From Sphingomonas sp. (GTDB lineage: Bacteria > Pseudomonadota > Alphaproteobacteria > Sphingomonadales > Sphingomonadaceae), in contig PAOI01000032.1 in the NCBI GenBank assembly GCA_002707985.1, positions 1-36,686 of the forward strand: a stretch of DNA of 36,686 nucleotides, read 5' to 3'. Under the pieces are notes generated by a model. The model saw only the letters and a list, made by a program, of their open reading frames with translations. It had not been told where the DNA came from and did no database searches. Positions within the stretch are counted from its first letter, which is position 1. Each line of letters starts with the position of its first letter. Shown piece after piece: positions 1 to 36,686 of the stretch. A program made the translations under genes and the position numbers.

Positions 1-901
1 AGCGCGGCAGATGGAAATTGGTCATCAGCCCGTCGATCGCGCGAAAGCGATAGCCGGGCGTTATGAAGATCGCCGTGTCGCCTTCGAACGGACGGATGAT
101 GTCATCCTCTCCGGTCGCGCTTTCCAGCAGCCTGAGGCTGGTGGTGCCGACCGCGATCACGCGTCCTCCACTGGCGCGCACTGTATTCAACCGATCCGCG
201 GTTGCCGCGTCGATGCGGCCCCATTCGGCGTGCATCCGGTGCGCGTCGGTGTCCGTGGCCTTGACCGGCAGGAAGGTGCCCGCCCCGACATGGAGCGTCA
301 GCGTTTCATGGCCGATGCCGGCGTTCTCAAGCGCAGCGATCAGATCCGGCGTGAAATGCAGCGCGGCAGTGGGTGCTGCGACCGCACCGGCTTCGCGTGC
401 GAACATCGTCTGATAATCTTCGGCGTCGCGCGCATCGGTGTCGCGCTTGCCAGCAATATAGGGCGGCAACGGCATCCGGCCGGCGCGCTCGAGCAGCAGC
501 TCGACCGGCTCTTCGCCCGGAAATTCGAGTGCGAAGCTGCCATCCTCCGCCCGATCACAGGCGTGCGCGGTGACGCCGGAACCGAAATCGATGGCATCGC
601 CGTCGCGCAGACGCTTCGCATTGCGGATAAAGGCGCGCCAGCGGCGCGGCCCTTCGCGCTTGTGCAGCGTCGCGCCGATCCGCGCCGCGCCGCGCGTCCC
701 TTCCAGCTGCGCGGGAATGACGCGCGTGTCGTTGAACACCAGCACGTCGCCCGGCCGCAATATGGCCGGCAGATCGCGAACGCCCATGTCGCGCGTGGCG
801 TTTCCCTGAAGCACCAGCATCCGCGCCGCGTCGCGCGGACTGGCCGGGCGCAGCGCGATGCGGTCGTTGGGCAGGTCGAAGTCGAAAAGGTCGACGTTCA
901 T
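1..901 (-). CDS. queA: S-adenosylmethionine:tRNA ribosyltransferase-isomerase QueA (3' end cut by window)
   Basis: QueA transfers and isomerises the ribosyl group of S-adenosylmethionine onto 7-aminomethyl-7-deazaguanine at the tRNA wobble base, forming epoxyqueuosine. The frame is open from the ATG at 901 to the left edge, so about 300 residues are visible and the C-terminus lies outside. The N-terminus reads [11 protein letters not shown]...IALRPA, and downstream come [29 protein letters not shown] and [10 protein letters not shown], all hallmark QueA segments, so identity is secure. It is the last visible gene of a minus-strand series after the cyclophilin, 34 bp away. There is no good ribosome-binding site directly before the ATG. 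A GAGGA lies upstream, overlapping the cyclophilin stop codon, with a hairpin between them (see 911-929). Confidence 0.95.
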
Positions 902-910
902 TGCGGTTTG

Positions 911-929
911 GCCCGGCGAACTGCCGGGC
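911..929 (-). promoter_or_regulatory. Hairpin in the cyclophilin-queA gap
   Basis: The arms GCCCGGC (911-917) and GCCGGGC (923-929) form a perfect 7-bp stem with a 5-nt loop. It lacks a U-tract, so it is not a convincing terminator. On the mRNA it sits between a GAGGA sequence at the cyclophilin stop codon and the queA ATG. Folding would bring that Shine-Dalgarno-like sequence to roughly 12 nt from the start. This is inference from geometry only. Confidence 0.4.
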
Positions 930-935
930 GCGTCC

Positions 936-1622
936 TCATTCCGCGCCGGGCAGCGTTATCCGCTCTTCGCCCTCGGGCAGCGCACTGGGGGCAGGGGGCT
1001 GATAGGGCGGAGGATTGTCGGCTGCGATATAGGCATGCACGATGCGCGTCGGATTCGCCGGCGGCTGGCCGCGCGCGATCGCATCGACATATTCCATCCC
1101 GCTGATCACGCGTCCGAACACCGTATAGTCGCGGTCGAGCGACAGGCGCGGCGCAAACATGATGTAGAACTGGCTGTTGGCGCTGTTTTCCGCCTTGGTC
1201 CGCGTTTCTTCATCGGCTCCGGGAGGCGCGCCTTCGCGAGCGGCACCCACAGCGCCGCGCACATGCGGCAGATAGTTGAACTCGGCGTCAACGTCGGGAA
1301 GATCCGACCCGCCTTCGCCGGTGCCCTGCGGATCGCCGCCCTGCGCCATGAAGCCGTCGATCACGCGGTGAAAGATCAGCCCGTCATAGAAATGCTGGCG
1401 AGTCAGCGTCTTCACGCGCTCCACCATGTTCGGCGCCACGTCGGGGCGCAGCCAGATCGTCACGCGGCCGCCGTCGGACAGATCGAGCAGCCACAGATTT
1501 TCGGGATCGGTGGGCGAGGCGGGCTCGGGCCGGTTGGTCGGTAGCAACTGCGAGGTCTGTGCCGATGCCGGCACGGTGGAAAACAGCCCCAGCATCGCCA
1601 GGAGCATTACGGCGAAACGCAT
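936..1622 (-). CDS. Secreted cyclophilin-type peptidyl-prolyl cis-trans isomerase
   Basis: This 228-residue protein catalyses proline cis-trans isomerisation, probably in the periplasm. The chosen ATG at 1622 starts a clear signal peptide ([21 protein letters not shown]). An upstream in-frame start at 1709 would place 29 non-signal residues in front and was rejected. The cyclophilin core is visible: [19 protein letters not shown] followed by an [17 protein letters not shown]-like stretch, then [27 protein letters not shown]. It sits between coaD (83 bp upstream) and queA (34 bp downstream) on the same strand, so co-transcription is likely. Family assignment is firm; the physiological clients are unknown. 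Confidence 0.93.
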
Positions 1623-1705
1623 CAACTTCCCCAAACCAAAGAAAACCGCAGTCAGGCGCAGGTTTAGGCAATTGCAGACGTCAGGCATAGCCCCTTTCGC
1701 CGCGC

Positions 1706-2212
1706 TCAATCGCCTTTGCGTCCCATCTCGGTCACGCGAGCGACTACTTCGTCGCGGACGGACGGCGTAACGAATTTGCCGATATCGCCGCCGAAGAGGG
1801 CGATTTCCTTGACCAGCCGGCTGGCGATCGGCTGCAGCGACACATCGGCCATCAGGAAGACGGTCTCGATCGCGTCGTTGAGCTGCTGGTTCATCCCCGC
1901 CATCTGATATTCATATTCGAAATCGGCGACGGCGCGCAGGCCGCGCACGATCATGCTCGCCCCTTCGCGCTCGGCAAAGTCCATCAGCAGCGAATTGAAG
2001 CTGACGACGTGAATTTCGCCGTCGATCGTTTCGACTTCGCGCTTCACCATCGTCATGCGTTCCTCGACGGAGAACATCGGGTTCTTGGACGGGTTGGTGG
2101 TGACGCCGATGACCAGACGGTCGACGAGCTTCGCCGCGCGGCTGATGATGTCCATATGGCCGAGCGTGATCGGATCGAATGTTCCGGGATAGACACCCGT
2201 GCGAACCGTCAT
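1706..2212 (-). CDS. coaD: Phosphopantetheine adenylyltransferase
   Basis: CoaD transfers AMP from ATP to 4'-phosphopantetheine to make dephospho-CoA, the penultimate step of coenzyme A synthesis. The 168-residue length is typical. The nucleotidyltransferase signature TFDPITLGH (residues 11-19) is present, together with the RGLRAVADFEYEYQMA segment and a C-terminal VKEIALFGGDI. The ATG at 2212 is preceded by GGGAGG at good spacing; a longer frame reaching 2266 adds an unrelated Cys/Pro-rich leader and was rejected. It lies in the minus-strand series between the GH25 gene and the cyclophilin. Confidence 0.96.
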   Translation of the reverse strand: MTVRTGVYPGTFDPITLGHMDIISRAAKLVDRLVIGVTTNPSKNPMFSVEERMTMVKREVETIDGEIHVVSFNSLLMDFAEREGASMIVRGLRAVADFEYEYQMAGMNQQLNDAIETVFLMADVSLQPIASRLVKEIALFGGDIGKFVTPSVRDEVVARVTEMGRKGD

Positions 2213-2267
2213 TGCGCAAATTCCTCCCTTTTGTCGGCGGCAGTGCTGCGGGGCGGGCGGGATCAAG

Positions 2268-2939
2268 TCAAGGCCGGGCGGCGACGTCCCAGTTCACTGC
2301 GCCGGTTATTCCCGGGATGCGGCGGAAGCCGGATGCCTGCCACATTGCCCAGGGCCGCGCGCCCCAATCGGGCTTCAGAAAGGTGCTGCGAAGCCATAGC
2401 GGGTGATCGGGGAAGCGGCGGCTGACTTCATAACCGCCGTCGAATTCGCGCGTCAGGCGCAGGATCGCGCGGCGTCCATAGCGCGCCTCGACGCGGTTGA
2501 GGAACAAGGTCAGTTCAGTCGCCAGCTCGTCGGGCGTGGGCCGGTCGGCGCAGGTGTCGGTAAATTCCAGGTCGACTGCGGGAGCCAGCATGTCACGATC
2601 GGCGGGAAGCGCGGCGATGAAATTATTTGCCTGTGCCTCGCCCGATGCACAGAGCGAAAAGCGATGATAGGCACCGCGCGCGATCCCCGCTGTGCGTGCC
2701 CCGGTCCAGTTGACGGTGAAGCGGCTGTCGCGGCCGTCGGCGCCTTCGCTGGCGCGCATATAGGCAAAGTCGACTTCATCGGGCAGGCCCTCCCAGTCGA
2801 TGATTCCCTGGCTCTGTGAAACGTCGATGCCCTGACGCGGATAATCGGCCTCTGCCGGGCGCCAGTCGGCTGCGGCGATCCAACCGATCACCAGCAATAT
2901 CGTCAGGATCAGGACGAACAGGGCGGTCCGGCGCAGCAT
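2268..2939 (-). CDS. Membrane-anchored GH25 (lysozyme-like) glycoside hydrolase
   Basis: This 223-residue protein belongs to the GH25 family, which hydrolyses the MurNAc-GlcNAc bond of peptidoglycan. An N-terminal hydrophobic segment (about residues 8-24) is followed directly by the mature domain, suggesting an anchor or uncleaved signal. The GH25 markers are GIDVSQSQG with its Asp near residue 39, FAYMRASEG, GAYHRF, and AVDLEF, which carries the catalytic Asp/Glu pair. It begins 11 bp after the ispA stop and ends 55 bp before coaD. The position is odd because I would expect dxs or another isoprenoid gene after xseB-ispA; a functional link to ispA is not evident. Confidence 0.9.
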   Translation of the reverse strand: MLRRTALFVLILTILLVIGWIAAADWRPAEADYPRQGIDVSQSQGIIDWEGLPDEVDFAYMRASEGADGRDSRFTVNWTGARTAGIARGAYHRFSLCASGEAQANNFIAALPADRDMLAPAVDLEFTDTCADRPTPDELATELTLFLNRVEARYGRRAILRLTREFDGGYEVSRRFPDHPLWLRSTFLKPDWGARPWAMWQASGFRRIPGITGAVNWDVAARP

Positions 2940-2950
2940 CGCGGCGGCCT

Positions 2951-3850
2951 CTAGCGATCTCGCTCCAGCACGAAACGGGCGATATCGCGCAGCAGATCGG
3001 CTTCCTCGCCATAATGCTGCAGATGTTCGACGGCCTGCCGCACCAGGATTTCGGCCTGTTCGCGCGCACGGTCGAGGCCGAGCAACGTCAGGAACGTTTC
3101 CTTGCCCTGCTCGCCATCCTTGCGCAGCCGCTTGCCGACGCTTTCCTCGTCGCCCGTCGCGTCGAGAATATCGTCGGCGATCTGAAAGGCGAGGCCCAGG
3201 TCATGCGCATAGCCGCGCAGGCCGCGCCGCCCCTCGGGCGCCAGCCGTCCCAGAATCGCGCCCGACTCGACTGCGCAGCCGATCAGCGCGCCGGTCTTCA
3301 TCGCCTGCAGCCGGGTGACGGTGGGCAAGTCGAAGCTTGCCGCTTCGGCCTTCAGGTCCATCATCTGGCCGCCGGCCATTCCCGCGGGGCCCGCCGCATG
3401 CGCCAGCGCCACCACCAGCTCGCTGCGCACGAACGGGTCGGGATGCGTCGCTTCGTCGGCCAGCACTTCGAACGCCAGCGCGTGGAGGCAATCGCCCGCC
3501 AGAATAGCAGTCGATTCGTCGAATGCGCGATGCACCGTCGGTTTGCCCCGGCGCAGGTCATCATCGTCCATCGCGGGAAGATCGTCGTGGATCAGCGAAT
3601 AGACATGGATGCATTCGACCGCGAGCGCCGCGCGCGCCGTGCAGCTGCGGTCCACGCCGAACAGCCGGGCGGTAGCGAACAGCAGAAGCGGGCGAAGCCG
3701 CTTGCCGCCGCCGATCGCCGCATGCCGCATCGCGCGATACAGGTCCGCGCGCGGATCGTTCGGCACCGGCAACAGCCGGTCGAACTGCCGATCCATCTCC
3801 TCCGCCACATCGCGGAGCGCGGCATTGAGCGTGAGGGAGACCTGCGTCAC
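2951..3850 (-). CDS. ispA: Polyprenyl (farnesyl/geranyl) diphosphate synthase
   Basis: This 299-residue IspA-type short-chain prenyl diphosphate synthase condenses isopentenyl diphosphate onto allylic diphosphates to make geranyl/farnesyl diphosphate. It has GGKRLRP (residues 48-54), the first Asp-rich motif HDDLPAMDDDD (about 88-98), and the second, QIADDILDATGDE, near residue 225. I chose the GTG at 3850 because AGGAG sits just before it and the family N-terminus starts there; a longer frame to 3940 overlaps xseB. It lies 7 bp after the xseB stop codon, the classical alphaproteobacterial xseB-ispA pair. Exact chain length cannot be read from sequence alone. Confidence 0.94.
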   Translation of the reverse strand: MTQVSLTLNAALRDVAEEMDRQFDRLLPVPNDPRADLYRAMRHAAIGGGKRLRPLLLFATARLFGVDRSCTARAALAVECIHVYSLIHDDLPAMDDDDLRRGKPTVHRAFDESTAILAGDCLHALAFEVLADEATHPDPFVRSELVVALAHAAGPAGMAGGQMMDLKAEAASFDLPTVTRLQAMKTGALIGCAVESGAILGRLAPEGRRGLRGYAHDLGLAFQIADDILDATGDEESVGKRLRKDGEQGKETFLTLLGLDRAREQAEILVRQAVEHLQHYGEEADLLRDIARFVLERDR

Positions 3851-3857
3851 GCCGCTC

Positions 3858-4103
3858 CTATCCTGCAGCAAAGGGCGTCGTGCCCGAAGGCTTGCCTTCG
3901 GAATCAAGCTTGATCGCCTCGATCCGTGCCTGTGCCGCATCCAGCCGCGCGGCGCATTGGCGGCGCAGGCGATCGCCGCGCTCGTACAGATCGATTGCTT
4001 CCTGAAGCTGCGCCTCGCCGCTTTCCAGGCGGCTGACGATCCGCTCCAGTTCCTTCAGCGCTTCCTCGAAGGAAAGTTCGGCGATATCGGCTTGCTCTGT
4101 CAT
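3858..4103 (-). CDS. xseB: Exodeoxyribonuclease VII small subunit
   Basis: This 81-residue subunit pairs with XseA to form the single-strand-specific exonuclease VII. The sequence is a helical hairpin typical of XseB, with LSFEEALKELERIVSRLESG (residues 10-29) and then QEAIDLYERGDRLRRQC. A second in-frame ATG 27 nt upstream exists, but MTEQADIAELSFEEAL is the usual N-terminus. It is the first gene of the minus-strand series and is divergent from the dehydrogenase gene across an 84-bp gap, which must hold both promoters. xseA is not in the window, as is common. Confidence 0.95.
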   Translation of the reverse strand: MTEQADIAELSFEEALKELERIVSRLESGEAQLQEAIDLYERGDRLRRQCAARLDAAQARIEAIKLDSEGKPSGTTPFAAG

Positions 4104-4187
4104 GGTGTCGCTATGCGGCAGTGCCATGCGCGATTGCAACTCCCGATGGCGCGGCGGGTTGAGAAGATCGAAGCAGAAGGAGCGATC

Positions 4188-5552
4188 ATGTTCACACCCA
4201 TCAATCCCGCAACAGGCGAAGCCGGCGAACCCATTCCGGAAATGGAGGATGGCGACATCGGTTTTGCGCTCGATCGCGCGGCGACGGCGTGGCGCTCGTG
4301 GCGGGTCAGCGACATGAAAACGCGTACCGATCTGCTCGCTGCCATCGCCGATCGATTCGAGGCGGAGGCCGATCATCTCGCCGAAATCTGCACCCGCGAA
4401 ATGGGCAAGCCGATCGCTGCGGCACGTGCCGAAGCGGTGAAATGCGCCAGCGCGTTCCGCTATTATGCCGAACACGGTCCTGCGTTGCTCGAACCGGGCG
4501 AAGTGAAGACGGCGAGCGGCCGCGCGGAAACCCACTGGCTGTCGCTCGGCCCGGTGCTTGCGGTAATGCCGTGGAACTTCCCTTACTGGCAGGTGGTCCG
4601 CTTCCTTGCGCCCACCATCATGGCGGGCAATGTCGGCCTGCTCAAACACGCATCGCTGACGCAGGGGTGCGCGGCGATCATCCAACAGCTGGTGAGCGGC
4701 GCGGGCGCTCCGGACGGGCTTTTCCAGAACCTGCCGATCAAATCGGACAAGGTGTCGGCCATCATCGCGGACGATCGCGTCGCGGCAGTCACGCTGACCG
4801 GCAGCGAAGGGGCGGGCGTGAAAGTCGCCGAAGCGGCGGGCAGGGCGCTCAAGAAAGTCGTGCTCGAACTCGGCGGGTCCGATCCGTTCATCGTCATGCC
4901 CTCGGCCGATATCGAAACCGCGGCAAAGACGGCGGTCAAGGCGCGAGTCCAGAATGCCGGGCAATCGTGCATCTGCGCCAAGCGGATGATCGTCCACGCC
5001 GATGTGCATGACGCATTTCTCGACCGCTTCAATGCGGGCATGAAAGCAGTGAAGATCGGCGATCCGATGGACGAAGCGACCGAGATGGGGCCGCTGTCGA
5101 GCATCGAACAGCGCGATACGGTGCTGGATCAGGTCGCCGAGGCACAGGATCAGGGCGCCACTTTGTTGTTCGGCGGCGAAAAGATCGATCGCCCCGGCGC
5201 GTGGATGACGCCCGGCGTGCTCACCGATGTCGATCCCGAAAGCCATTTCGCGAAGGAAGAGATTTTCGGCCCTGTCGCGATGGTGTTCAAGGCAAAGGAT
5301 ATCGACGAAGCGATCGCGCTCGCCAACGATACGCCGTTCGGGCTCGGATCGAGCGTCTGGACGCAGGACAAAGGCGAAATCGCGCGCTTCACGCGCGACG
5401 TTGCGGCGGGGATGACCGCCGTCAACGCCATGCTCGCCTCCACGGCCGAGGCGCCGTTCGGCGGCATCAAGAAATCCGGCCATGGCCGCGAACTCGGCCC
5501 CTGGGGCCTGCACGAGTTCATGAATCTGAAGGCAGTGATGTTGTCGGACTAA
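4188..5552 (+). CDS. NAD(P)-dependent succinate-semialdehyde-type aldehyde dehydrogenase
   Basis: This 454-residue member of the aldehyde dehydrogenase superfamily most resembles the short Sad/YneI type that oxidises succinate semialdehyde to succinate. Key residues are visible: Asn130 in MPWNFPYW, Glu227 in VVLELGGSDPF and the catalytic Cys261 in NAGQSCICAKRM. The TLTGSEGAG nucleotide loop and the C-terminal PFGGIKKSGHGRELG are also present. AGAAGGAG precedes the ATG at 4188; a much longer open frame to the left is an overlap artefact. It stands alone, convergent with the serine hydrolase. Substrate is inferred from similarity, and other aldehydes are possible. Confidence 0.9.
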   Translation: MFTPINPATGEAGEPIPEMEDGDIGFALDRAATAWRSWRVSDMKTRTDLLAAIADRFEAEADHLAEICTREMGKPIAAARAEAVKCASAFRYYAEHGPALLEPGEVKTASGRAETHWLSLGPVLAVMPWNFPYWQVVRFLAPTIMAGNVGLLKHASLTQGCAAIIQQLVSGAGAPDGLFQNLPIKSDKVSAIIADDRVAAVTLTGSEGAGVKVAEAAGRALKKVVLELGGSDPFIVMPSADIETAAKTAVKARVQNAGQSCICAKRMIVHADVHDAFLDRFNAGMKAVKIGDPMDEATEMGPLSSIEQRDTVLDQVAEAQDQGATLLFGGEKIDRPGAWMTPGVLTDVDPESHFAKEEIFGPVAMVFKAKDIDEAIALANDTPFGLGSSVWTQDKGEIARFTRDVAAGMTAVNAMLASTAEAPFGGIKKSGHGRELGPWGLHEFMNLKAVMLSD

Positions 5553-5568
5553 CCGACTGGTTCAGTCC
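5546..5568. terminator. Convergent hairpin spanning both stop codons
   Basis: GGACT+AACC (5546-5554) pairs with GGTT (5559-5562) and AGTCC (5564-5568) with one bulged C, giving a 9-bp stem and a GACT loop. It contains the stop codon of the dehydrogenase (5550-5552) and that of the opposing serine hydrolase (5562-5564). No U-tract follows on either strand, so function as an intrinsic terminator is uncertain; it may protect both 3' ends. Confidence 0.4.
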
Positions 5569-6587
5569 ATCAGCTCGCCGCCCAGTACATCACGGATCCA
5601 GGCGTCGCGGCGTTCGCCGATGAAGTCGAACGCGTTTTCGTTGGTCATCACGGCATATCCCATGTCCGCCTGCGGATCATAGACCGAATAGGATTTGAAC
5701 GCGCCGTTGCTGCCGCTTTCCCACGCAATGCGATGTTCGGCCCCGTCCACGCGTACCCGTCGCACGCGACCGCCGAGCGCATAATGGTCGTCCGGGCTGG
5801 CGACGGTATCGATCGCCTCGATCATCGCGGGCGTGAATTTGCCGGCATGATAGGGGAAGCGCAGCATCCGGATCAGATCGTCGGGTGTCGCCGCGAGCCC
5901 GCCCGCGCACAGCACGAAATCGGGAATCCTGATCATCGTGCTGCTCGCCACTACCGGGTCGGCGCCGGGCAGATGTCCGTCGCTCATGATGACGGCGCTG
6001 CTCATATCCGCCGGGTCGAAGATGCGCTGCTGAAGCATCGTTTCCAGCGGCGCTCCGCCGGCCTGCTCCAGCACTGCCTGCACCAATATCCAGTTGGTGT
6101 TCACATAATCGAACGCGGTGCCCGGTGCATCGCCGGTGCGCCCCAGACCGAACCGGTTGGCGGCTTCGAGCGGCGTCAGTTTCGTTTCGGCCAGCGTCGC
6201 GGCATCCTCGCGAAATGCCGCCATCAGGCCATCGGCAACGCCCGAACGATTGTGCAGCAGATCGCGCAGCGTGATCTGGTCGGCATCCGCCGCTGCATAG
6301 CCGGGCAACAGATCGGCCAGCGTATCGGAAAGCCGCAGCTTGCCGTCGCGCTCCAGGATGACCGCGAGCAGCGAGCAGGCATATTTGGACGTCGACCCTG
6401 CCTGATAGCGTGCGCCGTCGCGCCCGCCATTGCCGGCGCGCGTGTGGAACGTGCCGTCTGCGTCCAGCGACGCTTCGACATAGGCAGGGGAAGTTTGCGC
6501 GGCGTCCTGCGACGGACCGGCGGCGATTGCGGCTCCGGCCAGCGACGATCCGCCGAGCAGGGCTGCGAGTGCGAGCTTGCGTATCAT
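5562..6587 (-). CDS. Exported serine hydrolase (class C beta-lactamase/penicillin-binding fold)
   Basis: This 341-residue protein has an N-terminal signal peptide (MIRKLALAALLGGSSLAGAAIAA) and a beta-lactamase-like domain. The SxxK motif is Ser65-Thr-Ser-Lys68 in YQAGSTSKYACS, and the YxN motif is in FDYVNTNW. The usual third KTG/HTG motif is replaced by ESG in IAWESGSNGAF. LRDLLHNRSGV is typical of this group. Such proteins include esterases, D-aminopeptidases and PBP4-like enzymes, and true beta-lactamase activity is not implied. The ATG at 6587 begins the signal peptide. An in-frame TTG at 6623 is less likely because the upstream palindrome (6595-6614) would then be coding. No clear Shine-Dalgarno sequence precedes the ATG. 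Confidence 0.85.
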   Translation of the reverse strand: MIRKLALAALLGGSSLAGAAIAAGPSQDAAQTSPAYVEASLDADGTFHTRAGNGGRDGARYQAGSTSKYACSLLAVILERDGKLRLSDTLADLLPGYAAADADQITLRDLLHNRSGVADGLMAAFREDAATLAETKLTPLEAANRFGLGRTGDAPGTAFDYVNTNWILVQAVLEQAGGAPLETMLQQRIFDPADMSSAVIMSDGHLPGADPVVASSTMIRIPDFVLCAGGLAATPDDLIRMLRFPYHAGKFTPAMIEAIDTVASPDDHYALGGRVRRVRVDGAEHRIAWESGSNGAFKSYSVYDPQADMGYAVMTNENAFDFIGERRDAWIRDVLGGELMD

Positions 6588-6594
6588 GTGCAGG

Positions 6595-6614
6595 TGTATT
6601 GCATATACAATACA
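6595..6614. promoter_or_regulatory. 20-bp near-perfect palindrome, probable operator
   Basis: The arms TGTATTG (6595-6601) and CAATACA (6608-6614) are exact inverted copies, and the 6-bp centre CATATA leaves only one mismatched pair. It lies in the 46-bp gap just upstream of the serine hydrolase ATG, is far more AT-rich than its surroundings, and overlaps where a promoter would be. The form is typical of a homodimeric repressor site (GntR- or similar-type operators look like this). The regulator is not identifiable in the window. Confidence 0.6.
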
Positions 6615-6633
6615 GTTCTGCAAATGGGAGGGC

Positions 6634-8334
6634 TTATCCCTGTTCCGCCATCACTTCGGCGATCAGGTCCTTGCGGCTCAGCTTGCCGATCATCGTCTTG
6701 GGAAGGCTCTTTCGGATCACCACCTGATCGACGCGCTCATGCTTGCCCAATTGCGGGTTCAGCCATTCGCGCAGTTCCTCGCCGGTCAGCTTTTCGCCAT
6801 CCTCCAGCGTAACATAGGCACGCGGCATTTCGCCATGATAGGAATCGGGCAGGCCGATGACGAGCGCCTCTTTCACTGCCGAATTGCGATAGAGCACCGC
6901 TTCGATCTGGCTGGGAAACACCTTGAACCCGCCGACCGCGATCATGTCCTTCAGCCGGTCGACGATGCGGATGAAGCCGTCTTCGTCGATCGTACCGACA
7001 TCGCCGGTGCGCAACCAGCGGCATCCTTCGCCGTCGGTGACGAACACCGCTTCGTCGGCATCGGGGCGGTTCCAATAGCCTTTCATGATCTGCGGGCCGC
7101 TGACGACGATCTCGCCCGGTTCGCCTTCGGGCGCGGGCCGGTGGGGATCGGCCTTGTCGACCAAAGTCACGCGCGTCCCGGCGATCGGCTGGCCGATCGT
7201 GCCCGATTTTCCCTCCGCCTCATACGGGTTGCTCGATACGACGCCCGAGCTTTCGGACAAGCCATAGCCTTCGATCAGCGTCGCGCCGGTCGCCTTTTCG
7301 AATTTGGTCTTGAGCTCCGCGGCGAGCGGCGCGCCGCCCGAAATGCATACGCGCAGGCTGGAAAAATCGGTGCCGCCCAGCTTGGGATTGTCGAGCAGCG
7401 CCTGGAACATCGTCGGCACGCCGGGCAGGGCAGTCGCCTTGGTCCGCTCGATCGCGGCCAGCGTCTGCGCGGCGTTGAACCGTGGCAGCATGACGATCTC
7501 GCCGCCGGTCGCGACGGTGCGGTTCAGCACGCAGGTATTGGCGAAGACGTGGAACATCGGCAGCACGCCGAGTACGCGATCGACCGCCGTGCTCAGTTGC
7601 GGGTCGAGCCGCGCCACCTGCCGCGCATTGGCCGACAGATTCTGATGCGTCAGCATCGCGCCCTTGGGCGTGCCCGTCGTTCCGCCGGTATATTGGATCA
7701 GCGCCAGCCCGGTTTCCGGGTCGATCTCCGGCGTCCGGCATTCGCCGTCATTGGCGATCAGCTTCGAAAAGGAGATGATGCGGGGATCGTCGGGGCGCTT
7801 GGCCACTTCGGAACCGCGGAACAGGCGATAGAAGAGCGATTTCGCGGTCGGCAGTGCGCCGGCCACCGATCCCACTACCAGCCGCTCGAGCCGGCTGCCG
7901 TCGAGCACCTTGAGCGCGGTGGGCAGCAGCGCGCTTGCAGAGAGCGTGAACAACACCCGCGTGCCCGAATCCTCGACCTGATGCGCCAGTTCCTCCACCG
8001 TATAGAGCGGCGAGAAATTGACCACCGTCGCGCCGAGCTTGAGGATGCCGTAATAGGCCGCGACATAATGCGGCACATTGGGCAGGAACAGGCCGATCCG
8101 GTCGCCCGCGCCATATCCCAGCTTGCGCAGGCCGCACGCGACGCGATTGGCGCCGTCCAGCGTTTCGGCGTAGCTGTAATGCCGCCCCATGAAATCGATC
8201 AGCGGGCGATCGCCACAGCGGCGCGCGCTTTCTTCGAACAGATCGACCAGCGAGAGTGGCGGAAAGCGCATGTCCCACGGGCCGGGGTGACGATAGGCGT
8301 TGCGCCAGGCTTCTTCGGGAGCAATCATTGACAT
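6634..8334 (-). CDS. Long-chain fatty-acid-CoA ligase (FadD-like, ANL superfamily)
   Basis: This 566-residue enzyme activates a carboxylic acid to acyl-AMP and then to the CoA thioester. The P-loop motif YTGGTTGTPKGAML, the EGYGLSESSG stretch of motif A5, GEIVVSGPQIMKGYW, WLRTGDVGTIDEDGFIRIVDRLKDMI, and the C-terminal Lys in PKTMIGKLSRKDL are all present. The ATG at 8334 has AAGGG upstream; a second ATG two codons in is possible. Downstream is the serine hydrolase on the same strand behind its own palindrome-marked promoter region. A FadD-type role in fatty acid uptake or beta-oxidation is likely, but the exact acid is not readable. Confidence 0.92.
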   Translation of the reverse strand: MSMIAPEEAWRNAYRHPGPWDMRFPPLSLVDLFEESARRCGDRPLIDFMGRHYSYAETLDGANRVACGLRKLGYGAGDRIGLFLPNVPHYVAAYYGILKLGATVVNFSPLYTVEELAHQVEDSGTRVLFTLSASALLPTALKVLDGSRLERLVVGSVAGALPTAKSLFYRLFRGSEVAKRPDDPRIISFSKLIANDGECRTPEIDPETGLALIQYTGGTTGTPKGAMLTHQNLSANARQVARLDPQLSTAVDRVLGVLPMFHVFANTCVLNRTVATGGEIVMLPRFNAAQTLAAIERTKATALPGVPTMFQALLDNPKLGGTDFSSLRVCISGGAPLAAELKTKFEKATGATLIEGYGLSESSGVVSSNPYEAEGKSGTIGQPIAGTRVTLVDKADPHRPAPEGEPGEIVVSGPQIMKGYWNRPDADEAVFVTDGEGCRWLRTGDVGTIDEDGFIRIVDRLKDMIAVGGFKVFPSQIEAVLYRNSAVKEALVIGLPDSYHGEMPRAYVTLEDGEKLTGEELREWLNPQLGKHERVDQVVIRKSLPKTMIGKLSRKDLIAEVMAEQG

Positions 8335-8392
8335 GGATGTAAGTACCCTTGTCGGGTCAGGCAAGCGATGTTCGATGCGTGCACGCTCATCC

Positions 8393-8599
8393 TCAGCGAG
8401 CGAGAGTGCGGCTCGTCCAGGTGTAGAGGAAATCTACGACGATCACGCCCAGATCGAGCGCCGCCTGAACCTTCTTCGGCGTCATGTCGCCCGCTTCGTG
8501 AGTCAGCAGCCGGATGTCGGCGTGCGGGCGCGGCGTGGCGACGACAAGGATTGCAATCAATGCGATCGCCACAAGAAAGGAAAGCCGCCGTCGAACCAT
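8393..8599 (-). CDS. Small exported or membrane protein, unknown function
   Basis: This 68-residue open frame starts at the ATG at 8599. An N-terminal basic-hydrophobic segment (MVRRRLSFLVAIALIAILVV, then ATP) resembles a signal peptide or single membrane helix. It is followed by a short soluble part that includes TPKKVQAALDLGVIVVDFLY. I do not recognise a family. It lies upstream of the acyl-CoA ligase on the same strand with a 58-bp gap, and downstream of the diguanylate cyclase. Its signal-like N-terminus and well-formed tail make it more credible than the chance frames around it, but no independent evidence supports expression. Confidence 0.5.
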   Translation of the reverse strand: MVRRRLSFLVAIALIAILVVATPRPHADIRLLTHEAGDMTPKKVQAALDLGVIVVDFLYTWTSRTLAR

Positions 8600-8660
8600 G
8601 GTTACTCGCTACCGGAAATGCGGGCTTTCGGCAAGCAAGCAGTGCCGGTTTTTCCTTGGC

Positions 8661-10349
8661 TCAGGCGGCGAAACGTGCGTCGTTGCCGCGCCAGCGGTCG
8701 CGGCCGGACGATTTGGCTTCGAACAGCGCCCTGTCGGCGCAGCGATACAATTGTTTCCAGTCGGCTTCGCTGGCCAGCGGCCCGCAGCACGTGCCGATGC
8801 TCGCCGTGATGCGCAGGTCGAAGGGAAAGGTCGTGCGGCGCAGGTTGGAGAGCAGGTCGCCCGGTTCGACCGGATCGCCGGTATCGCAGATGATCGCGAA
8901 TTCCTCGCCGCCGATCCGCGCAACCAGCGCGGCGGTGGGGACGTATCGGCGCAGCGCGCGGGCGAAGATCCGCAGCACTTCGTCGCCGCCATCATGGCCC
9001 AGCGTATCGTTGACGCGCTTGAAGTGATCGATGTCGGCAAGCAGCAGCTGTTGCTCGCCGTTGCGGCCGATTGCCGCGTTCAGAAACGCACGGCGATTGA
9101 GCAGGCCGGTCAGCGGATCGGTATCGGCCAGGTGGCGTGCCATGACTTCGCCTTCGATCGCCGCGTCGCGTTCGCGGCTCAGCACGCGGATGCGATAGGC
9201 GATCGCCAGGCTCGAGATCGCGGCTTCGGCTGCCATCGCCGCGATCGACGAATTGTCGAGCCAGAAGCTCCAGGGGATCAGCCCCATATTGCCCAGCGAA
9301 CGCGCCGCCACGCCCAGCACCGGCGCCGCCCAGGCACAGGTGAACAGCCAGCGATAGGCGCTGCGCCGCCGGAATGTACGCCACAGCGCCGCCGGGATCA
9401 GCAGCCCGCAGCCCACGAACAGCGCAGTCACCAGCAGGTCCATCGGCCGGATATGCCAGGGCGCAAAGAGGAAGAAGGCGCCGCCGCCCAGCATCAGCGC
9501 GATCGCACCGATATGCATCAGCCGGTCCATCCACCCGGCAAAGATGCGTGGTTCGAAATAGAAGCGCATGAATTGCAGGGCTGCGGCGGCGGAGAGGCTG
9601 ATCGTGAAATAGTTCACGCGCAGCCGCAGATTGTTCGAAATGCCCGGGATCAGCCACGCCATCGCGCCCGACGCCGAAATCGAATAGAGCAGCAACGCCG
9701 CCACCATCGCGCAATAGGCAAGCTGGAACCGGTGGCGCAGCGCCCCCCACAGCGCAAGGTTATAGATCAGCAACGCGAGGCACAGCCCGGCAAATCCGGC
9801 ATAGAGCGATGCGCAGAGCAGATTTGCCGCGTTGCTGGCATGTGCATCCGAAAGCCGCGGGCCCAGCAGGATGCCGCGCAGATTTGCGGACTGGCGGACA
9901 TGCCACAGCAGCCGGACCGCGGGCGAGTCGCGCGGCGGGATGACATATTCGACAAGCGCGCCGAGCTGGATCCGCTGCGCGACGCCGCGGGCATCGGCGA
10001 CGATCGTTTCGACATGGCCGTCGGCATATAGAATGTGAAGGTCGAGTCCCTCCTGCCACAGGCTCGCGACGCGCACCGTAAGCGGCACCGTCTCGGTCGA
10101 CTGCACGTCGAACGGCTGTGATAGCGCCCAGAAATCGCCCGCGCCGAAATCGGTCTGCGCGGTTTTGCAATCGAAGGCCGCCGGATCGGCGATCATGGCA
10201 TTCGCCGCCTGTCCGGTATCGCGGGCGATGCACACCGACAGCCGTTCGCCGGGCAATGGCGATTGCGCAAATGCGACCGTCGCGCAAAGGCAGGCCATCA
10301 CCATGGCCCACGCCGTCGCCATGCGGCGCGCGATCTGAAAACCGGACAT
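8661..10349 (-). CDS. 7TM-sensor diguanylate cyclase (7TMR-DISM + GGDEF)
   Basis: This 562-residue membrane protein is predicted to make cyclic di-GMP. A signal-like N-terminus (to about residue 29) is followed by a periplasmic domain of about 150 residues of the 7TMR-DISM extracellular type. About seven hydrophobic helices follow, and a C-terminal GGDEF domain contains DPLTGLLNRRAF, LLLADIDHFKRVNDTLGHDGGDEVLR and the active-site variant ARIGGEEFAII. GGEEF is a catalytically competent form. The position where an RxxD inhibitory site would lie reads PTAA, so product feedback through an I-site looks absent. The start at 10349 was chosen to keep the signal segment; no strong Shine-Dalgarno is seen. 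It is divergent from the DUF418 gene. Confidence 0.88.
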   Translation of the reverse strand: MSGFQIARRMATAWAMVMACLCATVAFAQSPLPGERLSVCIARDTGQAANAMIADPAAFDCKTAQTDFGAGDFWALSQPFDVQSTETVPLTVRVASLWQEGLDLHILYADGHVETIVADARGVAQRIQLGALVEYVIPPRDSPAVRLLWHVRQSANLRGILLGPRLSDAHASNAANLLCASLYAGFAGLCLALLIYNLALWGALRHRFQLAYCAMVAALLLYSISASGAMAWLIPGISNNLRLRVNYFTISLSAAAALQFMRFYFEPRIFAGWMDRLMHIGAIALMLGGGAFFLFAPWHIRPMDLLVTALFVGCGLLIPAALWRTFRRRSAYRWLFTCAWAAPVLGVAARSLGNMGLIPWSFWLDNSSIAAMAAEAAISSLAIAYRIRVLSRERDAAIEGEVMARHLADTDPLTGLLNRRAFLNAAIGRNGEQQLLLADIDHFKRVNDTLGHDGGDEVLRIFARALRRYVPTAALVARIGGEEFAIICDTGDPVEPGDLLSNLRRTTFPFDLRITASIGTCCGPLASEADWKQLYRCADRALFEAKSSGRDRWRGNDARFAA

Positions 10350-10482
10350 GATTTGTGATTGCGCCCACGTAGCGAATAAAGCGTAAACACATTGGCTTCG
10401 GCTGGACATTTCCCGAATTTACGACAAGGGAGCGCGGCTCGGTCGGCTGCGACGGCGCAGGATATCCGCCGGGAGAAGGTAA

Positions 10483-11694
10483 ATGGCGCAATCGGTGCAG
10501 ATGGTTGGCAATCGGCGCATCGAGACCGTCGACATGCTGCGCGGTTTTGCATTGGCGGGGCTGTTTCTCGTCCATGTGATGGAAAGTTTCGAACTCCACT
10601 GGATGCACCCGGTGTCCGAACCCGCTTCGGACGCAGTTTTCATGCTGTTGATGGGTAAAAGCTTTGCGCTGCTCGCCATGTGCTTCGGCTTCAGCTTCTT
10701 CATCCTGATGGATCGCGCCGAAAAGCGCGGCGAGGATTTCACCGCGCGTTTCGCCTGGCGGCTGACATTGCTGTTCGGGATCGCGACGATCCACACCTAT
10801 ATCTATCGCGGCGACATCATGCAGACGCTGGCGCTGCTCGGGTTCCCGCTGTTGCTGGTCAACCGGATCAAGGACAACCGCATCCTGCTGGCGCTGGCGA
10901 TCTTCTGCCTCGCCGGGCCGGTGGGCATCGCCCAGATCGCTGTGTCGTGGTTCACCGGCTATGCCGGGCCGGGCAATCCGCCGACGCATTGGCAGGACCC
11001 GGCAATGCGCGTCTATCTCCATGGCAATTACTGGGACGTGCTGCGCGCGAACCTGTGGATCGGGCAATGGCCCAAATGGTGGTACGCGATCGAATCGGGC
11101 CGGATGGTTCAGATTTTCGGCCTCTATCTGGTCGGGCTTTTGCTTGGCCGCATCGGTTTCTTCGCCGATCCGGGTCGTTATACGCGGCAGCGCTGGATCG
11201 CCTTCGCGCTGATCGGCGGCTTTGCGTTCGTCATGTATTTCGCGCTCCACCCGCTCATCGACGCGTTCCGTGCGGCGGGCTGGAGCGAAGGGGCGGTGCG
11301 CGCCTTCACCTGGCTGATCGGCAGCTATTATGACTTCGCCGGATCGATGACATGGATGCTGGTGATCATCGCACTGAGCCGCACCTTTGTGCGTCACATC
11401 CTCCAGCCGCTGGTGCCCATGGGGCGGCTCACGCTGACGCTCTATGTCGCGCAATCGGTGATTTGCCTGCCGCTCTTCTATGGCTTTGGCCTTGCCCTGC
11501 ACGACAAGCTCGACGCGATGGGCCGGCTGTGGCTGGGGCTGGGCGGCATTGCGCTGCAAATGATCTTCGCGGCGGTGTGGCTGCGCTATTTCCGCTATGG
11601 CCCGCTCGAATGGGTCTGGCGGGCGCTAACCTATTGGGGCCGCAAGGTGCCGCTGCTCAAGCGTGAAAAAGCACCGGCTCCAGCAGCGTTCTGA
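10483..11694 (+). CDS. DUF418 (YeiB-like) multi-spanning membrane protein
   Basis: This 403-residue protein has about ten hydrophobic segments. The N-terminal RRIETVDMLRGFALAGLFLVH is the characteristic opening of this family. The C-terminal DUF418 region contains PMGRLTLTLYVAQSVICLPLFYG and ends in a basic tail. Function is unknown; relatives have been suggested to act in transport or acyl transfer. The ATG at 10483 is preceded by GAGAAGG. It is divergent from the diguanylate cyclase over a 133-bp gap and convergent with clpA, separated from it by a hairpin terminator. Confidence 0.85.
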   Translation: MAQSVQMVGNRRIETVDMLRGFALAGLFLVHVMESFELHWMHPVSEPASDAVFMLLMGKSFALLAMCFGFSFFILMDRAEKRGEDFTARFAWRLTLLFGIATIHTYIYRGDIMQTLALLGFPLLLVNRIKDNRILLALAIFCLAGPVGIAQIAVSWFTGYAGPGNPPTHWQDPAMRVYLHGNYWDVLRANLWIGQWPKWWYAIESGRMVQIFGLYLVGLLLGRIGFFADPGRYTRQRWIAFALIGGFAFVMYFALHPLIDAFRAAGWSEGAVRAFTWLIGSYYDFAGSMTWMLVIIALSRTFVRHILQPLVPMGRLTLTLYVAQSVICLPLFYGFGLALHDKLDAMGRLWLGLGGIALQMIFAAVWLRYFRYGPLEWVWRALTYWGRKVPLLKREKAPAPAAF

Positions 11695-11704
11695 GGCACC
11701 TGGC

Positions 11705-11733
11705 AAAACGGGCCGGAGTTTCCCCCGGCCCGT
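11705..11733 (-). terminator. Intrinsic terminator of clpA
   Basis: The arms ACGGGCCGG (11708-11716) and CCGGCCCGT (11725-11733) form a perfect 9-bp stem with an 8-nt loop. On the minus strand it is followed by TTTT (11708-11705). It therefore ends clpA and, as a bare hairpin, may also serve the convergent DUF418 gene. Confidence 0.75.
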
Positions 11734-11757
11734 CTGCATCCGCTCTGAAGAAGCGAA

Positions 11758-14076
11758 TTATTTTGCCTTGGCAGGCGCCTTCTTGCCCTTCTTGCCGCCC
11801 GGCTTTTTCGGCGGGGCCGGGGTGACTTCGAACGAGAGCGCCTCGTCCTTCATCCGTACCTTCACTTCGCCGCCATGGACGAGCTTGCCGAACAGCAGTT
11901 CCTCGGCCAGCGGCTGCTTGATCTTCTCCTGAATGAGGCGGCCCATCGGGCGCGCGCCATAGAGTTTGTCATAGCCGCGCTCGGTGAGCCACGCCTTCGC
12001 CTCATCGTCGAGGCTGATATGGACGTTGCGATCGGCCAGCTGCAGTTCGAGCTGCAGGATGAACTTCTCGACAACCCGCTCGACCACTTCGGTCGGCAGA
12101 TATCCGAACGGTACGATCGCATCGAGACGGTTGCGGAATTCCGGCGTGAACAGCTTCCGCACCGCGTCTTCCTGAACGTCCTCGCGGCTCATCGTGCCGA
12201 AACCGATCGATTCCTTGGCCATGTCGCTGGCGCCCGCATTGGTCGTCATGATCAGAATGACGTTGCGGAAATCCACTGTCTTGCCGTGGTGATCGGTCAG
12301 CTTGCCGTTGTCCATCACCTGCAACAGGATGTTGAACAGATCGGGATGCGCCTTTTCGATTTCGTCGAGCAACAGCACGCAATGCGGCTGCTGGTCGATC
12401 GCATCGGTCAGCAGGCCGCCCTGATCATAGCCGACATAGCCCGGAGGCGCGCCGATCAGGCGCGAAACGCTGTGGCGTTCCATATATTCCGACATGTCGA
12501 ACCGCTGGAGCGGAATGCCCAGGATTTCGGCAAGCTGGCGCGTAACCTCGGTCTTGCCGACGCCGGTGGGGCCGGAGAAGAGGTAATTGCCGATCGGCTT
12601 GTCGGGATCGCGCAGGCCGGCACGGCTGAGCTTGATCGCCGAACTGAGCACTTCGATCGCCTTGTCCTGGCCGAACACGACTCGTTTCAGATCGGTTTCC
12701 AGATTCGCCAGCGTCTTGGTGTCGTCGTGCGACACGCTCTTCGGCGGGATGCGCGCCATCGTCGCGATGACCGCTTCGATCTCGCGGGGCGTGATCGTTT
12801 TCTTGCGGCGGCTGGGCGGCACCAGCATCTGCATCGCGCCGACTTCGTCGATCACGTCGATCGCCTTGTCGGGCAGCTTGCGGTCGTTGATGTAGCGCGC
12901 CGACAGTTCCACGGCCGACTTGATCGCGTCGGGCGTGTATTTGACGTCGTGATGGTCCTGGAACGCCGTGCGCAGCCCGGTCAGGATCTTGATCGTATCC
13001 TCGATCGACGGTTCGTTGACGTCGATCTTCTGGAAACGGCGCAGCAGCGCGCGGTCCTTTTCGAAATGGTTGCGGAATTCCTTGTAGGTAGTCGAACCGA
13101 TGCAGCGGATCGTGCCGCCCGACAGCGCCGGCTTCAGCAGGTTCGACGCATCCATCGCACCGCCGCTAGTCGCGCCGGCGCCGATCACGGTGTGGATTTC
13201 GTCGATGAACAGGATCGCGTGCGGCAGCTTTTCCAGCTCGTTGACGACCTGCTTCAGCCGCTCCTCGAAATCGCCGCGATAGCGCGTGCCGGCCAGCAGC
13301 GCGCCCATGTCGAGCGAGTAGATCACTGCTTCCTTCAGCACGTCGGGCACGTCGCCTTCGATGATCTTGCGCGCCAGACCCTCGGCGATGGCGGTCTTGC
13401 CGACGCCGGGATCGCCCACATAGAGCGGATTGTTCTTGCTGCGGCGGCACAGGATCTGCACCGTGCGATCCACTTCGGCGCTGCGGCCGATCAGCGGATC
13501 GACCTTGCCGTTGCGGGCCTTTTCATTGAGATCGACCGTGAACTGCTTGAGCGCGCTTTCGCCCTTGCCGCTCTTGTCCTGCTTGGTGTCCTTCGGTTCG
13601 TCGGCGCCCTTCGGCGAATTCGATTCGATCGGCTGTCCGCCCTTGCCGACGCCGTGGCTGATATAGCTGACGGCATCGAGACGGCTCATGTCCTGCTGCT
13701 GCAGGAAATATACGGCATAGCTCTCGCGCTCGCTGAACAGCGCGACGAGCACATTGGCGCCCGTCACTTCGTCGCGGCCCGAGGACTGAACATGCAGGAT
13801 CGCGCGCTGAACGACGCGCTGGAACCCGCTGGTCGGCGAGGGATCGGTCGTCTGGTCGACCTTCAGCGCTTCAAGCTCGGTGTCGAGATAATGCGCAACG
13901 GTGGTTTTCAGCTCGCCCAGATCGACGCCACACGCGCTCATCACTTTCGACGCATGTTCGTCGTCGATCAGCGCGAGGAGCAGATGCTCCAGGGTCGCAT
14001 ATTCGTGACGGCGCGACGAGGCGGCTTCGAGCGCCTTGTGCAGCGTGGATTCCAGTGCGGAAGCAAAGCTAGGCAT
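11758..14076 (-). CDS. clpA: ATP-dependent Clp protease ATP-binding subunit ClpA
   Basis: ClpA is the AAA+ unfoldase that feeds substrates into ClpP. The 772 residues comprise an N-domain (1 to about 145, with [11 protein letters not shown]), a charged linker, and AAA-1 with Walker A GDPGVGKT (221-228) and Walker [12 protein letters not shown]-2 follows with GPTGVGKT (502-509) and [11 protein letters not shown]. The C-terminus is an unusual Lys/Pro/Ala-rich tail ([18 protein letters not shown]). The ATG at 14076 has TGGAG upstream; a frame to 14130 adds a non-family leader. clpS is not adjacent. Upstream, CTTGAT and CCCGACAT on the minus strand (14157-14129, 15-nt spacer) loosely resemble a sigma-32 promoter, but the match is weak. 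Confidence 0.96.
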
Positions 14077-14094
14077 CAGATAACTACTCCAGTC

Positions 14095-14118
14095 GAGCCG
14101 GCAATGACGCGCCGGCTC
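14095..14118 (-). promoter_or_regulatory. Stem-loop in the clpA 5' leader
   Basis: GAGCCGGC (14095-14102) and GCCGGCTC (14111-14118) form a perfect 8-bp stem with an 8-nt loop, ending 18 nt before the clpA start. In the clpA mRNA it lies just upstream of the TGGAG ribosome-binding site. On the plus strand it is followed by CTTTT, but no plus-strand gene ends there. A 5' stabilising or translation-modulating hairpin is the simplest reading. Confidence 0.4.
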
Positions 14119-14215
14119 CTTTTCCCCCATGTCGGGTCGGCGAGCCCTCGCATCAAGCGCAGCGGCTCCGAACCGGAGATTTGCGGCATAGTACCCGGCT
14201 CCGGTGCTACCACGC

Positions 14216-14413
14216 TCATTTCTTAAATAGAGCGTCTGCGCTTGCGCGATGGTTAACCGCGCTTTTTATTTTCACGCGCGTTCGGGCGATTTCCGTTTCG
14301 AGAGCGTCGATCCGCGCTTCCAGTTCCTCGACCGAAAGCGGATCGAGATCCTGTCGGGCCAGCAGGGCCACGGGATCGTCCTTGCGACGCGGCAGATTTT
14401 CGTCAGCGTCCAT
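14216..14413 (-). CDS. DUF1192 family protein
   Basis: This small acidic protein has 65 residues. The core DPLSVEELEARIDALETEIA (about residues 24-43) is the recognisable DUF1192 signature, followed by a helical KIKSAVNHRASADALF tail; coiled-coil character is likely. Function is unknown. The start at 14413 (MDADENLPRRKDDP) is the usual family N-terminus, although the nearest GGAGGG is rather far upstream. It is on the same strand as clpA with a 139-bp gap, and divergent from the quinone oxidoreductase. Confidence 0.85.
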   Translation of the reverse strand: MDADENLPRRKDDPVALLARQDLDPLSVEELEARIDALETEIARTRVKIKSAVNHRASADALFKK

Positions 14414-14424
14414 GGGGCACAGCG

Positions 14425-14453
14425 TTGACCCTCCGTCGCATGAAGTCAATAAG
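14425..14453 (+). promoter_or_regulatory. Candidate sigma-70 promoter for the quinone oxidoreductase
   Basis: TTGACC (14425-14430) and AATAAG (14448-14453) are separated by 17 nt, which would start transcription near 14460 and give a leader of about 70 nt to the ATG at 14528. The -35 is good and the -10 moderate. Confidence 0.4.
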
Positions 14454-14527
14454 GCCACGGTCAAATACGGGCCCGGGATTTATGCGGGTTCGGAATTTTC
14501 CCGATATCGGAGGGTGGGGGCCAGACA

Positions 14528-15526
14528 ATGTCAGTGTCAGCGACGATGCGCGCGATCGATCCGGCGCAGTCGGGTGGTCCGGAAGTTCTGAAAACCAGCA
14601 AAATTCCGGTTCCGGTTCCGGGGCCGGACGAGGTTCTGATTCAGGTTGCGGCAGCAGGGGTCAACCGGCCCGACGTGCTGCAGCGCAAGGGCAGCTATCC
14701 GCCGCCGCCGGGCGCGCCTTCGACGCTGGGTCTGGAAGTCGCAGGCACCGTGGTTGCGGCGGGGCAGGATGTCGCGGGCGAAATGATTGGCCAGCGTGTC
14801 TGCGCGCTGCTCGGCGGCGGCGGCTATGCCGAATATGCGGTTGCCCCGGCCGGCCAGTGCCTTTCGGTGCCTCCCGCGCTGCCGATGGTCGAAGCCGCGG
14901 CGATGCCCGAAACGCTGTTCACCGTCTGGTCGAACCTGTTCGAGCGCGCCTATGCCCAGGAAGGGGATACCGTGCTTGTCCATGGCGGCACCAGCGGCAT
15001 CGGCACCATGGCGATATCGCTGTGCAATCTGTTCGGCGTCACGATCATCGTCACTGCGGGCAGCGACGACAAATGCGCTGCGGCGAAGGCACATGGGGCG
15101 GATCACGCGATCAATTACAAGACCGAGGATTTCGTCGCGCGCGTAAAGGAAATCACCGGCGGGGCCGGGGTGAACGCGGTGCTCGACATGGTTGGCGGCG
15201 AGTATGTCGCGCGGAACATGCAGTGCATGGCCGACGATGCGCGCCATGTCTCGATCGCGGTTCAGGGCGGGGCCAGGGCGGAAGTTCCGATTTTCGAAAT
15301 CATGCGCCGCCGCCTGACGCTGACCGGATCGACGCTGCGACCGCGCGACAGCGCGTTCAAGGCGCTGGTTGCCGACGAACTATCTCGCAATGTCTGGCCG
15401 TTTGTCGAACAGGGGCGCCTGAAACCGATCATTGACGCCACTTTCCCGCTCGATCGGGCGGCGGACGCCCATCGCCGGATGGAAAGCGGCGAGCATGTCG
15501 GGAAGATCGTCCTGACCCTGACCTGA
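14528..15526 (+). CDS. NAD(P)H quinone oxidoreductase, PIG3 / zeta-crystallin family
   Basis: This 332-residue zinc-less medium-chain reductase has an N-terminal GroES-like fold with VAAAGVNRPDVLQRKGSYPPP, typical of the PIG3 group. The Rossmann domain carries VLVHGGTSGIGTMAI (about 154-168), followed by VTAGSDDKCAAAKAHGAD, ITGGAGVNAVLDMVGG and the LTGSTLRPR segment. It probably reduces quinones or other electrophilic carbonyls with NADPH. The ATG at 14528 follows GGAGGG; an in-frame ATG at 14546 is an alternative. It stands alone, and the 17-bp tandem repeat lies just downstream. Confidence 0.92.
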   Translation: MSVSATMRAIDPAQSGGPEVLKTSKIPVPVPGPDEVLIQVAAAGVNRPDVLQRKGSYPPPPGAPSTLGLEVAGTVVAAGQDVAGEMIGQRVCALLGGGGYAEYAVAPAGQCLSVPPALPMVEAAAMPETLFTVWSNLFERAYAQEGDTVLVHGGTSGIGTMAISLCNLFGVTIIVTAGSDDKCAAAKAHGADHAINYKTEDFVARVKEITGGAGVNAVLDMVGGEYVARNMQCMADDARHVSIAVQGGARAEVPIFEIMRRRLTLTGSTLRPRDSAFKALVADELSRNVWPFVEQGRLKPIIDATFPLDRAADAHRRMESGEHVGKIVLTLT

Positions 15527-15536
15527 GTTCTGCTGG

Positions 15537-15597
15537 GGCCTGAGTGCCACTGAGGCCTGAGTGCCACTGAGGCCTGAGCGCTACTGGGGCCTGAGCG
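15537..15597. repeat. 17-bp tandem repeat, about 3.6 copies
   Basis: The unit GGCCTGAGTGCCACTGA occurs exactly at 15537-15553 and 15554-15570, with a diverged copy at 15571-15587 and a partial one at 15588-15597. It starts 11 bp after the quinone oxidoreductase stop. The 17-bp period is not a multiple of three, arguing against coding use. Copies may arise by slippage and could vary between strains. Confidence 0.85.
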
Positions 15598-15683
15598 TTC
15601 CGCTGATCGGTAGCGGTCCAGTGCGTCGGCGCGCGCCTGCGATATGAAAGCCACTGCGAGTCGCCTGGCAGGGTCGTTGCCAC

Positions 15684-15711
15684 AAAAAGGGCGCCCGGAA
15701 ACCGGACGCCC
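15684..15711 (-). terminator. Intrinsic terminator of the first small membrane-protein gene
   Basis: GGGCGCCCGG (15689-15698) pairs with CCGGACGCCC (15702-15711) with one internal mismatch and an AAA loop. On the minus strand TTTTT follows (15688-15684). It is clearly related in sequence to the terminator at 16561-16590, so the gene duplication included its terminator. Confidence 0.85.
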
Positions 15712-15739
15712 GTTCCTGTTTCGAACTCGAAACCCGCTA

Positions 15740-15982
15740 CTAGGGGCTGTCGGGCGTGTTGTCTTGCGTCTCGACAACGACCGCGCCGGCAACAACGGCA
15801 ATGAGAGCAGCCGTGGCGACAATAACGGCCGGGGCGACCTTGTTGGCCTTGCCAACCGAAGTCGAAGCGCGACCCGATGTCAGCGAAAGCGACGAAGCGC
15901 TCGTCGCCTGGGCGACGGTCGGACCGACCACGAGCGCGAGCGAAGTCGCGGCGGTGAGCAGTCCCTTCTTGATGTTGGTCAT
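15740..15982 (-). CDS. Small membrane protein with acidic 'SP' tail, copy 1
   Basis: This 80-residue protein has a signal-peptide-like start (MTNIKKGLLTAATSLALVVG, then PTVAQA). A short conserved linker SLSLTSGRASTS follows, then a Lys/Asn step, one hydrophobic helix (about residues 49-70) and a short acidic tail ending TPDSP. Copy 2 at 16618-16857 has the same architecture and near-identical linker. GAAGGGA precedes the ATG at 15982, and a strong terminator lies downstream. I recall similar small proteins in many sphingomonad genomes, but I know no established function. It is real, given the paralogue, ribosome-binding site and terminator. Confidence 0.85.
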   Translation of the reverse strand: MTNIKKGLLTAATSLALVVGPTVAQATSASSLSLTSGRASTSVGKANKVAPAVIVATAALIAVVAGAVVVETQDNTPDSP

Positions 15983-16092
15983 ATGCTATTCCCTTCTCGT
16001 TCGCGTCCCTGATTTCATTGATGATGGTGGAAGACAACCTTTAATTGTGTCCCGCGCCAAAAAAGAATAATTGCGATGCGCCAAGGCAACGC

Positions 16093-16126
16093 AAAAAAAG
16101 TCGTCAATCGATTTCAATTCGATGAC
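16093..16126 (-). terminator. Orphan intrinsic terminator
   Basis: GTCAATCGA (16103-16111) pairs with TCGATGAC (16119-16126) with one bulged base and a 7-nt loop. On the minus strand a run of seven T (16099-16093) lies three nt beyond the stem. It is a good terminator by form, yet no recognised gene ends here. Copy 2 already has its own terminator 440 bp upstream. Confidence 0.65.
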
Positions 16127-16168
16127 TCGCCGCCCCTTTTAATTCGGGCAATCGAAACTTCCCCAAGA
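16093..16168 (-). ncRNA. Candidate small RNA between the paralogues
   Basis: A TATATA element on the minus strand (16180-16175) would place a start near 16168, and the orphan terminator would end the RNA near 16093, giving about 75 nt. The interval is more AT-rich than the surrounding DNA. The -35 region is poor, so the promoter is doubtful. The alternative is a short protein gene ending at 16104. The call rests mainly on the unexplained terminator. Confidence 0.3.
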
Positions 16169-16560
16169 GCCTGGTATATATCGTTTCCGTAACAAAAATC
16201 GCGCTATGGCCTTGCTGGGCCTCGCGATACCTACGTTCCGCGGTGGATGATTTTTCGGGGCTGCGGCCGGGCGCTATAAATACTGCCACGCCGGGTGGAT
16301 TTTCGACGCTTCTCTCGCCACGCGCCGCTGCCTGACATGCACCGGATAGAAGTTGCGTGGCGGCAACTGCGCGCTCAGATCGCCTGACGCCAAGGGACAG
16401 GTCCGCACCGTCTGACACCAGGTTGCGGAGGGAGCGACATCGACGACACTTCCCGCTTGGGGGGCGTGCCCTCCGGCGGGATGGCGGCGAGGATATTGCT
16501 GCAGAATCATGCGCCTCCTTGGCCTGCGGTAAACCGAACGGAGGCCGGGCGCTCGCAAAA

Positions 16561-16590
16561 CAAAACGGGCGCCCGAAACCGGGCGCCCGT
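16561..16590 (-). terminator. Intrinsic terminator of the second small membrane-protein gene
   Basis: ACGGGCGCCCG (16565-16575) and CGGGCGCCCGT (16580-16590) form a perfect 11-bp stem with a 4-nt loop. The minus strand continues with TTTTGTTTT. It closely resembles the terminator at 15684-15711, supporting a segmental duplication. Confidence 0.9.
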
Positions 16591-16617
16591 TCGTATTTCC
16601 AAACCGGAAAGCCGCTA

Positions 16618-16857
16618 CTAGGGGCTGGCCGGCTCGTCTTCGTCGTCGACGATCGCGACGACGCCGCCGATCAGCGCCGCACCCGCGACCACTGCGATGA
16701 TGATTGCCGGCGCGATCTTGTTGGCCTTTTCCGCCGAGGTCGACGCACGACCGGACGTGAGCGAAAGCGCCGAAGCGTTCGCCTGGGCGATGGTCGGCGC
16801 GATGATGAGTGCTGCGGATGCAGCGGCCGTCAACAGCCCCTTCGTGACATTGGTCAT
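16618..16857 (-). CDS. Small membrane protein with acidic 'SP' tail, copy 2
   Basis: This 79-residue paralogue of the protein at 15740-15982 shares the opening MTNVTKGLLTAAASAALII, the linker LSLTSGRASTS, the following KANKIAPAIII helix start, and an acidic end (DDEDEPASP) more strongly charged than in copy 1. AGGGGA stands before the ATG at 16857; a longer frame to 17100 was rejected because the paralogue starts at the same MTN. It has a good promoter with an internal palindrome and a strong terminator, so it is a self-contained transcription unit. Predicted topology is an exported or membrane-inserted single helix with an acidic C-terminus. Function is unknown. Confidence 0.85.
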   Translation of the reverse strand: MTNVTKGLLTAAASAALIIAPTIAQANASALSLTSGRASTSAEKANKIAPAIIIAVVAGAALIGGVVAIVDDEDEPASP

Positions 16858-16887
16858 AAACTTGTCCCCTTTGACAGATTCGAGCCA

Positions 16888-16916
16888 ATTATTCCACCGC
16901 TCGGTGTTTAACACAA
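16888..16916 (-). promoter_or_regulatory. Promoter of copy 2 with a palindrome in the spacer
   Basis: On the minus strand TTGTGT (16916-16911) and AATAAT (16893-16888) are 17 nt apart. The spacer holds the palindrome CACCG-CT-CGGTG (16895-16906). A repressor bound there would block RNA polymerase. The -10 and spacing are good and the -35 is moderate. Confidence 0.5.
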
Positions 16917-16932
16917 GGCCTGGGGGTCGATT

Positions 16933-16969
16933 TATGGCGATGCCATATAAATTCGTAGCTTTGCGAATT
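16933..16969. promoter_or_regulatory. Two adjacent inverted repeats upstream of the phosphoesterase operon
   Basis: TATGGC-GAT-GCCATA (16933-16947) and AATTCG-N8-CGAATT (16950-16969) lie side by side in the intergenic region between copy 2 and the phosphoesterase gene. Each has perfect 6-bp arms, and the region is AT-rich. They could be operator sites for either divergent promoter; no regulator can be named. Confidence 0.4.
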
Positions 16970-17100
16970 GTCTCTGTGCTTCCGGTTGCGAGGTCGCAGC
17001 TCTGCCTGTGCAGAGTTTCTCGGCCGAACGATTCGAACTGTAACATTTTACCGCCATAGGCTTTCGGCAATCGAAGACTTGCACGAGGGCCCAGGGGCAT

Positions 17101-17976
17101 ATGGCTTCCGTCACCAAACTTCGTTCGCGCGATCTTGCCGCGCTTTCCGATTTCGCGGTTTCACGTCCGTCCATCCCGGAAAAATCGGTCACCCGCCGCC
17201 GCAAATACCGCACCGTGTGGATATCCGACGTGCATCTGGGCACGCGCGGCTGCAATGCCGCGATGCTGATCGACTTCCTCGATCATGTCGACAGCGACAC
17301 CATGTATCTGGTCGGCGACATCATCGATGGATGGCAGCTCAAGAAGAAATTCTATTGGCCCGCCGCGCATAACGACATCGTCTGGCGCGTCCTGAAACGC
17401 GCGAAGCGTGGCACGCGGATCGTGTATATCCCCGGCAATCACGACGAGATTTTCCGCCAGTTCACCGGGCTGAACTTCGGCGGCGTCGAAATCCGGCGTC
17501 AGGCGATCCACGAAACCGCGGACGGGCGCCGGCTGCTGGTGCTGCATGGCGACGAGTTTGACGCGATCACGCTGTCGCATCGCTGGCTCGCGCATCTGGG
17601 CGATGCCGCCTACACGACGGTGATGGCGCTCAATCGCTGGGTCGCGGCTTTCCAGCGCGTGTTCGGCCTGCCCTACTGGTCGCTCAGCAAATATGCCAAG
17701 GCGAAGGTCAAGAACGCAGTCGAGTTCATCGGCCGGTTCGAGGAAGTGGTCGCGCGCGAAGCGGGCACGCGCGGCGTCGATGGTGTCGTCGCCGGACACA
17801 TCCATACCGCCGAGATGCGGGAGATCGACGGCATCGCTTATTATAACGACGGCGATTGGGTCGAGGGTTGCACTGCGCTGGTCGAGCATTACGACGGCAC
17901 CATGGAGATTCTTCATTGGGCCGACGAAATGGCTGCGCGTAGCGCGTCAGGAGTCGCGGCACTGGCCGCTGCGTGA
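17101..17976 (+). CDS. LpxH-like metallophosphoesterase (COG2908 family)
   Basis: This 291-residue calcineurin-fold phosphoesterase is related to UDP-2,3-diacylglucosamine diphosphatase. Metal ligands are visible: Asp43 and His45 in WISDVHLG, Asp73 in GDIID, GNHD (112-115), the HGDEFD motif near residue 142 and GHIHTAEM further on. The first 35 residues are a basic extension. In lipid A producers this family cleaves UDP-2,3-diacylglucosamine; sphingomonads are known for glycosphingolipids in place of lipopolysaccharide, so the substrate here is open. It overlaps the next gene by GTGA if the earlier start is used, indicating one operon with the glycosyltransferase and a membrane protein. Confidence 0.88.
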   Translation: MASVTKLRSRDLAALSDFAVSRPSIPEKSVTRRRKYRTVWISDVHLGTRGCNAAMLIDFLDHVDSDTMYLVGDIIDGWQLKKKFYWPAAHNDIVWRVLKRAKRGTRIVYIPGNHDEIFRQFTGLNFGGVEIRRQAIHETADGRRLLVLHGDEFDAITLSHRWLAHLGDAAYTTVMALNRWVAAFQRVFGLPYWSLSKYAKAKVKNAVEFIGRFEEVVAREAGTRGVDGVVAGHIHTAEMREIDGIAYYNDGDWVEGCTALVEHYDGTMEILHWADEMAARSASGVAALAAA

Positions 17977-17990
17977 GCGAGGAGCAGAGC

Positions 17991-19013
17991 GTGCGCATCG
18001 CCATCGTCACTGACGCCTGGGAGCCTCAGGTGAACGGAGTCGTGCGCACGCTTCAGGCGGTCAAGGCCGAGCTGGAGAAGATGGGCCATCAGGTGCTTAT
18101 CATCTCGCCTGACCGCTTCTATTCGGTGCCGTGCCCCACCTATCCCGAAATCCGCCTGGCGCTGGCGCGCGTGGCGCAGGTCGGCGCATTGCTGCGCGAA
18201 TTCGAACCCGAAGCGATCCATCTGGCGACCGAAGGGCCGCTGTGCGTCGCCGCGCGCCGCTGGTGCCTGCGTCGCGACCTGCCTTTTACGACCGCCTATC
18301 ACACGCAATTTCCCGATTATGTTTCGGCGCGCTCGGGCGTCCCGGCGGAATGGATCTGGCGTTATATCCGCTGGTTCCATGGGCCGTCTGCGGCGATCCT
18401 CGCCTCCACCCCGTCGATCCGCCAGTCGCTGGTCGATCATGGCCTGCCGCAGGTGCGCCATTGGGGGCGCGGCGTCGATCTGGGCAATTTCCAAACCGGC
18501 ATCGCGCCGCACCCGAAGATGGTCGGGCTTGAAGGCCCGATCCAACTCTATGTCGGCCGGGTCGCGGTAGAAAAGAATCTCGAGGCTTTCCTCAAATCCT
18601 CGCATCCGGGAACCAAGGTCGTGGTCGGCGACGGTCCGGTGCGCGCATCGCTCCAGGCCAGATATCCCGAAGCGAAGTTTCTGGGCGCGATGTTCGGCCC
18701 CGAACTGGCAAGCGCCTATAGCGCCGCCGATGTGTTCGTCTTTCCCAGCCGCACCGATACGTTCGGGCTGGTGATGATCGAGGCGCTGGCATGCGGGGTG
18801 CCGGTCGCGGCCTATCCGGTGACGGGGCCTATCGACATCCTCAACGACAGTGTCGGCGCGATGGGCGACGAGCTGACCGATGCGATCGGCCGCGCGCTGA
18901 CGCGTGACCGGGCGGTCTGCGCCGAATATGGCCGCACCTTCACCTGGGCAGCGAGCGCGCGGCAATTCCTCAGCGCGCTCGTCTATATCGGCGACGTGCG
19001 CATCGCGGCGTGA
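17991..19013 (+). CDS. GT4-family glycosyltransferase
   Basis: This 340-residue GT-B fold enzyme has an N-terminal acceptor domain opening with MRIAIVTDAWEPQVNGVVRTL. Its nucleotide-sugar domain has LYVGRVAVEKNLEAF and FVFPSRTDTFGLVMIEALACGVPVAAYP, the latter carrying a D-x7-E form of the family's E-x7-E motif. I prefer the GTG at 17991 because GAGGAG stands before it and the family N-terminus begins there; a GTG at 17973 overlapping the upstream stop codon (GTGA) is the alternative. Close relatives act on membrane lipids with UDP- or GDP-sugars. Its partner phosphoesterase suggests glycolipid synthesis, but donor and acceptor cannot be read. Confidence 0.9.
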   Translation: MRIAIVTDAWEPQVNGVVRTLQAVKAELEKMGHQVLIISPDRFYSVPCPTYPEIRLALARVAQVGALLREFEPEAIHLATEGPLCVAARRWCLRRDLPFTTAYHTQFPDYVSARSGVPAEWIWRYIRWFHGPSAAILASTPSIRQSLVDHGLPQVRHWGRGVDLGNFQTGIAPHPKMVGLEGPIQLYVGRVAVEKNLEAFLKSSHPGTKVVVGDGPVRASLQARYPEAKFLGAMFGPELASAYSAADVFVFPSRTDTFGLVMIEALACGVPVAAYPVTGPIDILNDSVGAMGDELTDAIGRALTRDRAVCAEYGRTFTWAASARQFLSALVYIGDVRIAA

Positions 19014-19801
19014 AGCCCTCGGCCACGGGACGGGACGATGTCGCCACGCTCGCCGCGCTGGGGGTGATCGTCGCGTGCGTTTCCGCCGCGGGACATGAGG
19101 CCTTCGGCCATGGCGGGGCGTGCCTGCTGGCTGGGGGCGAAGTGACGCTGCTCACCGCGACGCGCTTCGCTTGCGATGGCGGCGCGCTGTGGGTCGATGC
19201 GGCGGGCCCGGCGATGAACCTGCTGCTCGCGGTCGTTTCGCTGTGGTTGCTGCGTCGCGCATCGGCGAAGGCGGTCGCGTGGCGCTGGCTGTTGTTTCTC
19301 ATGGCTGCAGTGAATATCGCCTGGTTCGCGGGCGAAGTGATCAGCTCGCCGTTCGTGCCCGGCTATGACGAAGCGGCAATCGCCTCGCAGCTTGGATGGT
19401 CTCCGACGGTGTGGCAGCCGACAATGCTCATCGGCGGCGTGCTGGTCTATGCGGTCGGCATTCGGATGATGGCTGCGGCCGCATGGCGCCAACGCGATCG
19501 GGGTGACCCGGCGGACCGCCTGCGCAGCCGCTTCGCCATCCCTTTCGCTGCCGCCGCGCTTTCGTTCACGCTTGCCGGGACGCTTCGCCCCGGTTCGCCG
19601 ATTGCCGGCGCGGTGGAGTGTTTTCTGACTATCGGGGTCGCCGCGCTGCCGATGTGGCTGGTGACCGGCCCGGCATCGCGCGCAACGGCGGCGGCCGATG
19701 CAAAGCCGGTGCAGCGATCGATCGGATGGATAGCTCTCGCCGCGATCGTCTATGCGATGTTCCTCCTGTTTCAGGCGCGTGGCATCGGTCGGCTGGCGTA
19801 G
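19010..19801 (+). CDS. Multi-spanning membrane protein with an HE-x3-H motif, third gene of the operon
   Basis: This 263-residue protein has about six to seven hydrophobic segments. It starts with a GTG that overlaps the glycosyltransferase stop (GTGA), implying translational coupling. The first helix carries HEAFGHGG (His29, Glu30, His34), and a later segment reads DAAGPAMNLLLAVV, reminiscent of site-2-type (M50) proteases, which have HExxH and a GPxxN-like stretch. The histidine spacing is one residue too long for the classical HExxH, so protease activity is only a possibility. I cannot name the family securely. The stop at 19801 is followed by a terminator at 19882. Confidence 0.75.
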   Translation: MKPSATGRDDVATLAALGVIVACVSAAGHEAFGHGGACLLAGGEVTLLTATRFACDGGALWVDAAGPAMNLLLAVVSLWLLRRASAKAVAWRWLLFLMAAVNIAWFAGEVISSPFVPGYDEAAIASQLGWSPTVWQPTMLIGGVLVYAVGIRMMAAAAWRQRDRGDPADRLRSRFAIPFAAAALSFTLAGTLRPGSPIAGAVECFLTIGVAALPMWLVTGPASRATAAADAKPVQRSIGWIALAAIVYAMFLLFQARGIGRLA

Positions 19802-19881
19802 TAAATGGCGCGCGTGCGGGGACGAAGAGCAAAGTCTGCCTTGCCCCGCGACCCTCTCCGCACTAAGTCATGCCCGTTTAC

Positions 19882-19913
19882 GGCCGCCCGGGTAGGGCGG
19901 CCCTTATTGTTTC
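19882..19913 (+). terminator. Terminator-like hairpin directly before trcR
   Basis: GGCCGCCC (19882-19889) and GGGCGGCC (19895-19902) form a perfect 8-bp stem with a 5-nt loop, followed by CTTATTGTTT. It is an intrinsic terminator by form and ends the upstream three-gene operon. Only about 12 nt separate it from the trcR start region, leaving no room for a promoter between. trcR transcripts therefore probably begin upstream and pass through it. Confidence 0.75.
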
Positions 19914-19925
19914 TGGAGAATGCCC

Positions 19926-20624
19926 GTGGCCCAGGCCCAACCGCTGATGCCGCACGCGACCGCTTCCTGGCTGGTCGAAAATACTGCGCTCACTTTCGAA
20001 CAGATCGCGGATTTCTGCGGTCTCCACATTCTGGAAGTCCAGGCGATCGCCGACGACACCGCCGCGACCAAGCTGACCGGCCGCGATCCGGTTCGCGCGC
20101 ACGAACTGACGATGGAAGAGATCGAAAAAGGGCAGGCGAACGCCGACTATCGGCTCAAGATGTCGAAGGGCCCCGAACAGATCCGTCGTACCAAGGGACC
20201 GCGCTACACGCCGGTTTCGAAGCGTCAGGACAAGCCGGACGGCATTGCGTGGATCCTGCGCAACCATCCCGAAATTTCGGACGGCGCGATCGGCAAGCTG
20301 ATCGGCACCACGCGCACCACCATCGGCGCGATCCGTGACCGGACGCACTGGAACATCGCCAACATCGTGCCCAAGGATCCGGTGACGCTGGGCCTCTGCT
20401 CGCAGCGCGAACTCGATGCGATCGTTGCCAAGGCGGCGAAGCAGGCGGGCATCGAAGCACCGACCGACAACCGGCTTGAAGGCGATCGCGAGGCGCTGAT
20501 CACCGAATTGCGCCAGCAGCGCGAACAGGCTGCGCGTGACGCCGAAATTGCGGCCGCTGCCGAAGCCGCGGGCGACGAACCGGCTCCCGCCGCTCCGGCG
20601 TTCGAGGATCCGTTCAAGAAGTAA
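19926..20624 (+). CDS. trcR: Cell-cycle transcriptional regulator TrcR (DUF1013 family)
   Basis: This 232-residue protein belongs to a family almost confined to alphaproteobacteria. It has TASWLVENTALTFEQIADFCGLH, a helix-turn-helix-like segment, then the KGPEQIRRTKGPRYTPVSKR block and AIGKLIGTTRTTIGAIRDRTHWN. The C-terminus is an Ala/Glu-rich tail ending FEDPFKK. Two starts compete: the ATG at 19920 lies only one nt from GGAG, while the GTG at 19926 has seven nt spacing, so I prefer the GTG. Homologues bind DNA and affect cell-cycle gene expression. It is monocistronic, between two hairpins. Confidence 0.9.
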   Translation: MAQAQPLMPHATASWLVENTALTFEQIADFCGLHILEVQAIADDTAATKLTGRDPVRAHELTMEEIEKGQANADYRLKMSKGPEQIRRTKGPRYTPVSKRQDKPDGIAWILRNHPEISDGAIGKLIGTTRTTIGAIRDRTHWNIANIVPKDPVTLGLCSQRELDAIVAKAAKQAGIEAPTDNRLEGDREALITELRQQREQAARDAEIAAAAEAAGDEPAPAAPAFEDPFKK

Positions 20625-20663
20625 TCGTCCGGCGCGCCGACGGTGCGCCCGACCCGAGATCAG

Positions 20664-20694
20664 GCCCCTTCGCCCCGGCGGCGGAGGGGCTTTT
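20664..20694 (+). terminator. Intrinsic terminator of trcR
   Basis: GCCCCTTCGCC (20664-20674) pairs with GGCGGAGGGGC (20680-20690), 11 bp with one G-U pair and a 5-nt loop, followed by TTTT. It lies 40 bp after the trcR stop and 5 bp before the end of the convergent DUF2200 gene. Confidence 0.85.
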
Positions 20695-20698
20695 CGCG

Positions 20699-21046
20699 TC
20701 AGCGCAGGATTTTTGCCATCGCCTTGCCCTTGGCGAGTTCGTCGATCAGCTTGTCGAGATAGCGGATCTCCCGCATCAGCGGCTCTTCGACATTTTCGAC
20801 ACGCACGCCGCAGACCACGCCGGTGATCTTCTCACGAGCCGGATTCATCGCTGGAGCGTCGGCGAAGAAATCCTCGAAATTCGTGCCTTGCTCCAGTTCC
20901 GCTTCCAGCGTGCTCTGGCTGTGACCGGTCATCCAGCGCAGGATTTCGTCGACCTCCGCCCTGGTGCGGCCCTTGCGTTCCGCCTTGGCGACATAGGCTT
21001 TGTACACGCTGGCGACACTGGTGGTGTAAATCCGGTGGCCCGCCAT
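20699..21046 (-). CDS. DUF2200 family protein
   Basis: This 115-residue soluble protein carries strong family markers: [20 protein letters not shown], then [45 protein letters not shown] and [18 protein letters not shown]. The function is not established. The ATG at 21046 is preceded by GAGGAG; a longer frame to 21220 is not supported. It is divergent from the glutathione S-transferase over a 163-bp gap. Confidence 0.93.
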
Positions 21047-21209
21047 GATCGGCTCCTCGATCCCCTGTTCTTCTGCGGAACTTGCCTGTCGCGGTGCCGA
21101 GGCGCAATCCTTTGGCGCTGTGACGATGCGTGAAACCGCTTTACCGCAAGCGTGAAATTGTTCATCATTTGTTCCGTGGTGAAGGTGATTCGCCTGCAGG
21201 AGGAAGAAC

Positions 21210-21842
21210 ATGGCCGACAAACTGGTTTTCTACACAAACCCGATGTCGCGCGGGCGTATAGCACGCTGGATGCTCGAGGAAGCCGGCGCCGAATATGAGA
21301 CCGTCACGCTGGGCTATGACGACACGATGAAGGGCGCCGGGTATCTGGCGATCAACCCGATGGGGAAGGTTCCGGCGATCGTCCATCATGGCAAGGTCGT
21401 CACCGAATGCGCGGCGATCTGCGCCTATCTTGCCGATGCGTTTCCCGATGCGGGGCTGGCCCCGGAAACACTGGCCGAGCGGGCCGATTATTATCGCTGG
21501 CTGTTCTTCGCCGCCGGACCGCTGGAGCAGGCGGTGACCAACAATCACGCGAAATTCGTGCCGAGTGCGGAGCAGGGCCGGAGCTTCGGCTATGGCAGCT
21601 ATGACCAGACGGTCGACACGCTGGAAAAGGCGGTTTCCGCCAACCCCTATATCGCCGGCGATCGCTTTACCGCCGCTGACGTCTATGTCGGTTCGGCGCT
21701 GATCTGGGGCACGCAATTCGGCACGCTGCCCAAGCGCGAAGCGTTTCTCGATTATATCGGGCGGCTGGTCGGGCGCGATGCCTATATCCGCGGCAATGAA
21801 CTGGACGATGCGCTGATGCCGAAGGAAGCGCCCGCCGCCTGA
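21210..21842 (+). CDS. Glutathione S-transferase family protein
   Basis: This 210-residue cytosolic GST has an N-terminal thioredoxin-like domain with [19 protein letters not shown] and the glutathione-binding NPMGKVPAI and [12 protein letters not shown] segments. The helical C-terminal domain contains [18 protein letters not shown] with its conserved Asp. CAGGAGGAAG gives a strong ribosome-binding site before the ATG at 21210. It may detoxify electrophiles or act as a reductase; the substrate is unknown. It is transcribed alone or with the UPF0114 gene 81 bp downstream. Confidence 0.92.
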
Positions 21843-21923
21843 TCCTGTCCCCGAAATTGGCCGCTTGCGCCGGCTCGCATTCGCGGGGATGAAGGGTCGG
21901 CAAGGGCGCATTTGGGGGCGGCG

Positions 21924-22451
21924 ATGTGGAAGAAGCTTGAGCATATTTTCGAAACGGGGCTGTTTGCCTCGCGCTGGATTCTGGCGCCCTTCTATGTCGG
22001 TCTGATCGCGGCGCTTTTGCTGCTGCTCGTCGTGTTCGCGCGCACCTTCTTCGCTGCCATTCCCGACGCGCTGACGATGAGCGTCGAGGTCGCGATCCTG
22101 AAGGTGCTGACGCTTCTCGATCTGGCGCTGGCGGCCAACCTGATCCTCGTCGTCATCCTCGCGGGTTATGAAAGCTTCGTGTCGAAGATCGATACCGAGG
22201 GGCATGAGGATCGCCCCGGCTGGATGGGTACGACGACCTTCTCTGGCCTGAAGCTCAAACTCTACGCGTCGATCGTCGCGATTTCGGGGATTCAGCTGCT
22301 CAAGCTGTTCATGGGCATCGGCCAGAAGCCGGTCGATGGCCACGACCTGATGTGGGCGACGATCATCCACTTCGCCTTCGTCATTACGGCAGTGCTCTCC
22401 GCGCTCACCGACTATCTGTCGGCACGCGGCAGCAAGAGCTCTTCGGGGTGA
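21924..22451 (+). CDS. UPF0114 (YqhA-like) integral membrane protein
   Basis: This 175-residue protein has four predicted membrane helices. The opening EHIFETGLFASRWILAPFYVGLIAALLLL is the family signature, followed by LLDLALAANLILVVILAGYE and LKLKLYASIVAISGIQLLKLFM. No function has been demonstrated to my knowledge. The ATG at 21924 was chosen over a TTG at 21912 because a G-rich stretch serves as ribosome-binding site. It is convergent with the DUF1289 gene. Confidence 0.9.
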   Translation: MWKKLEHIFETGLFASRWILAPFYVGLIAALLLLLVVFARTFFAAIPDALTMSVEVAILKVLTLLDLALAANLILVVILAGYESFVSKIDTEGHEDRPGWMGTTTFSGLKLKLYASIVAISGIQLLKLFMGIGQKPVDGHDLMWATIIHFAFVITAVLSALTDYLSARGSKSSSG

Positions 22452-22522
22452 GGGCGCCCGACAATACGCCCGTGCCTTGAATCAATTCGCGACCGGGGTT
22501 GGCATCGCTGGAATCCTCCGAC

Positions 22523-22729
22523 CTAGTCGCGCGCTACGGCTACGCGCTTCGACAGCTGCGCCATGATGTCCCGCCGCTCGTCCGCGCCCATCGTGCCCCA
22601 GCGCGCAATTTCGTCGATCGTGCGCGCGCATCCTTTGCAAAGCCGCGTCTTGCTATCGATGCGGCAGATATTGATGCACGGGCTTTCGATCGGTTCGGGC
22701 GGCAGATAGGTGATCAGTTCGTCGTCCAT
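22523..22729 (-). CDS. DUF1289 family small Cys-rich protein
   Basis: This 68-residue protein has the family motif [27 protein letters not shown] with four cysteines, probably a metal site. The following [18 protein letters not shown] stretch is also typical. Its ATG overlaps the last 16 bp of the thioredoxin-like gene, so the two are translationally coupled. Function is unknown. Confidence 0.93.
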
Positions 22730-23229
22730 TGCGCCATCCAGTCGGCGATCGCCTGAGGCCGCAGGACACGCGCATCGGCAAGCGCCAGCTCGCGCCCGCT
22801 GTTGCGCATCCGTCCGGTCGCCGGGTCGATGATGAGGACCGCAGGCACCGCGCGCAGCCGGGCAAGGCCGAAGCGGGCGGGAATGTCGAGGTTGCGGTCA
22901 AACTGCCCGACATCGACATGCACGACTTCATAATTGCGCGCCATCCATCCGCGCATCTGCGGCAGCACCAATACGCCCGCCAGAATGCGGCAATCCGCGC
23001 ACCAGTTTCCGCCGAGCTCGATCATCAGCGGCTTGTTTGCCGTGCGGGCGCGTTGCAGTGCCGCAGCGACATCGGCCGATGCATCGCGGCCTTCATGATA
23101 GGGCAGGGGAAGCGGCCGGGGCAGCTGCGCGATGCTGGCGATTTTCAGCTGGGGCGCCGGTTCGCCCGCGGGTGCAAATCCGGCGAGCGCCAGAACGGAA
23201 AACAGGCCAAGCAGTACGCGTTTCAACAT
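22714..23229 (-). CDS. Exported thioredoxin-fold protein
   Basis: This 171-residue protein has an N-terminal signal peptide ([20 protein letters not shown]) and a thioredoxin-like domain with the active-site pair Cys77-Ala-Asp-Cys80 in [10 protein letters not shown] and a cis-Pro segment [10 protein letters not shown]. It probably acts on periplasmic disulfides or heme-protein assembly. The WCxDC arrangement with a preceding GGNW resembles DUF255/thioredoxin_7-type proteins. It overlaps the DUF1289 gene. The ATG at 23229 lacks a strong ribosome-binding site; a frame to 23262 adds residues that spoil the signal peptide. Confidence 0.86.
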
Positions 23230-23327
23230 TCTGAATTCCCACCGGATTTGGACGGGCACCATGCTGCACCGATCACCCTGCCGATGCCAGCCGTTCCGGG
23301 AAAAAATCTAGCGAGGAGCGGGTATTG

Positions 23328-24743
23328 CTAGCCGTTGAACCCATAGTTCAGGAAATCCGGCATCGGGCCGTTCCATCCCTGATCCCCGGACTCGCCGTCG
23401 GTATCACGCTCGCGCGCGGGTGCACGCTTCGGCGCCGGTTCGGGAGCTGCCTTGGCGCGTTTTGCCGGGGCCCTGGGCTCGCTTGGAGCCGCCTCGGCTT
23501 CGGGGGCTGCCGCCTTGTCACTGCGACGTCCGCCGCCCGACTTTGATTTCGCCGAAGCGCCGCGCTTGCTCTCGCGCTTGGCAGGCTTGTCTTCGCTGTC
23601 CGCGTCGCGGCTTGCACCACCGGGAGCGGCCTCGACTTTTTCGATCTTCTGACCGGTCAGCTTTTCGATATTCTCGATATTCTCGGCATCGGCGGAGGTG
23701 ACGAACGTATAGGCAGTGCCGGTTGCGCCTGCGCGACCGGTGCGGCCGATGCGATGGACATAATCGTCGGGATGCCAGGGCGCGTCGAAATTGAAGACGT
23801 GGCTCACGCCCTTGATGTCGAGCCCGCGCGCGGCGACGTCGGACGCGACGAGAATATTGACTTCGCCCTTCTTGAACCGGTCGAGCTCGGCAAGGCGCTG
23901 CGGCTGATCCATGTCGCCATGGATCTCGCTCGAACGATAGCCATAGCGTTTCAGGCTCTTGTTCAGCTCGCGCACGGTAGTCTTGCGATTGCAGAAGATG
24001 ATCGCGGTTACGATGTCTTCATGTTCCAGCATCGAACGCAGCACGCTGCGCTTGGCGTGAGCCGCCGACGGCACCGACACCAGCCGCTGCGTGATATTGA
24101 CGTTGGTCGTGGCGGGGCGCGCGACTTCGATCGTCTTGGGATTGCTGAGAAACTTGTCGGCCAGCTTCTTGATCGGCGGCGGCATCGTTGCCGAGAAGAG
24201 CAGGGTCTGCCGAGTCTTAGGCAATTTGGTGCAGATTTCCTCGATATCGGGAATGAACCCCATGTCGAGCATCCGGTCCGCTTCGTCGATCACCAGCAAT
24301 TCGCAGCCGGTGAGCAGGATATTGCCCCGGCCGAACAGGTCGAGCAGCCGTCCCGGCGTCGCGATCAGCACGTCGACGCCCTTTTCCAGCGCCTTGATCT
24401 GGTCGCCCATCGATACGCCGCCGATCAGCAGCGCCATCGAAAGCTTGTGATATTTGCCGTATTTCTCGAAATTCTCAGCCACCTGGGCGGCAAGCTCGCG
24501 CGTCGGTTCCAGGATCAGGCTGCGCGGCATGCGCGCGCGGCTGCGGCCCTGGGCGAGAATGTCGATCATCGGCAGCACGAAGCTGGCGGTCTTGCCTGTC
24601 CCGGTCTGTGCGACCGCGATCACGTCGCGCATCATCAGCACACTGGGGATCGCGCTCGCCTGAATCGGAGTCGGCTCGGTATAGCCGGCCTCGGTTACGG
24701 CACGCAGAAGTTCGTCAGATAGGCCGAGATCGGCAAAGATCAT
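23328..24743 (-). CDS. DEAD-box RNA helicase (RhlE-type)
   Basis: This 471-residue ATP-dependent RNA helicase shows the Q motif PTPIQ (24-28), Walker A AQTGTGKT (45-52), PTRELAAQV, DEADRMLDMGF, SATMPP, and HRIGRTGRAG in the C-terminal RecA domain. The last 110 residues are a low-complexity basic tail rich in Lys/Arg/Ala/Pro, likely an RNA-binding extension. The ATG at 24743 gives the family start MIFADLGLS; a frame to 24890 was rejected. It is divergent from the FAD dehydrogenase, with 164 bp between. RhlE-like members act in ribosome assembly and RNA turnover. Confidence 0.93.
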   Translation of the reverse strand: MIFADLGLSDELLRAVTEAGYTEPTPIQASAIPSVLMMRDVIAVAQTGTGKTASFVLPMIDILAQGRSRARMPRSLILEPTRELAAQVAENFEKYGKYHKLSMALLIGGVSMGDQIKALEKGVDVLIATPGRLLDLFGRGNILLTGCELLVIDEADRMLDMGFIPDIEEICTKLPKTRQTLLFSATMPPPIKKLADKFLSNPKTIEVARPATTNVNITQRLVSVPSAAHAKRSVLRSMLEHEDIVTAIIFCNRKTTVRELNKSLKRYGYRSSEIHGDMDQPQRLAELDRFKKGEVNILVASDVAARGLDIKGVSHVFNFDAPWHPDDYVHRIGRTGRAGATGTAYTFVTSADAENIENIEKLTGQKIEKVEAAPGGASRDADSEDKPAKRESKRGASAKSKSGGGRRSDKAAAPEAEAAPSEPRAPAKRAKAAPEPAPKRAPARERDTDGESGDQGWNGPMPDFLNYGFNG

Positions 24744-24907
24744 GCAAATGTCCGGAAATCGGGCGCAGGTTGCGCCGTGTAAGCGCGACAGGCGCTTGCG
24801 GATTCCGGCCCGGATGTCAAGCGCGACTCGGCATTGCACCCCCGAAATCCGCCCGAAAACCGCAGAAATTTCACCGATGCCATGCCGCATGCTATCGGCG
24901 CGCCATC

Positions 24908-26356
24908 ATGACACCCGATCAATCCCGGCTCGTAGAAACGATACGCGAACGCTTTGGCGACAAGGCAGTGACGACCGATCCGAACGATATCGCGCCCTGG
25001 ACGACCGACTGGCGCGGGCGTTTCCATGGGCACGCGCCCGCGATCCTGTCTCCGGCATCGACCGATCAGGTCGCTGCGATCGTCGCGCTGGCGGCGCAAT
25101 CGCGCGTGGCGCTGGTGCCACAGGGGGGCAACACGTCGATGGTGGGCGGCGCGACGCCGCCTGCGGACGGATCGGCGCTGATCCTGTCGCTGCGGCGGAT
25201 GAACCGCATCCGCGCGCTGTCCGCGCCGGACATGCTTGCCATGGCGGAGGCGGGGGTGATCCTCGCCGATCTTCATGCCGCCGCGCTGGAACAGGGGCGG
25301 CGTTTTCCGCTCACCCTGGGCGCGCGGGGCAGCGCGACGATCGGCGGGCTGGTTTCCACCAATGCCGGCGGCACACAAGGGCTGCGCTTCGGCACGATGC
25401 GGTCGCTGGTCGCAGGGGTAGAGGCGGTGCTGCCCGACGGATCGATCCATGACGGGCTGTCCGCGCTGCGCAAGGATAATCGCGGATATGACCTCAATCA
25501 GCTTCTGATCGGTGCGGAAGGGACGCTGGGCGTCGTCACCGCCGCCAGCCTGAAGCTGGTGCCGGCGATTGCGGCGCGGGCGGTGGCGTGGGTGGGGCTC
25601 GAAAGCCCGTCGGCCGCGCTCGATCTGCTGCGCGCCATGGAGGCGCGCACCCGGACGATCGAAAGCTTCGAAATCATTCCCGGCGATTCGCTGGCGCTGG
25701 TGCTGGGCCATATCCCCGATACGCGTGCGCCGCTTGCCGATCCGCATCGCTGGCACGTGCTGATCGAAGCGGTGGTTGGCGATAGCGGCGAGGAGCCTCC
25801 CGCAACGCTGCTCGAACGGCTGCTTGCCGATGCGCTCGAATCGGGGCTGGTTCAGGACGCGGTGATCGCCGCGAGCGAGGCTCAGGCAGAAGCGTTCTGG
25901 CGCCTGCGCGATTCGCTGTCGGAGGCGGAACGGTCGGCGGGTCCGGCGGTGCAGCACGACATCTCTGTCCCGGTGGCGGACATGCCGCGCTTCATGATCG
26001 ATGCCGCGCATGCGGCCGAGCAGCGTTTTCCCGGCACGCATGCGACGGCGTTCGGGCATCTGGGCGACGGCAATGTCCATTTTCACGTTCGCGCACCGGC
26101 AGGTGCCGATCCGGACGGCTGGTATGCCGATCAGGCGTCGGAAATCACACGATTCGTCCACGATCTGGTCGTCGCTGCCGGCGGATCGATTTCGGCGGAA
26201 CATGGGATCGGCCAGATGAAGCGCGCAGAGTTGGAGCGGCTTTCGCCCCCCGCACGCATGGCCGCGCTGCGCGCGATCAAGGCTGCCCTCGATCCGGACG
26301 GAATCTTCAATCCGGGCAAGCTTGTGACGCTTGCGCCCGCGCGCACCGCGCCATAG
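24908..26356 (+). CDS. FAD-linked D-2-hydroxyacid dehydrogenase (GlcD / D2HGDH-like)
   Basis: This 482-residue flavoprotein has the PCMH-type FAD domain (LVPQGGNTSMVGGATP, TLGARGSATIGGLVSTNAGG) and the FAD-oxidase C-terminal domain with GHLGDGNVHFHV and SAEHGIGQMKR. It likely oxidises D-lactate, D-2-hydroxyglutarate or glycolate and passes electrons on. The ATG at 24908 has only a weak ribosome-binding site but marks the usual family start. SapC and cytochrome b561 follow on the same strand at 30 and 10 bp. A shared transcript is likely, and cytochrome b561 might accept electrons, though this is inference. Confidence 0.9.
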   Translation: MTPDQSRLVETIRERFGDKAVTTDPNDIAPWTTDWRGRFHGHAPAILSPASTDQVAAIVALAAQSRVALVPQGGNTSMVGGATPPADGSALILSLRRMNRIRALSAPDMLAMAEAGVILADLHAAALEQGRRFPLTLGARGSATIGGLVSTNAGGTQGLRFGTMRSLVAGVEAVLPDGSIHDGLSALRKDNRGYDLNQLLIGAEGTLGVVTAASLKLVPAIAARAVAWVGLESPSAALDLLRAMEARTRTIESFEIIPGDSLALVLGHIPDTRAPLADPHRWHVLIEAVVGDSGEEPPATLLERLLADALESGLVQDAVIAASEAQAEAFWRLRDSLSEAERSAGPAVQHDISVPVADMPRFMIDAAHAAEQRFPGTHATAFGHLGDGNVHFHVRAPAGADPDGWYADQASEITRFVHDLVVAAGGSISAEHGIGQMKRAELERLSPPARMAALRAIKAALDPDGIFNPGKLVTLAPARTAP

Positions 26357-26386
26357 ACAGCGCCAAACGCCTTTCAGGAGATCATA

Positions 26387-27169
26387 ATGGCCACCGCGCC
26401 CACGCAGTCGCTTCCGCTTTTCTACAACGACCTTGCACCGCTTTCGAGCCAGGAACATGCCGATTTCCGCGTCCGCCGCAGCGATCGCGCGCCGTTCGTC
26501 GTCGGTCAGCACGCCATTCCGGTGACGGTCGAGGAATTTCCGCTGGTCCAGCGGCACATGCCGATCGTCTTTTCGGCGGGCGACAATTCGGTGCCGCTGG
26601 CGCTGATGGGGCTGAACGAAGGCGTCAATGTCTTCTTCGACGATGAAGGCACGCTGACCGAAAAGCAGCTCTACATCCCGGCCTATATCCGCCGCTATCC
26701 GTTCATGCTCGCCCGGCTGCGCCCGGACAGCGAGGAACTGTCGCTCTGCTTCGATCCCAGCACTGACACCATCGGTGCGTTCGAAGAAGGCGAAAAGCTG
26801 TTCGACGAGGGCCAGCCGAGCGACGTCACCAAATCGGTGCTGTCGTTCAACGAACAGTTCGAACAGGCGGGGCTGCGCACCGGCCAGTTCATGAAGGAAC
26901 TGAAGGAACTCGGCATCCTGATGGACGGCGAAGTCTCGATCCAGCCGGAGGGCGCGCCGCAGCCCTTCATCTATCGCGGTTTCCAGATGATCGATGAGAA
27001 AAAGCTCAACGAACTGCGCGGCGATCAGCTTCGCAAGATCGTGCAGAACGGCATGCTGCCGCTGATCTATGCGCATCTCTTCTCGCTGGCGCTGATGCGT
27101 GAAATCTTCGGCCGCCAGGTCGCGCTCGGCAAGTCGCCGCAGCCGACGATGCAAGAGCCCGCAAACTGA
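26387..27169 (+). CDS. SapC family protein
   Basis: This 260-residue protein belongs to the SapC family, named for a gene near S-layer loci in Campylobacter. The features visible are PLFYNDLAPLSSQEHADFRV, PVTVEEFPLVQRHMPIVFSA, a YIPAYIRRYPFMLAR block and FDEGQPSDVTKSVLSFNEQF. AGGAG precedes the ATG at 26387. No membrane segment or signal peptide is evident, so it is probably cytoplasmic. In many sphingomonads and Caulobacter relatives SapC lies beside TonB receptors and tryptophan halogenase-like genes; here it sits between a flavoprotein and cytochrome b561. Its biochemical function is unknown. Confidence 0.92.
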   Translation: MATAPTQSLPLFYNDLAPLSSQEHADFRVRRSDRAPFVVGQHAIPVTVEEFPLVQRHMPIVFSAGDNSVPLALMGLNEGVNVFFDDEGTLTEKQLYIPAYIRRYPFMLARLRPDSEELSLCFDPSTDTIGAFEEGEKLFDEGQPSDVTKSVLSFNEQFEQAGLRTGQFMKELKELGILMDGEVSIQPEGAPQPFIYRGFQMIDEKKLNELRGDQLRKIVQNGMLPLIYAHLFSLALMREIFGRQVALGKSPQPTMQEPAN

Positions 27170-27179
27170 AGGAACGGCA

Positions 27180-27710
27180 ATGGCGACCACCGATAGCGAC
27201 CGTTATGACCGCGTAGCGATTTCGTTTCACTGGGTGATCGCCCTGCTGGTGATTGCCAATGTGATCATCGGGCTGTTTCACGAATCATTGTTCGATCCGC
27301 GTCAGGTCATGCCGATTCACAAATCGATCGGCATGACCGTGCTGATCCTCAGCATCGGCAGGTTGTTCTGGCGGCTGGGACATCGTGCCCCGCCGTTGCC
27401 GCCCGAACTGCCGTCATGGGAGAAGATGGCGGCCAAAGCGATGCATGGGCTGCTTTATGCGCTGATCCTGCTGCTGCCGTTGACGGGATGGGCGATGTCG
27501 TCCGATCCGGAGCGGCCGCGGCCGATCAGCTGGTTCGGCCTTTTCGATTTCCCGATCCTGCCCACCGGCAAGGCGATTGCCGGGTTCTCGCACGAAGCGC
27601 ATGAGATTCTCGGGCTGTTGATGGCGGCGCTGGTCGTCATCCACATCGCAGCGGCGCTGCGGCACCATTTCCTCCTGCGCGACCGGGTGCTTACGCGCAT
27701 GCTGCGCTAA
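27180..27710 (+). CDS. Cytochrome b561 family membrane protein
   Basis: This 176-residue four-helix membrane protein carries candidate heme ligands in SFHWVIALL, PIHKSIGM, AMHGLLYAL, EAHEILGLL and VVIHIAAAL. It may shuttle electrons from ubiquinol, for example to relieve superoxide. GAAGGA precedes the ATG at 27180, 10 bp after the SapC stop, so co-transcription is likely. The stop at 27710 is followed by the AT-rich control region of the small RNA gene. Confidence 0.9.
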   Translation: MATTDSDRYDRVAISFHWVIALLVIANVIIGLFHESLFDPRQVMPIHKSIGMTVLILSIGRLFWRLGHRAPPLPPELPSWEKMAAKAMHGLLYALILLLPLTGWAMSSDPERPRPISWFGLFDFPILPTGKAIAGFSHEAHEILGLLMAALVVIHIAAALRHHFLLRDRVLTRMLR

Positions 27711-27715
27711 GCGAT

Positions 27716-27751
27716 GATGAACAAATATTCATCTTGCAGAACAAATATTTG
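27716..27751. promoter_or_regulatory. AT-rich repeats and palindromes upstream of the small RNA
   Basis: GAACAAATATT occurs twice, at 27719-27729 and 27739-27749, with starts 20 bp (about two helical turns) apart. The first lies within GATGAA-N6-TTCATC (27716-27733) and the second overlaps the perfect palindrome CAAATATTTG (27742-27751). The region is unlike its GC-rich neighbours and ends about 20 bp before the sRNA -35 box, so a transcription-factor site for the sRNA is plausible. Confidence 0.45.
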
Positions 27752-27769
27752 CGTCTGCATTTGTACGTC

Positions 27770-27798
27770 TTGAAGCGGTCTGCACACTGACCTATATT
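27770..27798 (+). promoter_or_regulatory. Sigma-70 promoter of the small RNA
   Basis: TTGAAG (27770-27775) and TATATT (27793-27798) are separated by exactly 17 nt. This is among the best promoter matches in the window and predicts a start near 27805. Confidence 0.75.
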
Positions 27799-27804
27799 GC
27801 TTGG

Positions 27805-27911
27805 GTACGGGCTCGTGTTCCCCCTTTCGCGAGTACGTGCGGCACGCCTTCGGGCGTGTCTCCTCCCTGAACCTTGGCCACCTCGCGCAGCTTGCGCGAG
27901 GTGGTTTTTTA
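27805..27911 (+). ncRNA. Small regulatory RNA, MmgR/SuhB (alpha-r8)-like
   Basis: The transcript of about 107 nt has three parts. A first weak hairpin is followed by the stem CACGCC-TTCG-GGCGTG (27843-27858). An unpaired CTCCTCCC (27860-27867) then leads to a long terminator stem of 11 bp (27878-27888 with 27894-27904) followed by six T. The anti-Shine-Dalgarno-like CTCCTCCCTGAAC segment between two hairpins fits my recollection of the alpha-r8 family (mmgR in Sinorhizobium, suhB in Rfam), which has Sphingopyxis members. Such RNAs bind ribosome-binding sites through that segment, usually with Hfq. The U-tract overlaps the stop codon of the convergent amidohydrolase. Confidence 0.8.
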
Positions 27912-28754
27912 TTCGGCGGCCAGCGCGCGCGGCGCGATTTCGTCGCCGATGGCATCGATCATCGCGCGCAACATGGCGCTGATCCGGACCGCTCCCGGTC
28001 CGGGCTGGTCGAGCTGACCGTCCAGATACAGCGTGCGATCGATTTCGATCTGGATCGCATGGACGCCGCTTCGCGGATCGCCATGGCGATTGAGGATATG
28101 CCCGCCCGGATAGGGGCTGTTGACGGCGCTGGCGATGTCATGCGCGCGGGCAACGCGCTCCAGCCGCGATACCATGCGCGACCCGGCGGATTTGCCGAAA
28201 CGGTCGCCGAAAACCAGCCTCGGCGCTTCGGCCACCGGGCCCAGCGGCGGCATCGAATGCACGTCGATCAGCACCGCCACGCCGAAACGGTTCCGCGCCG
28301 CCTCCAGCGCCTGCGACAATGCCTGGTGATAGGGGCGGTGGTCCGATGCGATCCGCGCGCGCACTTCGTCGTCGGACAGCCGCCGCCGCCAGATATCGCT
28401 GTTGGACGCCCGGCGCGGCACCAGCCCCAATCCGCTGCGCAGCTTCGCCGACAGCGGGCGGCCGTTGCCGCGCGCGCCGTCGTCGAGCCGCGGGTCGCGT
28501 TCGTCCTCCGCGCGGTTCAGGTCGATCCAAGCACGCGCGCGCCGCGCGACGATCAGCGTTTCGTCACGCCGGGCAGCCAGCGCGATCGAATCGACATGCC
28601 GATCCTCAAGCGCGCGCAGCGATTCGAGCGGCACCCGGATCGCCGCGCGCAGCGCCAGCGGATAGTCGCGCCCCGCATGCGGCACCGACAGCACGATCGG
28701 GCTGTCCGGCTCGGCAGGGCCATGTCGTTCGAAGGACGCAGGCTCGTTCACCAT
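27909..28754 (-). CDS. N-formylglutamate amidohydrolase family protein
   Basis: This 281-residue member of the HutG-type amidohydrolase family removes formyl groups from N-formylglutamate or related amides. Visible features are PIVLSVPHAGRDYP at the start, RAWIDLNRAEDERDPR, VAVLIDVHSMPP, and PYPGGHILNRHGDPRSGVHAIQIEIDR; His/Asp/Glu in these are likely zinc ligands. The ATG at 28754 was chosen because it directly precedes the conserved N-terminus, and the open frame beyond overlaps cpdR. It is divergent from cpdR; this pair is conserved side by side in several alphaproteobacteria. Its stop codon lies in the sRNA terminator tail. Confidence 0.92.
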   Translation of the reverse strand: MVNEPASFERHGPAEPDSPIVLSVPHAGRDYPLALRAAIRVPLESLRALEDRHVDSIALAARRDETLIVARRARAWIDLNRAEDERDPRLDDGARGNGRPLSAKLRSGLGLVPRRASNSDIWRRRLSDDEVRARIASDHRPYHQALSQALEAARNRFGVAVLIDVHSMPPLGPVAEAPRLVFGDRFGKSAGSRMVSRLERVARAHDIASAVNSPYPGGHILNRHGDPRSGVHAIQIEIDRTLYLDGQLDQPGPGAVRISAMLRAMIDAIGDEIAPRALAAE

Positions 28755-28862
28755 AGGATGGGTATAACCGGGACAGGCTGCGGACAAGCATCGCCGTACA
28801 TGGCTGGAAAATGTTAAGCCCTTCCCGCATATTGTACCGGGGATTTCGGTTTCGGGGTTAGG

Positions 28863-29240
28863 ATGATCAAGATATTGCTGGCAGAGGATGATCGCGTGAT
28901 GCGCGAATATCTGACCCGCGCGCTCGAGCGATCGGGATATGCCGTGTCCGCAGTGGATCGCGGTACGGCGGCGCTGCCTCTGCTCGAACAGGAACGATTC
29001 GACCTGCTGCTCAGCGATATCGTGATGCCCGAAATGGACGGGATCGAACTGGCCCAGCGCGCCGCCGATCTGGCGCCGGACATGCGGGTCATGTTCATCA
29101 CCGGCTTCGCCGCGGTAACGCTGAAGGCCGGGAAACAGGTGCCGCAGGCCCGCGTGCTTTCCAAGCCGTTCCACCTGCGCGATCTGGTGCTGGAAGTCGA
29201 CCGGATGTTCGAAGCCGAGAGCGTCCCTAGCAGGAACTGA
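28863..29240 (+). CDS. cpdR: Single-domain response regulator CpdR
   Basis: This 125-residue receiver domain has no output domain. The acidic pocket is Glu8-Asp9-Asp10, the phospho-acceptor is Asp52 in LLLSDIVMPEMDGIELAQRAA, and Thr80 lies in FITGFAAV with Lys101 in VLSKPFHLRDLV. This pattern is that of CpdR. In Caulobacter, unphosphorylated CpdR primes ClpXP to degrade cell-cycle substrates and the CckA-ChpT phosphorelay inactivates it. GGGGTTAGG precedes the ATG. Co-location with the amidohydrolase supports the identity; clpA elsewhere in the window is a different Clp partner. Confidence 0.94.
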   Translation: MIKILLAEDDRVMREYLTRALERSGYAVSAVDRGTAALPLLEQERFDLLLSDIVMPEMDGIELAQRAADLAPDMRVMFITGFAAVTLKAGKQVPQARVLSKPFHLRDLVLEVDRMFEAESVPSRN

Positions 29241-29260
29241 ATTTTTGCCGTCGCTTTCGC

Positions 29261-29289
29261 TTGCACCGGCGCAAAGCACTCGTTAAAGC
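29261..29289 (+). promoter_or_regulatory. Candidate promoter of the tRNA-Val gene
   Basis: TTGCAC (29261-29266) and TAAAGC (29284-29289) are 17 nt apart and end 13 bp before the tRNA. The fit is moderate; the location supports it. Confidence 0.45.
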
Positions 29290-29302
29290 GCGCGGCTCTC
29301 GG

Positions 29303-29377
29303 GGGCGTGTAGCTCAGTGGTAGAGCACTGTGTTGACATCGCAGGGGTCGCAAGTTCAATCCTTGCCACGCCCACCA
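29303..29377 (+). tRNA. tRNA-Val, anticodon GAC
   Basis: The 75 nt include an encoded CCA. The acceptor arms GGGCGTG (29303-29309) and CACGCCC (29367-29373) pair fully. The anticodon stem CTGTG/CGCAG encloses the loop TTGACAT with GAC at 29335-29337. The T arm GCAAG-TTCAATC-CTTGC is intact. GAC reads the valine codons GUC and GUU. Confidence 0.97.
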
Positions 29378-29381
29378 TTTC

Positions 29382-29422
29382 AAAAGGCTCGCCGTTCCGG
29401 ATCGGATCGGCGGGCCTTTTTT
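29382..29422 (+). terminator. Intrinsic terminator of tRNA-Val
   Basis: AAAAGGCTCGCCG (29382-29394) pairs with CGGCGGGCCTTTT (29408-29420), 13 bp with one G-U pair and a 13-nt loop, and ends in six T. The A-run on the other side may let it serve the convergent TetR gene too. Confidence 0.85.
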
Positions 29423-29443
29423 GATTCGCGGCTTCGGCGCGTT

Positions 29444-30064
29444 TCACGCCGGAGAAACAGGGCCGTCCGACAGGGGGCGGCTGCCGCGCCGCGCCAGATC
29501 GGCGAGCAGCGTTTCGATCGCCCAACGCGCGGCGACTGCGATGTCGTCGCCCTTCATATCCCATTGGTCGCGCATTTCGCGCCAGGCAAAGCCGCTGCCG
29601 ATCAACTGGATCGCCGCGATTGCCCATCGCCGGTCCGGCTCGGGAAGATAGGCAGTGGCTTCGGACAACATCCCGCGGAACGCCGCGACGCGATCCGGCT
29701 TCATCAGGTTGCGCGCCGCGCGTCCTTCGGCGCTTGCCATCAGCACCGTCATCGCCGCTTCATGCTGGTCGAACTTGCGGAATCGCTCGGCCATACCGTC
29801 CAGCAGCGCGTCGAGCGTGGTCGGCATGCCGCCCGGCGGGCTCATCTTGCGCCAGATGGCGGCGCGCAGTGCATCCTGATCGGGGAAATAGCGATAGACG
29901 GTGCGGCGCGACACACCCGCACGTTCCGCGACCGCATCGTGATTGGTGACAGCCGCTTCGGCGGTAAGCGCCAGAAGCGCGTCCTCGATCCGCTCGCGGG
30001 TCGCCTTGTTATGAGAGGTACGCTGCGGTTTGGCAGGGTCTTCGAGCAAGAATTTACGGGCCAT
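29444..30064 (-). CDS. TetR-family transcriptional regulator
   Basis: This 206-residue repressor has an N-terminal helix-turn-helix (VAERAGVSRRTVYRYFPDQDALRAAI, about residues 46-71) and a helical ligand-binding domain without recognisable ligand clues. The ATG at 30064 was chosen over an upstream in-frame start at 30115, which would overlap the operators. Two identical 11-bp palindromes lie 22-57 bp upstream, covering the region shared with the divergent promoter. It therefore probably represses itself and the divergent VOC-like gene. The inducer is unknown. Confidence 0.9.
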   Translation of the reverse strand: MARKFLLEDPAKPQRTSHNKATRERIEDALLALTAEAAVTNHDAVAERAGVSRRTVYRYFPDQDALRAAIWRKMSPPGGMPTTLDALLDGMAERFRKFDQHEAAMTVLMASAEGRAARNLMKPDRVAAFRGMLSEATAYLPEPDRRWAIAAIQLIGSGFAWREMRDQWDMKGDDIAVAARWAIETLLADLARRGSRPLSDGPVSPA

Positions 30065-30085
30065 GAGGGAGCAGGTGGCAGGCGG

Positions 30086-30121
30086 CACAAATTGTGTCAA
30101 ATGCCGTTGACACAAATTGTG
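30086..30121. promoter_or_regulatory. Twin TetR-type operators
   Basis: CACAA-A-TTGTG occurs twice, at 30086-30096 and 30111-30121, 25 bp apart centre to centre. The pair also forms a larger inverted repeat extending to TTGACA on one side and TGTCAA on the other, with arms of 17 bp and one mismatch. The sites flank the -35 boxes of the divergent genes, the expected layout for autoregulation by the adjacent TetR protein. Confidence 0.75.
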
Positions 30122-30134
30122 CCATGCGTATTAT
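30107..30134 (+). promoter_or_regulatory. Strong sigma-70 promoter of the VOC-like gene
   Basis: TTGACA (30107-30112) is a consensus -35 and TATTAT (30129-30134) a near-consensus -10, with a 16-nt spacer. The second TetR operator (30111-30121) lies within the spacer, so bound repressor should block transcription. Confidence 0.8.
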
Positions 30135-30169
30135 TCAAGCAATACACACTGATTCGGAATGACCCTGCC

Positions 30170-30655
30170 ATGTTGTTCCACCTGTCGATCGACGCTGATG
30201 ATCCCCGGCTCGTTGCCGAAGTGATTGCCGAACTCTGGGGCGGTACCGCTACGCCGTTTCCGCCGGTGATCGCGGGCAGCTGGGTCGCCTTTGCCGGCGA
30301 TGATCGAAACACCACGGTGGAAGTCTATCCACGCGGGACCGAGCTGATCGCGGCAGAGGGCGACGCCGATGCCTTTGGCCGGATCGGCGATCATGGCGGG
30401 GCGTCGTCCACGCATTTCGCAATGGCGACCGACAAGAGCGTCGAGCAAGTGGTCGCAATCGCCGCGCGCGAAGGCTGGCCGGTCAAATATCGCAAGCGCG
30501 GCGGTGCGTTCGGCGTCCTCGAACTATGGGTGGAGGGAAACCGGATGGTTGAAATCCTGACCCCGGAAATGCAGGCCGAATATCGCGCCACGATGACGGT
30601 TGCGGGCTGGCAGGCGATGCTTGCCGCGATGGCGGAACAGGCGCTCGCGCAATAG
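30170..30655 (+). CDS. VOC/glyoxalase-like small protein, probable target of the TetR regulator
   Basis: This 161-residue soluble protein opens MLFHLSIDADDPRLVAEVIAELWGG, followed by GSWVAFAGDDRNTTVEVYPRG, SSTHFAMATDKSVEQVVAIA and LELWVEGNRMVEILTPEMQ. The layout with repeated beta-alpha-beta-beta character resembles vicinal oxygen chelate proteins, but full metal-ligand placement cannot be confirmed. The role may be degradation or sequestration of a small molecule sensed by the TetR protein. The ATG at 30170 has only a weak GGAA nearby. A longer frame to the left crosses the TetR gene and is an artefact. Confidence 0.7.
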   Translation: MLFHLSIDADDPRLVAEVIAELWGGTATPFPPVIAGSWVAFAGDDRNTTVEVYPRGTELIAAEGDADAFGRIGDHGGASSTHFAMATDKSVEQVVAIAAREGWPVKYRKRGGAFGVLELWVEGNRMVEILTPEMQAEYRATMTVAGWQAMLAAMAEQALAQ

Positions 30656-30684
30656 CTGCTTCGCAACAGGCGATTCAGTAATTT

Positions 30685-30713
30685 CTTGACGGAAAGCAGA
30701 ATTCCCGCCCCAT
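30685..30713 (+). promoter_or_regulatory. Sigma-32 (RpoH)-type promoter of the DUF2167 gene
   Basis: CTTGAC (30685-30690) and CCCCAT (30708-30713), continuing TCT, are separated by 17 nt. This matches the heat-shock pattern CTTGAa ... CCCCATnT. A start near 30720 would leave a leader of about 33 nt with a good ribosome-binding site. No other site in the window fits this pattern as well. Confidence 0.6.
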
Positions 30714-30752
30714 TCTCTCGCGGACGAATCAGGTTCCGGGGGGAATTGGGGA

Positions 30753-31685
30753 ATGCGGAATACGATATTGGGTGCGCTCGGCGCGCTCGCGCTTCTTGGT
30801 GCCGGTGTGACGCCGGCTGCGGCGCAGGAAACGCCGACGGCGGCGGGCGAATCGGGCGGGATTCCCCCCGAACTTCTCGAAATCGAAAAGAACCTGCATC
30901 CGCAGACCGGCGACATCACGATCCCGGCCGCGCATGCGGTGCTGCACCTAGGCGACGACTATTATTATCTCCCCGCCGATGAGGCGAAGAAGGTGCTGGT
31001 CGATGTCTGGGGCAATCCGCCCTCGGCAGTGTCGAACGTGCTGGGCCTGGTGTTCGAAAAGGACGCGACGATCTTCGACAATGTCTGGGGCGCGGTGATC
31101 AGCTATGACGACACCGGCCACATCTCCGACGCCAATGCCGAGCATGAGGATTATGCCGCGGTGCTGCGGGAGATGCAGAAGGGCGATGCCGCCGACAATG
31201 CCGCACGGCGTGAGGCGGGATATCCGACCATGAACCTGATCGGCTGGGCGCAGCCGCCTTCCTATGACAAGGCCAGCCACGCGCTGATCTGGGCAAAGGA
31301 ATTTGCGTTGTCCGATCAGAAAGTGAACAGCCTCAACTATGACGTCCGCCTGCTCGGGCGCACCGGCACGCTCAGCCTCAACATGGTTTCGACGATGGAT
31401 GTGCTTGCCGATGTGGGCAGCGCCGCTGCGATGTTCGGGCGAGCGGCCGAATTCGAATCCGGCTGGCGCTATGCCGATTTCGTCGCGGGAAGCGACAAGG
31501 ACGCCGGCTATGGCCTGTCCGGGCTGGTCGCGGGCGGCGCGGCCGTCGCGGTGGCGCAGAAGATGGGAATCTTCGCGCTGCTGCTCAAATTCGGCAAGAT
31601 CATCATTGTCGGTCTGATCGCGTTCGGCGGCGCCGCTTTTGCCTTCGTCCGCAACATGTTCGGTCGCAAGGAGGAAGACTATTAA
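30753..31685 (+). CDS. DUF2167 membrane protein
   Basis: This 310-residue protein has a signal peptide (MRNTILGALGALALLGAGVTPAAAQ), a large periplasmic DUF2167 domain (about residues 40-255), then two C-terminal hydrophobic segments (LSGLVAGGAAVAVAQKMGIFAL and KIIIVGLIAFGGAAFAFV) and a short charged end. Family traits are DITIPAAHAVLHLGDDYYYL, VLGLVFEKDATIF and NLIGWAQPPSYDKASHALIWAKEF. Function is not established. The stop is 47 bp from the convergent MscS gene. The sigma-32-type promoter suggests an envelope- or heat-stress role. Confidence 0.9.
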   Translation: MRNTILGALGALALLGAGVTPAAAQETPTAAGESGGIPPELLEIEKNLHPQTGDITIPAAHAVLHLGDDYYYLPADEAKKVLVDVWGNPPSAVSNVLGLVFEKDATIFDNVWGAVISYDDTGHISDANAEHEDYAAVLREMQKGDAADNAARREAGYPTMNLIGWAQPPSYDKASHALIWAKEFALSDQKVNSLNYDVRLLGRTGTLSLNMVSTMDVLADVGSAAAMFGRAAEFESGWRYADFVAGSDKDAGYGLSGLVAGGAAVAVAQKMGIFALLLKFGKIIIVGLIAFGGAAFAFVRNMFGRKEEDY

Positions 31686-31718
31686 TCGCGTCGCTGCGCG
31701 AGCGGCCTGACGGAATCT

Positions 31719-31745
31719 GCGACGGGAAGCCTCACTTCCCGTCGC
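31719..31745. terminator. Convergent hairpin whose loop holds the mscS stop codon
   Basis: GCGACGGGAAG (31719-31729) and CTTCCCGTCGC (31735-31745) form a perfect 11-bp stem with a CCTCA loop. The mscS stop codon (31732-31734) is in the loop, so the gene's last four codons encode one arm. No U-tract follows in either direction. It may act as a bidirectional 3' barrier. Confidence 0.5.
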
Positions 31746-32943
31746 TCTCCGGCGCGTCCTTCACCATATGCGTGCCTTCGACGCCGACGACGGGCTGAAC
31801 CTGCGGATAGGGCATGATCATCTTGCCGTCGGGGTCGGCGGTAAAGGTCGTCTGCGTCGGATAGGCGATCTCGATGCCCTCGGCGTTGAACTTGCTCAGG
31901 ATCGCGATGCCGATCGCCGTGCGGCGGGCATAGAATTGCGCATAATCCGGGCCCTGGCTGTCGAACAACAGCTCGAAATCCACGCTCGACGCGCCGAAAC
32001 CGGTAAAGCCGCAGCGCACGAAATCGCATTCATTGGCTTCGACGATCTCCTGCAGGATAGCCGGGATCTGCGTGCACACTTCGGGCGCGGTCTGATAGGT
32101 GACGCCGATCGCCAGCGCACCGCGACGATGCGTGCGCAGCGTGTTGTTGGTGATTTCCTTGTCGAGCAGATTGCGGTTCGAAATGATCAGCTCTTCGCCG
32201 GTAAAGGCGCGGATGCGCGTCGATTTCAGGCCGATCGCGTCGATCGTGCCGTTGGTATTGTCATAGGAAACGCTGTCGCCGCGCCGGAACGGCTTGTCGA
32301 AGATGATTGACAGCGCCGCGAACAAATCGGCAAAAATGCCCTGCGCGGCAAGACCGATGGCGATGCCGCCGACGCCCAGACCCGCGACCAGGCCGGTTAC
32401 GTTGACCCCCAAATTGGACAGCACGACCACCAGTGCGATCGAAAACAGCGCGACGGTTACCAGCACCCGGATCAGGCCGATCGCGGTGGACAGCGTCTCG
32501 CCGTGATAATTGTCGGATTCGGTGCGCTTTTCGATAAAGCCCAGGATGATCTCGCGCGCCCATATCGCGCCCTGAAACACGGCGGCGATGGTGAACAGGA
32601 ACGCGACGGTCTGTTCGAGCAGCGGCGGTGCGGAAGCGTATCCGATCACCAGCTTTGCGGCGACCATGATGATGAAGAAATTGCCCGTGCGCCCGACGGC
32701 GCGCCCGATGATCGATCCCCACCCGGTAATGCCCGGCGACTTCTTGCATATCCGGATGCCCCACGCGCGGACGGCGTGAAGCAACGCGACGATGACGGCC
32801 GCCGCGCCGAATGCGATCAGCACGTCCAGCCAGTGGCCACGCAGCCATGCGACGCTGCTTACCGCCAGTTCCTGGGCGTTGGCGTTCAGTTGATCGGGCG
32901 AGAAACGAGTGGCTGCGGCTTCGGCCGCCTGATTGTTGCTCAT
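31732..32943 (-). CDS. MscS-family mechanosensitive ion channel
   Basis: This 403-residue channel has an N-terminal region with four predicted helices and the pore-lining TM helix (VNVTGLVAGLGVGGIAIGLAAQGIFADLFAALSIIFDKPF), the Gly/Ala-rich hallmark of MscS. The beta domain follows with GDSVSYDNTNGTIDAIGLKSTRIRAFTGEELIISN. It probably vents osmolytes on hypo-osmotic shock. CAGGAG precedes the ATG at 32943, lying next to the stop codon of the upstream topoisomerase gene 12 bp away, so the two may be co-transcribed. Confidence 0.93.
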   Translation of the reverse strand: MSNNQAAEAAATRFSPDQLNANAQELAVSSVAWLRGHWLDVLIAFGAAAVIVALLHAVRAWGIRICKKSPGITGWGSIIGRAVGRTGNFFIIMVAAKLVIGYASAPPLLEQTVAFLFTIAAVFQGAIWAREIILGFIEKRTESDNYHGETLSTAIGLIRVLVTVALFSIALVVVLSNLGVNVTGLVAGLGVGGIAIGLAAQGIFADLFAALSIIFDKPFRRGDSVSYDNTNGTIDAIGLKSTRIRAFTGEELIISNRNLLDKEITNNTLRTHRRGALAIGVTYQTAPEVCTQIPAILQEIVEANECDFVRCGFTGFGASSVDFELLFDSQGPDYAQFYARRTAIGIAILSKFNAEGIEIAYPTQTTFTADPDGKMIMPYPQVQPVVGVEGTHMVKDAPESDGK

Positions 32944-32954
32944 GAACTCCTGCG

Positions 32955-33974
32955 TCAGGCTGCTTGGGGAAGGGAAGGGGCGGAATCCGCCCGGCTCAGA
33001 AACGCGATCAGACCGCGTTCGTAACGGCTGAGATAGCGGGTGGTGCGCGGAAGATGCAAACCGCCGAATGTCGCGGCCTGCGCGCCTTTGCTTTTTGCGA
33101 CTTCGATCAGCGCGGGATGGACATAGGATTTGCGCGCGATCGCCGGCGTATTGCCCAGCGCGGCGGTCACCGGCTCCAGCATCTCCTTCAGCGTGATCGG
33201 TGCATCCGCCTCGACCAGCGTACGAAACGCAATCACGCTCGCGCCCCAGGTGCGGAAATGCTTGGCAGTGAACTCTTCGCCCATCGCATCGTGGATATAG
33301 GCGTTGACGTCGGTCGACGTGACCGGATGCGCTGCGCCGTCTTCGTCCAGCCAGCCGAACAGATGCTGGCCGGGCAGGTCCTGACACCGTTTGGCGAAAT
33401 TGGTCAGCGTCGCGTCGGTGATGCTGACGACGCGCATCTTGCCCGATTTTGCCCGGAATTCGAGCTGGAGCCTCCGCCCGGTCACTTCCGCATGATGTTT
33501 GCGCAGCGTTGTGGCGCCATAGCTGTCATTCTCGCGCGCATAGCCTTCATTGCCGACGCGCAGCTTGCCCAGATCGAGCAGGCGGACGACGGCGGCGATT
33601 GCCTTGCTGCGGCAATGGCTGCGCTTGCGCAGATCGGCGGCAACCTGCGCGCGCAGCCGCGGCAACGCTTCGCCGAAAGCGGCGCAGCGATCATATTTCG
33701 CTTCCTCGCGCGCGGCGCGATAATCGGGGTGATAGCGATATTGCTTGCGCCCCTTCGCATCATGTCCGGTCGCCTGAATATGGCCGCGCGGATCGCAGCA
33801 GAACCAGCAGTTTTCATAAGCCGGGGGCAGGCCGATCGCGTTCAGCCGGTCGATCTCGTCGCGGTCGGTCACGCGGTTGCCGCGCGCGTCCCAATAGCCC
33901 CATCCGTTGCGCATTTTGCGGCGGGTATATCCGGGATGTTGATCGTCGACATAGACGAGGTGGGTGGGCGACAT
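32955..33974 (-). CDS. DNA topoisomerase IB (poxvirus-type)
   Basis: This 339-residue enzyme relaxes supercoils by nicking one strand through a 3'-phosphotyrosyl link. The catalytic Tyr284 lies in ARKSYVHPAL; Arg139 in LRVGNEGYARENDSYG and Arg241 in AKHFRTWGASV are likely other active-site residues. The N-terminal domain contains RDEIDRLNAIGLPPAYENCWFCCDPRGHIQATG. GAAGAGAGA stands before the ATG at 33974. It is divergent from the DJ-1/PfpI gene. Such enzymes are common in alphaproteobacteria and probably act alongside the usual type IA topoisomerase; no sign of recent transfer is seen. Confidence 0.94.
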   Translation of the reverse strand: MSPTHLVYVDDQHPGYTRRKMRNGWGYWDARGNRVTDRDEIDRLNAIGLPPAYENCWFCCDPRGHIQATGHDAKGRKQYRYHPDYRAAREEAKYDRCAAFGEALPRLRAQVAADLRKRSHCRSKAIAAVVRLLDLGKLRVGNEGYARENDSYGATTLRKHHAEVTGRRLQLEFRAKSGKMRVVSITDATLTNFAKRCQDLPGQHLFGWLDEDGAAHPVTSTDVNAYIHDAMGEEFTAKHFRTWGASVIAFRTLVEADAPITLKEMLEPVTAALGNTPAIARKSYVHPALIEVAKSKGAQAATFGGLHLPRTTRYLSRYERGLIAFLSRADSAPSLPQAA

Positions 33975-34091
33975 GGATCTCTCTTCGTGGTGTCGTGCCC
34001 AATGCGCGATCCGTCGCTTCGTTCCGGAACAGGAACCCGGCTTCATGCTTTGATGCGGTATATCCCAATCAAAACAAGGAGCTTTTCCGCC

Positions 34092-34649
34092 ATGGCCGAT
34101 CTGTCCCACACGCGCGTCCTGACCGTTGCGACTGACGGGTTCGAACAGTCCGAACTCTTCGAACCGCGCAAGGCGCTGCTCGATGCCGGCGTTCAGGTGA
34201 CGCTCGCTTCGCTCAAGACCGATCCGATTCAGGGCATGCAGCATGACAAGAAAGGCGACACGATCACCCCCGACACGACCATCGACGCGGTCGATACCGG
34301 CGGGTTCGATGCGCTGGTGCTTCCGGGCGGGGTGATGAATCCCGATACGCTGCGGATGCAGGATCGCGCGGGCGAGATCGTCCGCGAATTTGCGCGCGAC
34401 GGCAAAACGATCGCCGCGATCTGTCACGGCCCCTGGCTGCTCGTCGAAGCCGATGTGGTGAAGGGCAAGACCGTGACCAGCTGGCCGTCGGTACGCACCG
34501 ATCTGCGCAATGCCGGCGCGGATGTGGTCGATCGCGAAGTCGCGGTCGACGGCAATCTGATCACCAGCCGAAACCCGGACGACATCCCTGCCTTCAATCA
34601 GGCAGTGCTCGCCGCGCTCCAGGAACTCGCCGTCGAAGCCGCCGAGTAG
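34092..34649 (+). CDS. DJ-1/PfpI family protein (YhbO-like)
   Basis: This 185-residue protein has the nucleophile Cys111-His112 in AAICHGPWLLVEA and an acidic residue in DGFEQSEL (Glu18). LVLPGGVMNPDTLR and VTSWPSVRTDLRNAGADVVD are family typical. Members have been described as proteases, deglycases or stress chaperones; activity is not deducible. AAGGAG precedes the ATG. It is divergent from the topoisomerase and convergent with the acyltransferase, 4 bp apart. Confidence 0.92.
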   Translation: MADLSHTRVLTVATDGFEQSELFEPRKALLDAGVQVTLASLKTDPIQGMQHDKKGDTITPDTTIDAVDTGGFDALVLPGGVMNPDTLRMQDRAGEIVREFARDGKTIAAICHGPWLLVEADVVKGKTVTSWPSVRTDLRNAGADVVDREVAVDGNLITSRNPDDIPAFNQAVLAALQELAVEAAE

Positions 34650-34653
34650 AGGA

Positions 34654-35751
34654 TCAGCGCAACGCGGCGTCCTGCGCCGTCGGGCTGTCCCGGCGGCGGG
34701 GGGCAAGGCCGTTGACCCAGCGCTGCGCAGGCCGCTCGATCCAACGATAGAGCAGCGCGCTGCTTGCCACCACCAGCGCCAGATACAGCGCGATCAGCGC
34801 CGGCGGCACTGCCGAAACATCGCTGACAAAGGCGAGCTTGAACGCGTACCAGAGCAGGAAATGGCCGAGATAGATCGCATAGCTGATCTCGCCCAGCCAA
34901 TGCAGCACGCCGATTTCCAGCGGATTGCCGCGCAGGCCCGATGTGAGTGCCAGCGCCAGCAGCGCGGCTGCAAACGCCAGCGGCACCGCCAGCGCTTCGG
35001 ACAATCCCATCGCCCAGCCGACACAGCATAGCGCCGCAACCAGCGCCGCGCCCCCGGCGGGCACTACGGGGCGCGTGCGCCAGCGCAGCCATAGCGCGCA
35101 GATCGCATTGCCCATCGCAAATTCGATCAGGCACCGGACCAGCCCGAACCGGGGAATATCTTGTCCCAATGTCGTCGCGCCGCCGAACGTCAGGATCGAC
35201 GCGAGGACCAGTGCCAGTGCGACAATGGCCGCACCTACTGCCCAGCCTGGCACTCGCCGCCAGTCGATCGCCATCGCGAACAGCGGGAACGCCAGATAGG
35301 CACCCATTTCCGCCGATATCGACCATGCCGGGTCATTCCATGCCAGCGCGTCGGTAAAGCCCCAATTCTGGATCAGCAGGATGTGCAGCGGCAATTCGGC
35401 AAAGGGAAACTCGCTCGGATCATGCCGTCCCGTCGCCGCGAGCAGCAGCGCCAGCGCAACGCCGCACGCCAGTATGAACAGGTGCAGCGGCCATATCCGC
35501 GCGATCCGCCGCTTCAGGAATTGCGGCACTGCGGCCAGTCCGCCTTCGCGCAGCCTGTCGGCATAGGACATCCAGATGACGAAGCCGGAGAGCAGGAAGA
35601 AGAAATCGACCGCCAGATACCCCTTGGCGAACAGGTCCAGCGCCGCTTCGGGCAATCCCGCGATCGACAGGCGGATATGATAGAATACCACCAGCATCGC
35701 CGCGATGCCGCGCACCGATGTCAGTGCGCGAAGCTCCGGTTTCGCGCTCAT
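34654..35751 (-). CDS. Acyltransferase family 3 (OafA/YrhL-like) membrane protein
   Basis: This 365-residue protein has about ten membrane helices. The opening ELRALTSVRGIAAMLVVFYH contains the conserved Arg and His of this family, followed by GYLAVDFFFLLSGFVIW, RRIARIWPLHLF and NDPAWSISAEMGAYLAFPLFA. Such enzymes O-acetylate or succinylate polysaccharides or lipids. The ATG at 35751 overlaps the stop of the upstream ligase (ATGA), so translation is coupled. It probably modifies the glycan handled by that partner. Confidence 0.92.
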   Translation of the reverse strand: MSAKPELRALTSVRGIAAMLVVFYHIRLSIAGLPEAALDLFAKGYLAVDFFFLLSGFVIWMSYADRLREGGLAAVPQFLKRRIARIWPLHLFILACGVALALLLAATGRHDPSEFPFAELPLHILLIQNWGFTDALAWNDPAWSISAEMGAYLAFPLFAMAIDWRRVPGWAVGAAIVALALVLASILTFGGATTLGQDIPRFGLVRCLIEFAMGNAICALWLRWRTRPVVPAGGAALVAALCCVGWAMGLSEALAVPLAFAAALLALALTSGLRGNPLEIGVLHWLGEISYAIYLGHFLLWYAFKLAFVSDVSAVPPALIALYLALVVASSALLYRWIERPAQRWVNGLAPRRRDSPTAQDAALR

Positions 35752-36686
35752 GCCGTTGCCGGCTCTGGCCTGGGGCCGTGCTTGCGCCGGATCGGCCGCC
35801 ACGAACTTTCGGCACGTTTGCGCGCGCAATAGGTATCGAGCCCGATCTGCGCACCGATCAGCATGAACATGAACGGCTGGAACGCGATCCCCACGAAACA
35901 TGCGCCGAGCAGATAGACGATATGCCCGTGCTGAAGCGCCGTGGCGAGCGGCGAGACCCAGGCCCATTCCTCGCGGGAATCGCGATATCGCCGCCGCAGC
36001 ACTTCCATGCGGAACAGCCCGCCGACCTGCAGGATCAGCCACATCAGCAGCCCCGGATAGCCCTGTTCGCCCAGCATTTCGAAATAGGCGCTGTGATAGG
36101 CGCGTCCTGCGTCGATCGCGACTTTCACGTCCAGCTTGGCATTGTTCGACATGCCTTCGGCCGAAACGATGTCGTACCGGATCCGGTTCTGGCGATAGGC
36201 TTCGAACCCGCCGCCCAGCGGGTGCTGCTTCGCATAATCGATCGTCCAGCCCCACACCGCCAGCCGGGTCGATGCGGACTCATCCTGTTTATACGTCTGG
36301 ATCGTCTCCATCCGCTGCGTGAATGCGGAGGGAAGAAAGGGGATCGCCACCACGCCCAGCATCGCCGCGCCGCCGATATAGAGGAGCGGGTTCTTCGCAT
36401 CGCGCAGCATCAGCACGCCGAGCAGCGCGATGCACAGCAGCCCGGTCCGCGTCGATGTGCCGACAGGGATCAACAGACAGGCGAAGCACAGGCAGTAACA
36501 GAACAGCCGCACCCACCGGTTCGGCTTGTAGATCGTACCGAATTTCGAAAACCACAGCACCAGCGGGATGATCGCGATCGCGACGGTCGATATGGTCGAC
36601 CCTTCGTACAGCCCCGAATTATTGTCGATCATCAGGTTGAGCTCGCCATAGCCGCCCCCGCCGAGCGCGGTCTTGATGCCCCCGGT
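35748..36686 (-). CDS. O-antigen ligase-like (Wzy_C) membrane protein, 5' end cut by window
   Basis: The gene is open through the right edge, so at least 312 C-terminal residues are visible. It contains many membrane helices, the motif STRTGLLCIALLGVLMLRD, and a large external loop with GWTIDYAKQHPLGGGFEAY and DAGRAYHSAYFEMLGEQGYPGLLMWL, typical of WaaL/Wzy-type enzymes. The extreme visible N-terminal part, GGIKTALGGGGYGE and MIDNNSG, resembles the putative O-glycosylation ligases associated with exosortase systems. Since sphingomonads have little classic lipopolysaccharide, its role may be in exopolysaccharide or protein glycosylation. It forms an operon with the acyltransferase. Confidence 0.85.
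   Translation of the reverse strand, partial: TGGIKTALGGGGYGELNLMIDNNSGLYEGSTISTVAIAIIPLVLWFSKFGTIYKPNRWVRLFCYCLCFACLLIPVGTSTRTGLLCIALLGVLMLRDAKNPLLYIGGAAMLGVVAIPFLPSAFTQRMETIQTYKQDESASTRLAVWGWTIDYAKQHPLGGGFEAYRQNRIRYDIVSAEGMSNNAKLDVKVAIDAGRAYHSAYFEMLGEQGYPGLLMWLILQVGGLFRMEVLRRRYRDSREEWAWVSPLATALQHGHIVYLLGACFVGIAFQPFMFMLIGAQIGLDTYCARKRAESSWRPIRRKHGPRPEPATA

Follow-up and report, generated by a model that had tools for sequence, protein, structure and literature searches.

A predicted αr8 small RNA beside the N-formylglutamate amidohydrolase gene of Sphingomonas, with a C-rich 5′ hairpin loop typical of Sphingomonadaceae

The closest described relatives of the RNA presented here belong to the αr8 family of small RNAs (Rfam RF00519, mmgR/suhB). 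In most species αr8 is present as one copy next to the gene for N-formylglutamate amidohydrolase (FGase), which is where sisA of Caulobacter crescentus is located (PMC12559287). SisA uses UUUCCUCCCU and represses TonB-dependent receptors, its pairing with one TonB-receptor mRNA having been proven by compensatory mutations (PMC12559287). MmgR of Sinorhizobium meliloti, also αr8, is a 77-nt, Hfq-dependent RNA (PMC8401924, PMC7143759) with three stem-loops and an anti-Shine-Dalgarno motif within the first loop (PMC7143759, which also names NfeR1), while SuhB of Sphingopyxis granuli TFA, which shares the Rfam name and a sphingomonad host with our RNA, is 61 nt long and represses thnR with Hfq (PMC6563040). 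For Sphingomonas itself, we found no paper on an FGase-linked αr8 sRNA in the open-licence literature, and a term search of the main texts of two Zymomonas sRNA papers (PMC7064620, PMC6970203) returned none of suhB, mmgR or formylglutamate.

We analysed a stretch of 36,686 nucleotides from Sphingomonas sp. (contig PAOI01000032.1 of assembly GCA_002707985.1; hereafter the window), for which a preliminary description had proposed an sRNA gene with a near-ideal promoter, an unpaired anti-Shine-Dalgarno segment flanked by two hairpins, and a strong terminator. Judged by its anatomy, the locus looks like a complete and real sRNA gene at 27805–27911 on the plus strand, with the following features.

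27770–27775, plus strand: −35 box TTGAAG (a script detected TTG[ACT]A in 28 of 30 relatives)
27793–27798, plus strand: −10 box TATATT after a spacer of 17 (promoter scan and alignment of relatives' promoters)
27805–27911, plus strand: predicted sRNA transcript of about 105–107 nt (folding, conservation, covariation)
27805–27840, plus strand: hairpin H1, 12 bp in the window copy (double changes in 8 of 13 consensus pairs)
27818–27827, plus strand: H1 apical loop UUCCCCCUUU, 10 nt, fully unpaired in the fold; candidate second seed
27841–27860, plus strand: hairpin H2 (double changes in 6 of 8 pairs; 100% of cells paired)
27859–27868, plus strand: UCUCCUCCCU, equivalent of the αr8 10-mer, with 9 of the 10 letters of UUUCCUCCCU
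27861–27875, plus strand: single-stranded UCCUCCCUGAACCUU, the main putative anti-Shine-Dalgarno seed (85–100% unpaired)
27876–27910, plus strand: intrinsic terminator with a 14-pair stem, 3-nt loop and T-run (double changes in 7 of 13 consensus pairs)
27180–27710, plus strand: cytochrome b561 (PF01292), upstream neighbour, not found beside some relatives' copies
27909–28754, minus strand: FGase (PF05013, E 6.7e-60), convergent neighbour

The predicted RNA thus has three hairpins, with two segments that are unpaired and C-rich. Its promoter, TTGAAG-17-TATATT (27770–27798), is the sole promoter-like site in 26500–29500, where shuffled sequences held a mean of 0.6, and this promoter together with the base of H1 would place the transcription start at G27805. 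Folding 27806–27911 gave −54.1 kcal/mol (z −5.23), with none of 200 shuffles equally good, and the terminator stem (27876–27906, 14 pairs) is by far the strongest of three terminator-like sites found, such sites not being rare per se (mean 2.1 in shuffles). With its T-run, this stem forms the Rho-independent terminator that characterizes αr8 RNAs, and the T-run (27905–27910) overlaps the FGase stop codon (27909–27911). Within UCUCCUCCCU, a near rather than exact match to UUUCCUCCCU, the first two bases fall inside H2 and the last 8 are unpaired. The preliminary description was therefore borne out on promoter, unpaired segment and terminator, as well as on the location between cytochrome b561 and amidohydrolase and on the terminator tail lying over the amidohydrolase stop codon; its seed and the two hairpins flanking it are likewise there, but the total is three, H1 having gone unlisted. 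Further along the window, a tRNA gene (29303–29374) lies downstream of a single-domain response regulator (Pfam Response_reg) that we take to be CpdR-like, and four relatives' loci (L003, L007, L010, L025) show a similar spacing of the tRNA.

Evaluating the element across genomes, we found a DNA match in 34 of 37 genus genomes (the misses being G007, G015 and G019), and a single match, 35 nt long, among 24 genomes from the order's other families. The 30 fetched genus loci were aligned, best matches first and none dropped, and 97.2% of cells pair in these copies, against 33–55% when slid. Changes on both sides were seen among the 30 relatives in 21 of the 34 pairs, giving 107 double-change cells against a shuffled mean of 30.3. 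While the stems vary, CUCCUCCCUGAACCU is invariant in all 30 copies, UCCUCCCUGAACCUU is invariant with the exception of its last base, and the H1 loop, which reads UCCCCCCUUU in most of the aligned relatives, is nearly so. Among the matches listed, loci with the same pattern and organism names were mostly from Sphingomonas, and the FGase of Sphingosinithalassobacter portus FM6 (now Stakelama portus, Sphingomonadaceae) has 97% identity to the window FGase, again among the matches listed.

Turning to family, the RNA had been described beforehand as MmgR/SuhB-like, with an Rfam covariance scan set as the test. That scan did return a match, aligned weakly across the full model (1–77 of 77), at 31.6 bits against a cut-off of 41, which is a curated score threshold and no biological feature. 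Across the whole window the tRNA alone reached its Rfam cut-off, and for mmgR/suhB none of 17 sphingomonad loci of the FGase-linked type passed. Since 12 or 13 of 14 control genomes likewise gave mmgR/suhB matches at an E-value limit of 1, the direct score taken alone lends weak support. A covariance model built from the genus copies only, without Rfam sequences (R1; short calibration, rough E-values), matched in 195 of 247 genomes of the order (52 without a match) and in 49 of 289 genomes drawn from the class, 4 of the 49 being from the window organism's own family. When 20 loci chosen from 26 class-wide R1 loci were given to Rfam, 19 carried an mmgR/suhB match at or above the cut-off in the same place (all but L098), and R1 thereby bridges the hairpin-seed-terminator core to accepted αr8 members. 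The genomic linkage of αr8 is also present: 29 of 30 genus loci have a convergent FGase next to the sRNA, and FGase adjoins it as well in 31 of 32 loci of a further sphingomonad set (L053–L084, of which four share genomes with the 30) and in 16 of the 26 class-wide loci. Given the bridging by R1 (19/20) and the FGase linkage (29/30), we file the predicted RNA as a probable Sphingomonadaceae αr8 RNA, so that the family name first proposed is retained despite the missed Rfam threshold. Gene anatomy in sequence, conservation, covariation, family relationship and synteny are established by the computation. Separately, one genus copy (L030, in G024) has a further CTCCTCCC 81 nt downstream.

A C-rich anti-Shine-Dalgarno seed of the CCUCCUCCC type is found in the αr14/NfeR1 and cuckoo RNAs, a likeness to the window RNA. 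The αr14 model (RF02344) gave no Rfam match on 27700–27960 at E up to 10, and one relative (L076) scored 32.8 bits against a cut-off of 58.8.

Set beside the described members, the window RNA resembles SisA in its FGase linkage and in its order of a hairpin, an unpaired CCUCCCU and a Rho-independent terminator, and differs in that UCUCCUCCCU replaces SisA's UUUCCUCCCU and in the added 5′ hairpin with a C-rich loop (PMC12559287 for SisA). With MmgR it shares the RF00519 core (at the sub-threshold score given above), but it is about 30 nt longer, and the 77 positions of the Rfam model do not include its C-run 5′ hairpin. A count of three hairpins is no novelty in itself, since MmgR is described with three stem-loops (PMC7143759). 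Two further RNAs of the window genome (G000), L041 at C6:26994–27065 and L042 at C38:14563–14638, pass the Rfam cut-off; they have the core CAUCCUCUCCUAARMCUUUC with GCACTTGCAC-like words upstream, no C-run hairpin before the core (by reading), and no FGase match within about 1.5 kb. These two form a second αr8 class in this genome. Because both exceed the Rfam cut-off, they may be the RNAs to which the published SuhB role belongs, and SuhB of Sphingopyxis granuli may correspond to this class and not to the FGase-linked RNA.

For the window RNA we consider it very probable that it is the FGase-linked Sphingomonadaceae αr8 ortholog, an RNA of about 105 nt with its own promoter that would act as an Hfq-aided repressor covering the ribosome-binding sites of uptake or carbon mRNAs. 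Transcription from the sigma-70-like promoter would yield an RNA of that length ending at the Rho-independent terminator, and the unpaired UCCUCCCUGAACC, with Hfq, would most likely pair with G-rich ribosome-binding sites of mRNAs and block their translation. By analogy, the targets are most likely mRNAs for outer-membrane uptake (TonB-dependent receptors) and for carbon metabolism or storage. Transcription, Hfq dependence, repression and target type are here carried over from relatives, and the best-supported mode is that of SisA, in which an Hfq-associated RNA covers G-rich ribosome-binding sites with its CCUCCCU stretch.

Targets within the window itself, of which many had been suggested earlier, found no backing and were set aside, as sites like GGGAGGAG with at most one mismatch numbered 19 against 28 expected and the sole exact GGGAGGAG match came from the sRNA's own antisense strand. 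For the H1 loop, complements with at most two mismatches numbered 23 in the window against 15.6 expected, with 7 of 100 shuffles as high, and no signal was counted.

The plug domain of TonB receptors had between 20 and 43 matches in each of five sphingomonad genomes examined. We compared receptor starts with other gene starts in seven genomes (the window genome, G021, G010, G063, G268, G040 and G312). Gene calls relied on a codon score devised for the purpose, starts were picked by best pairing to a 16S tail, and the receptor sets were the higher-scoring matches, namely 30 of 43 in the window genome, 15 of 31 in G021, 15 of 27 in G010, 15 of 20 in G063, 15 of 38 in G268 (one gave no start), 15 of 36 in G040 and 21 of 53 in G312. 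The duplex energy of the core was lower at receptor starts in five of the seven genomes (p<0.05; 7e-4 in the window genome), with p values of 0.056 in G063 and 0.1 in G010, all p-values of this comparison being uncorrected and genes of a paralogous family not being independent. The 16S anti-Shine-Dalgarno sequence also pairs better with receptor starts in four of the seven genomes (p<0.05), so part of the target signal reflects strong Shine-Dalgarno sequences. Control of receptor mRNAs by a sphingomonad αr8 RNA is plausible.

Beyond the core, we evaluated the C-rich loop of H1. By script, CCCC stands in the upstream hairpin loop in 30/30 and 18/18 genus loci and in 39 of 46 loci belonging to Sphingomonadaceae outside the genus, the remaining 7 comprising five with CCC loops (UCCCUCAU-like) and two with long C-runs missed by the script's fold; among loci of other families, such a loop occurs in 1 of 10 from the same order and 1 of 24 from across the class. 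With a looser rule, CCCC at any point 20–70 nt before the core, the counts became 30/30, 18/18, 40/46, 3/10 and 2/24. The 10 same-order loci are a selected set (L032, with its C-run in another hairpin, and L265, at the same place as L040, were omitted; L037 and L038 are of the second αr8 class), 24 class loci were counted after two of the 26 yielded no core, and R1, which includes the H1 loop, leans towards loop-bearing matches, although it still recovered class-wide loci without the loop. Because two loci of family f6 (L034, L036) have clear C-run hairpins, the loop is typical of Sphingomonadaceae, yet not confined to it. In one sphingomonad αr8 copy (L260), H2 is seemingly lost and the C-rich-loop hairpin directly precedes a UCUUCCCUGAACC core. 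We take the C-rich 5′ hairpin loop to be an addition typical of Sphingomonadaceae αr8 RNAs that may serve as a second seed, and it may already have been described in the αr8 phylogeny (Lagares 2016) or the SuhB study (Garcia-Romero 2018).

In the fullest form of that idea, the H1 loop UCCCCCCUUU would be a second, independent seed for TonB-dependent receptor mRNAs, making the RNA a dual-seed αr8, a possibility that we take seriously while leaning against it. The family-wide distribution of the loop speaks for it, set against which are the C-run hairpins of f6 and the CCCC found upstream of the core in other families under the looser count. The receptor starts pull in both directions as well. 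TonB-dependent receptor genes of the window genome (L356–L385), G021, G010 and G312 have GGGG in the ribosome-binding region more commonly than the other genes sampled. For the three genomes of the genus, the counts, receptor versus other starts, are 21/30 vs 15/66 in the window genome, 9/15 vs 10/56 in G021 and 7/15 vs 2/19 in G010, and in G268 the pairing energy of the H1 loop is lower at receptor starts (p 0.006), all of which would fit a second seed. Against this, the outgroup G312, whose R1-type copy has no C-rich loop, is equally enriched (10/21 vs 6/49, loop energy p 0.003), the sphingomonad G063, which has a UCCCCUCAU loop, shows no enrichment (3/15 vs 9/29), and the GGGG counts are non-significant in G268 (3/14 vs 1/22) and G040 (3/15 vs 4/27). 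GGGG was absent from all six receptor starts used in G047 (6 of 32 matches, without controls). As proof of a second seed, receptor ribosome-binding sites were promising in the window genome and G021, were negative in G040 and were weakened by G312 and G063, and we do not retain them as such.

Reading the open reading frames behind individual sites gave a similar division. In the window genome, receptors are 4 of the 7 distinct ORFs (at least 60 aa) behind AAAGGGGG-N-ATG, each with a PF07715 match, against 0 of 5 ORFs (by eye) behind the control AAAGGAGG-N-ATG, whereas receptor-like ORFs among relatives were 4 of 45 (named by eye, with no family scan). No gene behind AAAGGGGG-N-ATG recurred in many of 10 relatives whose ORFs were read (all sites in seven; three loci each in G002, G023 and G026), and a genus-wide conserved target set of this kind was rejected; two receptor genes behind such sites recur in G011, the nearest relative, only. 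Extending the dual-seed idea further, Sphingomonadaceae would have made αr8 a two-seed RNA (CUCCUCCC plus a hairpin-borne C-run), its C-run recognizing G-run ribosome-binding sites on TonB-dependent receptor mRNAs, so that a single RNA would govern much of outer-membrane uptake, with receptor sites and loop co-evolving, which we regard as speculative and rather unlikely.

We also weighed whether a sponge RNA or a protein might dock at the H1 loop, comparable to CrfA acting on the αr8 10-mer in Caulobacter, with the loop then being no mRNA seed. SisA is sponged by CrfA (PMC12559287), and the near invariance of the loop and of its closing pairs (CGUG/CGCG) would fit one fixed partner, but other Sphingomonadaceae genera carry a different H1 loop (e.g., CUCCCCUCAUGG), so that such a partner would need to co-vary, and we judge this role improbable. 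More improbable by far is that the convergent sRNA serves as a 3′-overlap cis regulator acting mainly on FGase mRNA: the overlap of the T-run with the FGase stop codon and the adjacency of FGase at nearly all genus loci invite this reading, yet the overlap spans only a few bases, trans-acting sRNAs typically have such conserved unpaired stretches, and L030 retains the sRNA with no FGase match within about 1.5 kb. That the element is a chance terminator hairpin in C-rich DNA and no sRNA at all can practically be dismissed, for while the genome is GC-rich and near matches to the core complement are about as frequent in the window as chance, this reading runs against the covariation, the near-invariant unpaired stretches, the conserved promoter and the synteny.

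Returning to the FGase-linked αr8 ortholog as the preferred reading, the predicted RNA appears to be a true representative of a known family of sRNAs, one that the family model missed in Sphingomonadaceae, with a C-rich H1 loop in addition. An FGase-linked αr8 locus is thereby placed in Sphingomonadaceae, where Rfam called none of the scanned loci, and the outcome is a covariance model for the Sphingomonadaceae branch together with two candidate seeds that can be mutated separately. With these, it can be tested directly whether αr8 RNAs govern the receptor repertoire beyond Caulobacter.
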